Made by a program: the position numbers and the translations under genes. From positions 372,001 through 436,000 of the forward strand of contig NZ_CP040887.1 in NCBI RefSeq assembly GCF_006337125.1: DNA of 64,000 nt. Reading direction: 5' to 3'. Below are positions 1 to 64,000 of the stretch, one piece after another. Position 1 is the stretch's first letter. Every line of letters begins with the position of its first letter. This DNA comes from Serinicoccus chungangensis. GTDB taxonomy: Bacteria; Actinomycetota; Actinomycetes; Actinomycetales; Dermatophilaceae. The notes beneath the pieces are model-generated. The model made no database searches. It had not been told where the DNA came from and worked only from the letters and a program-made list of their open reading frames with translations.

Positions 1-512
1 GGGAGGTGGTCGCCCACCTGACCGCCGCGGCCAGCGTGGGGCGGGTGCGGTGGCTGGCCAGCGTGCTCGGTGCGCGTCTCGACTTCGACCTGCACAACCA
101 GCGGCGCCTGGCCGAGCACCTCGGCACGTCCCCCCAGGACACCCTGGCCGGTCTGCGGCGGGTGGTCACCAGCACCACGGCGGCGTCCGGCCACACCCCG
201 GCCTGGCTGGGCGAGGTCGTCGTCCACGGCCAGGACATCCGCCGCCCGCTCGGGCTGCCGGTCACGACGCCGCCGGAACGGGCCGAGGCGGTGGCGCGCT
301 TCTTCGTCTCCCGCGACTTCACGGTCCCCAGCCGGACGACCTCCGCGGGGCTGCGCCTCCGGGCGGACGACGGCGCCCTGGACGTGGGCAGCGGCCCCGA
401 GGTCGTCGGTCCCACCCTCGCGCTCACCATGGTGCTGGCCGGTCGAGCAGCCTTCCTGGAGGACCTCAGCGGCCCCGGTGTGCCGACCTTGGCCGGGCGC
501 CTCGCCGGCTGA
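1..512 (+). CDS. Maleylpyruvate isomerase-family mycothiol-dependent enzyme, 3' part
   Basis: The reading frame is open from the first bases of the window, so the start lies upstream and only about 169 C-terminal residues are present. The motif TPAWLGEVVVHGQDIRRPLG is typical of the DinB-fold, mycothiol-dependent maleylpyruvate isomerase family of Actinobacteria (metal-binding, thiol-transfer or isomerase chemistry); its GEVVVHGQD segment carries the conserved His that contributes to the metal site. The substrate cannot be told from this fragment. The gene ends 10 bp before the convergent end of the AlkZ-like gene. The GTG at position 6 is not a credible start because the conserved N-terminal metal-binding part would be missing. 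Confidence 0.75.
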   Translation, partial: EVVAHLTAAASVGRVRWLASVLGARLDFDLHNQRRLAEHLGTSPQDTLAGLRRVVTSTTAASGHTPAWLGEVVVHGQDIRRPLGLPVTTPPERAEAVARFFVSRDFTVPSRTTSAGLRLRADDGALDVGSGPEVVGPTLALTMVLAGRAAFLEDLSGPGVPTLAGRLAG

Positions 513-522
513 TCCGACGGCC

Positions 523-1587
523 TCAGGCGGGCAGCTCGCGGGTGAGGCGGGGCAGCGCGCGTTCCACCGGCCCGGGCAGGGCGGTCCCGAAGGCCTCCAC
601 CGTGACGGGGGCGCCGGCCCGCGTCGGCCGGCGCCACGTGCCGACCGCCCGCCCCGCCCGGACGACCGTGGGCCGGAACACCCCGTTGCCCCCCGGTACC
701 ACGGCCGCCTCCTCCTCCCGGGTGACCACCGCACGGCGGTCGCCGTAGCCGAGCATCAGCTCGTCGAAGCCGGGCAGCAGCAGCGGGGCGGCCGTCGCCC
801 GGCGGGCACCGGCATACCGCTCCACGACCGCGGGGTCGACCCAGTGCTCGACCCCGTCGACGTCCAGCACCTCCAGCTCCTCCCGAGCCGCGCCCAGGAC
901 CGGCCCGAGGTCGCGTCTGAGCAGCTTGGTCCACCACAGGAAGTCGGCCGCCGGCACGGGGCCGTGGCCGCGGACGTAGCGGACGAACCACTCGCGCACG
1001 GCGTCGTCGGGGTCGGGCGTGCGGGAGGAGCTGATCCACTCCTCGGTGAGGACGAACCGCTGCTCGCGGCCCTCGGTCGGGCCCTGGCAGATGATCCCGC
1101 GCAGAGCCAGGTGGAAGAGCGAGTGGTAGCCGCGGCCCCCGTCACCGGGGTGTCCCACGCGTTCCCAGGCGTCCAGCAGCGCGGCGCGGGTGAGCCCGCC
1201 CCCGGCCAGCGCGCTGCGGGCCACGTCCTCGGCCCGGCCCAGCGCGGCCTCGTCCAGCCCCAGCTGCTCGCGGCGCCGGGTGGTCTCCCGGAGGATCTTG
1301 GTCGAGGTGAGCCCCAGCATCCACCGGAGGTCCTCCGCGGGGACGACGAAGAGGGTGCCGCGCATGGGCCAGCTGCGCACGATCTCCCCGGCGTCGTAGG
1401 CCTCCCGGACCTCGGCGAGGCGCCGCGACCGGGTCCGCAGCGCGATCGAGGTGGTGGACCCGGGGTAGTCCTGACCCTGGACGCAGGTGAGGTGACGGAC
1501 GACGTCACCTGGCGTGGCGAGCGGCTCCACCAGGCGCTGGGACAGCAGCCGCATCCGGGCCACGTCGTCGGTCGTCCACCTCGTCAC
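523..1587 (-). CDS. AlkZ-like winged-helix DNA glycosylase (HTH_42 family)
   Basis: A 354-residue protein of the winged-helix DNA-binding family (PF06224), which includes the DNA glycosylases AlkZ (azinomycin resistance, cross-link unhooking) and YcaQ/AlkX. Gln37 and Gln39 lie in the motif CVQGQDYPG, matching the catalytic Q-x-Q signature of AlkZ-type members rather than the Q-x-D of YcaQ. The WPMRGTLFVVP segment and the C-terminal LLLPGFDELMLGY segment are also typical. The GTG start at 1587 overlaps the stop of the upstream YdeI-like gene (GTGA), so the two are translationally coupled. Family assignment is firm; the actual lesion and glycosylase activity are inferred. Confidence 0.8.
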   Translation of the reverse strand: MTRWTTDDVARMRLLSQRLVEPLATPGDVVRHLTCVQGQDYPGSTTSIALRTRSRRLAEVREAYDAGEIVRSWPMRGTLFVVPAEDLRWMLGLTSTKILRETTRRREQLGLDEAALGRAEDVARSALAGGGLTRAALLDAWERVGHPGDGGRGYHSLFHLALRGIICQGPTEGREQRFVLTEEWISSSRTPDPDDAVREWFVRYVRGHGPVPAADFLWWTKLLRRDLGPVLGAAREELEVLDVDGVEHWVDPAVVERYAGARRATAAPLLLPGFDELMLGYGDRRAVVTREEEAAVVPGGNGVFRPTVVRAGRAVGTWRRPTRAGAPVTVEAFGTALPGPVERALPRLTRELPA

Positions 1588-2261
1588 GAGCCGGGTGCCC
1601 CTGACGACCCGCCCGCAGCCCGGGCCGCCGCGGCCGCGCGGCCGAGCCAGGAGGGTGGGTCGCCGTAGCGCTGCGGCGGGACGAGGCGGCCGGCCGCGCA
1701 GTCCTTCACGAGCTGACGCAGGCGTGCCGCCCGGGTGGCCTCGCGCTTGGCGCTCGTGACCCAGCCGGTCGCGGTCCTGCGGTAGCCGGGGGTCGCGGAC
1801 TCCCAGAACGCCCACGCCGCCGGGTCGGCGCGCAGCACCCCCTCCTGGTCCGCGTCGAGCGGGTCGGGAGGCTTCTCGAAGGAGTACACGGCGGTCCGTT
1901 CGGCGCTGCGTGCCTCGTAGGCCGCGATGCCGGCGGGGTGCATCCGACCCTCGGCGAGGAGCCGCTCGACGTGGGCCACGTTGACCGCGCTCCAGATGCT
2001 GCCGCGTCGGCGCGGGGTCCACCGCTGGCGACGGCTGTCGTCGTCGATGCGCTGGCTCACCGAGTCGATCCAGCCGAAGCACAGGGCCTCGGGCACCGCC
2101 TGCGCCCAGGTCAGGCCCTGCGGCTCGACGTGCTTCTTGTGCAGCCCCATCCACAGCTCGTCGGCGCTGTCGTGGTGCTCCTCCAGCCAGGCGCGGAAGT
2201 CCTCCGGACCGTCGAAGAACGTCGCCGGCCGCTCCGGCGTGCCCCCAGGCCTGCCCACCAT
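1584..2261 (-). CDS. YdeI/OmpD-associated family protein
   Basis: A 225-residue protein. N-terminal motifs TFFDGPEDFRAWLEEHH and ELWMGLHKKH, the central ALCFGWIDS and the RRGSIWSAVNVAHVERLL segment are hallmarks of the YdeI/OmpD-associated family, followed by the C-terminal segment with YRRTATGWVTSAKREAT. The biochemical role is not established; members are often linked to stress or bacteriocin-related phenotypes. The ATG at 2261 lies 2 bp after the stop of the upstream flavin-fold gene and its own stop overlaps the next gene, so 2782-523 looks like a three-gene operon. A longer reading frame upstream is a shadow of the preceding gene. Confidence 0.82.
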   Translation of the reverse strand: MVGRPGGTPERPATFFDGPEDFRAWLEEHHDSADELWMGLHKKHVEPQGLTWAQAVPEALCFGWIDSVSQRIDDDSRRQRWTPRRRGSIWSAVNVAHVERLLAEGRMHPAGIAAYEARSAERTAVYSFEKPPDPLDADQEGVLRADPAAWAFWESATPGYRRTATGWVTSAKREATRAARLRQLVKDCAAGRLVPPQRYGDPPSWLGRAAAAARAAGGSSGAPGS

Positions 2262-2263
2262 GC

Positions 2264-2782
2264 TCAGTCGACCCCGAAGGTGAAGCGCGTGCAGTCGGCG
2301 GGGAAGTCGAACCACGCCAGCACCCTCCGCGGCACGACCACCCGGAGCCCGCCGCCGTCCGGCCCGGACCAGGAGTCCGGGCCGGGGGAGTAGCCGGCCC
2401 CGGCGTACTTCCCGAACGCCTCGGACAGGCGTGGTCCCAGCCCGTCGGCGTCCGCCCGGGTGGCGTGCGACGCGCCCTCGACGATGACCACCTCCGTCCC
2501 GCTCTCCAGCGTCAGCGTGACGGCGGGGTTGGCCTCGACGTTGCGGGTGTGCCGGGTGGTCGGGGCGCCGTCGTACCAGAACCGGCCGTCCAGCCACACG
2601 CCCCAGCGCGGCACCGAGTGCGGGCGGCCGTCCGGTCGCACGCTCGCCAGCCAGTAGTGCCGCGCCTCACGCAGGCGCTCCTCGACCGTCGTCCAGGCCA
2701 GCGTCCCCTCGGTGCTGTCCGGCAGGCCGTAGCCCTCCGGCAGGGTCGGACGGTCGGTGCGGGGGCTGCTCGTCGGCGGCAT
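2264..2782 (-). CDS. Pyridoxamine 5'-phosphate oxidase-like FMN-binding protein
   Basis: A 172-residue split-barrel protein. HYWLASVRPDGRPHSVPRWG followed by DGRFWYDGAPTTRHTRN and NPAVTLTLESG is the standard pattern of small actinobacterial PNPOx/F420-dependent reductase-like proteins. Flavin or F420 use cannot be decided from sequence alone. The ATG at 2782 sits inside a GGTATGCC octamer, and a TACGGT hexamer lies 6 nt upstream (2789-2794 on the opposite strand), consistent with a leaderless transcript. First gene of a three-gene leftward operon. Confidence 0.8.
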   Translation of the reverse strand: MPPTSSPRTDRPTLPEGYGLPDSTEGTLAWTTVEERLREARHYWLASVRPDGRPHSVPRWGVWLDGRFWYDGAPTTRHTRNVEANPAVTLTLESGTEVVIVEGASHATRADADGLGPRLSEAFGKYAGAGYSPGPDSWSGPDGGGLRVVVPRRVLAWFDFPADCTRFTFGVD

Positions 2783-2914
2783 ACCCGCACCGTAGACCCG
2801 GGCACCGACACACCGCACCCGCCCACGGGCGTCGGCCGGCGCGGACGACGGCCCGCCGCCCGCGCGCATGCTCCGGGGGTTGCCGATGCGCGGCGCCGCT
2901 GCCAGCCTGGGGGC

Positions 2915-3346
2915 ATGAGCGGCCTGCAGGTCACGCCGAAGCTCGTCGTCCGGGGCGCCGACGACGCGATCGACTTCTACCGCGCCGTCCTGGGTGCCCG
3001 GCCACGCTCGCGGTACGCCATGGGCGGCGCCGTCGTGCTCGCCTCGCTCGACCTGCCGACCGGTGGTCGGCTGCAGGTCAAGGAGGCCGACGTCACCGAC
3101 CCCGCCCCGCCGGAGGGCGGCGGGGGCGTGGTCCTCGACATCCTCACCGAGGAGCCGGACGTCCTGATGGGACGGGCGCTGCAGCACGGGGCGACGGAGG
3201 TCTTCCCGGTGGCGGACCAGCCCTACGGCGCCCGGCAGGGCCGGTTCCGCGACCCGTTCGGCCACCAGTGGATCGTCGGGACCCCGGTCGCCATGACCGA
3301 CGACGAGGTGCAGGCCGCGCTGGACGCCTGGGCACGGCATACCTGA
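2915..3346 (+). CDS. VOC (glyoxalase/bleomycin-resistance fold) family protein
   Basis: A 143-residue single-module VOC protein of the PhnB-like type: it begins VTPKLVVRGADDAIDFYRAVLGA, has a central segment with RLQVKEAD, and ends with the characteristic YGARQGRFRDPFGHQWIVG. Such proteins bind a metal with His/Glu and act as isomerases, dioxygenases or antibiotic-binding proteins; the substrate is unknown here. It stands alone between a divergent operon and a convergent hydrolase gene whose stop lies 12 bp away. Confidence 0.85.
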   Translation: MSGLQVTPKLVVRGADDAIDFYRAVLGARPRSRYAMGGAVVLASLDLPTGGRLQVKEADVTDPAPPEGGGGVVLDILTEEPDVLMGRALQHGATEVFPVADQPYGARQGRFRDPFGHQWIVGTPVAMTDDEVQAALDAWARHT

Positions 3347-3357
3347 GCAGGCCGGGG

Positions 3358-3987
3358 TCAGCCGCGCAGCACCGCGGCCAGCTCCTCCGGGCGGCTCAGC
3401 GCCGCCATGTGGCCGCCCGGCACCACCGTCACCCCAAGGCCGAGCCGCTCGCGGGCGAGGCGGCGCTGGAAGGGCACCGGGAAGAGCCGGTCCTCGGCAC
3501 CGGCCAGCACCTGCGTCGGCACGTCCGGCCACGCGTCCAGCGGCCACGGCTCCGTGAAGGGTGTCTCGCTCTGGCCCGGCTCGGGCCGGGCCAGAGCCTG
3601 GGCCCGGACGTCCGGCGGCAGGTCGTGGTAGAAGTGCTCCACCTCGTCGAACTCCCCGATGTCGACCTCGGAGTGGCCGGACCCCGACCACCACTGCGCG
3701 CCGCTCTCCCCCGGCGCGGGGATCATCGCGTTGAGCAGCACGAGCCGGTGCACGTCGAGCCGGTCGCACACCAGGGGCGCGGACAGCCCGCCCATCGAGT
3801 GGCCCACGACCACCACCGGCCCGGGGTCCACGCCCGCCGCGGCGACGACGGCGTCGGCGTACGCGGCCAGCCCGGCCGTGTCGTCCTCGGCCGGCAGCTG
3901 CACGGCCACCGCGTCGTCGAGCAGCGGCACGAGCCGGTGCCAGTCCCAGGCCTGCCCACCCGCACCGGGCACGAGGAGAGCTCTCAT
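3358..3987 (-). CDS. Alpha/beta-fold hydrolase
   Basis: A 209-residue hydrolase. The oxyanion region is LLVPGAGGQAWDWHRLVPLL, the nucleophile Ser lies in VVGHSMGGLSAP, the acid is probably the Asp of GAEDRLFP, and the catalytic His is in VPGGHMAALSRPEELA. This resembles the salicylate-esterase/HNL-like group (EstC/MES type). The substrate is not predictable. It follows purL on the same strand with a 57 bp gap, so read-through from the purine operon is possible but the functions look unrelated. Confidence 0.85.
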   Translation of the reverse strand: MRALLVPGAGGQAWDWHRLVPLLDDAVAVQLPAEDDTAGLAAYADAVVAAAGVDPGPVVVVGHSMGGLSAPLVCDRLDVHRLVLLNAMIPAPGESGAQWWSGSGHSEVDIGEFDEVEHFYHDLPPDVRAQALARPEPGQSETPFTEPWPLDAWPDVPTQVLAGAEDRLFPVPFQRRLARERLGLGVTVVPGGHMAALSRPEELAAVLRG

Positions 3988-4044
3988 GGGGGGTCCGACC
4001 CGCGCGGCGGGCCGGAGTCATCGCTCACGCGCGGACCGCCGGTC

Positions 4045-7000
4045 TCAGCCCACCCAGACCCGGGCGTTGCGGAACATCCGCATCCAGGGGCTCTCCTGCT
4101 CCGCCGGTGCGGTGGTCCAGGACAGCTGGGCGTTGCGCGCGACCCGTTCCGGGTGCGGCATCATCGCGGTGAACCGCCCGTCCGGCGTGGTGACGGCGGT
4201 GAGCCCGCTGGGTGAGCCGTTGGGGTTGGCCGGGTATGCCGTCGCCACCTCTCCCCGCGCGTCGACGTAGCGCAGGGCCGCCTCCACGGCGCTCTCCTCA
4301 CCCTGCCGGGAGAAGTCGGCGCGGCCCTCGCCGTGCGCCACGGCGATCGGCAGCCGCGAACCGGCCATCCCCGAGAAGAAGAGCGACGGGCTGTCGAGGA
4401 CCTCGACCTGCGACAGGCGCGCCTCGTACTGCTCGCTGCGGTTGCGCACGAAGCGGGGCCACGCCGCGGCGCCCGGGATGAGCCCGGCCAGCGCGGCGAA
4501 CATCTGGCACCCGTTGCAGATGCCCAGCGCGAAGGTGTCCGGGCGGGCGAAGAAGCCCGAGAAGGCCTCGGTGAGACCCGGGCTGAAGAGGACCGACCGG
4601 GCCCAGCCCTCGCCGGCCCCCAACGTGTCGCCGTAGGAGAAGCCGCCGGCCGCGACCAGTCCGACCAGCGCGGGGTCGGACAGGTCGACCCGGCCCGCCT
4701 GCAGGTCGGTCATGTGCACGTCCACCGCGTCGAACCCGGCCCGGTGGAAGGCGTAGGCGGTCTCCACGTGGCTGTTGACGCCCTGCTCGCGCAGGACCAC
4801 GACCCTCGGCCGGACGCCGCGCGAGACGTAGGGCGCGGCGACGTCGTCGACCGGGTCGAAGCTCGGCGACACCTGCAGGCCGGGCTCGTCGCGGCCCACG
4901 GCCGCGTGCTCCTCGTCGGCGCAGGCGGGGTGGTCGCGCAGCGCCGCGATGCGCCACGACACCTCGTCCCAGGCCTGCGCGAGGTCGCCGAGGGGTTCGT
5001 CCAGGAGGACCTGGTCGGGACCGCCCCCGGCAGCCGTCGCGTCCGCCCCGACCCCGGGGCCGTCCGCCACGCGCACCCGCACCCGCCGCTGCGGCGTGGA
5101 GCGCCCGAGCACGCTGGCGAGGTCGAGCAGGCCGGTGGTGTGCGCAGCACCTCCGCGGCGTCCCCGACCCGCCCGGCGGGCACCTCCAGCACGACCCCCA
5201 GCTCCTCGGCGAGGAGCCCGGCCACCCCGGCCCGGGCCGGCACGGCGACGTCGATCCCGACACCGCCAGCGAGTGCCATCTCCACGAGCGTCGCCCACAG
5301 CCCGCCGTCGGAGCGGTCGTGGTAGGCCGTCACGAGCCCGCGCGCCCGCAGCTCGGGCAGGGCCGCGGCGAGGGCGGTGAGGCGCGCCGGGTCGTCGAGG
5401 TCCGGGACGGCGCCGCCGAACTCCCCCCGCACCTGGGCCAGGATGGAGCCCCCGAGACGGTCCGCCCCGGCACCGAGGTCGAGGAGGAGCAGCTCGGACC
5501 CGGCGTGCAGCTGCGGCGTCAGGGTGCCGCGGACGTCGGGCAGGGAGGCGAAGGCCGAGACGACGAGCGAGACCGGGGAGGTGACCTGCTGCTGGGTGCC
5601 GTGCTCGTCGGTCCACCGGGTGCGCATCGACAGCGAGTCCTTGCCGACGGGCACCGAGACGCCCAGGGCGGGGCACAGCTCCAGCCCGACGGCCCGCACG
5701 GTGTCGTGCAGGGCGGCGTCCTCACCGGGCTCGCCGCAGGCGGCCATCCAGTTGCAGGACAGCTTGACGCCGGACAGCGGCGCGCCGTCCCGCAGGGGTG
5801 CGACCGGCGCCGCCAGCAGGTTGGTCAGCGCCTCGCCGACCGCCATCCGCCCGGACGCGGGCGCGTCGACGGCGGCCAGCGGCATCCGCTCCCCGCTGGC
5901 CATCGCCTGGCCGGCGAGCCCGACGTGGTCGGACAGGGTGACCGCGACGTCGGCGACCGGCACCTGCCACGGCCCGACCATCTGGTCGCGGTGGCTGAGC
6001 CCGCCGACGGTGCGGTCGCCGATGGTGACGAGGAAGCGCTTGGACGCGACGCTGGGGTGCCGCAGGACGGCGTAGGCGGCCTCCCGCAGGGCGTCGGCGT
6101 CCAGCCCGTCGAGGTCGAGCTCGCCGGTCCGCCGCACCACGCGGTGCACGTCGCGGGTCATGCGGGGAGGCTTGCCCAGCAGGACCCCCAGGGGCATGTC
6201 GACGGGGTCGGCGGCGACGTCGGCGGGCGTGGCGGACCGTTCCGCGGCCGCGTCCTCCTGCCGCCGCCCGTCGGTGACGACCAGCTCGGTGTCCTCCTGC
6301 GCCGTCCCGACGACGGCGAAGGGACAGCGCTCGCGCTCGCAGAGGGCGGTGAAGTCCGCCAGTGACCCCGGTGCGAGGGCGAGGACGTAGCGCTCCTGGC
6401 TCTCGTTGGACCAGATCTCCTTCGGCGAGAGGCCGGACTCGGCGAGCGGCACCCGCGAGAGGTCGAAGCGGGCGCCGAGCCCGGCGTCGTCCACCAGCTC
6501 GGGGAAGGCGTTGGACAGCCCGCCGGCGCCGACGTCGTGGATCGCCAGCACCGGGTTGTCCTCGCCCCGAGACCAGCAGTGGTTGATGACCTCCTGCGCC
6601 CGGCGCTGCATCTCCGGGTTGCCGCGCTGCACCGAGTCGAAGTCGAGCTCGGCGGCGTTGGTGCCGGCCGCCATCGAGCTGGCCGCCCCGCCGCCCATCC
6701 CGATCCGCATGCCCGGTCCGCCGAGCTGCACCAGCAGGGTCCCGGCGGGGAAGCGGACCTTCTCGGTCTGACCCGCGCTGATGGCCCCGAGACCGCCGGC
6801 GCTCATGATCGGCTTGTGGAAGCCGCGGCGCACCCCGTCGACCGTCTGCTCGTAGACGCGGAAGAACCCCCCGAGCCCCGGCCGGCCGAACTCGTTGTTG
6901 AACGCGGCGGCACCGAGCGGCCCGTCCAGCATGATCTCCAGCGGGGTCGCGAGGTGGTCGGGGGACCCGGGGCCCGGGTCGGCGGTCTCCCAGGGCTCCG

Positions 7001-8087
7001 CGGTGCCGGGCAGGTGCAGGTGCGAGACCGCGAAGCCGGTCAGCCCGGCCTTGGGGGCGCTGCCGCGGCCGGTGGCCCCCTCGTCGCGGATCTCCCCGCC
7101 GGCGCCGGTCGCGGCCCCGGGGAAGGGCGAGATGGCGGTGGGGTGGTTGTGCGTCTCGACCTTCATGAGGACGTGCACGGTGTCCTCGTGCACGGCATAC
7201 CTCTCCCCGTGGCCGGAGCCGTCGCCCTCGGGGCGGAAGAGGGAGACCGGCCCGCCCTCCATGACGGAGGCGTTGTCCTTGTAGGCGACGACGGTGCCCT
7301 GGCCGGCGACGGCCTCGGTGTGCCGGATCATGCCGAAGAGGCTGTGCTCCTGCGCCGTCCCGTCGATGACGAAGTCGGCGTTGAAGATCTTGTGCCGGCA
7401 GTGCTCGGAGTTGGCCTGGGCGAACATCGTCAGCTCGACGTCGGTCGGGTTGCGGCGCAGCGTCGTGAAGGACTCGACGAGGTAGTCGATCTCGTCCGGC
7501 GACAGCGCGAGGCCGAAGGCGGTGTCTGCCTCCTCCAGCGCCTCACGGCCCCGGCCGAGCACGTCCACCCGCTCCATCGGCGCGGCCTCCCGCTCGGCGA
7601 AGAGCAGCGCGGTGGCCTCCCGCGCGGGCAGCGCCGACTCCGTCATCCGGTCGTGCAGCACCTCCGCGCAGGCGGTCCAGGTGTCCTCGTCCAGCGGCTC
7701 GCCGTCCAGGCCGAGGTGGAACTCGGTCACCCGCTCGACGCGGCGCACGTCCAGGCCGCAGTTGCGCAGGATGTCGGTCGCCTTGCTCGACCACGGCGAG
7801 ATCGTGCCGAGGCGGGGGGAGACGACGACCAGCGCGGTATGCCGTGCCCCGGCGCTCCCGCCGTCGTCGCCGGTCCAGGGCTCGCCGTGCTCGAGGATGG
7901 CGCCCAGGGCCTCGAGCTCGGCCGGAGCCGGCTCGTGGTCGGTCGCCACGACGTGGACGTGCCGGGCGGTGAGCGCGCGCACGGTGGGGGCCACCCGCCG
8001 CAGCCGGCGCAGCAGGCCCTCGGCGCGGAAGGTGGACAGGGCGGACCCGCCCGGCACGGTGGTGAGGACGGGGTCGGGGGCGGCCAT
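4045..8087 (-). CDS. purL: Phosphoribosylformylglycinamidine synthase, single-chain PurL, frameshifted
   Basis: Converts FGAR, glutamine and ATP to FGAM in de novo purine synthesis. The N-terminal part (from 8087) has the linker motif [18 protein letters not shown] and [19 protein letters not shown]. The C-terminal glutamine amidotransferase domain has its nucleophile Cys in [14 protein letters not shown] and ends with the catalytic PHPER. It is therefore the ~1,300-residue fused type rather than separate PurL, PurQ and PurS. The two halves are in different frames: around 5138-5150 the frame changes after AEVLR, and the C-terminal half resumes at [12 protein letters not shown]. One added base would restore a 1,347-residue protein. 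Likely a sequencing deletion or a recent mutation. Confidence 0.93.
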
Positions 8088-8124
8088 GTCGGTGCGGCTC
8101 CTGGCGGGTGGGGGTGGCGGCCGG

Positions 8125-9084
8125 TCAGGCCCGGGGGCGGAAGGTCTGGCCGGTGAGAGCCTCGTAGGCCTCGACGTAGCGCGAGCGGGTGAGCTGGACG
8201 ACGTCCGCCGGCAGGGGCGGTGGAGGGGCGTCGGACGTGCGGTCCCACCCGCTGGCGGGCGAGGTGAGCCAGTCGCGCAGCACCTGCTTGTCGTAGGACG
8301 TCTGGGTTCGGCCCGGCTCCCACTCGGCGGCGCGCCAGAAGCGCGAGGAGTCCGGGGTGAGGACCTCGTCGGCGAGGCGGATCTCGAGGTGGTCGGGGTC
8401 CACCGTCCGCCAGTCGGGGCGGCCGTCCGCCCCCGGGGGCGGCAGGTGGGCGGGGTCGACGCCGAACTCGACCTTGGTGTCGGCGATGAGGATGCCCCGC
8501 CCGGCGGCGATCTCGTCGCCGCGCGCCAGGATCGCCACGGTGAGGTCGCGCAGACGGTCGGCCAGCCCGGGACCGACCAGGTCCGCGACCTGCTCGAGGC
8601 TGATCGGCTCGTCGTGCTCCCCCTGCGGCGCCTTGGTGCTCGGGGTGAAGACCGGCTGCGGCAGACGGGAGCCGTCGACCAGACCCGGCGGCAGCCGCAC
8701 CCCGGAGACGGTGCCCGTCGCGGCGTACTCCGCCAGGCCGCCGCCGGTGAGGTAGGCCCGGGCCACGCACTCCACCGGCAGCATCGTGAGCCGGCGCACG
8801 TAGACGGCGCGCCCGGCGACCTCCTCCGGCACGTCGGTGGACAGGACGTGGTGGGGGACGAGGTCGGCGAGCTGGTCGAACCACCACAACGACATCTGGG
8901 TGAGGATCGCGCCCTTGTCGGGGACCGGCGTCGTGAGGACGTGGTCGTAGGCGCTGATGCGGTCGGAGGCGACCAGCAGCAGGCGGGTGTCGTCCCGCTG
9001 CCCGGTCGCCGGGTCGGCCGGGGCGTAGAGGCCGCGGACCTTCCCGGAGTAGAGCAGCTCGTGCCCGGGGATGCTGGTGGTCAT
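8125..9084 (-). CDS. purC: SAICAR synthetase
   Basis: Phosphoribosylaminoimidazole-succinocarboxamide synthase, which ligates aspartate to CAIR with ATP. The 319-residue protein is of the longer type (plant/fungal and actinobacterial). It has SGKVRGLY near the N-terminus, [12 protein letters not shown], the family signature [15 protein letters not shown], and IADTKVEFG near residue 215. Starts at ATG 9084, one base after the purD stop at 9086, and is followed after 37 bp by purL, forming a purD-purC-purL operon. Intact, unlike its two neighbours. Confidence 0.95.
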
Positions 9085-9085
9085 C

Positions 9086-10374
9086 TCAGTCCTCCTGCGG
9101 GATCCGGACGCGGCCCTGGGCGGCGGCGAGGGCGATGTCCGGACGGGAGTGGCCGCCGCGCAGGCCGATCCGACCCACCGCCGCGTAGGCCTGCTCGCGC
9201 GCCCGCGCCAGGTCCTCGGCGACGGCGACCACGCTGAGGACGCGGCCCCCCGAGGAGACGAGGGCGCCGCGGTCGTCGGTGGCCGTGCCGGCGTGCAGCA
9301 CGTGCACCCCCTCCAGCTGCTCGGCCTGCTCGGTCCCGGTGACCGGGTCGCCCGTGGCGGGTGCGCCGGGGTAGTGCTCGGCCGCGACGACGACGTTGAC
9401 GCCGGTGCGCGGGTCCCACTCCAGCGGAGGCAGCGCGGCGAGCCCGCCGCGGGCTGCGGCCCGCAGCACGCCGGCCAGGGGGGTGCGCAGCCGGGCCAGG
9501 ACCACCTGGGTCTCGGGGTCGCCGAACCGGGCGTTGAACTCCACCACCCGCGGACCCGAGCGGGTGAGCGCCAGGCCGACGTAGAGCACGCCGACGAACG
9601 GCATACCGCGTCGCGCCATCTCCGCGACCGTCGGCCGGGCGACGGAGCCGAGGACCTCGGGCACGAGGTCCTCCGGGGCCCAGGTCAGCGGGGAGAGTAG
9701 GCGCCCATGCCCCCGGTGTTCGGTCCCTGGTCGCCCTCGCCGACCCGCTTGAAGTCCTGGGCCGGGTCCAGCGCCACGACGTCGGTGCCGTCGCTGAGGC
9801 AGAAGAGCGAGACCTCGGGCCCGTCGAGGTAGTCCTCGACCACGACCCGGCCACCCTCCCGGGACAGGCAGGCGGCCGCGTGGTCCAGGGCCGCCTCGCG
9901 GTCCTCGGTGACCACCACCCCCTTGCCGGCGGCGAGACCGTCCTCCTTGACGACGTAGGGCGCGCCGGTGGCGTCCAGCGCCTGCTCGACCTGGGTGACG
10001 TCGGTGCACACGTGGGCCGCCGCCGTCGGGACCCCGGCATCCGCCATGACCTCCTTGGCGAAGGCCTTGCTCCCCTCCAGCAGGGCGGCCCGGGCGCTCG
10101 GCCCGAAGCAGTCGACCCCCGCGGCACGCACCGCGTCCGCGACCCCCGCCACCAGCGGCGCCTCCGGCCCGACGACGACGAGGTCGACCCCCTGCGCACG
10201 GGCGGCCGCGACCACCGTCGCGGGGTCCGCGGGGTCGCCCGGCAGGCAACGCGCCAGCGCGGCGATGCCGGGGTTGCCGGGCAGGGCGAGCACCTCGTCG
10301 ACCGAGGGGTCGCGGGCGAGGGAGCGGACCAGGGCGTGCTCACGTGCGCCCGAGCCGAGGACGAGGACCACCAC
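9086..10374 (-). CDS. purD: Phosphoribosylamine-glycine ligase (GARS), frameshifted
   Basis: GAR synthetase, the second step of purine synthesis (ATP-grasp fold). The N-terminal part starts [15 protein letters not shown] (GTG at 10374) and contains [12 protein letters not shown] and the ATP-grasp segment [15 protein letters not shown]. The frame meets TGA at 9685 directly after [12 protein letters not shown], and the rest of the protein continues in another frame from LTWAPEDLV to 9086 with [14 protein letters not shown]. Removing two bases (an apparent TC duplication near 9691-9696), or adding one, restores about 428 residues, the normal length. The first gene of the purine operon. Probably a consensus error; a real loss of function is the alternative. 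Confidence 0.92.
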
Positions 10375-10464
10375 GGTCCAGCAGCCTATCGGCCGCGCGA
10401 GCCGCGTCGAGCCACGGGTGAGCGGGGGGAGTGGGACGCCGGACGGGCCCGAGGACGAGGATGA

Positions 10465-10500
10465 CCCTCCTGGGAGGCAGGGGGATATCTCCCAGGAGGG
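10465..10500. repeat. Perfect 12-bp inverted repeat upstream of purD
   Basis: CCCTCCTGGGAG (10465-10476) and CTCCCAGGAGGG (10489-10500) are perfect complements separated by 12 nt. They lie 91 bp upstream of the purD start in the 285 bp region between divergent purD and the LuxR-type gene. It could be an operator, an attenuator-like hairpin in the purD leader, or a bidirectional terminator. No T-tract follows on either strand. The remainder of the region (10375-10659) shows no gene. Confidence 0.5.
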
Positions 10501-10659
10501 CCATCGGCAGGGCAGGGTCGACGCGGGCTGATGGGGGGCTGCCCACGCGACACGCACGATCCCTGCGCCGGTCGTAACCGACGTTATCAATGTGGCACAC
10601 CGACGGGGGCGATGTCACGCCAGGGCGCGTCGGAATGCTGCCGTTGACGGACATCCGAC

Positions 10660-11688
10660 ATGATGGAGGACATGGACGCTCGGGACGGGGCACGGCTGCA
10701 CGGCTCGGCCTACGAGGACTTCATCGCCGGGGTGTTCCGCCAGGCCGTGCGCTTCGGCAACCCCACGCGGCGCGCGCTGCGCGACGCGGGCCTGACGGAC
10801 GAGGAGATCGACGAGGCCACGGCCGAGCTGGAGGCGCGCGGCTTCCTGCGGCCGGGCACCGCGCCCGGGACCTGGGACGTCGTGCCGCCGCGCGAGGCGG
10901 TGGCACGGTATGCCGCAGAGACCGAGCACCGGCTGCGGCTGGCCCGGGCCACGGCCGGGGAGCTGGAGCGGGCGTGGCGACGGGCGGCGGACGGCGGGGT
11001 GCACCGGGCGGTCCCCGGGATGGACTTCCTGGCCGGCGTCGACGAGATCGTGGGTCGCATCACCGCGATGCACCTGGCGACGACCGAGCGGCTCTGGTGG
11101 GCCATCGACGGCTCGGTGGCCAGCCGCCGGCTGCTCGGGCTCGCCGCCGAGGACCCGGGGCTGCTCTCCGTGCGGCCCGGGGTCGACCGTCGGCTCATCC
11201 TCGACACCAGCCTGCTGGAGCTGCCTGCCACGGTGGCGGTGATGGAGCAGGCCGTGCGCGACGGCGCCCTCGTCCGGACCGGCAACGGGGTGCCGGTCAC
11301 CGCGGTCGTCTGCGACGAGGACGCGACGCTCGTCGACATCAGCCGCTTCGACCCCGAGGGCATCGGGTCCTTCGAGGCCCGGTTGCAGGCCCCGGTGGCC
11401 GCCGTGGCCAGTCTCATCGAGCGGACCTGGCTGCTGGCCGCCCCCTACGGGCCCATGCGTGACGCCGCTCGGCGCAAGGAGGTGGGAGGGTCGTCGGCGC
11501 CCCTGGACGAGCGGGACCAGACCATCCTCACCCTCCTCGTCAGCGGGGCGTCGGACCAGGTGATCGCCCGCCGGTGCGACATCTCCGTGCGGACCGTCGA
11601 GCGGCGCGTCCGCTACCTCATGGAGCACCTCGGGGCCGCCACCCGCTGCCACGCCGGGGCCCAGGCCGTCCGCCGCGGCTGGGTCTGA
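10660..11688 (+). CDS. LuxR-type transcriptional regulator
   Basis: A 342-residue regulator. Residues ~1-70 form a TrmB-like winged-helix segment (ALRDAGLTDEEIDEATAELEARG), residues ~70-260 an uncharacterised sensor region, and the last ~65 residues a GerE/LuxR helix-turn-helix (LDERDQTILTLLVSGASDQV, then RCDISVRTVERRV). No receiver or ATPase domain is visible. Such two-HTH regulators are common in Actinobacteria and their ligands are mostly unknown. ATG codons at 10660, 10663 and 10672 are all possible starts. It is divergent from purD and 84 bp upstream of the HelD gene. Confidence 0.75.
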   Translation: MMEDMDARDGARLHGSAYEDFIAGVFRQAVRFGNPTRRALRDAGLTDEEIDEATAELEARGFLRPGTAPGTWDVVPPREAVARYAAETEHRLRLARATAGELERAWRRAADGGVHRAVPGMDFLAGVDEIVGRITAMHLATTERLWWAIDGSVASRRLLGLAAEDPGLLSVRPGVDRRLILDTSLLELPATVAVMEQAVRDGALVRTGNGVPVTAVVCDEDATLVDISRFDPEGIGSFEARLQAPVAAVASLIERTWLLAAPYGPMRDAARRKEVGGSSAPLDERDQTILTLLVSGASDQVIARRCDISVRTVERRVRYLMEHLGAATRCHAGAQAVRRGWV

Positions 11689-11772
11689 CGCCCCGGACCG
11701 ATAGACTGACGACTTTGCGGGGGCCGCCGTGGCGGCGCTGCGGCCCCGGGAGATCGCACGGAAGGTGGGCGG

Positions 11773-14016
11773 ATGACCGAGCTGGCGACGACCGACCAGA
11801 CGGTCGCGGCCGAGATCGCCACCGAGCAGGCGCACGTGGACAAGGTCTACGCCGAGCTCGGCAAGGCGGCCGCGCGCGTCGAGCTGGTGCACGCGGAGGG
11901 CATGGCCCGGGGGCAGACCGACCGCAAGGGCACCGGGGACCCCCGGGAGGAGGAGATGGCCGGGCTCTTCGAGCGGGACGCCCTCGTCTACTCCGCCCAC
12001 CGGAGGCGGGCCTCGCTGGAGCACCAGCACGAGGGCCTCGTCTTCGGCCGGCTCGACCTGGAGCACGCGGTGCCCGACGAGCAGGGGGCCACCCGGGAGG
12101 TGCGCTACGTCGGGCGTCTGGGCGTGCGCGACGACGACTACGAGCCGTTGGTGGTGGACTGGCGGGCGCCGGCCGCCGCACCGTTCTACCGCGCCACCCC
12201 CGTGGACCTGCAGGGCGTCCTGCGCCGTCGGGTCCTGCGCTGCCAGGGCGTGCAGGTCGTCGGCGTCGAGGACGACCTCATGGTGGCCGAGCCCCCGGAG
12301 GACGTCGTCGTGGTCGGCGACGGGGCGCTGCTGGCCGCGCTGACCCGCAGCCGCGGTGCCCGGATGCGCGACATCGTCGCCACCATCCAGCACCACCAGG
12401 ACGAGGCCATCCGGGCGCCTGCCCGGGGCATCACCGAGATCACCGGTGGCCCGGGCACGGGGAAGACCGTGGTCGCGCTCCATCGGGCGGCCTACCTGCT
12501 CTACTCCGACCGCCGCCGGTTCGAGGGCGGCGGGGTGCTCGTCGTCGGGCCGTCCGCCGCCTACACCGCCTACATCGAGCGGGTCCTGCCCTCGCTGGGC
12601 GAGGACTCGGTCGTGCTCCGCTCCCTCGGGGACGTCCTCGGCGGCATCACCGCCACCCGGCTGGACCCGCCCGCGGTCTCCGCGACCAAGGGCAGCCTGC
12701 GCGTCCGCCGGCTGCTCGCGCGGCTGGTCCGCGAGCCGATCCCGGAGGCGCCGGTGCAGCTGCGGACCTTCGTGGCCGGGCACGCCATCCGGCTGGACGC
12801 CCCCGACCTCGACCGTGCGCGGGCCCAGGTGCTGCGCCACCACCACCGCAACGCCGGCTACGACGCGGCGGTGGACGCCCTGGCGCAGCTGGCCTGGGCG
12901 CAGGCCGACCACGGGGAGCGCGACGACTTCGTCGACCGGTTCCGCGACTCCGGCGACGTCGAGGCGTTCATGCGCCACTGGTGGCGACCGGTCGACCCTC
13001 GCGAGATGCTGCTGTGGCTGGCCGACGAGGGCCTCGTCCGGCGGCTCGGAGGGCTGGACGCCGAGGCCGCGGCCGGACTCGCGGCGTCCTACCAGGAGGC
13101 CCTGCGGCTCGGTTCCTGGACCGTGGCCGACGTCGCGCTCGTCGACGACCTCGCCGCCCGGCTCGGGCCCGTGGTCGAGCTGCCCAGCGAGGAGCGCGGG
13201 TTCTACGAGATCGAGGAGCTGGACGACGCCAGCCAGTACGGCGTCTCGGCCCTGCGGGTGGGCGCGGACGGGCAGACCGACGGGGCGGTGGCGCCGGGCC
13301 GGGGCCAGCGGCTCTCCGCCGACCCGCGCGAGCGGCTGCTCGCCGGACGGGTGGGGGAGACGGAGGAGTACGCCCACGTCCTCGTCGACGAGGCCCAGGA
13401 CCTCTCGCCGATGCAGTGGCGGATGCTCGGTCGGCGTGGTCGGTGGGCCTCGTGGACCGTCGTGGGCGACCTCGCCCAGGCCTCCTGGGACGACCTCGCC
13501 GAGGCCCGTCAGGCGCGTGAGGAGGCCTTCGGCGGGGCGCCTCGCCAGGCGTTCCACATGGACACCAACTACCGCAACGCCCGGGAGATCTTCGACCTGG
13601 CGGCGCGGCTCATCACCGAGCACGTGCCGGACGCCGACATCCCGCAGGCGGTCCGCGAGACCGGTCACGAGCCCCGGGACCTGACGGTGCGGGCGGACGA
13701 GACGGCCGCGCGGGTGGCCGGGGAGGTGGCGGACCTGCGGGAGCAGGTGTCCGGCGCCATCGCGGTCATCGCCCCCTGGTCCTGGCACGGGCGGCTGTCC
13801 GACGTCGTCACGGGGGAGCAGGTCGTCCTCGTCGACCCGCTGTCGACCAAGGGCCTGGAGTACGACGCCACCGTCGTGGTGGACCCCGACGCGATCGTCC
13901 GGGAGTCCCCGGGCGGCGTGCGGGCCCTCTACGTCGTGCTCACCCGGGCCGCCCACCGCATGACGGTGCTGCGGCCTGTGGACGAGGCCGTCCCCTCCGT
14001 CGGTGGGGGCCGCTAG
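11773..14016 (+). CDS. helD: HelD-family RNA polymerase-associated helicase (class II)
   Basis: A 747-residue UvrD-like ATPase. The N-terminal coiled-coil arm is followed by the HelD hallmark VDWRAPAAAPFYRAT, Walker A GGPGTGKT (residues ~228-235), Walker B LVDEAQDLSP and the late helicase motif KGLEYDATVV. HelD proteins insert arms into the RNA polymerase channels and clear stalled or inhibitor-bound enzyme; actinobacterial members (HelR) can confer rifampicin tolerance. A TAGACT hexamer near 11702 and an AAGG-rich ribosome site just before the ATG suggest a leadered transcript. It ends 10 bp before dnaX. Confidence 0.88.
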   Translation: MTELATTDQTVAAEIATEQAHVDKVYAELGKAAARVELVHAEGMARGQTDRKGTGDPREEEMAGLFERDALVYSAHRRRASLEHQHEGLVFGRLDLEHAVPDEQGATREVRYVGRLGVRDDDYEPLVVDWRAPAAAPFYRATPVDLQGVLRRRVLRCQGVQVVGVEDDLMVAEPPEDVVVVGDGALLAALTRSRGARMRDIVATIQHHQDEAIRAPARGITEITGGPGTGKTVVALHRAAYLLYSDRRRFEGGGVLVVGPSAAYTAYIERVLPSLGEDSVVLRSLGDVLGGITATRLDPPAVSATKGSLRVRRLLARLVREPIPEAPVQLRTFVAGHAIRLDAPDLDRARAQVLRHHHRNAGYDAAVDALAQLAWAQADHGERDDFVDRFRDSGDVEAFMRHWWRPVDPREMLLWLADEGLVRRLGGLDAEAAAGLAASYQEALRLGSWTVADVALVDDLAARLGPVVELPSEERGFYEIEELDDASQYGVSALRVGADGQTDGAVAPGRGQRLSADPRERLLAGRVGETEEYAHVLVDEAQDLSPMQWRMLGRRGRWASWTVVGDLAQASWDDLAEARQAREEAFGGAPRQAFHMDTNYRNAREIFDLAARLITEHVPDADIPQAVRETGHEPRDLTVRADETAARVAGEVADLREQVSGAIAVIAPWSWHGRLSDVVTGEQVVLVDPLSTKGLEYDATVVVDPDAIVRESPGGVRALYVVLTRAAHRMTVLRPVDEAVPSVGGGR

Positions 14017-14026
14017 GGTCACGGGT

Positions 14027-16642
14027 GTGAGCATCGCGCTGTACCGCCGCTACCGGCCCGAGACCTTCGCCGACGTCATCGGGCAGGAGCACGTCACCGA
14101 GCCGCTCATGCAGGCGCTGCGCTCGGAGCGGGTGAGCCACGCCTACCTCTTCTCGGGGCCGCGTGGGTGCGGCAAGACCACGAGCGCGCGCATCCTCGCC
14201 CGCTGCCTCAACTGCGAGCAGGGGCCCACGCCCGAGCCCTGCGGCACCTGCGAGTCGTGCGTGGCGCTGGCCCGGGACGGCGCCGGGTCGGTCGACGTCA
14301 TCGAGATCGACGCGGCCAGCCACGGGCGGGTGGACGACACCCGCGAGCTGCGCGAGCGCGCGGCCTTCGGGCCCGCGACGGCGCGCTACAAGATCTACAT
14401 CATCGACGAGGCCCACATGGTCAGCCGGGAGGGCTTCAACTCCCTGCTCAAGGTCGTGGAGGAGCCCCCGCCGCACGTGAAGTTCATCTTCGCGACCACC
14501 GAGCCGGAGAAGGTCCTGGCGACCATCCGCTCGCGCACCCACCACTACCCCTTCCACCTCGTCCCGCCGCAGCGGCTCACGGCCTACCTGGAGCAGCTGT
14601 GCCGGACGGAGGGGGTCCACCTCGAGCCGGGGGTGCTGTCGTTCGTGACCCGGGCCGGAGGCGGGTCCGTGCGCGACTCGCTGTCGGTGCTGGACCAGCT
14701 GATCTCCGGCGCGGGCGAGGACGGCCTCACCTACGAGCGCACCGCGGCGCTGCTGGGCTTCACCGACGTCGAGCTGCTCGACGCGGTCGTCGAGGCGGTC
14801 GCGGCCGGTGACGCGGCCACCGTCTTCGCGCAGGTCGACCGAGTCATGGAGTCCGGGCACGACCCGCGGCGCTTCGTCGAGGACCTGCTCGAGCGCTACC
14901 GCGACCTCATCGTCCTCGCCGCCGTGGGCGAGCAGGCCGGCGGGCTGCTCCCCGGGCTGCCCGAGGACCAGGTGGAGCGGATGCGCCGGCAGGCGCAGGC
15001 CTACGGCGCGGCCGGGCTCTCGCGGGCGGGCGACCTGGTGAGCCGGGGGCTGTCGGAGATGACGGGTGCGGTGTCCTACCGGCTGGTCCTGGAGCTGCTG
15101 GCGGCCCGTCTGCTGCTGCCCGCCGCCCAGGGTGAGGAGGGTCACGGGGCCCGGCTGGACCGCATCGAGCGCCGGCTCGGCGCGGCCGACCTCCCGGCCG
15201 AGGGGATCGGTGCGGGTCGGCGCGGGGGTGCGTCGCGGGGCGACGAGGGTGCCGCGGGTGGCCCTGGGTCGACGGCTCCGGGGCGGGGCGCGTCGCAGGA
15301 GCCCTCGGCCCGGCAGCGCGCCACGGCGCAGGCGAGGGCCACAGTGGGAGGGTCGGCACCGACGGCACCCCCCACCGAGCCCGCCCCGCTGGGCGGGGAG
15401 CAGCCCTCTGCGGCGGGTCCGGGACGGGCCGAGGGGCAGCAGGCCGAGGGGCAGCGGACGGATCCCGGTGCGCAGGCACCGGGTCACCTGGACACGGCCG
15501 CGCTGCGTCGGCACTGGCCGGAGATCATCGCCGCCGTGCGCTCGATCAGTCGCCGCACAGCAGGGGCGCTGGAGTCGATCCAGGTCGTCGACTTCGACGG
15601 ACGGCGGCTGCTCGTCGGGATGCCGGACGAGCGGTGGATCCGCCACTTCATGGGCACCTCCAACGAGGAGGCGCTGCGCCAGGGGGTGCTGGACGCGCTC
15701 GCTCTCGACACCCGGATCGAGGCCACCGTGCTCGGTGGCCACCCGCCCGCCGCCGACGGCGGGTCTGGCCGCGGGGGTCCGGCCACCACGGCACCGGCGC
15801 AGACCGCCGGAGGTGCCGAGGCCCCAGGATCGCGCCAGCGGGCCGGTGACCGCCCCCGCCAGCCCACGGCGCGGCCGGACGGCCCGCCCCCGGGCTCACC
15901 CGGCCGGGGAGCGGCCGAGCCGCCGGAGGACGAGCCCGAGCGAGCCCCGGAGGAGCCGCCGGAGCCGGACGACTGGGCCCCGCCAGAGGACGTGGGGGCG
16001 CCCCACGGCGCGTCCTCGGCACCAGGCCGGACGGACACGCCCGGGTCGGGGCCGGGGGCCGGGGCGGCGCCCGCGCTCCCCGACGGCATCCCCGACGCGC
16101 CGATGCGGGGACGGCTGCGGACGCGTGGGGCGACCCCCGACGCCGGCGCCGGGGAGCCGCCGACGTCCGGCAGCGCACCGGTGCGGGTGCGGGGCCGGGG
16201 CGGCGCCGACCCCGCTCCCGGCCAGCGACAGCGCGGCCCCGCCGAGCCGGGGCTGGCCGAGCAGCTGGGCGCCGGCGCGCGCCCGGGTGGCCCCGCCCCC
16301 GACCAGCCGGAGTGGTCTCAGCGGACCGCCGGGCAGGGGGCTCCCGCCTGGGCGACCGGTGCGGAGCCCGCCCCGGCCGGCGCGGACGCCGTCGGCGGTG
16401 GTGCAGCCGCGGCGGACGACGACCCGCCGGGCGCCGACGCGGCCGACACCCCGGGACCCGGTGCGGGGTCCTCCGGGGCGAGCCGGGCCCGGGCCACCGA
16501 CCAGCCGGTGCGGTCACCGGGTGGGGACGCCCCGAGCGAGGACGACGAGGACCTCGCGACCTCCGGCACGGTCGGGCAGCCGGTCATCGAGAGCGTCCTG
16601 GGCGGTACTGTCATCGCCATCAACGACGACCCCGTGGCGTGA
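14027..16642 (+). CDS. dnaX: DNA polymerase III subunit gamma/tau
   Basis: Clamp-loader ATPase of the replisome, 871 residues. It starts [20 protein letters not shown], Walker A is GPRGCGKT (44-51), the zinc-binding cysteines are C63, C72, C75 and C78, and Walker B is IIDEAHM. After the collar domain (to ~360) comes a long Pro/Gly/Ala-rich tail interrupted at ~490-575 by a folded segment ([14 protein letters not shown] to RIEATVLG), probably the tau domain contacting polymerase. GTG 14027 was chosen because the family starts there and a TAGGGT hexamer ends 8 nt before it, suggesting leaderless translation. Confidence 0.95.
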
Positions 16643-16655
16643 GGACGGCCCAGGC

Positions 16656-17330
16656 ATGATCTACGAGCTGCTCCATCCCGTGGTGACCCCGTTGGCCACG
16701 GCGATCTGGCGGCCCGAGGTCCTCGGGCTGGACCACGTGCCCATGGACGGCCCGGTCATCCTCGCGAGCAACCACCGCTCCTTCATCGACAGCGTGGTCA
16801 TCCCGCTCACGGCACCCCGCCAGGTGGCCTTCCTCGCCAAGTCCGAGTACTTCACCGGCACCGGGATCAAGGGGTGGATCAGCCGCGAGTGGTTCACCGG
16901 TGTCGGGTCGATCCCCGTGGACCGCGACGACACCCGGGCGGCGCAGAAGTCCCTCGACCTAGCCCTGGCGCACCTCCGCGAGGGGGGCGCCTTCGGGATC
17001 TACCCCGAGGGCACCCGTTCGCGCGACGGGCGCCTCTACCGCGGCCGGACCGGGGTCGCCTGGCTGGCCCTGGAGGCGGGGTGCCCGGTCGTGCCGGTCG
17101 GGCTGCAGGGCACCCAGGACATCCAACCGGTGGGCAGCCGCTTCCCACGCCGGGCGAAGGTGCGGGTGGAGTTCGGCGCGCCGATCGACGTCGCCGGACG
17201 CTTCGACGGGGTGCCCCAGGGGCGCGCCCGGCGCGAGCTCACCGACGAGGTCATGCAGCGCATCCGCGAGCTCTCCGGCCAGGAGTGGGCCGGGGAGTAC
17301 GCCCAGCGCTCCGGCGACGCCCCCGCCTGA
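16656..17330 (+). CDS. Lysophospholipid acyltransferase (PlsC family)
   Basis: A 224-residue 1-acylglycerol-3-phosphate acyltransferase-like membrane-associated enzyme. It contains the catalytic NHX4D motif as SNHRSFID (~residues 31-38), the substrate-binding [10 protein letters not shown] motif and the downstream [11 protein letters not shown]. It would transfer an acyl group to lysophosphatidate or a related glycerolipid. It lies 13 bp after dnaX on the same strand and 96 bp before recR, so it is probably co-transcribed with dnaX. Confidence 0.88.
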
Positions 17331-17426
17331 GCCCCGGCCGGTGGCGGCCCTCCCGCCCCGTGCCGGACCAGCCGCCCGGGCGAGCCGCGGCGCGGGTGTC
17401 AGCGGCACCGCCTACAGTGGCGTGTT

Positions 17427-18044
17427 GTGTATGAAGGCGTGGTCCAGGACCTGATCGACGAGCTGGGTCGGCTCCCCGGTGTCGGCCCCAAGGGAGCCCA
17501 GCGGATGGCCTTCCACCTGCTCGCCGCGGACCCCGAGGACATCACCCGCCTCGCCGAGGCCCTCCTGCAGATCCGGGAGAAGGTGCGCTTCTGCGAGGTC
17601 TGCGGCAACGTCGCGGAGGCCGAGCGCTGCCGGATCTGCCTGGACGACCGGCGCGACCCGAGCATGATCTGCGTCGTCGAGCAGAGCCAGGACGTCGCCG
17701 CCATCGAGCGGACCCGGGAGTTCCGCGGGCGCTACCACGTGCTCGGTGGAGCCATCAACCCCATCGGTGGCGTGGGCCCGGAGGACCTACGGGTCCGCGA
17801 GCTGGTCGCCCGGCTCGCGGACGGTCAGGTCGCCGAGGTCATCATCGCGACCGACCCCAACCTCGAGGGCGAGGCGACGGCGACCTACCTCGCCCGCCTG
17901 CTCAAGCCCTACGACGGCGTGCGGGTCAGCCGCCTCGCCTCCGGGCTCCCCGTCGGGGGCGACCTGGAGTACGCCGACGAGGTCACCCTGGGGCGCGCCT
18001 TCGAGGGGCGCCGGATGATCTCGACGGGCACGGCCGGGTCCTGA
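17427..18044 (+). CDS. recR: Recombination mediator RecR
   Basis: A 205-residue RecFOR-pathway protein that helps load RecA at gaps. An N-terminal HhH ([20 protein letters not shown]) is followed by a four-Cys zinc finger (C57, C60, C69, C72), a Toprim domain beginning [14 protein letters not shown] and the C-terminal Walker-B-like region. The usual neighbour YbaB is absent between dnaX and recR; an acyltransferase gene lies there instead. The GTG start is preceded at 8 nt by TACAGT (17413-17418), indicating its own leaderless promoter. Confidence 0.95.
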
Positions 18045-18106
18045 CCCGCGGCGCCGGACTGGCGCGCGCACAGCCCTCGCGGAGCGCTTTCCCCTAGGGT
18101 GGGGGC

Positions 18107-18667
18107 ATGGTCGACGACTGGGCACAGCCGGCGCGGGAGATGCACGCCGAGGTGGCCGCCTACTTCAGCAGCCTGGAGGAGGTGGCCTCGGGCGAGGCCG
18201 CCGAGTCGGCGCTGCCGCTCCTGCTCCTCAGCGTGGGGCAGCTGTGCGCGGCCGGCGCGCGGCTGGGTGCCCTGGTCGACGTGGTGCCCGCCGAGCGCTT
18301 CGAGCCCGACGCCGGCCCGGACGCCGACCTCGAGCGCGTCCGCGAGGCCCTGCACACGCTGCTCGGCGGCCTCGACGACTACTGCGACCTGGAGGACCCC
18401 GTCCTCACGGGTGAGGTCACCCGCGGCTCGCTCGCGGACGACCTCGTCGCCGTGGCCGCGGACCTCGCCCACGGCCAGGAGCACTACCTCGCCGGACGCC
18501 CGACGGAGGCGATGTGGTGGTGGCAGTTCAGCTACCTCTCCTCCTGGGGCGAGCGTGCCGCCGCCGCGCTGCGCGTGCTGCACACGCTGTTGGCGCACGT
18601 CCGGCTCGACGCCACCGACGAGCAGGTCATGGAGGCCGAGCTCGCCGCGCTGCACGCCGTCACCTGA
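18107..18667 (+). CDS. DUF5063 domain protein
   Basis: A 186-residue acidic, all-helical protein that commonly follows recR in Actinobacteria. The segment MWWWQFSYLSSWGERAAAALR is the conserved core. No catalytic motif is visible and the function is unknown. ATG 18107 is preceded at 6 nt by TAGGGT (18095-18100), so it may have an independent leaderless transcript 62 bp after recR. The 81 bp to the convergent mrpG stop shows nothing recognisable. Confidence 0.8.
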   Translation: MVDDWAQPAREMHAEVAAYFSSLEEVASGEAAESALPLLLLSVGQLCAAGARLGALVDVVPAERFEPDAGPDADLERVREALHTLLGGLDDYCDLEDPVLTGEVTRGSLADDLVAVAADLAHGQEHYLAGRPTEAMWWWQFSYLSSWGERAAAALRVLHTLLAHVRLDATDEQVMEAELAALHAVT

Positions 18668-18748
18668 CGACGAGCCACGGGCCGGAGACGCGTCGGCGAC
18701 GGCCGTGCTCGGTGCCCGTCGTCCCCGGGACGTGTGCCGTGGGGCGGC

Positions 18749-19087
18749 TCAGGCCAGGTCGTTGGGGTCCGTGGCGGGGTCGAGGGGGGCGCCCGAGCGG
18801 TAGGCCGCCCGACCCAGGGCGTTGGAGGCGACTGAGCTCATGATGATGAAGCCGGCGATCGTGACGAGGAGCTTGATGAGGGTGATGACGTCGAACCCGT
18901 GCAGCTGCACGTGTGCGACGTAGACCCCGGTCGCGATCCACGGCAGGCCCATGCCGGTGGCGCCGGACAGCACGTTGATCCGCGAGAGGCCGTCCCGTGC
19001 GCGGAGCATGGCGATCGCGCTGAGCAGGACGAAGACGGAGCCGCCGATGCACAGCACACCGACGAGGAGGGTCAGCAGCAGGGTCAT
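18749..19087 (-). CDS. mrpG: Mrp Na+/H+ antiporter subunit G
   Basis: A 112-residue membrane protein with three hydrophobic helices. The conserved core is LRARDGLSRINVLSGATGMG and the C-terminal part continues with ALGRAAYRSG. It is a small accessory subunit of the hetero-oligomeric Mrp cation/proton antiporter. Its ATG at 19087 overlaps the mrpF stop (ATGA), so it is translationally coupled as the last gene of the operon. Confidence 0.92.
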   Translation of the reverse strand: MTLLLTLLVGVLCIGGSVFVLLSAIAMLRARDGLSRINVLSGATGMGLPWIATGVYVAHVQLHGFDVITLIKLLVTIAGFIIMSSVASNALGRAAYRSGAPLDPATDPNDLA

Positions 19088-19344
19088 CGGCGCCCCCTCG
19101 TGAGGATCCGGGCCAGCGAGACCGTCGCCAGGATGCCGACGAGCGCGGCGAGGGAGGCGACGTCGAGGAGCACGATGGACTCGGCGTTGAGGCCGATCAT
19201 GAGGAAGATGCCGACCGCGCAGAAGTAGACGAGGTCGCTCACCGCGGCGACCGAGGCGTCGTCGCGCGAGAGCAGCACGCGGACGAGGCCGAGCACGGCG
19301 GCGAGCAGCAGGATCGCCACGGTGGTCCAGACGACGAAGGTCAT
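19084..19344 (-). CDS. mrpF: Mrp Na+/H+ antiporter subunit F
   Basis: An 86-residue protein with three predicted transmembrane helices, beginning MTFVVWTTVAILLLAAVLGL, with the typical SDLVYFCAVGIFLMIGL segment and a final LATVSLARILTRGRR. Overlaps mrpE upstream and mrpG downstream by 4 bp each. Confidence 0.9.
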   Translation of the reverse strand: MTFVVWTTVAILLLAAVLGLVRVLLSRDDASVAAVSDLVYFCAVGIFLMIGLNAESIVLLDVASLAALVGILATVSLARILTRGRR

Positions 19345-19721
19345 GACGGCTCCCCTTCCATCGCCTGCTCCGCGGAGCGTCGCCCACGCGTCATGACCAG
19401 CAGCCGCCGTTCCATGTCGCGCAGCTCCTCCACGAGGGCGTCCCGGTCCTCGCCGTAGAGCGCGTGGACGTAGAGGGTGGGGGGCGAGTCCCCGTTGCGC
19501 GGGGCGATGCCGATCGTGATCGTCCCCGGGGTGATGGTGATCGAGGAGGCCATGGTGCTGATCTCCAGGTCGGTCTCGCAGTGCAGCGGGAGCTCCACGA
19601 TGGCCGGTGACATGCGCAGGCCCGGGGTGACCACGTCGGCCCCGATGCGCAGGGCGCCGCGGATGACCTCGCCGGCCAACCAGCCGCCGTAGACCCCGAT
19701 GCGCAGCGGGTTGGGGATCAT
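19341..19721 (-). CDS. mrpE: Mrp Na+/H+ antiporter subunit E, short form
   Basis: A 126-residue protein with the conserved MrpE core: LPLHCETDLEISTMASSITI followed by TPGTITIGI and the LYVHAL segment. Typical MrpE is about 160 residues with two extra N-terminal helices; here it begins at what would be the middle of the family (NPLRIGVYGGWLAGEVIRGAL). The ATG at 19721 overlaps the mrpD stop, and the frame further upstream is a shadow of mrpD, so the short form appears genuine. Confidence 0.88.
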   Translation of the reverse strand: MIPNPLRIGVYGGWLAGEVIRGALRIGADVVTPGLRMSPAIVELPLHCETDLEISTMASSITITPGTITIGIAPRNGDSPPTLYVHALYGEDRDALVEELRDMERRLLVMTRGRRSAEQAMEGEPS

Positions 19722-21233
19722 CCGGTCACCGCCTGCACGTAGGGCTGCAGGTCGACCAGGCCCTGGGCGGCGCGGGTGGTGACCTGCATGATGGGTCCGG
19801 CCAGGACGAACATCGCGAGCTGGGTGAGCACGAGCACGGCCATGGGGGCCAGGAGCCGGGGGGTGACCCGGACGTCGTCGGTCAGCGTGACCGTGGCGCC
19901 GCGGCCGGTCTCGGGGGAGTCGGGGAGGTAGTCCTCCATGTCGGGTCCCCAGAACACGCCGACCCACAGCCGCTGCATGGCCACGAGCGACCCCAGGGCG
20001 CCGACGACGATCAGCGTGATGAAGACCGCCTGCCACGCCCCGCCGGCCTGGGCGGACGCCTGCACGAGGCCCACCTTGCCGAAGAAGCCCGAGCTGGGCG
20101 GCAGCCCCACGAGCGACATGAGCGCGAGCGCGTACCCGATCGTCAGCAGCCGGTCCCGGCGGATGATGCCCGAGAGCCGCTCGTAGCGACCGGACCCGTA
20201 GGTCTGCTCGATGGCACCGGCCCCGAGGATGAGGGCCCCCATGGTGATGATGTGGTGGATCATGTAGAAGATGCCGGCGGCCAGGGAGAACTGGGTGAAC
20301 AGCATCAGGCCCAGCAGGATGTGCCCGACCCCGGCGACCATCTGCCAGGACAGCGCCCGGCGCATGACCCGCTCGCCGAAGGTGCTGTAGGAGCCGACAA
20401 CCAGGGAGAGGCCGACCATGACGGCCAGCACGAGGATCCAGGGGGGCTGGCCCTCGTAGAGGGTCGAGGTGATGCGGAAGAGGGCGTAGAGCGCGACCTT
20501 GGTGTGCAGGGCGCTGAAGAGCGCCATCACCGAGGCCGACGTGGCGGGGTAGGTCCGCGGCAGCCACGTGTGCATCGGCACGAGCGCGGCCTTGATCGAC
20601 AACGCCAGCAGCACCACGCCCGAGCTGAGCATGGTCCGGGGGTCGCTGCCGGCGCCCACGAGGAGCGCGAGGTTGACCGTCTCGGCGGTCGCGTAGACCA
20701 GCCCGACGCCGATGAGCAGGATCGTGCTGGTCAGCAGGTTGACGATGACGAAGGTCCGGCCCACCCCGAGACGCCGCCAGGTGCCGGTCACCGCGATGAG
20801 CGCGTAGCTCGGCAGCAGCATGACCTCGACGAAGACGAAGAGGTTGAACAGGTCACCGGTGAGGAAGGCCCCGTTGACCCCGCCGAGCAGCATGAGCACC
20901 AGGGGGGTCACCAGCCGGTAGCGGTTCTCCCCGGTCATCGTCATGAAGACGAGGCACATGAGCACGGTGAACGAGGTCACCAGGATCATCAGCGCGCTGA
21001 AGGTGTCGGAGACGAAGGGGATGGCCACCCCGGGCACGAAGGCCCCGACGTTCTCCGCGAGGACCGGGGTCTCGCGGTGCTGCAGCAGCAGGTCGAGCCC
21101 GGCCAGCCCCGGTGAGGACCGGGATGGCGAGCAGCCAGAACCGCTGCCAGGCGCTGTTGCGCCAGAGCACCGTGGCGGCGGACGCGGCGATCGGCAGCAC
21201 CGCGAGCAGCGGGAGGAGGGCGGCGGTCATCAT
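19718..21233 (-). CDS. mrpD: Mrp Na+/H+ antiporter subunit D, frameshifted
   Basis: A NuoN/NuoM-like proton-channel subunit. The first ~40 residues (MTAALLPLLAVLPIAASAAT onwards) read from ATG 21233, which overlaps the mrpC stop (ATGA). Near 21107 the frame changes within a run of G: PVLTG continues as LAGLDLLLQHRETPVLAENV in the next frame, through to 19718. Deleting one G restores about 504 residues, the normal length. The later part has many hydrophobic helices and the conserved SIKAALVPMHTWLPRTYPAT segment. An ATG within the second frame (21037) would give an N-terminally truncated protein and is unlikely to be the real start. Confidence 0.9.
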
Positions 21234-21562
21234 CGGCGGTGGGTCTCCCCGGTCTCGGGCATCCGCTTGGTGTCGTCGTTGTGACCGATGACGGCCATGG
21301 CGAGCATGAGCACGGTCACGGCGAGCGCGATGACGATGGCGGTGAGGACGAAGGCCTGGGGCAGCGGGTCACCGGCGTCCGCGACACCGGCGGCGTCCGG
21401 GAACGGCTCCCCGCGCCAGGCCGTGACACCGGCGGAGAGGATGAGCAGGTTGGCGGCGTGCGCGAGCAGCGCGAGCCCGAAGATGATGCGCACCATGCCG
21501 CGCTGCAGCATGAGGTAGATGGCTCCGGCGGTGAGCACGCCGACGGTGATGGGGATGATCAC
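21230..21562 (-). CDS. mrpC: Mrp Na+/H+ antiporter subunit C
   Basis: A 110-residue NuoK-like subunit with three helices: VIIPITVGVLTAGAIYLMLQ, IIFGLALLAHAANLLILSAG, and a third after QAFVLTAIVIALAVTVLML, the last being the family's conserved region. It starts at GTG 21562, overlapping the mrpA stop (GTGA). Operon member; no other start is possible without entering mrpA. Confidence 0.92.
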   Translation of the reverse strand: MIIPITVGVLTAGAIYLMLQRGMVRIIFGLALLAHAANLLILSAGVTAWRGEPFPDAAGVADAGDPLPQAFVLTAIVIALAVTVLMLAMAVIGHNDDTKRMPETGETHRR

Positions 21563-24543
21563 GAGCCACCTCCGGGGCGCGGGGGACGGTCCTGCTGGAG
21601 GTAGGTCGACCGGCGGCCGGGGATGCCCCGGCGGGTCTCGGCATACCGCTCGCCGCGGGAGGTGTCCATGGGTCCGCCGATCTCGCCCTCGACCGACTCG
21701 TCGGCGCGCTCGCGGGTGCCTTCGCGACCCCCGGTGGCGCCGAGCAGGTTGAAGGCCTCCATGACGAGGCCGAGCACGGCGAGGTAGACGCCGAGGTCGA
21801 AGACCATCGAGCTGGTGACGTGGACGCCGTAGACGTAGCCGTGCAGCGGCTCCAGGAACGAGACGTGGGCGAGCATGCCCCAGATACCGGTGCCGATGGC
21901 GATGAGGACGCCGAGCGCCACGAGGCGCAGCGGGAGCCGGGGCGGCCCGACGGCGCGGTCGCGGGAGGTGGCGAGGTAGATCAGCGCCACGATGGCCGAC
22001 CCCACGAGCGCGGCGATGAACCCGCCGCCCGGGGAGTTGTGCCCGCGCAGGAAGAGGATCGTGGAGATGATCGCCAGCAGCGGCGCGGTGACCCGGACCA
22101 TGATCTGCATCGGCACGGCGTTGCCCCAGGCCTCGGCGATGGCCCGGTATGCCGTCGACCCCTCGGCCTGCAGCGGCACCTCGGGCGGCGCGACGTAGTT
22201 GCGGTCCGCCTCCGGGGGCGGGTCGAGGTAGCGGTCGCGGACCGTGGAGACGATCGCGACCATGGCGGCTGCGGCCATCCCGAGCACGGTGAGCTCCCCG
22301 AAGGTGTCGAGGGCGCGGAACTCGACGAGGATCGTGTTGACGACGTTGTCGCCACTCGTCTCGACCGGGCCCTCGTTGAGGTACCAGAGGGCGACCTCGC
22401 TGCGGTCGCGGCGGCCGGTCAGCGCCCAGGTCGCCGCCCCGGCCGACAGCCCGCCGACGAGGGCGAGGGCCAGGGCGGCCTTGTTGCCCCACCGCGGTGC
22501 GCGTCCGAAGGTCTGCGGAAGGCGCTGCAGCACCAGCATGATCATCAGCACGGTGAGCGCCTCGACGAGCAGCTGGGTCATGCCGACGTCGGGAGCGCCG
22601 AGGGCGAAGATCTGGACCGTCACGGCGGCGCCCACGGTGGAGAGGGCGACGACCGCGGCGAGCCGCGAGTTGGCGCGCCCCAGGACGACGACGGCCCCCG
22701 CGATGATGACCAGCACGACGGCGTCGACCGGGCTGACCAGGCCCTCCTGGACCGGCAGCAGCTCGTCGCGGGCGACGAGGACCCCCACGCCGCCCAGGAC
22801 GAGGGCGGCGAGGGCGACGAACTGCACGGCCACGTGCCGCGTGGGGTTGTCGGCGCGGGCGAGGGCACCCAGCGCCTTGCCGACGTCGGCGGCGGTGTCG
22901 TTGATGACCCGGATGACGTCGGCGCCGTCGAAGGAGAAGGTGTCGTGCTCGCGGGCCGGGAAGAAGAAGCGGCGGCGCAGGATGACCATGACGCCGACCC
23001 CGATGATGGCCAGCGAGGTCACCAGCTCGAGGTTGACGCCGTGCCACAGCGCGAGGTGCGGGTGCGGCTCCTCGACGTCGGCGGGGAGCATGGCGGCGGT
23101 GGCCCGGCCCACCGGGGTGTCGAGGATGCCGACGACGAAGGCCAGCGGCAGGCCGACGACGATGGGGATGGCGGCGAAGGTCAGCAGTGCCCAGGGCGTG
23201 GTGTGCAGCGGGCGGTCCTCGGGCCACTTGGCCTGGCCGCGACCGTCGTAGAAGCCGTTGAAGACGATCTTGGCGCAGTAGGCGAAGGTCAGCACCGCGG
23301 TGAGGGCGACCCCGAGGAAGGCGGCCCAGGAGGCGACCGCACCGAAGGGGGAGTCGAGCATCGAGGTGAGGATGCTCTCCTTGGAGACGAAGCCGAGCAT
23401 CGGGGGGACGCCCGCCATCGAGGCGCACCCGAGCACGGTGACCCAGAAGGCCACGGGCATGGCGCTGGACAGCACCGGCATACGCCGGACGTCGCGGGTC
23501 CCGGTCGCGTGGTCGACGACGCCGACCATCATGAAGAGCCCGGACTTGAAGAGCGCGTGCGCGATGACGTGGAGGATCGCGGCGGCGAGGGCGTACTCCG
23601 TCCCGACGCCGATGGTCGCGACGATGAGACCCAGCTGGCTGACCGTGGAGTAGGCCATGAGCTTCTTGAGGTCGGTCTTCTGCAGGGCGAACCAACCGCC
23701 GATCCCGCAGGTGACCAGACCGGTGGTGATGAGCAGGACGTTCCACACCGGCACGTCGTGGAAGGCCGGGGAGAAGCGCATGAGCAGGAAGATGCCGGCC
23801 TTGACCACGGCGGCGGCGTGCAGGTAGGCGCTGACCGGGGTGGCGGCGGCCATGGCGTCGGGCAGCCACACGTGGAAGGGGAACTGCGCCGACTTGGTGA
23901 AGGCCGCCAGGATGACGAGCAGCGCCACGGCGGCCGTGAAGCCGGGGCTGGTGTCCCACACCTCGTGGGCGAGCGCCTCGGACAGCGTGGTGGTGCCGGT
24001 GCGCACGATGATCGCAGTGACCGCGGACAGCAGCCCGAGCCCGCCGAGGAAGGTGATGAGCAGGGTGCGCATCGACGCGGCCTCACCGGCATACCCCGAG
24101 CGGGCGATGAGGAAGAAGCTGGCGAGGCTGGTGAGCTCCCAGCACAGGAAGAGCAGGATGAGGTCGTCCGCCAGCACCAGCCCGACCATGGAGACGGTGA
24201 ACATCGCCATGTAGAAGTAGAAGGTGAGGTTGCGGCCCGGCTTGAGGTAGGCCGTGGAGTAGGCGAGCACGACCGCGCCGATGACCAGGGCGATGAAGGT
24301 GAAGACCGTGCCCAGGCCGTCCGCGCGCAGCGCGAGGTCCAGGCCGAGGGTGGGCACCCAGGGGGTGGACCACTCGACGGTCCCGTGGTGCATGACCTCC
24401 GTGGCGGCCGGCCAGAAGGCCGCAGCGGCCGCGAGGTAGAGGGCGGCGAGGGGCCAGCCGGCGTGCCGGCCGAGGAATCGGGTGAGCGGGAAGGTCGCGA
24501 GGACGGTCACCGCGGAGATGACGAGGGTCCAGAGCAGGCTCAT
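21559..24543 (-). CDS. mrpA: Mrp Na+/H+ antiporter subunit A with fused MrpB
   Basis: A 994-residue NuoL-like polytopic protein. The N-terminal two thirds carry the conserved proton-channel segment SAQFPFHVWLPDAMAAATPV and the helix region LKKLMAYSTVSQLGL. The C-terminal ~200 residues (TILFLRGHNSPGGGFIAALV and following) are an MrpB domain, explaining the absence of a separate mrpB. Mrp complexes exchange Na+ for H+ and support alkali and salt tolerance. First gene of mrpA-C-D-E-F-G. A TAGATT hexamer lies about 65 bp upstream (24609-24614, reverse strand) as a candidate -10 box. Confidence 0.94.
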   Translation of the reverse strand: MSLLWTLVISAVTVLATFPLTRFLGRHAGWPLAALYLAAAAAFWPAATEVMHHGTVEWSTPWVPTLGLDLALRADGLGTVFTFIALVIGAVVLAYSTAYLKPGRNLTFYFYMAMFTVSMVGLVLADDLILLFLCWELTSLASFFLIARSGYAGEAASMRTLLITFLGGLGLLSAVTAIIVRTGTTTLSEALAHEVWDTSPGFTAAVALLVILAAFTKSAQFPFHVWLPDAMAAATPVSAYLHAAAVVKAGIFLLMRFSPAFHDVPVWNVLLITTGLVTCGIGGWFALQKTDLKKLMAYSTVSQLGLIVATIGVGTEYALAAAILHVIAHALFKSGLFMMVGVVDHATGTRDVRRMPVLSSAMPVAFWVTVLGCASMAGVPPMLGFVSKESILTSMLDSPFGAVASWAAFLGVALTAVLTFAYCAKIVFNGFYDGRGQAKWPEDRPLHTTPWALLTFAAIPIVVGLPLAFVVGILDTPVGRATAAMLPADVEEPHPHLALWHGVNLELVTSLAIIGVGVMVILRRRFFFPAREHDTFSFDGADVIRVINDTAADVGKALGALARADNPTRHVAVQFVALAALVLGGVGVLVARDELLPVQEGLVSPVDAVVLVIIAGAVVVLGRANSRLAAVVALSTVGAAVTVQIFALGAPDVGMTQLLVEALTVLMIMLVLQRLPQTFGRAPRWGNKAALALALVGGLSAGAATWALTGRRDRSEVALWYLNEGPVETSGDNVVNTILVEFRALDTFGELTVLGMAAAAMVAIVSTVRDRYLDPPPEADRNYVAPPEVPLQAEGSTAYRAIAEAWGNAVPMQIMVRVTAPLLAIISTILFLRGHNSPGGGFIAALVGSAIVALIYLATSRDRAVGPPRLPLRLVALGVLIAIGTGIWGMLAHVSFLEPLHGYVYGVHVTSSMVFDLGVYLAVLGLVMEAFNLLGATGGREGTRERADESVEGEIGGPMDTSRGERYAETRRGIPGRRSTYLQQDRPPRPGGGS

Positions 24544-24654
24544 GGCTCACCCGCCCTGGACAGGCCGGTGCCGGTGGGGCATCGGTCGGCCGGGCGGGAC
24601 ATGGGAGCAATCTACCAACCCCCCGGAGCGCCGGTGCGCGGAGCACGAGAAAGA

Positions 24655-24687
24655 CCGACCCCGACCGGGTGCTCCGGTCGGGGTCGG
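24655..24687 (-). terminator. Intrinsic terminator after tRNA-Pro
   Basis: A perfect 14-bp stem (CCGACCCCGACCGG with CCGGTCGGGGTCGG) and 5-nt loop lie 7 nt beyond the tRNA 3' end. On the minus strand the stem is followed by TCTTTCTCG, giving a short U-rich tail. It separates the tRNA from mrpA, which reads in the same direction. Confidence 0.8.
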
Positions 24688-24693
24688 CCCCTG

Positions 24694-24771
<78 letters not shown>

Positions 24772-24839
24772 TGGCTCGTGCGCCGGCCCTCGGGGCCGCA
24801 CGCAGCGTCCGCAAGGATAGCCCACCCCTGCCGCCGCGG

Positions 24840-25805
24840 CTAAATCCGTCGACGGGGGTCGGCGGTCAGCGTGAGCAGCGTCGCCTCGGGCCGGCAGCAG
24901 AAGCGGAACGGCGTGTAGGGGTTGCCGCCGAGGCCGGCGGAGACGTGCAACCAGGCGGCGTCCGCGGGGGCCGCCGACGAGGGGGTCGACCCCGCCCCCG
25001 GCCACCACCGCGACAGGCCGCGTGCCCGGGCGGTGTCGAGGTCGCAGTTGGTGACGAGGGCGCCGTACCCCGGCACCCGCAGCTGGCCGCCGTGGGTGTG
25101 CCCGGCGATGAGCAGCCGCGCACCGTCCGCGGCCATCGGGTCGAGCACCCGCTGGTAGGGCGCGTGCGTGACGCCGACCGTCAGGTCCGCGGCGGGGTCG
25201 GCGGGGGCGGACACGCGGGGGTAGTCGTCCAGCCCCAGGTGCGCGTCGTCGGTGCCGACCAGCTCGAGTCGGACGCCCGCGACGTCCAGCCGCAGCCGGT
25301 GGTGCGTGAGGTCGACCCAGCCGCGCCCGGTCAGCCCGTCGACGAGCTCCTGGGTCGGGAGCCGCCGGGGGGTCAGGTCCGCGCCCTTCTTGTGGCTGTC
25401 GTTGACGTACCGCAGGGGGTTCTTCGCGGTCGGGGGGTAGTAGTCGTTCGACCCCAGGACGAAGGCTCCCGGGCGGTCGAGGAGCGCGCCGTAGGTGTCC
25501 AGCGCCGCCGGCACCGCGTCCATCGCGGCCAGGTGGTCGCCGGTGTGGACGACCAGGTCGGGCTCCAGGGCGGCCAGGCCCCGCACCCAGTCCCGCTTGC
25601 GGTGCTGGCGCGGCACGAGGTGCAGGTCGGACAGGTGCAGCACACGCAGCTCCGGTGTGCCGGGCGGGAGGCAGGGCACGGTCGCCTCCCGGAGCGCGAA
25701 CCACCGCGGTTCCACCCAGGTGGCGTAGGCCGCGGCCCCCGCGCCGATCGCCGTGCCGGCGGTGAGTGCGGCGGCGAGCGGGCGCCCTACGGTCGTCGTC
25801 GGCAT
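24840..25805 (-). CDS. Metallophosphoesterase, membrane-anchored type
   Basis: A 321-residue YaeI/calcineurin-like phosphoesterase. After an N-terminal hydrophobic segment (residues ~10-30) the metal ligands appear in order: LHLSDLHL, HTGDHLAAMD, GSNDYY (in place of the usual GNHE/GNHD), a VTHAPY His, and AGHTHGGQ. This resembles enzymes acting on nucleotides or lipid headgroup phosphates such as UDP-diacylglucosamine hydrolases; the substrate is unknown. It is followed on the same strand by tRNA-Pro. Confidence 0.85.
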   Translation of the reverse strand: MPTTTVGRPLAAALTAGTAIGAGAAAYATWVEPRWFALREATVPCLPPGTPELRVLHLSDLHLVPRQHRKRDWVRGLAALEPDLVVHTGDHLAAMDAVPAALDTYGALLDRPGAFVLGSNDYYPPTAKNPLRYVNDSHKKGADLTPRRLPTQELVDGLTGRGWVDLTHHRLRLDVAGVRLELVGTDDAHLGLDDYPRVSAPADPAADLTVGVTHAPYQRVLDPMAADGARLLIAGHTHGGQLRVPGYGALVTNCDLDTARARGLSRWWPGAGSTPSSAAPADAAWLHVSAGLGGNPYTPFRFCCRPEATLLTLTADPRRRI

Positions 25806-25825
25806 CGGAGTGAGGCGGCGCCCGC

Positions 25826-26290
25826 TCAGGCGCCCAGCGCCTGCTTCACCGAGGCGGCCACCCGGCCGCCCTCGGCGCGCCCGGCGACCCGGGGCTGGAG
25901 CACCTTCATGACCTGGCCCATGCCGCGCATGTCGGTCGCACCGCTCTCGGCGACGGCGGCGCGCGCGAGCTCGTCGAGCTCGGCGTCGCTGAGCTGGGCC
26001 GGCAGGTAGGCCTCCAGCACCTCCAGCTCGGCCTCCTCCTGGGCCGCCAGCTCGGGGCGGGAGGCGCCGGTGTAGGCCTCGGCCGCCTCGCGGCGCTTCT
26101 TGGCCTCCTTGGTGATGACCCGCAGCACCTCGTCGTCGGACAGCTCACGCGCCTGCTTGCCGGCGACCTCCTCGGTCGTCACGGCGGACAGGGTCATCCG
26201 GAGCGTCCCGGCGCGCACCTTGTCCTTCGCGCGCATGGCGGCGGTGAGGTCCTGCTGCAGGGTGGCCTTGAGGCCGGTCGGCTCGGTCAT
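25826..26290 (-). CDS. yqeY: GatB/YqeY domain protein
   Basis: A 154-residue helical protein beginning LKATLQQDLTAAMRAKDKVR, with TLRMTLSAV, EVLRVITKEAKKRREA and the C-terminal DMRGMGQVMKVL. It resembles the tail domain of GatB; the cellular role of stand-alone YqeY is unsettled. It lies 20 bp upstream of the metallophosphoesterase start on the same strand and 82 bp after the corrected PBP stop, so the three probably form one leftward unit. Confidence 0.88.
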   Translation of the reverse strand: MTEPTGLKATLQQDLTAAMRAKDKVRAGTLRMTLSAVTTEEVAGKQARELSDDEVLRVITKEAKKRREAAEAYTGASRPELAAQEEAELEVLEAYLPAQLSDAELDELARAAVAESGATDMRGMGQVMKVLQPRVAGRAEGGRVAASVKQALGA

Positions 26291-26372
26291 GCCGCCAGTG
26301 TCTCACCCCGGGGCACGACCGCCGGAGCGGTTTCGCCGGGCCGGGAGGTCGGCGTGATCCGCGTACCGCGGG

Positions 26373-29041
26373 TCAGTCGTCGTCCTGACCCGGCGGGTCG
26401 GTCCCCGGCGGCTCGTCGGGCGGGCCGGGCGTCGGGGCGGGCGCCGGCTCCGGGTCCTGCGTCGGCTCCGGCTCAGGTTCCGGCTCGGCTCCTGCGTCGG
26501 CTCCGGCTCGGGCTCCGGCTGCGGCGACGGCTGGGGCTGCGGCGGGGGAGGCGGCTGCGGCTGGCTCTGGCGGGGTGCCGACCGCGCGGGCGGCGGCGGC
26601 GGGGCGGCCGCCTGCTGGATCCCGTTGGACACGTGCAGCGTGACCGGGTCGGACGTCTGCACCGAGGAGCCGACGCCGGGCGTGGTGTAGACGACCGTGC
26701 CCTCGGGACGGCTGGAGGCCACGCGGACCACGGCACCGGTGAGGCCCGCGTCCTCGAGGCGCTCCTGTGCCTCACCGACCTCGAGCCCGACGACGCGGGG
26801 GATCGTCACCCGCTTGCCGTTGAGGATCTCCTCGGACGGCTCGTCCCACTCCTCGACGTCCATGCCCTCGGAGGCGACCTCCATGATCCGCTTCCAGGTG
26901 GGGGCAGCCAGCGAGGAGCCGAAGAGCGGACCCTCGATGACGCGGTCGCCGACGGTGATGTCCACGAGCTCCCCGTCGTAGCGGGCGCCGCCGGGGACGT
27001 TGCCCACGAAGACGGCCGTCGACAGCTGCGGGGTGAAGCCGGCGAACCACGTGTTGGTCGAGTCGTTGTTGGTGCCGGTCTTGCCTCCGGCCGGGCGGTC
27101 GTCGTCGAGGATGGCCTGCCAGCCCGAGCCCTCGATGCTGAGGACGCCCTCGAGCAGCTCCACCGCTCCCAGCGCGACGTCCTCGTCGATGACCCGCTCG
27201 CACTCGGGCAGCTCCAGCGGGAGCTCCTCGCCGTTGGCGTCGAGCACCTTGGTGACCGGCACCGGCGGGCAGTAGATGCCGCCGGAGGCGAAGGTCGCGT
27301 AGGACGCGGCCACGGTGAGGGGGCTGGCCGTGTCGGCGCCGAGCACCAGGGACGGGGCGAGCGTGGTCTCGGCGTTGCCCGGGTCCAGCCCGTAGTCCTG
27401 GCCGTTGGCCGCGTGCAGGCCCATCTTCGTCATCGTGTCCGCGATGTCGCACGTCCCGACCTGCGAGGCCAGGGTGGCGAAGGCGGTGTTGACCGACAGG
27501 GCCGAGGCCTTGCGCAGGGTGATCTCGTCGACGTGGTTCTCGTCGTTGGCGTTGCGGACCGCCCAGTGGTCCTCGCCGATCGTGCAGCCCTGCTCGAAGT
27601 CGTCCCGGAAGAAGATGCCGGCCGGGAACACCTCGTCGGACGGCGGGTACGACGTCGGCCGGTCGTCGGGGTCCTCGAGCCAGACGTTGCCGAAGGTGCT
27701 GTCCTCCGGCTCGCGCACCCGGATGTCGGCCTCGACGGGCACGCCCTTCTCCAGCGCCTCGACCAGGGTGTACGCCTTCGCGATCGAGCCGATCGCCATA
27801 CCCCCGGGGCCACCGTAGGCGTTGTCGACGTTCCAGTTGACCGAGGTCTCCCGGACCTTGTCGTTGGTGCCCTCGAGGTCGTACTGCGAGGACTGGTTGA
27901 AGGCGAGGATCTTGCCGGTGCCGGGCTCCACGACGCTGGCGGCGGAGCCCAGAAAGTACTCGTTGCCCCGCGGGGTCGCGTCCCGCAGGATGTCCTTCAT
28001 CTCGCCCGAGAGCTCGAGGTCCAGGGTGGTCTGCACGGTGAGCCCGTTGGTGGTGAGGTTCTCCAGCCGCTCGTCCCGGGTCTTGCCCAGGGCGGGCTGC
28101 TCCAGCAACCAGGCCTCGACGTAGTCGCAGAAGTAGGGGTTGGCCGAGCGGAGGCAGGAGCGCTGGCTGTCCCGGATCTCGAGCATGTCCTCGACCTGCT
28201 GCGAGCGGGCCTCCTCCAGCTCCTCCTGCGTGATCATCCCCTGCTCGCGCATGTTGCCCAGCACCACGTCGCGCCGCGCCTGCGCCAGCTCGGGGTTGGC
28301 CACCGGGTTGGTGTTGCTGGGCGAGCGGACGACCCCCGCCAGCAGGGCGGACTGCGCGACCGTGAGGTCCTTGGCGTTGACGTTGAAGTAGTGCCGGGCG
28401 GCCGCCTCGACGCCGTAGACGTTGTCGCCGTAGAACGCCAGGTTGAGGTAGCCGACGAGGATCTCGTCCTTGCTGAGCCGTTCCTCGAGGGTGATGGCGT
28501 ACTTGAGCTCGCGCAGCTTGCGGACGTAGCCCTCCATGCCCGACCGTGCCTGGGTCTGGGCGTAGGCCTCGGCGTCGTTCTCCTTGATCGCCTGCTGCTG
28601 CAGCGCCAGCTTGATGTACTGCTGGGTCAGGGTCGACCCGCCCTGCGTGCTGTCGGTGGTGGTGTTCTGGACCACCGCGCGGGCGAGGGCCTCCACGTCC
28701 GCCCCACCGTGCTGGAAGAAGCGCTCGTCCTCGATGGCGACCTGCGCGTCCTTCATGTTCTGGTTGATCTCGTCGCTGTCGACGATGATGCGGTTCTGCG
28801 TGGCCGGGGTCGCGAGGATGGTGCCGTCCGCGGCGAGGATGCGGGACTGCTGGGCGAGCGGGTTCTGCTCCAGGTCCCCGGGCAGCTCCTCGAACATGCT
28901 CACGCTCTCGCGCGCGGCGAGTCCGGTGGCCCCGACGACCGGGGCCAGCAGGCCGGCACCGATGATGCCCATGAGGATGGAGACGGCCAGAAAGACCCCG
29001 AGCAGGGAGGTCACCCGTGCGACAGTGAGAGCAGAGCGCAT
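26373..29041 (-). CDS. Bifunctional class A penicillin-binding protein with PASTA domain, frameshifted near the C-terminus
   Basis: Peptidoglycan glycosyltransferase and transpeptidase. A single N-terminal helix (~10-40) is followed by the GT51 domain with the catalytic Glu in AIEDERFFQHGG (~104), then the transpeptidase with SIAK (~418), SVN, and KTGTNND (~653), and one PASTA domain (~740-805). A Pro/Glu/Gln-rich tail follows. Near 26486 one base is missing: the repeat PEPEPEPTQEP continues as (EP)n-TQDPEPAPAPTPG and stops at 26373 only if a base is restored (889 residues). As sequenced, the frame runs to 26303 with an Arg/Ser-rich end. ATG 29041 follows TACCGT at 7 nt, so the mRNA is probably leaderless. 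Confidence 0.92.
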
Positions 29042-29143
29042 ACCAGACACGGTACGTGAGGTTTCTGAGAGGTCCTTGACCCACGCCGAGCCGCCCACGG
29101 GTGGTCGGGCGACCGGGCCGACGCGGCCGGTAGGGTCGGCACC

Positions 29144-29311
29144 ATGACTGTGCAGCAGTGGGAGTACGCGACCGTCCCCCTCATGATCCACGCGACCAAG
29201 CAGATCCTCGACCAGTGGGGCGAGGACGGCTGGGAGTTGGTGCAGGTGGTGCCCGGACCGGGCGACGGCACCAACCTCGTGGCGTACCTCAAGCGCCCCA
29301 AGAACGCCTGA
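29144..29311 (+). CDS. DUF4177 domain protein
   Basis: A 55-residue protein, MTVQQWEYATVPLMIHATKQ onward, containing ILDQWGEDGWELVQVV, the typical DUF4177 pattern of small actinobacterial proteins encoded divergently from a PBP gene. Function unknown. The start is set by ATG 29144 with TAGGGT (29131-29136) ending 7 nt upstream, indicating a leaderless transcript. It begins a rightward group with RidA and NUDIX genes. Confidence 0.85.
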   Translation: MTVQQWEYATVPLMIHATKQILDQWGEDGWELVQVVPGPGDGTNLVAYLKRPKNA

Positions 29312-29321
29312 CGGGTCGGTC

Positions 29322-29810
29322 ATGGCCGACTCCGGAGCGGGTGTCGTGGAGGGCCGGCTGGCCGAGCTCGGCCACCGGGTGCCCGAGGTCGCGGCGCCTG
29401 TCGCCGCCTACGTCCCGGCGGTCAGGCACGGTGACCTCGTCTTCAGCTCGGGGCAGGTGCCGTTCGTCGACGGGCGTCTGGAGCGCACGGGCAAGGTCGG
29501 CGAGGGGGAGGGGCTGGTGAGCCCTGAGGACGCCACGCGTCTCGCCGGGGTGTGCGCCCTTAACGCCATCGCCGCCGTTCGGTCGGTCATCGGTGACCTC
29601 GACCGCGTCGTCCGGGTGGTGAAGGTCGTCGGCTTCGTGGCCAGCGACCCCTCCTTCACGGGGCAGCCGGGCGTGGTGAACGGGGCGTCCGAGCTGCTCG
29701 GCCACGCGTTCGGCGAGGCCGGGGTGCACGCTCGCTCCGCCGTCGGCGTCGCCGTGCTGCCGCTCGACGTGCCCGTCGAGGTCGAGATCACCGTCGCCGT
29801 CCGGGACTGA
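29322..29810 (+). CDS. RidA (YjgF) family protein
   Basis: A 162-residue enamine/imine deaminase-like protein. Conserved segments are GDLVFSSGQVPFVDGRL, LNAIAAVRSVIGDLDRVVRV and the final LPLDVPVEVEITVAV. It has the longer form with an N-terminal extension usual next to this NUDIX gene in Actinobacteria. The family's catalytic Arg of the canonical GP-Y-S-Q/R context is not obvious, so activity on 2-aminoacrylate is uncertain. It ends 1 bp before the NUDIX start. Confidence 0.85.
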   Translation: MADSGAGVVEGRLAELGHRVPEVAAPVAAYVPAVRHGDLVFSSGQVPFVDGRLERTGKVGEGEGLVSPEDATRLAGVCALNAIAAVRSVIGDLDRVVRVVKVVGFVASDPSFTGQPGVVNGASELLGHAFGEAGVHARSAVGVAVLPLDVPVEVEITVAVRD

Positions 29811-29811
29811 C

Positions 29812-30687
29812 GTGGCGGGGGAGGATGCCGCCGGCCCCGGCGCCGCCGCGTACCGCGACTTCGCCGTCCCCGAGGCCGTCGCGGAGCACTCCCGCGCCTG
29901 GCTGCGCCGGCCGACCGCCGAGCGGTCGGCGGCGACGCCCCGTGCCTCGGCCACGGTGATGCTCCTCCGGGACGAGCCGGGCGTGGAGGTCTTCGTCCTC
30001 CGTCGCGTCGCCGGCATGGCCTTCGCCGGCGGCATGATCGCCTTCCCCGGCGGCGGCGTCGACCCCCGGGACGGCGAGGTGGGCCTGCCCTGGGCCGGAC
30101 CCGACGCGGGCTCCTGGGCGCGGCGCCTGGGCACGGGGGAGGAGGCGGCGCGGCAGCTGGTCACCGCCGCGGCACGGGAGGTCTTCGAGGAGTGCGGGGT
30201 GCTCCTGGCCGGACTGTCCTCCGACACGGTGGTCACGGACCTGCGCGACGAGGTCTGGCGTCGGGAGCGGGCCGGGCTGCTGGACCGTACGCACAGCCTC
30301 GCCCAGGTGCTGGAGCGGCACCGGCTGGTGCTGCGGACGGACCTGCTGAGCCTGCGGGGGCACTGGGTCACGCCGGAGTGCGAGCCGCGGCGCTACGACA
30401 CGAGGTTCTTCGCCGCCCGTATGCCGCTCGGCCAGGCGGCCGACGACGAGAGCAGCGAGGCCGCGGTGGCCGGCTGGCGAACGCCTGCCGAGATCCTGCA
30501 GGGGCAGCGGGCCGGCCGCGACGTGCTGCTTCCCCCCACCCAGGTGATGCTCGAGGAGCTCGCGGACATCCGGGACCTCGACGCCTGGCTGGGGCAGCGG
30601 CCCCGGGTGCCGGCCGTCACGCCGGTCCCGGTCGAGCACGACGGACGGGTGTGGATGCGGGTGCCGCAGCACGGGGACGCGCCGTGA
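29812..30687 (+). CDS. NUDIX hydrolase
   Basis: A 291-residue NUDIX-fold protein. The Nudix box is stretched: AGGMIAFPGGGVDPRD is separated by ~40 residues from AAREVFEECGVLLA, as in the NUDT19/RNA-pyrophosphohydrolase-like and CoA-hydrolase-like group. The start is GTG 29812, directly after the ridA stop, and the stop overlaps the start of the metallo-beta-lactamase-fold gene. Substrate unknown. Confidence 0.85.
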   Translation: MAGEDAAGPGAAAYRDFAVPEAVAEHSRAWLRRPTAERSAATPRASATVMLLRDEPGVEVFVLRRVAGMAFAGGMIAFPGGGVDPRDGEVGLPWAGPDAGSWARRLGTGEEAARQLVTAAAREVFEECGVLLAGLSSDTVVTDLRDEVWRRERAGLLDRTHSLAQVLERHRLVLRTDLLSLRGHWVTPECEPRRYDTRFFAARMPLGQAADDESSEAAVAGWRTPAEILQGQRAGRDVLLPPTQVMLEELADIRDLDAWLGQRPRVPAVTPVPVEHDGRVWMRVPQHGDAP

Positions 30688-31511
30688 GGTCGGCGGGAGC
30701 CGCCGACCCGGCCTGGCAGGGAGGCGCCTGGGGGGAGCGGGCCCATGCGGTGCTGTGCCCGAACCCCTCGCCCATGACCCTGGAGGGCACGAACACCTGG
30801 GTGCTCCTGGAGCCCGGCAGCGGCGAGGCGGTCGTGGTCGACCCGGGCCCGCTGGACGAGGCCCACCTCGCGGCGGTGCTCGACCACGTCGCGCGGCGCG
30901 ACGCCCGGGTGGCGCTGACCCTGCTGACGCACGGGCACGCCGACCACGCCGAGTCCGCCGACCGGTGGGCGCGGCTCACGGCGGCTCCCGTGCGGCGGTG
31001 CGGGCCCGGGCACGACGACCTGCAGGCGGGTCAGCGGGTGGACGTCGGCGGGCTCGAGGTGCTGGTCGTGCCCACCCCCGGGCACACCGCCGACTCGCTG
31101 TCCTTCCTGCTGCCCGCCGAGCAGGTGCTGCTCACGGGGGACACCGTCCTGGGGCGGGGCACCACGGTGGTCGCCTACCCCGACGGCGACCTCACGTCAT
31201 ACCTGGAGTCGCTGGAGCGGCTGCGCGCGCTGACGCGGAGCGGGGCGGCGAGCAGCATCGCGCCCGGGCACGGACCGGTCGTGCCGGACGCCACCGGGGT
31301 GGTGGAGCACTACTGGCGGCACCGGCACGCGCGTCTGGAGCAGGTCAGGCAGGCGGTCGCCCAGCTGCACCCCACCGACGACCCGGGCCGGGGGGACCTG
31401 GCCGACCGGGTCGTGGAGCAGGTGTATGCCGACACGCCCCGGGCCGTGTGGCCGGCGGCGCGGCTCTCGGTCCTGGCCCAGCTGGACTACCTCGGAGCGC
31501 TGACGGACTGA
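30684..31511 (+). CDS. MBL-fold metallohydrolase (LACTB2-like)
   Basis: A 275-residue metallo-beta-lactamase-fold enzyme. LEGTNTWVLL and VVVDPGP lead into the metal motif LLTHGHADHAE, then PTPGHTADSLSFLL, LLTGDTVLGRGTTVV, and APGHGPVVPD. The C-terminal winged helix resembles LACTB2-type endoribonucleases. It starts at GTG 30684, overlapping the NUDIX stop. It ends 24 bp from the convergent crp stop. Confidence 0.87.
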   Translation: MRSAGAADPAWQGGAWGERAHAVLCPNPSPMTLEGTNTWVLLEPGSGEAVVVDPGPLDEAHLAAVLDHVARRDARVALTLLTHGHADHAESADRWARLTAAPVRRCGPGHDDLQAGQRVDVGGLEVLVVPTPGHTADSLSFLLPAEQVLLTGDTVLGRGTTVVAYPDGDLTSYLESLERLRALTRSGAASSIAPGHGPVVPDATGVVEHYWRHRHARLEQVRQAVAQLHPTDDPGRGDLADRVVEQVYADTPRAVWPAARLSVLAQLDYLGALTD

Positions 31512-31535
31512 GGCGCGCGCCGGTGGTCCCGGCGC

Positions 31536-32213
31536 TCAGCGGGCGCGACGGCGCAGCCGTTCCAGGTCCATGAGCGTGACGGCCTTGGCCCCCAGGGTGA
31601 CCCAGCCCCGTTGCGCGAAGTCGGCGAGAGCCTTGTTGACCGTCTCCCGGCTGGCGCCCACGAGCTGGGCCAGCTCCTCCTGCGTGAGGTCGTGCGAGAC
31701 GACGATCCCGGCGTCCGAGCGCCGGCCGAAGCGGTCGGACAGGTCCAGCAGCGCCTTGGCGACGCGGCCGGGGACGTCGGTGAAGACGAGGTCGGACAGG
31801 CCCTCGTTGGTCTTGCGCAGCCGGTGGGCCAGCCCCGCGAGCATCTGCATGGCGACCTCGGGGTGGTGGCCGAGGAAGGCGCGCAGGGCGTCGTTGCCGA
31901 GCGAGATGAACTCGGTGTCGGACACGACGTAGGCGGTCGTCAGGCGCGGGCCCGGGTCGAAGAGGCTCAGCTCGCCGAACATCTCGCCCGGTCCGAGGAC
32001 GGCGAGCAGGCTCTCCCGACCGTCGGCGGAGGCGCGGGCGAGCTTGACCTTGCCCTTGGTGATGACGTGCAGCGAGTCCCCCGGATCCCCCTCGTGGAAG
32101 ACCACGTCCCCCCGGGCCAACCGGTGCGGGCTCATCGAGTCCATGAGCTGGTCGGCCGTCGCGCCGTCGAGCGCGGCGAACAACGGTGCTTTCATGACGA
32201 CGTGCCGGTCCAC
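31536..32213 (-). CDS. crp: Crp/Fnr-family global regulator
   Basis: A 225-residue cyclic-nucleotide-binding regulator. The cNMP pocket has MFGELSLFDPGPRLTTAYV with the PGPR phosphate-binding region, followed by the long C-helix and the LTQEELAQLVGASRETVNKA recognition helix, closely matching mycobacterial Crp and corynebacterial GlxR. It is divergent from nth, the usual actinobacterial arrangement. GTG 32213 was taken as start; ATG 32195 (MKAPLF) is an alternative. Confidence 0.9.
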   Translation of the reverse strand: MDRHVVMKAPLFAALDGATADQLMDSMSPHRLARGDVVFHEGDPGDSLHVITKGKVKLARASADGRESLLAVLGPGEMFGELSLFDPGPRLTTAYVVSDTEFISLGNDALRAFLGHHPEVAMQMLAGLAHRLRKTNEGLSDLVFTDVPGRVAKALLDLSDRFGRRSDAGIVVSHDLTQEELAQLVGASRETVNKALADFAQRGWVTLGAKAVTLMDLERLRRRAR

Positions 32214-32284
32214 CGCCTCATGGTGCCATGACCAGCGGCGGAATGGGGCCGGGGTGTGTCGGCCGGCACCTCTAGGGTGAGGGG

Positions 32285-33028
32285 GTGAGTGTCGACAGCC
32301 ACCCGTCCGGACCCGACCCGCAGACCCCGACGGGGGAGACCTCGCTGGCGCTGACCCGTCGTGCGCGGCGGATGTCCCGCGTGCTGCACGAGCACTACCC
32401 CGACGCCCGCTGCGAGCTCGACTTCGCGGACGCCTACCAGCTCCTCGTGGCCACGGTCCTCTCGGCGCAGACCACCGACGTCCGGGTCAACGGGGTGACG
32501 CCGACGCTGTTCGCGCGCTACCCGGACGCCCGCGCCCTGGCCGCCGCCGAGCGGGCCGACGTCGAGGCCATCATCCAGCCCACGGGGTTCTTCCGGGCCA
32601 AGACCGAGTCCCTCCTGAAGCTGGGGGCCGCTCTCGTCGAGAGGTTCGGCGGCCAGGTGCCCGGTCGGCTCTCCGATCTGGTGACGCTGCCGGGCGTGGG
32701 TCGCAAGACCGCCAACGTCGTCCTCGGCAACGCCTTCGACGTGCCCGGCATCACCGTCGACACCCACCTCGGGCGGCTGGCGCGCCGCTTCGGGTGGACC
32801 GACGAGACCGATCCGGTGGCGGTCGAGCACGCCGTCGGCGCGCTGTTCCCCCGGCGGGAGTGGACCCAGCTCTCGCACGTCCTGATCTTCCACGGTCGGC
32901 GCACCTGCCACGCCCGCAAGCCCGCCTGCGGCGCCTGCCCGGTGGCCCGCCTGTGCCCGTCCTACGGCGAGGGCGAGACCGACCCGGCGGCCGCCGCCCG
33001 CCTGGTGCGCCCGGGTCCACGCGCGTGA
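32285..33028 (+). CDS. nth: Endonuclease III
   Basis: A 247-residue base-excision-repair glycosylase/AP lyase. The HhH motif [13 protein letters not shown] carries the catalytic Lys, the catalytic Asp is in TVDTHLGR, and the [4Fe-4S] cysteines follow the C-x6-C-x2-C-x5-C pattern near the end. GTG 32285 is preceded at 6 nt by TAGGGT (32273-32278), consistent with leaderless expression. The stop overlaps the next NUDIX gene. Confidence 0.95.
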
Positions 33029-33699
33029 GCGCGGTGCCGGCCGACGGCTGGCCCCCACCGCCGTGGCTCAGCGACCTGGTGGCGGCGCTGCCCGGGCTGC
33101 CGGGCGAGCGGTTCAGCCGGTTCCTGCCCCCGCCGGACGGCGGCCGCCGACGATCGGCTGTGCTGGTCCTCTTCGCGCCGGGCGTCGAGGACCCGGGCGA
33201 CCCCGACGCGACGACCGTGGTCATCACCGAGCGGGCGCACACGATGCGTTCGCACGCGGGTCAGCCCGCCTTCCCCGGCGGCGGGACCGAGGACGGGGAC
33301 GCGGACGCCGTCGCGACCGCGCTCCGGGAGGCCGCCGAGGAGGTGGGCCTGGACGCCTCGGGCGTGGAGGTCCTGGGGGAGCTGCCGACCCTGCACATCC
33401 CTGTCTCGGGCTACGACGTCACCCCGGTGCTGGCGTGGTGGCGTCGGCCGGAGCCGACGTCGCTGTGGGCCAGGGACGTGCGCGAGGTGGCCCGGGTGCT
33501 GCAGCCGCAGGTCCGTGAGCTGACCGACCCGGGCCGGCGGTTCCGGGTCCACCACCCGAGCGGCTTCGTCGGGCCGGCCTGGGACGTCGAGGGGCTGCTG
33601 GTCTGGGGATTCACGGCAGGGCTCCTGGACCGCATCCTCGACCTCGCCGGCATCGCCCCGGAGTGGGGCGGCGCGCCGACCCGTGAGCTCGAGCTGTGA
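33025..33699 (+). CDS. NUDIX CoA pyrophosphatase-like protein
   Basis: A 224-residue NudL-type hydrolase with the UPF0035/CoA motif [19 protein letters not shown] directly before the Nudix box [18 protein letters not shown]. It probably cleaves CoA or its derivatives to phosphopantetheine and 3',5'-ADP. GTG 33025 overlaps the nth stop. The nth-nudL pair next to crp is widespread in Actinobacteria. Confidence 0.88.
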
Positions 33700-33763
33700 G
33701 CTGCCGGTCGGCGACGTGCCGGGCCCGTGGGACCGGCACCTGAGGAGGCCGGACCGCGGCGAG

Positions 33764-33838
33764 CGCGTCAGCGGCGCACGCTCCCCGCAGACGCGTCAGC
33801 GGTGCGCTTCCCTCATCCGCGTCAGGGGCGTGCGCTCT
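33764..33838. repeat. Three degenerate ~27-bp direct repeats overlapping a stop codon
   Basis: CGCGTCAG recurs at 33764, 33792 and 33818 (periods 28 and 26), each time followed by a degenerate GG-G-GCGCT stretch. The third copy overlaps the 3' end of the holin-like gene, whose stop is the TCA at 33822-33824 within it. It looks like local tandem duplication of the gene end. The rest of the 122 bp convergent gap shows nothing else. Confidence 0.5.
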
Positions 33839-34286
33839 CCAGGGCCGGCGCGCGCTGCTCACCCTTGGCCGCGGCCTTGACGGTGTCCACCGTCTCCTTG
33901 CCCTCACGGATCGTCCGCTCCGGCTTCCCGTTGACCTGGGTGACCTGGCCCTTGCCGATGAGGGCGAGGATGCCCGCGACGACGAAGAGCACCGCGGCCA
34001 CGATGAGCAGCCCGGCCCACCAGCTCAACCAGATGGCGAGGACGCCGGCGAGACCCAGGAAGAGCAGGCCCAGGCCGTAGAGGCCGAACAGCGCGGCCCC
34101 GACGAACATGCCTGCACCCTTGCCCGCGTGGGTGACGTCCTGCTTGATCTCGGCCTTGGCGAGCTCGATCTCGCCCCGCATGATCTGCGAGACATCCAGG
34201 GACACGTCGGACACGAGCTGCCCGAGTGAACGCTTGTCGGCGGGTGCGGCCGGCGCGGTGGTGTCGGCTTTGGCGGGAGTTGACAT
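33822..34286 (-). CDS. Phage-holin-family (holin-X type) membrane protein
   Basis: A 154-residue protein: an N-terminal Ala/Pro-rich stretch, then RSLGQLVSDVSLDVSQIMRG and EIELAKAEIKQDV, two transmembrane helices (~residues 65-120) and a basic tail. This is the chromosomally encoded actinobacterial superfamily III-like holin family (DUF1469/YqjE-like), not evidence of a prophage. The ATG at 34286 is preceded at 7 nt by TACGAT (34294-34299, reverse strand). Confidence 0.8.
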   Translation of the reverse strand: MSTPAKADTTAPAAPADKRSLGQLVSDVSLDVSQIMRGEIELAKAEIKQDVTHAGKGAGMFVGAALFGLYGLGLLFLGLAGVLAIWLSWWAGLLIVAAVLFVVAGILALIGKGQVTQVNGKPERTIREGKETVDTVKAAAKGEQRAPALESARP

Positions 34287-34631
34287 GCGGCCGATCGTAT
34301 CCCGACAGCTACGCGGGCGCAGGATCGGCGGACCGCCGCGCTCGCCCGGGCGTCGTGCCGGTGTCCGGACAGCACGGTGCCCGCCCGGCACCCCCTGTTC
34401 AGTGCCGAGCGGGCACACGTGTCGACAACCGGTCCCGTGACAGCCGGCAGAGCCGCACCCTCCGAGGAGGGGGCTCCTGGGTCGATACGTCCAGTGTGCC
34501 AGTGGCCCGCGGGTGCTCCGAGCCACATTTGGCAAAGTTTTGTTAAAGACTTCCCAGTAGTCATCTGCGCAGGTCGGACGCCCTCCCCCCAGGGGGTGAG
34601 GCGTAGGTCGGGGGCGTCCTACAGTGGCCGG
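34287..34631. other. Divergent intergenic region with an imperfect hairpin
   Basis: 345 bp without a credible gene between the holin-like gene and the Fic-like gene. GCCCGCCCGGCAC (34379-34391) and GTGCCGAGCGGGC (34402-34414) form a 13-bp stem with one mismatch. The stretch 34530-34565 (TTTGGCAAAGTTTTGTTAAAG) is unusually AT-rich for this genome and is a plausible regulatory site. TACAGT at 34620-34625 lies 6 nt before the downstream ATG. Open frames through the region are uninterpretable. Confidence 0.5.
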
Positions 34632-35495
34632 ATGAGCTCTGCGCAGGACGCCCTGGAGGCACTCGCCGGGCTGCCCGGGGTGCAGGAGGGGATGGACCGC
34701 GCGCGGGAGGCGTGCACCGCCCTGCGCTGGCACGAGGGACTCCGTCGCCGCACCCCCGAGGCGGCGGCCGAGTCGCGGGTCCGTGGGGCGACGGCCTCGG
34801 CGTTGCTCGAGGGGGCCGAGCCGGCCGGGTCCGAGGGCAGCGTGGCCGTCGTGCGGGACCTCCTGCGTGGGGCGCTCCCTGACGGCGACCCCGGCGACCC
34901 GGTATGGCGGACCGTCCGCGCCGCCGCCCGCGTCACCGCCCGGACGGAGGGCGTCACCCTGGCCGAGCTGGGGGCACCGGCCCAGCTGCTGGCCGGTCTG
35001 CACACCGCCTCGGCGGCGGGTCTGGTCGCGGAGCACGAGGTGGGGCGGCCCCGGGCCACGGGAGAGGCGGCAGAGGGGGTGGCCGTCCTGGGGCCGGCCC
35101 CGGACGCCCGGGAGGCGACGGCCCGGCTGCAGGCGGTGCACGGTCTGCTGCAGGAGGTCCCTGGCGGTCGTCTCCCGGCCCTGCTCGTCGCCGCGGTCGC
35201 GCACGCGGAGATCGTCGTGGCGCGGCCCTTCGTCGTCGGCAACGGCCTGGTGGCCAGGGCGCTGGAGCGCGTCGTGCTGCGGGTGTCGGGAGTGGACCCG
35301 ACCGGCGTGGCGGTGCCGGAGCACGGGCACGCCGACCGTGCCGGCACCGACTACCGCGGTGCGCTCGCCGCATACGCCTCGGGTGACCCGGACGGCGTAC
35401 GGCTGTGGCTGGAGCACTGCGCGCAGGCGGTGGTGCGCGGAGCTGCGGAGGGCGGCCGGGTCGCCGACGCCGTCCGAGCGGGCCGTCTGGGCTGA
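34632..35495 (+). CDS. Fic-fold (Fido) protein with degenerate active site
   Basis: A 287-residue protein of the Fic/DOC-fold kind often found near the actinobacterial Tad cluster. The region AHAEIVVARPFVVGNGLVAR aligns with the Fic motif HPFxxGNGRxxR, but the catalytic His is Ala and the Arg after GNG is Leu, so AMP transfer as in classical Fic proteins is unlikely. PF, GNG and the final Arg are kept, suggesting a retained nucleotide- or protein-binding fold. ATG 34632 is 6 nt after TACAGT. Oriented toward the 6C RNA and Tad genes. Confidence 0.72.
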   Translation: MSSAQDALEALAGLPGVQEGMDRAREACTALRWHEGLRRRTPEAAAESRVRGATASALLEGAEPAGSEGSVAVVRDLLRGALPDGDPGDPVWRTVRAAARVTARTEGVTLAELGAPAQLLAGLHTASAAGLVAEHEVGRPRATGEAAEGVAVLGPAPDAREATARLQAVHGLLQEVPGGRLPALLVAAVAHAEIVVARPFVVGNGLVARALERVVLRVSGVDPTGVAVPEHGHADRAGTDYRGALAAYASGDPDGVRLWLEHCAQAVVRGAAEGGRVADAVRAGRLG

Positions 35496-35517
35496 GCGAG
35501 CCGCCGGTGGCGGCACG

Positions 35518-35534
35518 GGCCTCCCGGGGAGGCC
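35518..35534 (+). terminator. Short GC-rich hairpin after the Fic-like gene
   Basis: GGCCTCCC and GGGAGGCC are separated by one base, 22 bp after the stop codon. There is no T-run, so if it terminates transcription it does so as a GC-rich hairpin of the kind common in Actinobacteria. Confidence 0.4.
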
Positions 35535-35633
35535 GGACACGCAAACGGAGGGGGCGCGGGCGGTGCGGTACGCCCGCTCCCACGGGGCCTCCCGAGGTGG
35601 CGATCGACCGCGCTCCGGCGGGCCCTGGGCGGC

Positions 35634-35663
35634 TTGCATCGGCCCTCGTCGGTCGTGCATACT
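35634..35663 (+). promoter_or_regulatory. Promoter of the 6C RNA
   Basis: TTGCAT (35634-35639), an 18-nt spacer and CATACT (35658-35663) form a sigma-70-type promoter, predicting a start near 35669. It is placed correctly for the small RNA immediately downstream. Confidence 0.6.
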
Positions 35664-35668
35664 TGACG

Positions 35669-35775
35669 AACAGCGCTCCTCGAAAGAGTTGTAGCGCGGG
35701 TGTTCAGGATCATCCCCCCCTGATCCTGGGCACCGACGGCCCCGGCTCCCCCCGCCGGGGCCGTCCCCTTTCCCG
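35669..35775 (+). ncRNA. 6C: 6C small RNA
   Basis: Two adjacent stem-loops have C-run loops, the defining feature of the actinobacterial 6C motif. Stem 1 is CAGGATCA/TGATCCTG (35705-35728) with a loop of T plus seven C. Stem 2 is an 11-bp stem, ACGGCCCCGGC/GCCGGGGCCGT (35736-35764), with a loop of T plus six C, followed by CCCCTTTCC as a terminator tail. In Mycobacterium tuberculosis the homologous RNA (B11) lies in the same neighbourhood, next to the Tad/DECH-helicase genes. It regulates mRNAs by C-rich loop pairing. The 5' end is inferred from the promoter. 35776-35963 shows no further gene. Confidence 0.85.
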
Positions 35776-35963
35776 GACCTCCACCCGCGGGTGCCCGCCG
35801 CCGTGGCCCGGACTCCGCCGCCCTGGCCCGTCGTCGCCCGGACTCCGCCCGACGGCCGATCTCGGCAGCAGGGCCGTCCACATCGTCGGTGCCCGCCGGC
35901 TCCCGTCCACAGATCTGCGGCGACATCTGGCGCGGGGGTGCTCGCACGGGCGACGGTCGGGGC

Positions 35964-37004
35964 ATGACCACGACGACGCGTCCGCCGGAGCCGGACCTCA
36001 TGGCCGCCCTGGGGCCGATCGGCCCGCTCCTGGAGGACCCGCACGTCACCGATGTGCTGGTCAACGGTGAGGCAGGCGTCTGGGTCGACCGTGGCCGGGG
36101 GACCGAGCGCGTCGCGCCGCGCTTCACGGACGAGCGCAGCGTGCGACGGCTCGCCGTCCGGCTGGCGGCCCTGGCCGGGCAGCGGCTGGACGAGTCCAGC
36201 CCGTGGGTGGACGGGCTGCTGCCAGGTGGGCTGCGACTGCACGCGCTGCTGCCGCCCCTGGTGGGCGGTGGGGCCCACCTGAGCCTCCGGGTGCCGCGCA
36301 CCGAGGTGCCGACCCTGGAAGACCTGGCCGGGTGGGGCGCGCTGGACACGACAGCGGCCCAGGTCCTGGACGCGGTGGTGCGCTCCGAGGTGTCCTTCCT
36401 CGTCAGCGGTGGCACCGGCACGGGCAAGACCACCTTGCTCGGCGCCCTGCTGTCCCGCTGTGCGCCGACCCAGCGCATCGTCGTGGTCGAGGACGTCCGG
36501 GAGCTGCGGATCGCCCATCCCCACGTCGTCCACCTCCAGGGCCGGTCGGCCAACATCGAGGGCCGCGGCGAGGTGACGATGACGACGCTGGTCCGCCAGT
36601 CGTTGCGCATGCGGCCCGACCGGGTCGTCGTGGGGGAGGTCCGGGGCGCAGAGGTGCGCGAGCTGCTGACCGCGCTCAACACGGGGCACGAGGGTGGGTG
36701 CGGCACCGTGCACGCCAACACCGCTCGCGACGTCGTGGCCCGCTTCACCGCGCTCGGTGCGCTCGCCGACATGTCCGCCGACGCCGTCCGGGCGCAGCTC
36801 GTCAGTGCCATCGAGGTCGTCCTGCACCTGGACCGGGATGCGGCCGGACGCCGTCGGCTCCGGGAGGTGGCGGTGCTGCGGCCCCACGGCGAGGGCCTGG
36901 AGTGCGTCACCGCTCTGGGCGGGGGGCCCGGCGCGTGGCGTCCCGGGCCTGCGCGAGCGCAGCTGGCCAGGCGTCTCAACCTGCCTCCGGAGGCGCTGTC
37001 GTGA
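35964..37004 (+). CDS. TadA-family secretion ATPase (helicase/secretion neighbourhood type)
   Basis: A 346-residue type II/IV secretion ATPase that would power assembly of Flp-like pili or a related surface structure at the inner membrane. Walker A is SGGTGTGKTTLL (~residues 151-162), the Asp box VVVEDVRELRIAHPHVVHLQ, Walker B region RPDRVVVGEVRGAEV, and the His box GHEGGCGTVHANTA. ATG 35964 was chosen because the MTTTTRPPEPDL start matches the family length. It lies 188 bp after the 6C RNA; the CpaE-like gene usually found here is missing. Its stop overlaps the TadB-like start. Confidence 0.9.
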   Translation: MTTTTRPPEPDLMAALGPIGPLLEDPHVTDVLVNGEAGVWVDRGRGTERVAPRFTDERSVRRLAVRLAALAGQRLDESSPWVDGLLPGGLRLHALLPPLVGGGAHLSLRVPRTEVPTLEDLAGWGALDTTAAQVLDAVVRSEVSFLVSGGTGTGKTTLLGALLSRCAPTQRIVVVEDVRELRIAHPHVVHLQGRSANIEGRGEVTMTTLVRQSLRMRPDRVVVGEVRGAEVRELLTALNTGHEGGCGTVHANTARDVVARFTALGALADMSADAVRAQLVSAIEVVLHLDRDAAGRRRLREVAVLRPHGEGLECVTALGGGPGAWRPGPARAQLARRLNLPPEALS

Positions 37005-37744
37005 CGGTCCTGCCATGGCCACCGGGCGTGCAGCTGGTCGTCCTCGCCGCGCTGGCGGCGACCGCCGTGCTGGTGGGACTCCCCGCAGGACGGTCAGGCC
37101 GTTCCCGCAGGGACGTGCCGACGACCGGGCCCCGCGACGTCCAGCTCCTGCTCCGACGTCTGCGGGCGCGTCGACGGCACCGCGCCGGGGTCGAGGCCGA
37201 CGCCGAGGAGCTCGAGGTGGTGGACACCGTCGCCGCATCGCTGGAGGGCGGGCTCCCGGTGAGCCGGGCCGTCGGCCTGGCGCTGGAGCGCGCCCGTCCC
37301 ACGCCACGGGAGGGTGGCCCGGAGTGGGCCGTCGTGGCCCGTGCCGCACGCGAGGGGGAGCCGCTGGGACCGGCGTGGGACCGGGTGGCCCGCCGGGCCG
37401 GCACCCCCACCCTCGGGGCGGTGGCCCGGTCCTGGCAGGTCGCCTCGCGGTCGGGCGCACCGCTGGCCGAGGCCCTGCGGGTCAGCGCCCACACCGCACG
37501 GGAGCGCCGGCGTCTGGAGAACGCCGTGGACACGGCCAGCGCCGGCGCCCGGGCGACCGCGACCGTGCTGAGCTGCCTGCCCCTGGCCGGTGTCGCCCTG
37601 GCCTCGGTCCTCGGCGTGCCGCCCACCGTGCTCTACGCCACCCCCGCGGCCTGGGCCTGTCTGGCGTCGGGGGCCACCTTGCTGCTGCTCGGTCAGGTGC
37701 TGGTGCGCCGCCTGGTCGCGGACGTCCGCAGGGGCGCCCGGTGA
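37001..37744 (+). CDS. TadB-like type II secretion F-domain protein
   Basis: A 247-residue inner-membrane platform protein: an N-terminal helix (PPGVQLVVLAALAATAVLVG), a cytosolic GspF-like domain with VDTVAASLEGGLPVSRAV, and C-terminal helices (SCLPLAGVALASVLGVPPT and later). GTG 37001 overlaps the TadA stop. It works with TadC and the ATPase in pilus assembly. Confidence 0.85.
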   Translation: MTVLPWPPGVQLVVLAALAATAVLVGLPAGRSGRSRRDVPTTGPRDVQLLLRRLRARRRHRAGVEADAEELEVVDTVAASLEGGLPVSRAVGLALERARPTPREGGPEWAVVARAAREGEPLGPAWDRVARRAGTPTLGAVARSWQVASRSGAPLAEALRVSAHTARERRRLENAVDTASAGARATATVLSCLPLAGVALASVLGVPPTVLYATPAAWACLASGATLLLLGQVLVRRLVADVRRGAR

Positions 37745-37775
37745 CTCCCCGTGTCGACAGGCCGTGGTGGTCCAC

Positions 37776-38336
37776 ATGAGCGTGGGCGACTGGACGCTGG
37801 TGTCGCTCGCCGCGGCCGCCGCGGCGGTCCCGCTGCTGTGGTGGTCGGGCGCCGCCCCGGGCTGGACGCCTCGTCCGACCCGTCGCCGGGTCACCGGCCA
37901 CGGTGCGACGCCGGCCGGGGTCCCGGAGGCGTTGGACCTCCTCGCTCTCGCGCTGCAGGGGGGCAGCTCCCTGGGGTCGGCGGCGCGTCACGTCGCCGCG
38001 GTCCTGCCGACGCCCCTGCGGGAGGAGCTGGACGGGGTAGGCCGGGACCTGCTGCTGGGCCTGGATACCGGCCCGAGCTGGGCGGCCGCCGGGCCGCGCT
38101 GGCGGGCAGCCCGGTTGAGCATGGAGATCGCCGCGCTCGCGGGGGTGTCGCCGGGGCCGGCGTTGCGCCAGGCCGCGGCCGACCTGCGGCGCCAGGCCGT
38201 CGCGGGGGTGGAGGTGGCGACCGCCCGGCTGGGGGTGCGCCTGGTCATCCCCCTGGGGCTGGCGTTCCTGCCCGGTTTCGTGCTCAGCACCGTCGTCCCG
38301 CTCGTCCTCGCCCTCGTCCGGGACCTGTCCTGGTGA
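37776..38336 (+). CDS. TadC-like type II secretion F-domain protein
   Basis: A 186-residue platform protein with an N-terminal helix, a GspF-like core (PEALDLLALALQGGSSLGSA) and a C-terminal helix pair ending VIPLGLAFLPGFVLSTVVPL. ATG 37776 was chosen 31 bp after the TadB stop; in-frame GTG codons just upstream are alternatives. Confidence 0.85.
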   Translation: MSVGDWTLVSLAAAAAAVPLLWWSGAAPGWTPRPTRRRVTGHGATPAGVPEALDLLALALQGGSSLGSAARHVAAVLPTPLREELDGVGRDLLLGLDTGPSWAAAGPRWRAARLSMEIAALAGVSPGPALRQAAADLRRQAVAGVEVATARLGVRLVIPLGLAFLPGFVLSTVVPLVLALVRDLSW

Positions 38337-38413
38337 GGTTCAAGAACTGACCGCCTGTCGGTCTCTGACGTGCGCCTCGCCCTGAGGCGCACCCACCCAC
38401 AAGGAGGGGAAAC

Positions 38414-38623
38414 ATGAAGAAGAAGAACACCACCATCACTCCCGCTGCCGCCGTCCGCCAGCTGCGCGCGCGCAAGGACGCGGGGATGACCACGGCGGAG
38501 TATGCCGTCGGCACCATCGCCGCCTGCGCCTTCGCCGCGGTGCTCCTGGCGATCCTGCAGTCCGGGGCCGTCCAGGGGGTCGTCACCTCGGTGATCACGA
38601 CCGCGCTCTCGGTGTCGTTGTGA
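38414..38623 (+). CDS. DUF4244 Flp-pilin-like protein
   Basis: A 69-residue small pilin-like protein with the motif DAGMTTAEYAVGTIAACAFA: Gly before Met as in prepilin cleavage sites, Glu at +5 of the mature form, then a hydrophobic helix. Probably the major structural subunit. The strongest ribosome site in the cluster, AAGGAGGGG, precedes its ATG, in line with high expression. The 77 bp before it may hold a local promoter or processing site. Confidence 0.9.
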   Translation: MKKKNTTITPAAAVRQLRARKDAGMTTAEYAVGTIAACAFAAVLLAILQSGAVQGVVTSVITTALSVSL

Positions 38624-38985
38624 CACGTCGCGGGCGCCGCGGCGGCGACGGGGGGATGGTGAGCGCCGAGCTGGCCCTGACGATCCCCTCGGTCCTCCTG
38701 GTGCTCGCGATCTGCCTGACCGCGCTGAGCCTCGGGGTGGATCAGGTCCGGTGCGAGGACGCGGCGCGCGTGGCAGCGCGCGCCGCGTCCCGCGGGGAGG
38801 TGACCGGCACGGTCCGACAGGCCGCCCTCCGGCTCGCGCCGCAGGGCGCCACGGTCCGGGTCGAGGAGGACGCCGCCGGGGTGCAGGTGGTCGTCGAGGC
38901 CCGGCCCCGGGCCCGGCTGCTGCCTGGCCTGCCCGGTGCGGCAGCGACCGCGCGGGCCGCCTGGGAGCCCGGAGTCGGCCCATGA
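38620..38985 (+). CDS. TadE-family pilus protein
   Basis: A 121-residue minor pilin-like protein. GGMVSAELALTIPSVLLVLA gives the prepilin-like Glu and the single hydrophobic helix, followed by a region with two of the usual features (DQVRCEDAARVAARAASRGE). GTG 38620 overlaps the DUF4244 stop, and its own stop overlaps the next start (ATGA). Confidence 0.88.
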   Translation: MTRRGRRGGDGGMVSAELALTIPSVLLVLAICLTALSLGVDQVRCEDAARVAARAASRGEVTGTVRQAALRLAPQGATVRVEEDAAGVQVVVEARPRARLLPGLPGAAATARAAWEPGVGP

Positions 38986-39968
38986 GCCGGTGGCCGTCGC
39001 TGCCGGGGGAGGGGCGCCGCGTGAGCCGGTCGTCCTCCGGTCACGGCCAGGATCAGGCCCAACCGCCCCGCGGCCCGGCGGAGGCGCCACTGCCCCGCGG
39101 CCCGGCCGAGGCGCCACGACATCGCGGACCGGGTGAGGCACGACGAGACCGCACCGGGGGTGCGGCATCGCGACCCAGCCACCTGCCTGAGGCATCACGA
39201 CACCGTGCTCCGGATGAGGCATCACGACACCGTGGCCCACCTGAGGCATCACGGCCCCGCAGCTGGGGTGCGGCGCCACGACATCGCGGACCGGGTGAGG
39301 CACGACGAGACCGCACCGGGGGTGCGGCATCGCGACCCAGCCACCTGCCTGAGGCTTCACGACACCGTGCTCCGGATGAGGCATCACGACACCGTGGCCC
39401 ACCTGAGGCATCACGACACCGTGGCCCACCTGAGGCATCACGACACCGTGGCCCACCTGAGGCATCACGGCCCCGCAGCTGGGGTGCGGCACCGCGACAC
39501 CACGGCACAGCCGAGGCAGGGCGATCCTGCGGCCGGCGCGGTCCCACGGCGGGGGTGTGCCGAGAGGGTGGATCGGCCGTGGTCCTGGCCATCGGCGTCG
39601 TCGCAGGCCTGAGCACCGTCCTGGTGCTGGCTCTGGGCCTTGTGGCCGTCCTCGTCGCCGGTCAGCAGGCGCGGACCGCCGCCGACCTGGCGGCGCTGGC
39701 CGCCGCCGGTCAGCTCGTGCAGGGCGTCGACCACGCCACCGCCTGCGACGAGGCCCGTGACCTCGCGCAGCAGCACGGGGTGACGGTCCGCGGCTGCACC
39801 GTCGGTCGGGGAGGGTCATCCCCCGTGCCCGAGATCACGCTCGAGGTCGAGCGCGCCGTGGCCGGCACGCGGTGGACGGTCGGCGTCACCGCGAGGGCCG
39901 GGGCGACGACGACGGATCCCGAGCTGACTCCCCAGCGGCGGGCTCCGGACCAGGGGCGAGGGGCGTGA
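38982..39968 (+). CDS. TadE-like protein (Rv3654c family) with N-terminal nonapeptide repeat domain
   Basis: The C-terminal ~138 residues (from REGGSAVVLAIGVVAGL) are the TadE-like family of the DECH-helicase/secretion neighbourhood: one hydrophobic helix, then ARTAADLAALAAAGQLVQGV and a Cys pair. Upstream, in the same frame and starting at ATG 38982, which overlaps the TadE stop, there are ~25 residues and then eighteen 9-residue Arg/His/Pro-rich repeats (residues 26-187). The normal family protein is ~110-140 residues, so this one (328) carries an unusual repetitive, strongly basic region ahead of its membrane helix, expected to face the cytoplasm. A GTG at 39555 could start a normal-length protein. 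The synonymous pattern of repeat differences supports translation of the repeats. Confidence 0.78.
   Translation: MSRWPSLPGEGRRVSRSSSGHGQDQAQPPRGPAEAPLPRGPAEAPRHRGPGEARRDRTGGAASRPSHLPEASRHRAPDEASRHRGPPEASRPRSWGAAPRHRGPGEARRDRTGGAASRPSHLPEASRHRAPDEASRHRGPPEASRHRGPPEASRHRGPPEASRPRSWGAAPRHHGTAEAGRSCGRRGPTAGVCREGGSAVVLAIGVVAGLSTVLVLALGLVAVLVAGQQARTAADLAALAAAGQLVQGVDHATACDEARDLAQQHGVTVRGCTVGRGGSSPVPEITLEVERAVAGTRWTVGVTARAGATTTDPELTPQRRAPDQGRGA
39057..39542 (+). repeat. Eighteen tandem 27-bp repeats encoding nonapeptides
   Basis: The units read APRHRGPGE, ARRDRTGGA, ASRPSHLPE, ASRHRAPDE, ASRHRGPPE, ASRPRSWGA and variants. A block of six units (162 bp) occurs twice, at 39111 and 39273, and the unit ASRHRGPPE is present three times in a row in the second block. 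Comparing units 3 and 7, five of nine codons differ only synonymously (GCG/GCA, CAT/CAC, CGC/CGT, GGA/GGC, CCG/CCA). The period is a multiple of three, so other frames also stay open. Confidence 0.9.
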
Positions 39969-40700
39969 CGGTCGGCGCAGGCCACCCGACATCGTGCGCG
40001 TCCGTGGCCCCATCAGGGCCACGACCGCACACGATGCCGGCAGGGGTCCGAGGCTGTGCGCTTCCTTGGCCCCATGAGGGCCATAAGCGCACACGATGCC
40101 GGCAGGGGTCCGAGGCTGTGCGCTTCCTTGGCCCCATGAGGGCCATAAGCGCACACGATGCCAGCACGGGGCCGGAGACTGCGCGCGTCCGGCGCCCCCT
40201 GAGGGCCACCACCGTGCACGGTCAGGGCACGGTCTGGGCCCGGCGACGACGATGCCCTCGTTCCCCTGCGCTGGCAGAGCCGTCAGGCCTCTCGGTGTGC
40301 GGTGCCGGGTGGGTGCCCACCCCGGGAAGGGCCAGGGCGTGACGGTCGGCGCAGGCCATCCGACATCGTGCGCTTGCGTGGCCCCGTAAGGGCCACGACC
40401 TCACACACGAGGGCCCCATAGGGGCCGGAGACTGTGCGCGCTGATGGCCCCCTGAGGGCCACGACCGCACACGATGGCCGTGGAGGCCCGAGACTGTGCG
40501 CGTTTCATGGCCCGGTGAGGGCCATAAGCGCACGCGATGTCAGCAAGTGCGAGAGACTGTGCGCGTCCGTGGCCCCGTGAGGGCCACCACCGCGCACGGT
40601 CAGGGCACGGTATGGGTCCGGCGGCGACGATGCCCTCGTTCTCCTGCGCTGGCAGAGCCGTCACGCATCTCGGGTGTGCGGTGCCGGATGGGTGCCTGCC
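39961..40700. repeat. Array of eight nested-hairpin repeats in two ~374-bp copies
   Basis: This fills the 749 bp between the convergent stops at 39968 and 40718. Eight units begin near 39994, 40055, 40117, 40180, 40368, 40433, 40495 and 40558 (spacing 61-65). The units at 40055 and 40117 are identical: outer arms TGTGCGCTT/AAGCGCACA enclose inner arms TGGCCC/GGGCCA around the loop CATGA. The first four units and their ~120 bp tail are repeated as the second four and tail, offset 374 bp with ~10-15% divergence by eye. The copy begins at GGGCGTGACGGTCGGCGCAG, which in copy one contains the TGA of the preceding gene. Open frames here are artefacts of the repeats. Confidence 0.88.
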
Positions 40701-40717
40701 CGGCACCGGGCGTGGGC

Positions 40718-41185
40718 TCAGGCGCCGGGGCCGGTGGTGGGTCGGCCGGTCGAGGTACCGGTCCCCGGCCCCGTTCCCGTCCCGGGGCCGGACCCGCCGG
40801 GGGTCTGCCGCGGCAGGATGGGGGTGGACCGGTCGTCCCGGGTCGCGGGGCCGTCGGTGCCCTGCTGCCGTCCGTCGGTGCTGCCCAGGCGGGCGGCGTC
40901 CCGCTCGCGCTCGATGCGCCGGTCGGAGTCCTTGGCCTGGCGACGCAGCTCACGGACCTCGCGGGCCCGACGTGCCTTGGAGCGGGTCCCGACCGCCAGC
41001 AGCCAGAGCCCGCTCGTGGCGGCCGCCAGGGTGATGCCGCCCACGACGAAGAGCCAGATCGGGGTGATCTCCACGTTGAGGACGCCGTAGGAGATCTGGA
41101 CGGGGTCCATGCCACGGGTGGCCAGCCACATGTAGACCATCACCGCCAGGGCGACGAGCAGCAGGACGACTCCGAAGACGACCAT
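40718..41185 (-). CDS. LapA-like two-helix membrane protein
   Basis: A 155-residue protein: transmembrane helix 1 (VVFGVVLLLVALAVMVYMWL), a short loop, transmembrane helix 2 (PIWLFVVGGITLAAATSGLW), a basic coiled-coil-like stretch (RREVRELRRQAKDSDRRIERER-like, residues ~70-98) and a Gly/Thr/Pro-rich tail. This is the LapA/DUF1049-like layout; the function is unknown. GAAAGGATC just before the ATG is a good ribosome site. It lies between the hairpin array and the helicase gene. Confidence 0.65.
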   Translation of the reverse strand: MVVFGVVLLLVALAVMVYMWLATRGMDPVQISYGVLNVEITPIWLFVVGGITLAAATSGLWLLAVGTRSKARRAREVRELRRQAKDSDRRIERERDAARLGSTDGRQQGTDGPATRDDRSTPILPRQTPGGSGPGTGTGPGTGTSTGRPTTGPGA

Positions 41186-41287
41186 GGCGGATCCTTTCGT
41201 GGAGGGAGGGCCCCAGCAGGAGCCTGACGACGGGCCCGACCCGTCGGGCCCGAGACTAGCGCAGGCGGTCGGTGCCGGCGCTGCGGT

Positions 41288-43606
41288 TCAGCCGGTGGGG
41301 AGGACGACCTCGCGCTCGCTCAGCAGGTGGCTCAGCACGGCGACCGCGCCGGCCTTGTCCAGGGGCTCGTTGCCGTTGCCGCACTTGGGTGACTGGACGC
41401 ACGCCGGGCAGCCGCGGGCGCACCGGCAGCTCTCCACGAGGTCCCGGGTCGCGGACAGCCACCGGACGGCCTCACGGAAGGCCCGGTTGCTGAACCCCGC
41501 CCCTCCCGGGTAGCCGTCGTAGACCATGACGGTCGGCAGCCCGGTGTCCGGGTGCAGCGCCGTGGACACGCCGCCGATGTCCCAACGGTCGCAGGTGGCG
41601 AGCAGAGGCAGCATGCCGATGGAGGCGTGCTCAGCCGCGTGCAGCGCCCCGGGGACGTCCTGCTCGGCCAGCCCGGCGAGCGCGAGCTCCTCCGGGGGCA
41701 GGGTCCACCAGACGGCCTGGGTGACGAGGGTCCGGGCGGGCAGGTCGAGCGGGTGCGTGCCGATGACGCTCCCGTCGGGCAGCACCCGCTGGAACGCCGT
41801 GACCTGCGTGGTCACCTCGACCCGCCCCGAGGCCATCGTGGCGGCGCCCCACCGCTGCTCGGTGTGACTGGCGCGGATGCGGAAGCTGCTCTCGCTGCGC
41901 GCCCTGGTCGTCCAGCCGGGGTCCCCGTGGACCACCAGCGCCACCGACCCGTCGAGGTCGAGCGCGGTGACGACGTAGGGCTCGCCCTGGTGCACGTAGA
42001 CGGCGCCCTCGTGCACCGTCGTCAGGGCCCGGGCCTCGTCGACCGTGCCGAGGACCCGCCCGCTGCGGCTGTCGACGATCTGCACCGTCTGGCCGGCACC
42101 CCGCAGGGCCACGTGGTCGCTCGCCCGGTCCGGACGGGCCCAGTACCACCCGGTCGGCCGGGCCCGCAGCACGCCGCCCACGACGAGCTGCTCGGCCAGC
42201 CCGCGCAGCCCGGTGCCGAACCACCTCTCGTCCTGCTCGGTGAGCGGGAGCTCGGCGGCGGCCGCGGCGAGGTGCGGCCCGAGGACGTAGGGGTTCTCCG
42301 GGTCGAGCACGCAGGACTCGACCGGCGCCTCGAAGATCAGCTCGGGGTGGTCGAGGAGGTAGGTGTCGAGAGGGTCGTCCGCCGCCACCAGCACGGCCAG
42401 CGAGGGGGAGCCGCTGCGGCCGGCGCGCCCCACCTGCTGCCAGAAGGAGGCACGGGTGCCGGGCCAGCCGGCCATCACCACCGCGTCCAGCCCGGCGATG
42501 TCGATGCCGAGCTCCAGGGCGCTGGTGGCGGCCAGGCCCATGAGGGTGCGGTCGCGCAGCGCCGACTCCAAGGCACGCCGCTCCTCCGGCAGGTAGCCGC
42601 CGCGATAGGCCGCCACGGGCGCGGCGCCGCCGGGTCGTGCCGCGCACCCGTCCCGGGCCCGGGCGGCGACCTGCTCGACACCGGCCCGCGACCGGGCGAA
42701 GGCCACGGTCTGCACACCGGCGCCGACGAGGTCGGTGAGCAGGTCGGCGGCCTCCCCGACGGTGCTGCGCCGCCGCCCGTCCTCGAGCTCGTCCGGCTGC
42801 CAGAGAGCGACCACGGTCTCCCGGCGGGGGGAGGTGTCACCGGTCACCGCCACGACGTCCTGGCCCAGCAGGGCCCGCCCCAACGGCTCGGGCTCGGCCA
42901 CGGTCGCCGAGGCCAGGACCACGGTGGGGGCTGCGCCATACCTCGCCGCGACCCGCAGCAGCCGCCGCAGCACGGCGGAGACGTGGGCCCCGAAGACCCC
43001 GCGGTAGATGTGGCACTCGTCGACGACGACGTAGCGCAGCGAGCGCAGGAAGGGTGCCCACCGCTCGTGCCCGGGCAGCAGGGTGTGGTGCAGCAGGTCG
43101 GGGTTGGTGAGGACGTAGTGGGCGTGCTCGCGGATCCACCGACGCTCCTCGCCCGGGGTGTCCCCGTCGAGGCGCGCCACCCGGACCTCCGGCACGGCGA
43201 GGCTCTGCAGCCGGGACTCCTGGTCGGCGCCCAGCGCCTTGGTGGGGGCGAGGTAGAGCGCCGTGGCGCCGCGGCCGGTCACGGACCCCGTGCCCTCGCT
43301 CAGCGCGGAGAGCACCGGGATGAGGTAGCCCAGCGACTTCCCGGACGCCGTCCCGGTCGACACGATGACGTGCTGCCCCGAACGGGCCAGCTCGGCCACC
43401 TGGGCCTGGTGCTCCCAGGGCGCGTCGATCCCCTGGCCGAGGAGCGCCGCCTTGACCGGCGCGGCGCACCAGGTGGGCCAGGGCGCGCTCCTGCCCTGGC
43501 GCGCCGGCACCGTCCGCACGTGGCGCAGCCGCCCGGACCGGCCGCCGGAGGCGAGGCGGTCGAGGGCGGTCTGCGGGTCGAAGGCCGGCGAGGTCGGGTC
43601 GTCCAT
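41288..43606 (-). CDS. DECH-box helicase with DUF1998 domain (MrfA-like)
   Basis: A 772-residue superfamily 2 helicase, the marker gene of the actinobacterial helicase/secretion neighbourhood. Motif I is STGTASGKSLGYLIP, motif II VVDECHIYRG (DECH), motif III LASATVAEP and motif VI QQVGRAGRSG. The C-terminal domain has YDGYPGGAGFSNRAF and a four-Cys zinc site in CRCARGCPACVQSPKC. The B. subtilis homologue MrfA repairs mitomycin C damage, so a repair role is plausible; the reason for its link to the Tad genes is unknown. Confidence 0.92.
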   Translation of the reverse strand: MDDPTSPAFDPQTALDRLASGGRSGRLRHVRTVPARQGRSAPWPTWCAAPVKAALLGQGIDAPWEHQAQVAELARSGQHVIVSTGTASGKSLGYLIPVLSALSEGTGSVTGRGATALYLAPTKALGADQESRLQSLAVPEVRVARLDGDTPGEERRWIREHAHYVLTNPDLLHHTLLPGHERWAPFLRSLRYVVVDECHIYRGVFGAHVSAVLRRLLRVAARYGAAPTVVLASATVAEPEPLGRALLGQDVVAVTGDTSPRRETVVALWQPDELEDGRRRSTVGEAADLLTDLVGAGVQTVAFARSRAGVEQVAARARDGCAARPGGAAPVAAYRGGYLPEERRALESALRDRTLMGLAATSALELGIDIAGLDAVVMAGWPGTRASFWQQVGRAGRSGSPSLAVLVAADDPLDTYLLDHPELIFEAPVESCVLDPENPYVLGPHLAAAAAELPLTEQDERWFGTGLRGLAEQLVVGGVLRARPTGWYWARPDRASDHVALRGAGQTVQIVDSRSGRVLGTVDEARALTTVHEGAVYVHQGEPYVVTALDLDGSVALVVHGDPGWTTRARSESSFRIRASHTEQRWGAATMASGRVEVTTQVTAFQRVLPDGSVIGTHPLDLPARTLVTQAVWWTLPPEELALAGLAEQDVPGALHAAEHASIGMLPLLATCDRWDIGGVSTALHPDTGLPTVMVYDGYPGGAGFSNRAFREAVRWLSATRDLVESCRCARGCPACVQSPKCGNGNEPLDKAGAVAVLSHLLSEREVVLPTG

Positions 43607-43771
43607 CTCGCCACCACGCTACGCCGGTGCACCGACAGGGTGTGCGCACCGCACGGGCGAGGTGTTAGGTGCGCGGACCGGGGATCACTACAGTGGCCAC
43701 GTCCGATGGATGTCCTGCGGTTCGCGCCGCGTCGTCGCCCGCAACGGTGCGGGCCCTCTGAGGAGGCACAC

Positions 43772-46087
43772 ATGTCCCCAGTCGCTGCCGCGAGCGAGGT
43801 CTCGCTCTCGGGTGCCGACACCTCGATCGTCATCGTGGTGCTGTGCATCGCCCTCGTCGCCCTCGTCATGGGCTTCATGTTCCGCCGGGAGGTGCTCGCC
43901 GCCTCCCCCGGCACCGAGGCGATGCAGGAAATCGGCGGAGCGGTCCAGGAGGGCGCCTCGGCCTACCTCGGCCGGCAGTTCCGGACCCTGGCGGTGTTCG
44001 CGGCGGTCGCCTTCGTGCTCCTCATGGTGCTGCCCGCCGACGACATGATGGTCCGGGTCGGCCGCTCGGTGGCCTTCGTCTTCGGCGCCGGGTTCTCCGC
44101 CGCCATCGGCTGGCTGGGCATGAACCTCGCCACCGCCGCCAACATGCGCGTCGCGGAGGCCGCGCGCACCACGGGCCGGGACGACGGCATGCGCATCGCC
44201 TTCCGCACCGGCGGCACCGTCGGCATGGCGACCGTCGGGCTGGGTCTGCTGGGGGCCGCGCTCGTCGTCCTCATCTACCAGGGTGACGCCGCCAAGGTGC
44301 TCGAGGGCTTCGGCTTCGGGGCCGCGCTGCTCGCGATGTTCATGCGGGTGGGCGGGGGCATCTTCACCAAGGCCGCCGACGTGGGCGCCGACCTGGTCGG
44401 CAAGGTCGAGGCCGGCATCCCCGAGGACGACCCCCGCAACGCCGCGACGATCGCGGACAACGTGGGCGACAACGTGGGTGACTGCGCCGGCATGGCGGCC
44501 GACCTCTTCGAGTCGTATGCCGTGACCCTGGTCGCGGCGCTCATCCTCGGGACCGCGGCGCTGGGGTCCGAGGGCGGCCTGGTCTTCCCGCTCGTCATCC
44601 CGGCCATCGGGGTGCTCACCGCCATCGTGGGCGTCTTCATCACCAAGGCCCGGCCCGGCGAGAGCGGCCTCGCCGCCATCAACCGCAGCTTCTACATCTC
44701 GGCCGCCATCGCGGCGGTCGCCTCGGTGGTCGCGGCCTTCGTCTTCCTGCCGACCGAGCTCTCGGTCACCGGTGGCTTCGACCTGGGGGCGGAGAGCACC
44801 GGCGCCACCCAGGTCAACGCCGCCATGGGGGCCGCCGCCTCCGTGGTCATCGGCATCGTGCTCGCCGCCTTCATCCTCTGGCTGACCGGCTACTTCACCG
44901 GCACGGAGTCCAAGCCCACCAACGACGTGGCGCGCACCTCCCTCACCGGCCCGGCCACGGTCATCCTCTCCGGCATCGGCGTGGGTCTGGAGTCCGCGGT
45001 CTACACCGCGGTGACGATCGCCGCGGCGATCTTCGCGATCTTCACCCTCGGCGGCGGCTCGCTCATCGTCTCCCTCTTCTTCGTCGCCCTCGCCGGCTGC
45101 GGGCTGCTCACCACGGTGGGCGTCATCGTGGCGATGGACACCTTCGGCCCGGTGAGCGACAACGCGCAGGGCATCGCCGAGATGTCGGGGGACGTGGACG
45201 GCGAGGCCGCCCAGATCCTCACCGAGCTGGACGCCGTCGGCAACACGACCAAAGCGATCACCAAGGGCATCGCCATCGCGACGGCCGTGCTCGCCGCCAC
45301 CGCGCTCTTCGGGTCCTACCTCGACGCGATCCTGCAGGCGCTGGAGACGGCCGGCGGCGCCAGCGGCGACGTGCTGCAGTCGTTCCTGATCTTCGACCCG
45401 CGCGCCCTGGTCGGCGTGCTCATCGGCGGCGCCGTCGTCTTCCTCTTCTCCGGGCTCGCCATCAACGCGGTGACCCGCGCCGCCGGCGCGATCGTCTTCG
45501 AGGTGCGCCGGCAGTTCCGCGAGAAGCCCGGGATCATGGACTACACCGAGAAGCCGGAGTACGCCCGGGTCGTCGACATCTGCACCCGCGACTCGCTGCG
45601 CGAGCTCGCCACCCCCGGCCTGCTCGCGGTCTTCGCCCCGATCGCCGTCGGGTTCGGCCTCGGCGTCGGCGCGCTCGCCGGCTACCTCGCCGGGGCCATC
45701 GGCACCGGCGTGCTCATGGCGGTCTTCCTGGCCAACGCCGGGGGCGCGTGGGACAACGCTAAGAAGATCGTTGAGGACGGCAAGTTCGGCGGCAAGGGCA
45801 CCCCGGCCCACGAGGCCACGGTCATCGGCGACACCGTCGGCGACCCGTTCAAGGACACCGCCGGCCCGGCGATCAACCCGCTCATCAAGGTGATGAACCT
45901 CGTCGCCCTGCTCATCGCCCCGGCGATCATCGGCCTCACCTACGGCGAGGGCGCCAACGACGTCCTCCGGTGGGCCATCGCCGCGGCAGCCTTCGCCGTC
46001 ATCGTCGCCGCGGTCGTCGTGTCCAAGCGACGCGACATCGCCATCGGCGAGAGCGACGACGTGCCGGCCACGGCGGTCGAGCGCTGA
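43772..46087 (+). CDS. hppA: Membrane-bound proton-translocating pyrophosphatase
   Basis: A 771-residue H+-PPase with ~16 transmembrane helices that couples PPi hydrolysis to H+ pumping. Catalytic segments include [40 protein letters not shown] and [19 protein letters not shown]. The K+-dependence segment reads [10 protein letters not shown]: Lys in place of Ala is diagnostic of the K+-independent class. A TACAGT hexamer at 43689-43694 and GGAGG 6 bp before the ATG indicate a leadered transcript of ~70 nt. The frame extending further upstream is antisense to the helicase and is not used. Confidence 0.95.
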
Positions 46088-47589
46088 GCCTGCCGCCGCC
46101 CTCCGTCGAGGACCCGGGCCTCCTGGCCGACCTGCGGGCCGACCTGGAGGAGGTGGGCTACACCGTCGACGCGCTGGCCCGGGTGCTCGGGCCGGTGGCG
46201 GTCGCGGCGCTGCACCGCGAGCAGCCGCTCCCCGCGCTGCGTGCCACCGAGGGGTCCGACGACCCGGTGGCCGTGCTGTGCCGCCTCTTCGCCCTCGGGA
46301 GCGCCGTCCCGCGACGGCTCCTCGACGGTGCCCTGCCCCGGGTCGGCGCCGCGGGCCTGCTGCGGCTGCGCCTGGTCGCCGAGGGCGAGGACGACCTGCT
46401 CGTCGCGGCCTGTGACCTGCGTCCCTACGCCACGGAGCAGGAGGCGTGGTGGGTGGTCTCGGACCGCTCGGAGATGGCGAGCGGCGGCCCGCTGCCGACC
46501 GACCACGTCCTCGGCATCGGTGGGGCCTCGACCACCCTCGCCAGCTGGGCGCCGCGTCCCCGGGTGGAGCGGGCCCTCGACGTCGGGACGGGCAGCGGGG
46601 TCCAGGTCCTGCACCTGGCCGGGCACGCGGCACACCTCGTCGCGACCGACCTCTCCGAGCGGGCCCTGGAGTTCGCCCGGTTCACCCTGGCCCTCAACGG
46701 GGTGGACGCCGAGCTGCGGGCGGGCAGCCTGCTGGAGCCGGTGGCCGGCGAGCAGTTCGACCTGGTCGTCAGCAACCCGCCCTTCGTCATCACCCCGAGG
46801 CGCACCGGTGTCCCGCTCTACGAGTACCGCGACGGCGGACGGGCGGGCGACACCCTCGTCGCCGGTCTCGTGCGCGAGCTGCGCGGCCACCTGCGGCCCG
46901 GCGGCACCGCCCAGCTGCTCGCCAACTGGGAGCTGCGGGCGGGGGAGGACTGGACCGAGCACGTGGGCGCCTGGTTCGCCGGCACCGGGCTGGACGCCTG
47001 GGTCGTGCAGCGGGAGGAGCAGGACGTCGCGGACTACGCCGAGACGTGGACGCGCGACGGCGGGCACCAGCCGGGCAGCGCCGACTTCGAGGCGTTGTAT
47101 GCCGCGTGGCTGGACGACTTCGCCGAGCGCGGGATCGAGCGGCTCGGCTTCGGCGTCGTCACGGTGCGTCGGCCGCGCACCGACCGCGAGCCGTGGCTGG
47201 ACCTCATGGACGTCCGGGGCGCGGTCGCCTCGCCCATGGGTCCGACGGTGCTCGCCGGGCTGGAGGCCCGCACGTGGCTGGCCGAGCACGGTGACGCCGA
47301 GCTGCTGGACACGCCCTGGCAGGTGGCCGACGACGTCACCGAGGACCGCATCGGCCGGCCCGGCGACCCCGACCCCCAGGTGATCCAGGTCCGGCAGGGT
47401 GGCGGGCTGGCCCGCACCGTGCGCCTGGACACGCTCGGTGCCGGCCTGGTGGGGGCCTGCGACGGGGAACTCACCGCACGGCAGCTGTGCTCCGGCCTGG
47501 CCGTCCTCACCGACCAGCCCGCGTCCGACGTGGAGCAGGCCGTCCTGCCGACCCTGCGCGAGCTGGTCAAGGACGGGCTGCTGCGCTGA
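46084..47589 (+). CDS. SAM-dependent methyltransferase (DUF7059/HemK-like)
   Basis: A ~501-residue protein. An N-terminal helical domain (LLADLRADLEEVGYTVDALA) precedes a Rossmann-fold methyltransferase with SAM motif ALDVGTGSGVQVLHLA and the amide/amine-methylation signature VVSNPPFVIT, followed by a C-terminal winged domain. NPPF suggests methylation of a Gln or nucleobase amino group in a protein or RNA. No ATG or GTG lies between the hppA stop and the conserved N-terminus; CTG 46084, overlapping the hppA stop as CTGA, or CTG 46090, is the most likely start. GTG 46153 would cut conserved residues. Confidence 0.8.
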   Translation: MSLPPPSVEDPGLLADLRADLEEVGYTVDALARVLGPVAVAALHREQPLPALRATEGSDDPVAVLCRLFALGSAVPRRLLDGALPRVGAAGLLRLRLVAEGEDDLLVAACDLRPYATEQEAWWVVSDRSEMASGGPLPTDHVLGIGGASTTLASWAPRPRVERALDVGTGSGVQVLHLAGHAAHLVATDLSERALEFARFTLALNGVDAELRAGSLLEPVAGEQFDLVVSNPPFVITPRRTGVPLYEYRDGGRAGDTLVAGLVRELRGHLRPGGTAQLLANWELRAGEDWTEHVGAWFAGTGLDAWVVQREEQDVADYAETWTRDGGHQPGSADFEALYAAWLDDFAERGIERLGFGVVTVRRPRTDREPWLDLMDVRGAVASPMGPTVLAGLEARTWLAEHGDAELLDTPWQVADDVTEDRIGRPGDPDPQVIQVRQGGGLARTVRLDTLGAGLVGACDGELTARQLCSGLAVLTDQPASDVEQAVLPTLRELVKDGLLR

Positions 47590-47610
47590 GTCCGTCGCCC
47601 GCGGGCTCGG

Positions 47611-48393
47611 TCAGACCGAGCCGAAGCGGTAGGCGCTGCGGGAGATGAAGAACTGCCGGCCGAGGTCCCCGCTGCGGCAGGTGACGCCGTCCTCGCTGGA
47701 CAGGCAGGTGGTGTCCCCGACCCGCAGCGTGAGGCCGTACTCCAGGACGGCCGCGTCGGTGTCCTCCACGCCGGTCGTCGGTGCCCCCACCGCCTCGGCC
47801 CACCAGCCGCCCTGGGTGGCGGCGGCGGTGCTGGTGAGCGTCTCCGGCGGGCACGTCCAGACGCCTCCGGCGTCGGTGAGCACCATGGTGTCGGCCGCGT
47901 CCGCGGAGCACTCGCCGACACCGTCCTCGACCAGGTGGTCGGGGTTGGGCGAGTAGGTCTTGTCGAGCAGCTGGCAGGACGCGCTCGGGCCGTTCAGCAC
48001 GCAGGCGAGGTTGCCCGTCGGGGTCACGAAGGCCGCCCGGTCGCCCTGCACGGTGATGGTGGAGCCGTCCTCGGACACGCTGCGATCGCCGCGGTCGGGC
48101 TCGATGTCGGCCGGCGCGGTGGGCGGGGGTGCCGCCTCCGCAGCGGGCGCGTCCGCCGTGCTGCTCGTGCCGTCCCCGCCGCCGTCGGCGTCGCCACCAC
48201 CCTCCGTCGGCGTCGCCGTCTGCCCACCGCCGGACGAGGCGTCGTCCTCGCCCCCGGCGGGGTCGTCGTCGCAGCCGGCGAGGAGCACCGCGCCGAGGGC
48301 GAGGAGGACGGCCGCCGACCTCGTCGTCCCGGTCCGGGCATGACCGCTCCGCCGGGTCCTGCTCGTCCTCGGGGTCGCACCGTTCGCCGCCAT
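47611..48393 (-). CDS. Predicted secreted lipoprotein
   Basis: A 260-residue protein: Arg-rich N-region, hydrophobic stretch and lipobox VLLAGC (Cys41), then a Gly/Asp/Thr-rich linker (~45-105) and a C-terminal domain with six or more cysteines (NLACVLNGPSASCQLL, VGECSA, VWTCPPE, TTCLSSEDGVTCRSGD). Probably surface-anchored; function unknown. ATG 48393 is preceded at 8 nt by TACGCT (48402-48407, reverse strand), and it is divergent from topA. Confidence 0.75.
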   Translation of the reverse strand: MAANGATPRTSRTRRSGHARTGTTRSAAVLLALGAVLLAGCDDDPAGGEDDASSGGGQTATPTEGGGDADGGGDGTSSTADAPAAEAAPPPTAPADIEPDRGDRSVSEDGSTITVQGDRAAFVTPTGNLACVLNGPSASCQLLDKTYSPNPDHLVEDGVGECSADAADTMVLTDAGGVWTCPPETLTSTAAATQGGWWAEAVGAPTTGVEDTDAAVLEYGLTLRVGDTTCLSSEDGVTCRSGDLGRQFFISRSAYRFGSV

Positions 48394-48497
48394 AGGGAGC
48401 CAGCGTAGCCCGCGCCCCGCCATGGGCTACGGTGACGCCCGAGGTCCCGTGTCGGAGGTCGCGACGAATCCGCGGCACACGGGGCGAAGGAGATCCT

Positions 48498-51224
48498 GTG
48501 GCACCTGGCACCAAGCTGGTCATCGTCGAGTCCCCGGCGAAGGCGCAGAAGATCGGCGAGTACCTCGGCAAGGACTTCCGGGTCGACGCGAGCGTCGGGC
48601 ACATCCGGGACCTGCCGAACCCCTCCGAGCTCCCTGCCGACATGAAGAAGGGCCCCTACGGCAAGTTCGCGATCGCCGTCGACGACGGCTTCGAGCCCTA
48701 CTACGTGGTCGACGCGGACAAGAAGAAGAAGGTCACCGAGCTCAAGCGCGCCCTCAAGGACGCCGACGAGCTCTTCCTCGCGACCGACGAGGACCGGGAG
48801 GGGGAGGCGATCGCCTGGCACCTGCTCGAGGTCCTCAAGCCCAAGGTGCCGGTGCGCCGCATGGTCTTCCACGAGATCACCAAGGAGGCCATCCAGCGAG
48901 CCGTCAACGACACCCGGGAGCTCGACACCCACCTCGTCGACGCCCAGGAGAGCCGCCGGATCCTCGACCGGCTCTACGGCTACGAGGTCTCGCCCGTGCT
49001 GTGGCGCAAGGTCAAGCAGGGGCTGTCGGCCGGCCGCGTGCAGTCGGTGGCGACCCGGCTCGTGGTGGAGCGCGAGCGGGAGCGGATGGCCTTCAAGATC
49101 GCGTCCTACTGGGACGTCGAGGGCGAGTTCGCCCCCGGCGGCAACAGCGGGCAGGGCTTCGAGGCCAAGCTCACCGGGATCGACGGCTCCAAGGTCGCCA
49201 GCGGTCGCGACTTCGCCGACGACGGCACCCTGAAGTCCACGAAGGCCGTGCAGCTGGACGCCGCCGCGGCGGAGGCGATCGCCTCCGGCACCCGCGAGGC
49301 CGACGTCGTGGTGCGGGAGGTCTCGGAGAAGCCCTACACGCGTCGCCCCTCGGCGCCCTTCACCACCTCGACGCTGCAGCAGGAGGCCTCCCGCAAGCTG
49401 CGGATGAACAGCCAGAGCACCATGCGCACCGCGCAGCGGCTCTACGAGAACGGCTACATCACCTACATGCGGACCGACTCGACCAGCCTGTCGAGCCAGG
49501 CGGTGAGCGCCGCCCGCAGCCAGGCCCGCGACATGTACGGCGCCGACTTCGTGCCCGAGACCCCGCGGACCTACGGCAAGAAGAGCAAGAACGCCCAGGA
49601 GGCGCACGAGGCGATCCGCCCCGCGGGCGACTCCTTCCGCACCCCGGCGCAGGTGGCCGGTGAGATCAGGGGCGGCGAGTACGCGCTCTACGAGCTCATC
49701 TGGAAGCGCACCGTCGCCTCCCAGATGGCCGACGCCAAGGGGTCCACCGCCAGCGTCAAGCTCACCGCCACCCTGCCGCAGGGCACCAGCGCGGCGGGCA
49801 CGACGTACTCCAGCGCGGAGTACTCCGCGTCCGGCACCGTCATCACCTTCCGCGGCTTCCTCGCCGCCTACGAGGAGGGCCGCGACGAGAGCCGCTACGG
49901 CGACGACAGCGCGATGGGTATGCGGCTGCCCAAGCTGAGCGAGGGTGTCGCGCTGGAGACGCTGCGGGCCGAGGCCCAGGGTCACCAGACCAGCCCGCCG
50001 GCCCGCTACACCGAGGCCACGCTGGTCAAGGCGCTGGAGGAGCGCGGCATCGGCCGGCCCTCGACCTACGCGGCGACCGTCGGCACGATCCAGGACCGCG
50101 GCTACGTGCACAGCCGCGGCTCGGCGCTGGTGCCGACCTGGCTGGCCTTCGCGGTGACCCAGCTCCTCGAGCAGCACTTCCCGCGGCTGGTCGACTACGA
50201 CTTCACCGCGTCGATGGAGAGCGACCTCGACAAGATCGCCCACGGCGAGGAGCAGCGGGTGGCGTGGTTGCAGCGCTTCTACTTCGGCGACCAGGCGACC
50301 AGCACGGAGGGGCTGCGCGACCTCGTCGCCGACCTCGGCGACATCGACGCCCGCGCGGTCTCGGCGGTGACGACCGGAGACGGGACGGTCGTGCGGGTCG
50401 GTCGCTACGGGCCCTACGTCGAGCTGCCCGGCGAGGACGGCGAGACGCCGCGGCGCGCCACCGTGCCGGACGAGATCGCCCCGGACGAGATGACCGCGGC
50501 CAAGGCGGAGGAGCTGCTCGCCGCCGCCGCGGACGACGGGCGGGTGCTGGGCACCGACCCCGAGACCGGCCGGGAGATCATCGCCAAGAACGGCCGTTAC
50601 GGCCCCTACGTCACCGAGGTGGTCGAGGACGAGGAGGGCGAGACCAAGGGCGCCAAGAAGAAGGCCAAGGTCAAGCCCCGCACGGGGTCGCTCTTCGCCG
50701 ACATGGACCTGGCCACCATCGAGCTGGACACGGCGCTGCGGCTGCTGTCGCTGCCCCGGGTCGTCGGCCAGGACGCCGAGGGGGTGGACATCACCGCCCA
50801 GAACGGGCGCTACGGCCCCTACCTCAAGAAGGGCACCGACAGCCGCTCGCTGGAGACCGAGGCGCAGATCTTCGACATCACCCTCGAGGAGGCGCTGGCG
50901 ATCTACGCCCAGCCCAAGCAGCGCGGGCGCGGGGCGGCCAAGCCGCCGCTCGCCGAGTTCGGCGAGGACCCGGTGTCGGGGCGCAAGGTCGTCGCCAAGG
51001 ACGGCCGGTTCGGGCCCTACGTCACCGACGGGGAGACCAACGCCACCCTGCGCCGCGGCGACGACCCCGAGACGCTCACCGAGGAGCGGGCCTTCGAGCT
51101 GCTCGCGGAGAAGCGCTCCAAGGGGCCGACCACCCGCAAGAAGCCGGCGACGCGGGCGAAGACCACGCGCAAGGCCCCGGCGAAGAAGGGCTCCACCACC
51201 CGGGCGTCGACGAAGAAGTCCTGA
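48498..51224 (+). CDS. topA: DNA topoisomerase I
   Basis: A 908-residue type IA topoisomerase that relaxes negative supercoils. The Toprim domain begins KLVIVESPAKAQKIGEYLG and has the acidic DEDREGE motif; the active-site Tyr is in YITYMRTDSTSLS. The C-terminus has several repeats around GRYGPYV and a Lys/Arg/Thr-rich tail, the actinobacterial arrangement without zinc fingers. GTG 48498 has AAGGAG 5 nt upstream. The same gene flanks the helicase/secretion neighbourhood in mycobacteria. Confidence 0.95.
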   Translation: MAPGTKLVIVESPAKAQKIGEYLGKDFRVDASVGHIRDLPNPSELPADMKKGPYGKFAIAVDDGFEPYYVVDADKKKKVTELKRALKDADELFLATDEDREGEAIAWHLLEVLKPKVPVRRMVFHEITKEAIQRAVNDTRELDTHLVDAQESRRILDRLYGYEVSPVLWRKVKQGLSAGRVQSVATRLVVERERERMAFKIASYWDVEGEFAPGGNSGQGFEAKLTGIDGSKVASGRDFADDGTLKSTKAVQLDAAAAEAIASGTREADVVVREVSEKPYTRRPSAPFTTSTLQQEASRKLRMNSQSTMRTAQRLYENGYITYMRTDSTSLSSQAVSAARSQARDMYGADFVPETPRTYGKKSKNAQEAHEAIRPAGDSFRTPAQVAGEIRGGEYALYELIWKRTVASQMADAKGSTASVKLTATLPQGTSAAGTTYSSAEYSASGTVITFRGFLAAYEEGRDESRYGDDSAMGMRLPKLSEGVALETLRAEAQGHQTSPPARYTEATLVKALEERGIGRPSTYAATVGTIQDRGYVHSRGSALVPTWLAFAVTQLLEQHFPRLVDYDFTASMESDLDKIAHGEEQRVAWLQRFYFGDQATSTEGLRDLVADLGDIDARAVSAVTTGDGTVVRVGRYGPYVELPGEDGETPRRATVPDEIAPDEMTAAKAEELLAAAADDGRVLGTDPETGREIIAKNGRYGPYVTEVVEDEEGETKGAKKKAKVKPRTGSLFADMDLATIELDTALRLLSLPRVVGQDAEGVDITAQNGRYGPYLKKGTDSRSLETEAQIFDITLEEALAIYAQPKQRGRGAAKPPLAEFGEDPVSGRKVVAKDGRFGPYVTDGETNATLRRGDDPETLTEERAFELLAEKRSKGPTTRKKPATRAKTTRKAPAKKGSTTRASTKKS

Positions 51225-51236
51225 GCGGGCTGCCTC

Positions 51237-52439
51237 TCACACCGTGGTGGTCACCGGGTGCTCGTCGCGGACCAGCGCGGCGAGCGCCTGCTCGAGGTCG
51301 TCGATGAGGTCCTCGGGCGCCTCCAGGCCCACGGACAGGCGCAGGATGCCGGCGCCGGGCCGCGCCTCCGCCGCGACCGGGCGGTGGGTGAGGGCGGCGG
51401 GGTGCTGCACGAGGGAGTCCACACCGCCGAGGGAGACGGCGTGGGTGATGAGCCGGCAGCCCTGCGCCACCGCCGCGGCGGCCTCGTAGCTGCCGAGGTC
51501 GACGGCGAGCACGGCACCTGGGCCGGCCATCTGACGACCGATGAGCCGACGCGGGTCGCCGTCCGCGCCGGGGTAGAAGATCTCCCGCACCGCGGGATGG
51601 CCGCGCAGCCACCGGGCCACCACCTGGGCGCCCTCCTGCTGGGCCCGCACCCGCAGCGGCAGCGTCTGCAGCCCGCGGTGCGCGAGGTAGGCCGACAGCG
51701 GGTGCAGCACGGCCCCGGTGACGGCGCGCACCGGTCGGATCCGCCCGGCCCAGGCCTCGGAGGTGACGACCGCCCCGGCGAGGACGTCGCCGTGCCCGGC
51801 GAGGAACTTGGTGACCGAGTGCAGGACGATGCTCGCGCCCAGCTCCAGGGGCCGCTGCAGGACCGGGGTCGCGAAGGTGTTGTCCACGAGCACGGGCACC
51901 TCACCGGCGGCGGCGACCACCTCGCGGAGGTCGACGAGGTCGAGGGTGGGGTTGGCGGGGGTCTCGACGACGACGAGGCCGGTGTCGGCCTCGAGCGCGC
52001 CGGCGACCCCCTCAGGGTCGGTCCACGTCACCCGGGTGCCGAGGAGCCCGGTCGCGAGCAGGTGGTCGGAGCCGCCGTAGAGCGGGCGGACCGCCACGAC
52101 GTGGGGGGTGCCGGCGCCGGTGCAGGCCAGCAGCACGGCGCTCAGCGCCGCCATGCCGGAGGCGAAGGCCACCCCCGCCTCCCCGCCCTCGAGCTCGGCG
52201 AGGGCCTCCTCGAAACGGGCCACCCCCGGGCTCCACAGCCGCTGGTAGACCGCGGACTGGCCGTCCAGGCGCGCCCCGCCACCGGCCATCTGGTCGTAGG
52301 CCTCCCCGCCGGTCTCGACGTCCGGCAACGGGTAGGTGCTGGACAGGTCGATGGGGGGCACGTGGACCCCGAGCGCGGTGAGGTCGGCGCGGCCGGCGTG
52401 GACGGCGCGGGTGTCGAGGTCGGGGCGAGGCAGCGGCAT
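51237..52439 (-). CDS. Cystathionine gamma-synthase/lyase-family PLP enzyme
   Basis: A 400-residue Cys/Met-metabolism enzyme. It starts LPRPDLDTRAVHAGR, has VFASG-like GVAFASGMAALSAV, VLVDNTFATPVLQRPLELGA, the PLP-lysine segment SVTKFLAGHGD and the C-terminal AGILRLSVGLEAPEDLIDDL. Synthase, lyase or methionine gamma-lyase activity cannot be decided. ATG 52439 was chosen over ATG 52466 because a sigma-70 promoter (-10 at 52446-52451) covers the upstream codon. Convergent with topA. Confidence 0.88.
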   Translation of the reverse strand: MPLPRPDLDTRAVHAGRADLTALGVHVPPIDLSSTYPLPDVETGGEAYDQMAGGGARLDGQSAVYQRLWSPGVARFEEALAELEGGEAGVAFASGMAALSAVLLACTGAGTPHVVAVRPLYGGSDHLLATGLLGTRVTWTDPEGVAGALEADTGLVVVETPANPTLDLVDLREVVAAAGEVPVLVDNTFATPVLQRPLELGASIVLHSVTKFLAGHGDVLAGAVVTSEAWAGRIRPVRAVTGAVLHPLSAYLAHRGLQTLPLRVRAQQEGAQVVARWLRGHPAVREIFYPGADGDPRRLIGRQMAGPGAVLAVDLGSYEAAAAVAQGCRLITHAVSLGGVDSLVQHPAALTHRPVAAEARPGAGILRLSVGLEAPEDLIDDLEQALAALVRDEHPVTTTV

Positions 52440-52445
52440 ACCCAC

Positions 52446-52474
52446 ATGATGCGGATGCTGCGGCATACAGTCAA
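52446..52474 (-). promoter_or_regulatory. Promoter of the trans-sulfuration gene
   Basis: On the minus strand TTGACT (52469-52474), a 17-nt spacer and CATCAT (52446-52451) precede ATG 52439 by 6 nt, so the mRNA should begin at or next to the start codon (leaderless). It lies in the 146 bp divergent region with the winged-helix gene. Confidence 0.65.
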
Positions 52475-52585
52475 GAATGCGGCAGGATCAGCGGTAGATT
52501 CTCTATCTGCTGACGTGACGTGCGACAGAAGAGGGATATCGCCGCAGGTCGTGACATCGGCTCCGGACGCCACTAGGGTTCGGCC

Positions 52586-53125
52586 ATGGGGGTGACTCGC
52601 ATCGAGGACGTGCGGCCGGATCCGGACGGCGGTCGGTCCATGGTGCTCGTCATCGCAGCCACCCGGGCCGAGCGCGAGCGCCTCCTCGCCCGGCTCCCCG
52701 ACGGCGTGCGAGTCGTCCTCGCGACCAGCAGGCAGCATGCCGCCGCCCTGTTGAGCTCCGGCGCGGCGGAGCCGGGCTGCCCCGGGGTGGAGGGCGCGCC
52801 CCGCCCGGACGTCGTCCTGGACCCCGAGGCGCGCACGGTGGCCGCCGGGGGCAGGGCGGTGCGCCTGACCCCCCTGGAGTACGACGTCCTCACCCTGCTC
52901 GTCTCCGACCAGGGGCACGCGTGGTCGATCCAGGAGCTCTCCCGCGACGTGTGGGGCACGTCCTTCGTGGGGGACGGGGAGCAGGTCCGTTCGGTCATCA
53001 AGAGGCTGCGGCGCAAGCTCGGCGGGGCGCGGCTGCCGGTGACGGTCGAGACCGTCCGCGGGTGCGGTTTCCAGGCCCGTGCGCTGACCGTCACGCCGCC
53101 GACGGGTGCGGCCGCCGGCGGGTGA
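52586..53125 (+). CDS. Orphan OmpR/PhoB-type winged-helix regulator
   Basis: A 179-residue protein. The C-terminal ~95 residues are a winged-helix effector domain (RAVRLTPLEYDVLTLLVSDQ, GEQVRSVIKRLRRKLGG, VETVRGCGFQA). The N-terminal ~75 residues (MVLVIAATRAERERLLARLP onward) resemble the start of a receiver but have no phospho-acceptor Asp. There is no kinase gene nearby. ATG 52586 follows TAGGGT at 6 nt. It could control the adjacent subtilase gene or the divergent PLP enzyme; that is inference. Confidence 0.8.
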   Translation: MGVTRIEDVRPDPDGGRSMVLVIAATRAERERLLARLPDGVRVVLATSRQHAAALLSSGAAEPGCPGVEGAPRPDVVLDPEARTVAAGGRAVRLTPLEYDVLTLLVSDQGHAWSIQELSRDVWGTSFVGDGEQVRSVIKRLRRKLGGARLPVTVETVRGCGFQARALTVTPPTGAAAGG

Positions 53126-53155
53126 GACTGCCCGACGATTGCCCCGTGCCGGTCG

Positions 53156-53184
53156 TTGTGGCCCGCCCCGGCGCTCCCTACCGT
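53156..53184 (+). promoter_or_regulatory. Promoter of the subtilase gene
   Basis: TTGTGG (53156-53161), a 17-nt spacer and TACCGT (53179-53184). This would give a leader of ~35 nt containing GGGAGG (53214-53219) 5 nt before ATG 53225. Confidence 0.6.
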
Positions 53185-53224
53185 CAGGTCATCCGATCAT
53201 GGCAGGACGTGCTGGGAGGCCGAC

Positions 53225-56200
53225 ATGGTTCAGGCAGGGGTATGGCGCAGGGCAGTGGCAGGGCTGAGCGGGCTGGGGGTGGTGCTGGCCGGGGTGGTGG
53301 CCACGGGCCCCGCGCTCGCGGCCCCGGCGCCGGACGCCGAGGGCAAGATCGAGCAGGCGGTGCGGGAGGAGTTCGAGACGCAGGAGCGGGTCGACTTCTG
53401 GGTGCGCCTGGAGGAACGCCCCGACCTGACGCAGTTCGAGGGGGTGCAGGACTGGGCCGCCCGTGGTCAGGGGGTGTATGACGCGCTGACCAGCACCGCG
53501 ACGGCCAGCCAGGCGGGCGTCCGGGCCAAGCTGGACGCCGAGGGGGCGACCTACGAGGCCCACTGGATCACCAACGCGGTGCACGTGACGGCCGGCTCGG
53601 AGGACCTCGCGCTGGCCCTGGCGGGGCGTGCGGAGGTCGAGGGGGTCTACCCGACCCGCGCCTACGACGTGCCCGAGGTGACCCCGGTGGAGACGTCGGC
53701 GGTCGGCCCGGCGGCGGTCGAGTGGGGGATCGCCGACATCAACGCGGACGACGTGTGGAGCGAGTACGGCGTCACCGGCGAGGGCATCGTCGTCGCCACC
53801 ATCGACACCGGTGTGCAGTACGACCACCCCGCGCTCGTGCAGCAGTACCGCGGCACCAACGGGGACGGCACCTTCGACCACGACTACAACTGGTTCGACG
53901 CGGCCGGGGTGTCCCCCGAGGAGCCGGTCGACGTCGACGCCCACGGCACCCACGTCACCGGCACCATGGTCGGCGACGACGGCGGCGACAACCAGGTCGG
54001 CGTCGCCCCGGGCGCACGGTGGATCGCGGCCAACGGCTGCTGCCCCTCCGACGAGGCGCTCATCACGAGCGGGGAGTGGATGCTCGCACCGACCCGGGTC
54101 GACGGCAGCGACCCGGACCCCGCCCAGCGGCCGCACGTCATCAACAACTCGTGGGGCTCCGGCATACCGTCCAACGACCCCTTCATGGAGGACGTCTCGC
54201 TCGCCTGGGCCGCGGCCGGCCAGTTCGGGGTCTGGGCCAACGGCAACATCGGCCCGGGCTGCGAGACCTCCGGGTCGCCGGGCAGCCTGGCCGTCAACTA
54301 CTCGGTCGGCAACTACGACGCCGGGCACCAGATCAACGACAGCTCCAGCCGCGGCGCGGGCCAGGACGGGGTGACCAAGCCCGACGTGTCGGCGCCCGGC
54401 ACCGCCGTGCGCTCCTCGGTCCCCGGCAACGACTACGCCGCGTTCACCGGCACCTCGATGGCCTCGCCGCACGTGGCGGGGTCGATCGCCCTGCTGTGGT
54501 CGAGCGCTCCGCTGCTCGTCGGCGACCTCGAGGCGACCAAGGAGCTGCTGGACGGCACCGCCGTCGACAGCCCGGACGACCAGTGCGGTGGCACCGACGA
54601 CGACAACAACGTCTTCGGCGAAGGACGCCTGGACGCCCTCGCGCTGGTGGCGGCAGCCCCCCGCGGGGACACCGGGTTCGTCGAGGGCACCGTGACCGAC
54701 GCCGCCTCCGGCGACCCGCTGAGCCGTGCGCAGGTGAGCCTGGAGGGCCCGCTGGAGCGTGAGCTCACGACCGACGCCGAGGGCAGGTACCGCGCCCTGG
54801 TGAGCGCCGGTGACTACGCCGTCACCGCCTCCAGCTTCGGCTGGGTCGCCGGCACCGCCGAGGTCACCGTGCCCGTGGACGGCACGGTGGTGCAGGACTT
54901 CGCTCTCGACCGGGCGCCCACCGGCACCCTCAGCGGGACCGTCACCGACGGCTCCGGCCAGGGCTACCCCCTCTACGCCAAGGTCTCCGTCGGGGGCGCG
55001 ACGCTGACGACGTTCACCGACCCGCTCGACGGGAGCTACGCCCTCGACGTCCCGCTGGGGACCCCGGTCGCGGTGCGGGTCGAGGCGCAGTACCCCGGCT
55101 ACACGGTCGTCACCGAGGAGGTGTCGCTCGCGGGGGACCAGACGCTCGACGTGAGCATGCTGGTGGACGTCCTCACCTGCGTCGCGAACGGGTACGCCGC
55201 CAGCTCCACCGGCCTGACCGAGTCCTTCGACGCCCTCGAGCTGCCGACCGGGTGGGCCGTCGAGGACAACCTCGGCGAGGGCCAGGTGTGGACCTTCGAC
55301 GACCCGGGCGGGATCGGCAACCTCACCGGCGGCGAGGGTGGCTTCGCCGACGTCAACAGCGACTTCTACGGCCCGGGCGGCAGCCAGGACACCTCGCTGG
55401 TCTCCCCGGTCGTGGACCTCACGGGGCAGACCACCCCCGTCGTCGCCTTCGACCACTTCTACGTCGAGCTCGGTGACACCGCCGACCTGGACGTGAGCAT
55501 CGACGGCGGTGACACCTGGACCACCGTGAAGACGTACACCGGTGAGCAGATCGAGGTCAGGGACACCGTCCCGCTGCCGATGGCGGCCGGGCAGAGCCAG
55601 GTGCAGGTGCGCTGGCACTTCTACGACGCCAGCTGGACGCTCTGGTGGCAGGTGGACGACGTGCTGCTCGGCAGCCTGTCGTGCGACCCGGTCGGTGAGG
55701 GCGGGTATGTCGTCGGCACGGTCTCCTCCGCCGTCGACGGCGAGCCGATCAGCGGCGCGACGGTGACCGACCTGGACTCCGGCGACGCCGGCACGAGCAA
55801 GGACACGCCGACGGACGAGGGGCAGGACGACGGCTTCTACTGGCTGTTCAGCTCGTCGGCCGGGGAGCACCCGTTCGAGGCGACCGCCCGCACCTACAGC
55901 CCGGCGACGCAGGACGTGAGCGTCCCCGACGAGGGCGCGGTCCGCGCCGACTTCGAGCTGGAGGGCGGCGTGCTCACGGTGGACCCGGGGTCGATCGAGA
56001 CCGACGTGGTGCTCGGCGAGTCCGAGACCCGCGACCTCACGGTGAGCAACGAGGGCACCGTCACGGCCGAGGTGGAGCTGCGGGAGGTGGCCGGTGACAT
56101 GAGCATCCTGCGTGCCGACGGCTCCCGGTTCTCCGCCGCCGACGCCCTCGCCGCCGACGGGGCGCCGCTGCGCACCCTCGACGTCACGCCCTCCTTCACC

Positions 56201-58510
56201 GCGGCGCCCGGGACGGGTGAGGACACCCCGTCCTCCCGTGCCCCGCAGGAGGAGCCGTGGACCGAGCTCACGCCCTACCCGACCGGCACGATGGACAGCC
56301 GGGTCGTGGCCCTCGAGGGCCAGTGGTACGTCGTGGGTGGCAGCGACGGCGCCGTACCGACGGACGCGGTCCACCGCTACGACAACGCCACGATGGAGTG
56401 GACCGAGGTCGCGCCCCTGCCGATGACGGTCAACGCCCCCGCCGCTGCCGTGGTGGGCGGCCAGATCGTGGTGTCCGGCGGGTGGGACGACACCGGCACG
56501 ACGACCGGTGCCACCTTCGTCTACGACGTCGGCGCCGATGCCTGGACCCAGGTCGCGGACAACCCGTCCGCGGTCTCGGCCGCCGGGCAGGGTGTCGTGG
56601 ACGGGTTGTTCTACACCGTCGGCGGGTGCACCACCGGTGACTGCGCGCCGGCCTCACCCGCCGTCACCGCGTACGACCCGGCCTCCGACTCCTGGGAGCA
56701 GGTGGCGGACTACCCGGAGGGGATCGCCTTCGCCTCCTGCGGTGGCGCCGAGGGTCAGCTCTACTGCTCCGGTGGTGTCGACCCCGACTCGGGCTCCAGC
56801 TCGGCGGCCACCTACGCCTACGACCCGGTGACCGACACCTGGTCACCGGTCGCGGACGCCCCCAGCGACCACTGGGCGGCGGCCTACGCGGCGGCCGGCG
56901 GCCGGCTGGTGGTCAGCGGCGGGGTGCAGCAGGGCGACCTGTCCAACGAGACCTTCGGCTACGACCCGGGGACCGACACGTGGGTCGACCTGCCGAACGC
57001 CAACGTGGCCCGCTACCGCGGAGCGGGGGCCTGCGGCTTCGTCACGGTGGGGGGGACCGACGGTGGGGTCGCCTCCGACGTGGTCGAGCTCCTGCCCGGG
57101 CTCGACGAGTGCTCCGACGCCGGTGCGGACGTGCCCTGGCTCTCGCTCTCGCGGACCGAGCTGACGCTCGAGCCGGGGGAGTCGGCGACCGTCCAGGTGA
57201 CGACCGACGGCGACGTGGCCCAGCCCGGCGTCTACACCGCGGGCGTCCGCGCCACCGGTGGCGTGGCCGGCACCGACCCCACCACGGAGGTGACCATGAC
57301 GGTCCAGCCGCCGGCGACCTGGGGCAAGCTGGCGGGTCTCGTCGAGGGTGAGGACTGCGAGGGCGCCACGGACCCGCTCGGCGGGGCCGTCGTGGACGCG
57401 ACCCCCGAGCGGCCCGACCAGCCGCGCTGGCGGATGGTGACCGACACGGACGGTCGCTACGCCCGGTGGATCGACACGCGCGTCGGGGACCTGGAGCTGC
57501 TCGCCTCCGCGACGGCACACCTCGCCGACAGCGCGACGGTCAGCCCCCGGCGAGGTGAGGTCGTGGAGCAGGACTTCGCCCTGCTCCACGAGGACTGCGG
57601 CACGCCGCCCGGGCAGGTCGGTCCCGAGGTCGCGCGGATCGCGGGGGAGGACCGCTACGGCACCGCCGTCTTGCTGTCCCGGACCTTCGACCCGGGCGTG
57701 GAGGCGGTCTTCGTCGCCACCGGTGCCGACTACCCGGACGCCCTGGCCGCGGCCGCACGGGCCGGCAGCATCGGCGCACCCGTGCTCCTCACCAAGGCCG
57801 ACCGGCTCCCGGCGGCGACCGCCGGGGAGCTGGAGCGGCTCGACCCTCAGGAGGTCGTCGTCCTCGGCGGCGACGGCGCGATCGAGGACGACGTCGTCGA
57901 GGCGATCGAGGAGTCCGCCCGGGTGGACGCGAGGCGACTGGCCGGGAAGGACCGCTACGGCACGGCAGCGCTCATCGCGGCCGAGGTCGGCACGGCGGAG
58001 ACGGCCTACGTCGCCACCGGTCGGGACTACCCGGACGCGCTGGCCGGTGCGGCCCGCGCCGGCCGCTCGGACGCGCCGGTGCTGCTCGTGCGGCCCGACG
58101 CCGTGCCGGCCGCCACGGCGGCGGCGCTCGACGACCTCGACGTGGAGCAGATCGTGCTGCTCGGCGGCGAGGGCGTCGTCGACGACGAGGTCGAGGCCGC
58201 GCTGGAGGAGTGGGGCGAGGTCACGCGGGTGGCCGGGAAGGACCGGTACGCCACGGCCGCGCTGCTGGCCGAGGCGGACGACACCCGCGCCCAGGTCCTG
58301 GTCGCCTCCGGTCAGAACTGGCCGGACGCGCTGGCCGGGGCGGCGGCCGCGGGCACCGTGGACGCGCCCCTGCTCCTCGTCCGTCACGACTCCGTCCCGC
58401 CGTCCACCTGGACGACCCTCGAGCGCCTCCAGCCGGCCCTCATCAGCGTCCTCGGTGGCGACGGAGCCGTGGCCGACGCCGTCCTGGAGGAGCTGCGGAC
58501 CCTCGAGTAG
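53225..58510 (+). CDS. Multidomain secreted subtilisin-like protease with Kelch and CWB2 repeats
   Basis: A 1,761-residue exported S8 peptidase. Signal peptide to ALAAPA; an inhibitor-I9-like propeptide (~50-155); a catalytic domain with Asp194 (TIDTG), His240 (DAHGTHVTG) and Ser411 (GTSMASPHVAG). Then carboxypeptidase-regulatory-like beta domains (~482, ~566, ~826, ~1367), a MAM/jelly-roll-like domain (~666-820), Kelch beta-propeller repeats (~1010-1285) and three cell-wall-binding type 2 repeats (~1468, 1571, 1666; each with an AGxDRYxTA motif) at the C-terminus. Expected to be anchored non-covalently to the wall and to degrade or process extracellular protein. Good ribosome site; single gene. 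Confidence 0.92.
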   Translation: MVQAGVWRRAVAGLSGLGVVLAGVVATGPALAAPAPDAEGKIEQAVREEFETQERVDFWVRLEERPDLTQFEGVQDWAARGQGVYDALTSTATASQAGVRAKLDAEGATYEAHWITNAVHVTAGSEDLALALAGRAEVEGVYPTRAYDVPEVTPVETSAVGPAAVEWGIADINADDVWSEYGVTGEGIVVATIDTGVQYDHPALVQQYRGTNGDGTFDHDYNWFDAAGVSPEEPVDVDAHGTHVTGTMVGDDGGDNQVGVAPGARWIAANGCCPSDEALITSGEWMLAPTRVDGSDPDPAQRPHVINNSWGSGIPSNDPFMEDVSLAWAAAGQFGVWANGNIGPGCETSGSPGSLAVNYSVGNYDAGHQINDSSSRGAGQDGVTKPDVSAPGTAVRSSVPGNDYAAFTGTSMASPHVAGSIALLWSSAPLLVGDLEATKELLDGTAVDSPDDQCGGTDDDNNVFGEGRLDALALVAAAPRGDTGFVEGTVTDAASGDPLSRAQVSLEGPLERELTTDAEGRYRALVSAGDYAVTASSFGWVAGTAEVTVPVDGTVVQDFALDRAPTGTLSGTVTDGSGQGYPLYAKVSVGGATLTTFTDPLDGSYALDVPLGTPVAVRVEAQYPGYTVVTEEVSLAGDQTLDVSMLVDVLTCVANGYAASSTGLTESFDALELPTGWAVEDNLGEGQVWTFDDPGGIGNLTGGEGGFADVNSDFYGPGGSQDTSLVSPVVDLTGQTTPVVAFDHFYVELGDTADLDVSIDGGDTWTTVKTYTGEQIEVRDTVPLPMAAGQSQVQVRWHFYDASWTLWWQVDDVLLGSLSCDPVGEGGYVVGTVSSAVDGEPISGATVTDLDSGDAGTSKDTPTDEGQDDGFYWLFSSSAGEHPFEATARTYSPATQDVSVPDEGAVRADFELEGGVLTVDPGSIETDVVLGESETRDLTVSNEGTVTAEVELREVAGDMSILRADGSRFSAADALAADGAPLRTLDVTPSFTAAPGTGEDTPSSRAPQEEPWTELTPYPTGTMDSRVVALEGQWYVVGGSDGAVPTDAVHRYDNATMEWTEVAPLPMTVNAPAAAVVGGQIVVSGGWDDTGTTTGATFVYDVGADAWTQVADNPSAVSAAGQGVVDGLFYTVGGCTTGDCAPASPAVTAYDPASDSWEQVADYPEGIAFASCGGAEGQLYCSGGVDPDSGSSSAATYAYDPVTDTWSPVADAPSDHWAAAYAAAGGRLVVSGGVQQGDLSNETFGYDPGTDTWVDLPNANVARYRGAGACGFVTVGGTDGGVASDVVELLPGLDECSDAGADVPWLSLSRTELTLEPGESATVQVTTDGDVAQPGVYTAGVRATGGVAGTDPTTEVTMTVQPPATWGKLAGLVEGEDCEGATDPLGGAVVDATPERPDQPRWRMVTDTDGRYARWIDTRVGDLELLASATAHLADSATVSPRRGEVVEQDFALLHEDCGTPPGQVGPEVARIAGEDRYGTAVLLSRTFDPGVEAVFVATGADYPDALAAAARAGSIGAPVLLTKADRLPAATAGELERLDPQEVVVLGGDGAIEDDVVEAIEESARVDARRLAGKDRYGTAALIAAEVGTAETAYVATGRDYPDALAGAARAGRSDAPVLLVRPDAVPAATAAALDDLDVEQIVLLGGEGVVDDEVEAALEEWGEVTRVAGKDRYATAALLAEADDTRAQVLVASGQNWPDALAGAAAAGTVDAPLLLVRHDSVPPSTWTTLERLQPALISVLGGDGAVADAVLEELRTLE

Positions 58511-58522
58511 GGACGACCGGAC

Positions 58523-58560
58523 CGGCAGCCCGACCGAGCCCCCGCCCGGTCGGGCTGCCG
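58523..58560 (+). terminator. Hairpin terminator after the subtilase gene
   Basis: A perfect 13-bp stem, CGGCAGCCCGACC with GGTCGGGCTGCCG, and a 12-nt loop, starting 13 bp after the stop codon. No U-tract follows, as usual in Actinobacteria. Confidence 0.7.
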
Positions 58561-58593
58561 CGGTCTGCGCGGCGGACGGCATACCCTGACCTC

Positions 58594-59103
58594 GTGCCGA
58601 AGAATCCTCGTGACGACAAGCCGCTCGACGACACCGACCAGGCGCTCGTGCGCCTGCTCGAGCTGGACGGGCGGATGTCCAACGCGATGCTGGCCCGCGA
58701 GGTCGGCGTCGCCGAGTCCACCTGCCTGGTCCGGGTGCGGTCGCTGCGCGAGCGCGGCGTCGTGCGGGGCATCCATGCCGACATCGACCCGGTGGCGGTG
58801 GGCAGACCGGTCGAGGCCATGATCGCCATCCGCTTCGGCGGGCACCGGCGCGCGAACTTCGAGGAGTTCACCCGCGAGGTGCCGCAGCTGCCGGGGGTGC
58901 TGGGGGCCTTCCACGTCTCCGGGGCCATCGACTACTACGTCCACGTGGCAGTCCCGAGCGCCGACGCGCTGCGCGACTTCGTCCTCGACCACCTCACCAA
59001 CCGCCCCGGTGTCCTCCACGCCGAGACCAGCCTCATCTTCGAGTCGCTGCGCGGGCGCGGCACCATGACCGCCACGGACGAGGGCCCCACCGGCGAGGCT
59101 TGA
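58594..59103 (+). CDS. Lrp/AsnC-family transcriptional regulator
   Basis: A 169-residue regulator: N-terminal HTH (LDDTDQALVRLLELDGRMSN, then REVGVAESTCLVRVRSLRERG) and a RAM ligand-binding domain with PGVLGAFHVSGAIDYYVHVA. Likely senses an amino acid. GTG 58594 is preceded at 6 nt by TACCCT (58582-58587), which is part of a GGCATACC octamer. Confidence 0.88.
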   Translation: MPKNPRDDKPLDDTDQALVRLLELDGRMSNAMLAREVGVAESTCLVRVRSLRERGVVRGIHADIDPVAVGRPVEAMIAIRFGGHRRANFEEFTREVPQLPGVLGAFHVSGAIDYYVHVAVPSADALRDFVLDHLTNRPGVLHAETSLIFESLRGRGTMTATDEGPTGEA

Positions 59104-59130
59104 CCCTCACGCTCGGTGAGGCTGCACGCT
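59100..59130 (+). promoter_or_regulatory. MerR-type promoter with dyad operator
   Basis: TTGACC (59100-59105) and CACGCT (59125-59130) are separated by 19 nt, the overlong spacer characteristic of MerR-regulated promoters. The spacer holds a dyad, CCTCAC-gctcg-GTGAGG (59105-59121). The start codon follows the -10 by 7 nt, so the message is probably leaderless. It would autoregulate the TipA-like gene. The -35 overlaps the end of the Lrp gene. Confidence 0.75.
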
Positions 59131-59137
59131 GGGGCAC

Positions 59138-59911
59138 GTGACGCAGATGACGGCGCAGGAGACGTGGACGGTCGGCCAGGTGGCCGCCGAGGTCGGCGTG
59201 AGCATCCGCACGCTGCACCACTACGACGAGATCGGTCTGGTGGTGCCGGGTGATCGGAGCCACGCCGGCTACCGGCTCTACACCGCGGCCGACCTCTCCC
59301 GGCTCCAGCACGTCGTCGTCTACCGCAGGCTGGGCTTCGGCCTGGAGGAGATCGCCGAGCTGCTGCAGCAGGACGCCGACGTCGTGGCGCACCTGCGGCG
59401 GCAGCGGGCGAGCGTCACGGACCGCATCGGGCAGCTGAAGGAGCTGACCCGGTTGATCGACGCAGCACTGGAGGACGAGATGAGTGGCAACCAGGTGAGC
59501 AGTGCCGAGCTCCGGCAGATCTTCGGCGACGGCTTCGACGACGACTACGCCGTCGAGGCGCAGCAGCGGTGGGGTGACACGGACGCGTGGGCGGAGTCGG
59601 CCCGACGCACCCAGGGCTACTCCGTCGAGCAGTGGCAGCAGGTCAAGGACGAGCAGGACGACCTCAACGCCCGCTTCGTGGCGGCGATGCAGGCCGGTGA
59701 GGCTCCCGGCTCCGAGGTCGGCACGGCGCTCGCCGAGGAGGCCCGCCAGCAGATCTGCCGCTGGTTCTACGACTGCCCGCCGCAGATGCACGCCGCGATC
59801 GCGCAGATGTACGTCACCGACCCCCGGTTCACCGCGACCTACGAGGACATCGCGGCGGGGCTGGCGCAGTACGTCCACGACGCGGTCGTCGCCAACGCCG
59901 CCCGCGGGTGA
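59138..59911 (+). CDS. TipA-like MerR-family regulator with TipAS domain
   Basis: A 257-residue regulator. The N-terminal MerR winged helix (TVGQVAAEVGVSIRTLHHYD, then LSRLQHVVVYRRLGFGLEEI) and a coiled coil are followed by a C-terminal TipAS antibiotic-recognition domain (WGDTDAWAESARRTQGYS to the end, with CRWFYDCPPQMHAAIAQMY). In Streptomyces TipAL binds thiopeptide antibiotics and switches on its own promoter. GTG 59138 was chosen from the promoter position; ATG 59147 is an alternative. Confidence 0.88.
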   Translation: MTQMTAQETWTVGQVAAEVGVSIRTLHHYDEIGLVVPGDRSHAGYRLYTAADLSRLQHVVVYRRLGFGLEEIAELLQQDADVVAHLRRQRASVTDRIGQLKELTRLIDAALEDEMSGNQVSSAELRQIFGDGFDDDYAVEAQQRWGDTDAWAESARRTQGYSVEQWQQVKDEQDDLNARFVAAMQAGEAPGSEVGTALAEEARQQICRWFYDCPPQMHAAIAQMYVTDPRFTATYEDIAAGLAQYVHDAVVANAARG

Positions 59912-60015
59912 GCCGGGCAGGCGCCGGCGGCCGGACCGCCGGCGCCCGCCCGGGGTCGGGGGTGGCCGCTGTGGACGGCGGCGGGCCCGTCATCCCCGTC
60001 CCGTAGGCTGCCCAC

Positions 60016-60681
60016 GTGACCCAGCCGACCCCGCCCGCCGCGACCGGACGCGGTCGTGGGCGGGGTCTGTTCATCGCCGTCGAGGGGGGCGACGGGGCCG
60101 GGAAGTCGACGCAGTCCGCCCGTCTGGGGGAGTGGCTGCAGGGGCAGGGGTATGCCGTGCGCCACACCCGGGAGCCCGGTGGCACCGCGCTGGGGCGCAC
60201 CCTGCGCGAGCTGGTGCTGCACGGTGAGGACGGGTCGGTGTCGCCGCGCGCCGAGGCGCTCATCTTCGCGGCCGACCGGGCCCACCACGTGGCGACCGTC
60301 GTCCGGCCGGCCCTGGAGCGCGGCGAGGTCGTCATCACCGACCGCTACCTCGACTCCTCGGTCGCCTACCAGGGGGCGGCCAGGGCCCTGGGCCACGACG
60401 AGGTGCGCGAGCTCTCGCTCTGGGCGACCGGAGGCCTGCTGCCGGACCTCACCGTCCTGCTCGACGTGAGCGCCGAGCAGGGACGGGCGCGGCGCGGCCG
60501 GGTCCACGACCGGCTGGAGCGCGAGACCGACGACTTCCACGACCGGGTGCGTCACGGCTTCCTCGACCTCGCGGCCCGCGCGCCCGAGCGCTACCTCGTG
60601 CTCGACGCGAGCGCGGACGCCGGCCGGCTGGCCGAGCAGGTGCGCGAGCGCCTGGCCCCGTTGCTGACGGGGGCGCGATGA
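60016..60681 (+). CDS. tmk: Thymidylate kinase
   Basis: A 221-residue dTMP kinase. The P-loop is FIAVEGGDGAGKSTQSARL, the DRY-type motif is VVITDRYLDSSVAYQGAA, and the substrate loop is HTREPGGTALGR. GTG 60016 is preceded at 6 nt by TAGGCT (60004-60009). The stop overlaps holB by 4 bp (ATGA), the common tmk-holB operon. Confidence 0.94.
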   Translation: MTQPTPPAATGRGRGRGLFIAVEGGDGAGKSTQSARLGEWLQGQGYAVRHTREPGGTALGRTLRELVLHGEDGSVSPRAEALIFAADRAHHVATVVRPALERGEVVITDRYLDSSVAYQGAARALGHDEVRELSLWATGGLLPDLTVLLDVSAEQGRARRGRVHDRLERETDDFHDRVRHGFLDLAARAPERYLVLDASADAGRLAEQVRERLAPLLTGAR

Positions 60682-61841
60682 GCGTCTTCGGCCAGCTCGT
60701 CGGCCAGCCGCGGGTGGTGCAGACGCTGCGCCGGGCCTCCGGGGACCCGGCGTCCATGACCCACGCCTGGCTCTTCACCGGCCCCCCTGGGTCGGGTCGC
60801 TCGGTCGCCGCCCGCACCTTCGCCGCAGCGCTCCAGTGCGAGCAGCAGGCGGGCGGGCCGGAGCAGGTGGGGTGCGGCCGGTGCCAGCCGTGCCGGATGG
60901 TCATGGCCGGCAGCCACCCGGACGTGCGCATCGTCGACACGGAGCAGACCTTCATCAAGGTCGACGAGGCGCGCGAGCTGGTGCTGGAGGCACAGGCCCG
61001 GCCCAGCCTCGGCCGCTGGCGGGTCATGGTCGTCGAGGACGCCGACCGGCTCAACGACTACTCGGCCAACACCTTGCTCAAGTCGCTGGAGGAGCCGACG
61101 GCGCGGACGGTGTGGATGCTGTGCGCCCCCTCCCTGGAGGACGTCCTCGTGACCATCCGCTCGCGCTGCCGGCACGTGCGGCTCGGGACCCCGTCCGCGG
61201 GCGCGGTCGCCGACCTGCTCATCGAGCGCGACGGCATCGACCCGGCGATGGCGCACTACGCCGCGCGGGCCGCGCAGAGCCACATCGGCATCGCCAGACG
61301 CCTGGCGACCGACGAGCACGCACGAGCCCGCCGCCGGGAGATCACCGGCATACCCCTCTCGCTGGGCTCGCTGGGCGACGCCCTCCGGGCCGCGCAGGAC
61401 CTCGTCGACGAGGCCGGCGAAGGGGCCAAGGCCACCTCGGCGGACCACGCGGAGGAGCAGCGCCGCGACCTGCTCGAGCAGCTGGGCGCGGACGCCTCGG
61501 CCCGCACCCAGCCGCCGTCGGTGCGCGCCCACTTGCGCCGCCTGGACGACCGGCTCAAGGCCGAGGCCAAGCGGCAGCAGCACGACAGCATCGACGCGGC
61601 GCTCACCGACCTCGCCTCGGTCTACCGCGACGCCCTGCTCGTGGCGACCGGGGCGTCGGTGGAGCGGATCAACGCCAGCGAGCCGGAGCAGATCGAGCGG
61701 CTCGCGCGTTCCTTCACACCAGAGGGCCTGCTCGGGGCGCTGGAGACGATCGGCGACGCGCGCCGGCGCCTCGTCGCCAACGGCGCGCCGCTGCTGGTCC
61801 TGGAGGCCATGATGATTGGGTTGCTCTTGCCCCGGGGGTGA
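60678..61841 (+). CDS. holB: DNA polymerase III subunit delta'
   Basis: A 387-residue clamp-loader subunit. It begins VFGQLVGQPRVVQTLRRA; the P-loop GPPGSGRS has Arg instead of Lys, as expected for the non-ATPase delta'. A zinc-module-like CGRCQPC and the VEDADRLNDYSANTLLKSLE segment follow. Overlaps tmk. Confidence 0.93.
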   Translation: MSVFGQLVGQPRVVQTLRRASGDPASMTHAWLFTGPPGSGRSVAARTFAAALQCEQQAGGPEQVGCGRCQPCRMVMAGSHPDVRIVDTEQTFIKVDEARELVLEAQARPSLGRWRVMVVEDADRLNDYSANTLLKSLEEPTARTVWMLCAPSLEDVLVTIRSRCRHVRLGTPSAGAVADLLIERDGIDPAMAHYAARAAQSHIGIARRLATDEHARARRREITGIPLSLGSLGDALRAAQDLVDEAGEGAKATSADHAEEQRRDLLEQLGADASARTQPPSVRAHLRRLDDRLKAEAKRQQHDSIDAALTDLASVYRDALLVATGASVERINASEPEQIERLARSFTPEGLLGALETIGDARRRLVANGAPLLVLEAMMIGLLLPRG

Positions 61842-61866
61842 GACCAGACGGGAAGGGACACACCAC

Positions 61867-63447
61867 GTGCGAACCTCGATGACGGCCAGGGCGGTCGCCG
61901 CACTCAGCGCGCTCGCGCTGCTGTCGGCCTGCACCGACGACGCGCCGGACCCGGCGTCCTCCGAGGACGGCGGGGCGACCTCGTCGCAGGCCGAGGACGG
62001 TGGCGGTGAGGCGCGAGCCACCTCGACCCCGGTCGCCGACGGGGCGCCGGAGGGGCTGGAGGACTACTACTCCCAGGAGCTGGAGTGGAGCGCGTGCGAG
62101 GGCGACTTCGAGTGCGCCTCCCTCACCGTCCCGCTGGACTACGCCGAGCCGCAGGGGCAGACGATCGACCTCGCGCTGCTGCGCAGCCCGGCCGGGGGTG
62201 AGGCGCAGGGCTCGCTCGTGGTCAACCCGGGCGGTCCGGGGGGCTCCGGTGTCGACTACGCGATGAGCGCCGGTATGGCGATCTCCGCGCCGGTGCGCGA
62301 GGTCTACGACGTCGTGGGCTTCGACCCGCGGGGCGTCGCCCGGTCGGCGCCCATCACCTGCTTCGACGACGCGCAGATGGACGAGTTCCTCTCCTCGGAC
62401 CCCTCCCCGGACGACGCCGCCGAGGAGGAGGCGTCCCAGGAGCTGGTCGAGGACTTCGCGCAGGCCTGCGGCACCAACGCCCCCGACCTCATCGGGCACG
62501 TCTCGACGGTCGAGGCCGCTCGCGACATCGACGTGCTGCGGGCGGCCCTCGGCGACGAGGAGCTGACCTACTTCGGCGCGTCCTACGGCACCTTCCTCGG
62601 CACGACCTACGCCGCGCTCTTCCCGGACCGGGTGGGGCGGCTGGTGCTGGACGGCGCCATCGACCCCGAGCTCACCGGCCTGGAGATGGGGCTCGGTCAG
62701 GCCGAGGGGTTCGAGCGGGCCACCCGCGCCTACGTCGAGGACTGCGTGGCCGGCGGGGAGTGTCCGCTGGGTTCGGACGTCGAGTCGGCCATGGCGCGGA
62801 TCCCGGCCTTCCTGGACGAGCTGGACTCCGCGCCGCTCCCGGTCGGGGACGACGCGGCCGGCGAGCTCACCGAGGGCTGGGGGATGTACGGCATCATCGT
62901 CGCGATGTACGACCAGAACGCCTGGCCGGTCCTGTCCCAGGCCTTCGACCGGGCGTTCCAGGGCGACGGCACGCTGCTCATGTACCTCGCCAACCTCTAC
63001 GCCTCTCGGGGCAGCGACGGCAGCTACGACGGCAACGGCATGCAGGCGATCTACGCGGTGAACTGCCTCGACCGGCCGGCCGGCTCCGACGGGGAGGACC
63101 TCGACTCGGACGCGGTCGAGCAGCAGTTCGAGGAGGTGTCCCCGACGTGGGGCCGCTACCTCGCCGGTGAGGGTGCGTGCGAGTACTGGCCCGCGCAGGC
63201 GAGCGAGACCGTGGAGGACTACTCGGCGCAGGGTGCCGACCCCATCCTGGTCATCGGCACCACCCGGGACCCGGCCACGCCCTACGAGTGGGCCGAGGGG
63301 CTCGCCGAGACGCTGGACTCCGGCGTGCTGCTCTCCTACGACGGCGACGGCCACACGGCGTACGGCCGCTCCAACGACTGCGTCGACGACGCCGTGGACG
63401 CCTACCTGCTCGAGGGGACCGTCCCCGAGGACGGCACCACCTGCTGA
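61867..63447 (+). CDS. Alpha/beta-hydrolase lipoprotein, tripeptidyl-aminopeptidase (SlpD/TAP) family
   Basis: A 526-residue exported enzyme: lipobox LLSAC (Cys22), a Ser/Gly/Ala linker, then VNPGGPGGSG as oxyanion loop, nucleophile Ser in TYFGASYGTFLG, and a TAP-like C-terminal domain with the acid and His in GTTRDPATPYEWA and GDGHTAYGRSN. It probably removes N-terminal tri- or dipeptides from extracellular peptides. The GTG at 61867 has a purine-rich AAGGG about 8 nt upstream; ATG 61879 is an alternative. Confidence 0.88.
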   Translation: MRTSMTARAVAALSALALLSACTDDAPDPASSEDGGATSSQAEDGGGEARATSTPVADGAPEGLEDYYSQELEWSACEGDFECASLTVPLDYAEPQGQTIDLALLRSPAGGEAQGSLVVNPGGPGGSGVDYAMSAGMAISAPVREVYDVVGFDPRGVARSAPITCFDDAQMDEFLSSDPSPDDAAEEEASQELVEDFAQACGTNAPDLIGHVSTVEAARDIDVLRAALGDEELTYFGASYGTFLGTTYAALFPDRVGRLVLDGAIDPELTGLEMGLGQAEGFERATRAYVEDCVAGGECPLGSDVESAMARIPAFLDELDSAPLPVGDDAAGELTEGWGMYGIIVAMYDQNAWPVLSQAFDRAFQGDGTLLMYLANLYASRGSDGSYDGNGMQAIYAVNCLDRPAGSDGEDLDSDAVEQQFEEVSPTWGRYLAGEGACEYWPAQASETVEDYSAQGADPILVIGTTRDPATPYEWAEGLAETLDSGVLLSYDGDGHTAYGRSNDCVDDAVDAYLLEGTVPEDGTTC

Positions 63448-63521
63448 CCCGGCCCGGGGGGACCCACCGGACGAGCGACGCCCCCGACCGAGGGTCGAGG
63501 GCGTCGTGGGTGGTGCCGGTG

Positions 63522-63595
63522 AGCCGCCTGGGGGAATCGAACCCCCGACCTATTCATTACGAGTGAATCGCTCTGGCCGACTGAGCTAAGGCGGC
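63522..63595 (-). tRNA. tRNA-Thr(CGT)
   Basis: Cloverleaf on the minus strand: acceptor GCCGCCT/AGGCGGC, D arm AGCTCAGTCGGCCAGAGC, anticodon stem ATTCA/TGAAT enclosing loop CTCGTAA (anticodon CGT), and T arm with GGTTCGATTCC. CCA is not encoded. Confidence 0.94.
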
Positions 63596-63655
63596 GCGTC
63601 GCCCGCCGGGCAACTCGACGAGGATACCCGACGGGGTCGTGGCCCCCCAAACCAG

Positions 63656-63699
63656 CGACCCCCGGTGACGGGCTCCGACGAGTCCGTCACCGGGGGTCG
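63656..63699 (-). terminator. Strong hairpin terminator
   Basis: A perfect 16-bp stem, CGACCCCCGGTGACGG with CCGTCACCGGGGGTCG, and a 12-nt loop, 40 bp downstream of the DUF3352 stop on the minus strand. A short T-run (TGGTTTGGGG) follows. It separates this gene from the tRNA. Confidence 0.8.
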
Positions 63700-63739
63700 G
63701 CCGGTGGTCCTGCTGCTGCTGGTCACCGCACCCTGCGGC

Positions 63740-64000
63740 TCACTCCTGGTCGGCGACCATCCGCAGGGTGAAGCGGCTGTCTCCGCCCTCCTCGGTGACG
63801 TTCGACATGCCGACCGCGGCGAGCTTCTCCAGCGCCGTGCGGGCGTTCTCGTCGGTGACCTCGGGCAGGTAGTACTGCTCGAACGGCGCCACGTCGACGA
63901 AGAAGGTCGACTGCGCCTCGCCCGCGTCCGCGACGGCCCGGGTGAAGAGCTCGCTGTCGCCCAGCGTGTCGCCGCCGCCCTCGACGGCCGCGTCGACGTA
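63740..64000 (-). CDS. DUF3352-like protein, C-terminal part
   Basis: A frame open from the window edge to TGA at 63740-63742 encodes the last 86 residues of a leftward gene whose start lies outside. It contains TLGDSELFTRAVADAGEAQ, STFFVDVAPFEQYYLPEVTD, LEKLAAVGMS and ends SRFTLRMVADQE. This pattern (LGDS...F..AV, FVD, L..VG.S, F.LR.V.D) matches the end of actinobacterial DUF3352 cell-envelope proteins. Function unknown. Confidence 0.65.
   Translation of the reverse strand, partial: YVDAAVEGGGDTLGDSELFTRAVADAGEAQSTFFVDVAPFEQYYLPEVTDENARTALEKLAAVGMSNVTEEGGDSRFTLRMVADQE

Follow-up and report, generated by a model that had tools for sequence, protein, structure and literature searches.

A 27-bp tandem array inside a Tad/Flp pilus cluster of Serinicoccus chungangensis raises the question of whether it is translated as part of a minor pilin and, if so, what allows a pilin to carry it. 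We addressed this in a 64,000-nucleotide stretch of the genome (the window), positions 372001-436000 of its single 3.46-Mb contig, and in the equivalent loci of related genomes.

A TadF-like gene with a long leader

The cluster is read on the plus strand and includes a tadA ATPase (TIGR03819, 36000..37004, in an open frame that begins upstream at GTG 35889), a Flp-like pilin (DUF4244, 38414..38623) whose GMTTAEY sequence fits the published G/XXXXEY site, and tadE (Rv3655c-like, NF041390, 38620..38985). The stop of tadE overlaps by 4 nt (ATGA) the start of a gene of the Rv3654c family (TIGR03816, 38982..39968), which in the long form that begins at this ATG has 328 codons and is uninterrupted from 38982 to 39968. 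Rv3654c is named tadF in an excerpt of PMC9531140, and we call the gene TadF-like. A profile search placed the TIGR03816 domain at residues 195-307 with 59.4 bits, above the curated cut-off of 50.95, and tadE, flp and tadA adjoin the gene, with a DEAD-box helicase at 41288-43606. The assignment to the Tad/Rv3654c family, as first proposed, fits, and the frame is open from the overlapping ATG as described.

Matches to TIGR03816 with E<=0.001 were present in 144 of 149 genomes of the order, and 119 of these genomes scored above the cut-off. The protein resembles the other members of the family in this domain and in its neighbours tadA, flp and tadE but differs from them in length: 26 of the 30 genus proteins listed have 124-162 residues, compared with 328 here, and the extra length sits in the leader, the part that precedes the hydrophobic helix. 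Among the five named loci listed, the domain was closest to that of an uncultured Serinicoccus (76% identity), followed by an Ornithinimicrobium MAG (46%). The matches listed from the genomes searched included no second genome of the species, and the plasmid records searched gave no match. A second, weak TadF-like domain match in a long open frame lies outside the window in the same genome (G000:C1:1065541-1065840).

Eighteen in-frame units with signs of recent expansion

The leader begins with a part that precedes the array (38982..39056) and contains a further in-frame start, GTG 39021, for which Shine-Dalgarno pairing is strong; it ends with a short part behind the array (39543..39569) that includes an internal GTG at 39555, a poor start. 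Between them, at 39057..39542, we found the eighteen in-frame units of 27 bp that had been reported there, each encoding a nonapeptide, of which ASRHRGPPE is the commonest with four copies. TRF gave a period of 27, 16.7 copies and 0% indels, and the self-match of the array exceeded that of 30 out of 30 base shuffles. All 18 units are 27 bp long, though about one third of the sites differ among distinct units. The consensus A-S-R-H-R-G-P-P-E describes the middle units well but not the more diverged units at the ends, above all unit 18, in which 15 of 27 bases agree with the consensus. A six-unit block of 162 bp is duplicated: units 3-8 (39111..39272) reappear as units 9-13 plus 16 in a second copy that spans units 9-16 (39273..39488), with a single difference in the 162 bp (GCA to GCT, synonymous). 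The fifth unit of the second copy is tripled (39381-39461), and unit 7 is identical to units 13, 14 and 15. Both events had been read from the sequence beforehand, and the near-identical duplication together with the tripled unit fits the recent expansion that was deduced from them. No comparable array was present elsewhere in the 3.46-Mb genome, where the next-best match was 29 bp long (E 0.001). The 27-bp unit keeps the reading frame and thus differs from the frame-shifting unit of phase-variable contingency loci. The description of the encoded peptide as strongly basic was overstated, since 193 residues hold 39 Arg and Lys against 20 Asp and Glu, plus 13 His. Shifted frames also contain 19-20% Arg/Lys, which suggests that the Arg/Lys of the leader is partly a product of GC-rich DNA.

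Coding signals in the array

The array taken alone gives no proof of its own translation. The units had been said to differ mainly at synonymous third positions, but pairwise comparison of the distinct units (1-8 and 17) gave 91, 135 and 123 differences at codon positions 1, 2 and 3. Computing the substitution ratio in six frames, a check that had been suggested for three, gave a pN/pS in the claimed frame of 0.78 for units 1-8 and 17, 0.86 when unit 18 was added, and 0.91 for units 3-8 and 17. With the same three unit sets, four of the five other frames gave 0.80-1.14 and the fifth gave 1.35-1.69. Because its values overlap those of four other frames, the claimed frame is not distinctive. The synonymous pattern is absent from the six-frame computation, and we rejected it as evidence of translation; a pN/pS near 1 among the units would fit weak constraint. 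GC content by codon position is 0.87/0.80/0.55, and the third-position value of 0.55 compares with 0.88-0.96 in six neighbouring stretches and with 0.88-0.92 in TadA, TadE and the TadF domain. This atypical codon usage counts against the array being translated. The coding parts on either side also exceed the array in GC content. A second frame, +1, is likewise open in the array (39133-39612, 159 codons), and its GC periodicity is closer to that usual for coding DNA; because all units descend from one, this periodicity amounts to a single observation.

Start codon and reading frame in relatives

We collected 191 loci (31 from the genus, 100 from the family and 60 from the order) and determined the spacer between the tadE stop and the Gly that opens the domain. 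The family sample was taken by score from 133 matching genomes outside the genus (G060 and G065 were passed over), and the order sample was drawn from 144 genomes with a match, mostly picked for long open frames. Two order loci, L197 and L210, were excluded because tadE had been confused with a gene upstream of it, and spacer length was measured at 189 loci, with the flawed L085 and L184 still counted. The median was 41 bp; the 581 bp of this window is the longest, followed by 554, 437, 317 and 290 bp. In the genus, spacers ranged from 14 to 581 bp and equalled 2 modulo 3 in 30 of 31 genomes. The remainder was 2 in 74, 1 in 24 and 0 in 2 of the 100 family loci, and 2 in 56 and 1 in 4 of the 60 order loci, so that the rule is looser outside the genus. 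A spacer of 2 modulo 3 is equivalent to a frame given by a start that overlaps the tadE stop by 4 nt, and such a start (NTGA) stood in the domain frame at 100 of the 131 genus and family loci and 55 of the 60 order loci (155/191 in total). No in-frame stop was present in any of the 100 leaders that were 40 bp or longer. The rest of the 191 loci are 87 whose leaders are shorter and four removed before the test: L085 is broken, L184 contains a stop and a run of N, and L197 and L210 are mis-assigned.

Shine-Dalgarno pairing in the window was -11.8 kcal/mol for GTG 39021, -6.3 for ATG 38982 and -2.9 for GTG 39555. The last of these is 570 nt away from the stop of tadE, and translational coupling was nearly gone at about 20 nt in the six model gene pairs described in an excerpt of PMC10666635. 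The weak pairing at 39555, the decay of coupling, the conserved start and frame, and the open leaders of relatives together make the long form the likelier product than a protein beginning at 39555. The proposal that the array is translated is accordingly supported by the conserved overlapping start, the open frame, the unit lengths and the leaders of relatives, but not by the synonymous pattern on which it had relied. The nearest relative, G017, is 78% identical in the domain and has a leader of 96 residues in which no significant repeat was detected. Homology of the array leader to the leaders of G017 and G011 was rejected, as 23 and 96 of 200 shuffles, respectively, scored at least as high. 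With neither a significant repeat nor significant similarity, the G017 leader gives no lead to the origin of the array.

Repeats recur in the leaders of relatives

We tested leaders that were 40 bp or longer for internal repeats against codon shuffles at p<=0.01, with stretches of matching length from the domain and from the end of tadE as controls. Significant repeats were found in 18 of 100 leaders and in 5 of 198 controls (Fisher p 6e-6); by class, the controls gave 1 hit among 98 stretches of the domain and 4 among 100 tadE ends. The lone domain segment is that of this genome and extends into the hairpin array downstream. A separate test, in which this genome was excluded and L184 included, agreed, with repeats in 9 leaders, 1 domain segment and 2 tadE segments out of 71 each. 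A repeat-bearing leader is thus not peculiar to this gene. Among order leaders, 8 of 32 had repeats at p<=1/100, a rate that is likely inflated because the sample favoured long open frames. Repeat offsets were multiples of three in 16 of the 18 leaders (p 1.7e-6 against one third), the exceptions being L168 (20 bp) and L141 (89 bp). Against the 148 of 261 non-significant segments (57%) with such offsets, namely 34 of 75 leaders, 67 of 94 domain segments and 47 of 92 tadE ends, the same 16 of 18 gave p 0.004. Multiple-of-three offsets are therefore also common in coding controls, as they are in the significant tadE ends (4/4), which weakens the argument from offsets.

The repeats include VHPTRG in L213 (seven exact copies), REDGR in L205 (five), ARPTRS in L081 (three), APDRAV in L225 (two plus variants) and KP in L099 (five). 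The leaders of L213, L205, L225 and L081 are like the one studied here in the position of the repeats and in their in-frame tandem arrangement, but differ in the units and their lengths. The units look unrelated between lineages, and their origins are apparently independent. Some of the relatives' repeats are basic, some balanced and some uncharged (REDGR, APDRAV and PALAPA are nearly balanced or uncharged). Repeats of 24 bp (MSARSPAR) stand in the leader of L184 together with a stop codon and an N run. Short repeats also occur in the tadE leader of L247, L205 and L168, where the usual Glu5 after the border Gly is kept; 6 of 99 tadE leader segments had repeats at p<=1/100, a modest count, and tadE leaders may likewise gain repeats. 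L213, whose TadF leader has 18-bp repeats, also carries a tandem array of 18-bp units ahead of tadE (about 1-360); it is counted among the six but may precede the tadE start.

A conserved Gly between the leader and a long helix

The leader meets the hydrophobic helix at a Gly (codon 197, 39570..39572), a candidate prepilin-peptidase site. A Gly occupies this border in all 190 loci that have a residue at the position. Two residues earlier, 181 of 183 loci have Glu or Asp, and the residue that follows the border position is Ser or Ala in 189 of 191. AlphaFold2 modelled residues 1-190 of the leader without secondary structure, at a pLDDT of 44-55 in ten-residue blocks, so that the leader is predicted to be disordered. 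In the part that follows (39567..39902), which makes up most of the TIGR03816 domain, the model has a helix of 51 residues (196-246) and a small alpha/beta part with a short helix and three strands; the blocks between 201 and 280 reached a pLDDT of 88-96. Two Cys of this part (C255 and C272) are conserved in 190 of 191 and 190 of 190 loci, a feature of the loci collected here and not of the curated family definition. Among the 50 matches listed from a structure comparison of the model were proteins of a common arrangement and no pilin.

An excerpt of PMC10191384 describes prepilin leaders as hydrophilic, variable in length, ending in a Gly or Ala, and remaining in the cytoplasm, where they are removed. 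The leader shares with class III (prepilin) leaders, including the long ones of type IVb pilins, its hydrophilic character, its position before a long hydrophobic helix, the border Gly and the variable length. It differs in its approximately 197 residues with tandem repeats and in the residue at position 5 after the border, which is Leu here and Glu in 0 of 191 loci. Because this Glu5, usual though not universal, is absent from all 191 loci, cleavage is putative and uncertain, and the leader is better said to work like a class III signal than to be one. The genome encodes one candidate prepilin peptidase (PF01478), located away from the Tad cluster; actinobacterial tad clusters typically lack a peptidase gene of their own, according to an excerpt of PMC4322843. 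The border Gly, the long helix and the conserved Cys pair beyond it fit the placement of the N-terminal side in the cytoplasm, as originally suggested.

A probably tolerant leader and the alternatives to it

We consider it probable that the array is translated as the leader of a TadF-like minor pilin and that this leader, cytoplasmic, disordered and under weak constraint, tolerates in-frame repeat growth and has no specific role. Its translation would be coupled to that of tadE through the 4-nt start/stop overlap, and the only strong demands on it would seemingly be to stay in frame, to be hydrophilic and to end in a Gly immediately ahead of the hydrophobic helix. With so little demanded of the leader, tandem duplications in multiples of three would persist, and the 27-bp unit could have grown to 18 copies partly through the recent 162-bp duplication and the triplication of one unit. 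The leader would most likely be prepilin-like, remaining inside the cell and perhaps being cleaved by the prepilin peptidase after Gly197. As it may be removed, the array need not enter any pilus, and as it lies outside the folded protein and is perhaps discarded, in-frame repeats could be gained freely. Repeats probably recur at this place since length and sequence hardly matter there. It counts against this reading that 162 residues under weak constraint would be expected to disappear readily. One might suppose instead that length or charge is selected, with the leader serving as a cytoplasmic tether or brake on the rate at which the minor pilin is inserted, cleaved or used. Long repeat-bearing leaders in different lineages (the 18 of 100) and the net positive charge of 42 of the 53 leaders with 20 or more residues agree with such a function. 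We nevertheless think it unlikely: the median spacer implies that most species manage with a short leader, the units have no obvious common motif, pN/pS between them is near 1, and the Arg/Lys content appears partly GC-driven.

If the array were instead an untranslated minisatellite that separates tadE from a short gene with its start at GTG 39555, this would account for its low GC3, its lower GC content and the lack of synonymous bias. This alternative also seems unlikely, given the poor Shine-Dalgarno pairing of that start and its distance from the tadE stop relative to the reach of coupling in the model pairs (PMC10666635, in excerpt), eighteen 27-bp units with no stop and no indel, and the start overlap and frame kept in relatives. 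Still less probable is the earlier suggestion that DNA, RNA or acidic lipids are bound by the repeats, rich as these are in His, Arg and Pro. The excess of basic residues and the finding that Micrococcus luteus needs Flp pili for DNA uptake (PMC4322843, in excerpt, which also describes its tadE/F genes as required for Flp at the cell surface) speak for it, but a prepilin-type leader would lie inside the cell, away from incoming DNA, and the units at the equivalent place in relatives look unrelated and run from basic to nearly balanced or uncharged, which leaves binding unsupported. Control of pilus biogenesis by length, the other role first suggested, is likewise unsupported. Finally, the array lies next to a tandem array of hairpins and has the short strings TGGCCC and CTGAGG in common with it, so that it might belong to that dispersed family. 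The local alignment did not rise above shuffles, whether the whole array was used (its score was reached by 115 of 200 shuffles on the plus and 145 of 200 on the minus strand) or two units (39 and 137 of 200), and 0 of the 41 genome places listed for the array is a hairpin locus. Kinship with the hairpins is thus very improbable, and we rejected it.

The array is real, was correctly located and lies in an ordinary gene family. Variable prepilin leaders are already known. The novelty seems to lie in the leader as a recurrent in-frame repeat hot spot: among the matches listed from a literature whose subscription part was thinly covered, none described such a hot spot in one minor pilin across an actinobacterial order. 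The loci offer a natural series of leader lengths for asking if length affects pilin processing, and the array is perhaps usable as a length marker for strain typing; they also caution that such arrays need not be functional. A bolder, rather doubtful proposal is that Tad minor-pilin leaders are evolvable length modules in which repeat number sets the membrane dwell of the unprocessed pilin and hence the number or timing of pili; because the units keep frame, this would involve no phase switching.

Other repeats at and near the locus

Mycobacterial interspersed repeats (MIRUs) are tandem DNA elements at the start/stop overlap between overlapping operon genes and are dispersed in the genome. 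The array is likewise tandem and at such an overlap, but it is single-copy and inside one frame. No Rfam family was detected in 38300-41300 up to E 0.1. Downstream of the TadF-like gene, 39994-40598 contains strong hairpins in tandem (GTGCGC N4 TGGCCC N4 AGGGCCA and its complement), with 13 pattern matches against 0.04 expected. Related copies of these hairpins occur elsewhere in the genome, for example near contig positions 130786, 310692, 490109-490390, 501900 and 621225.
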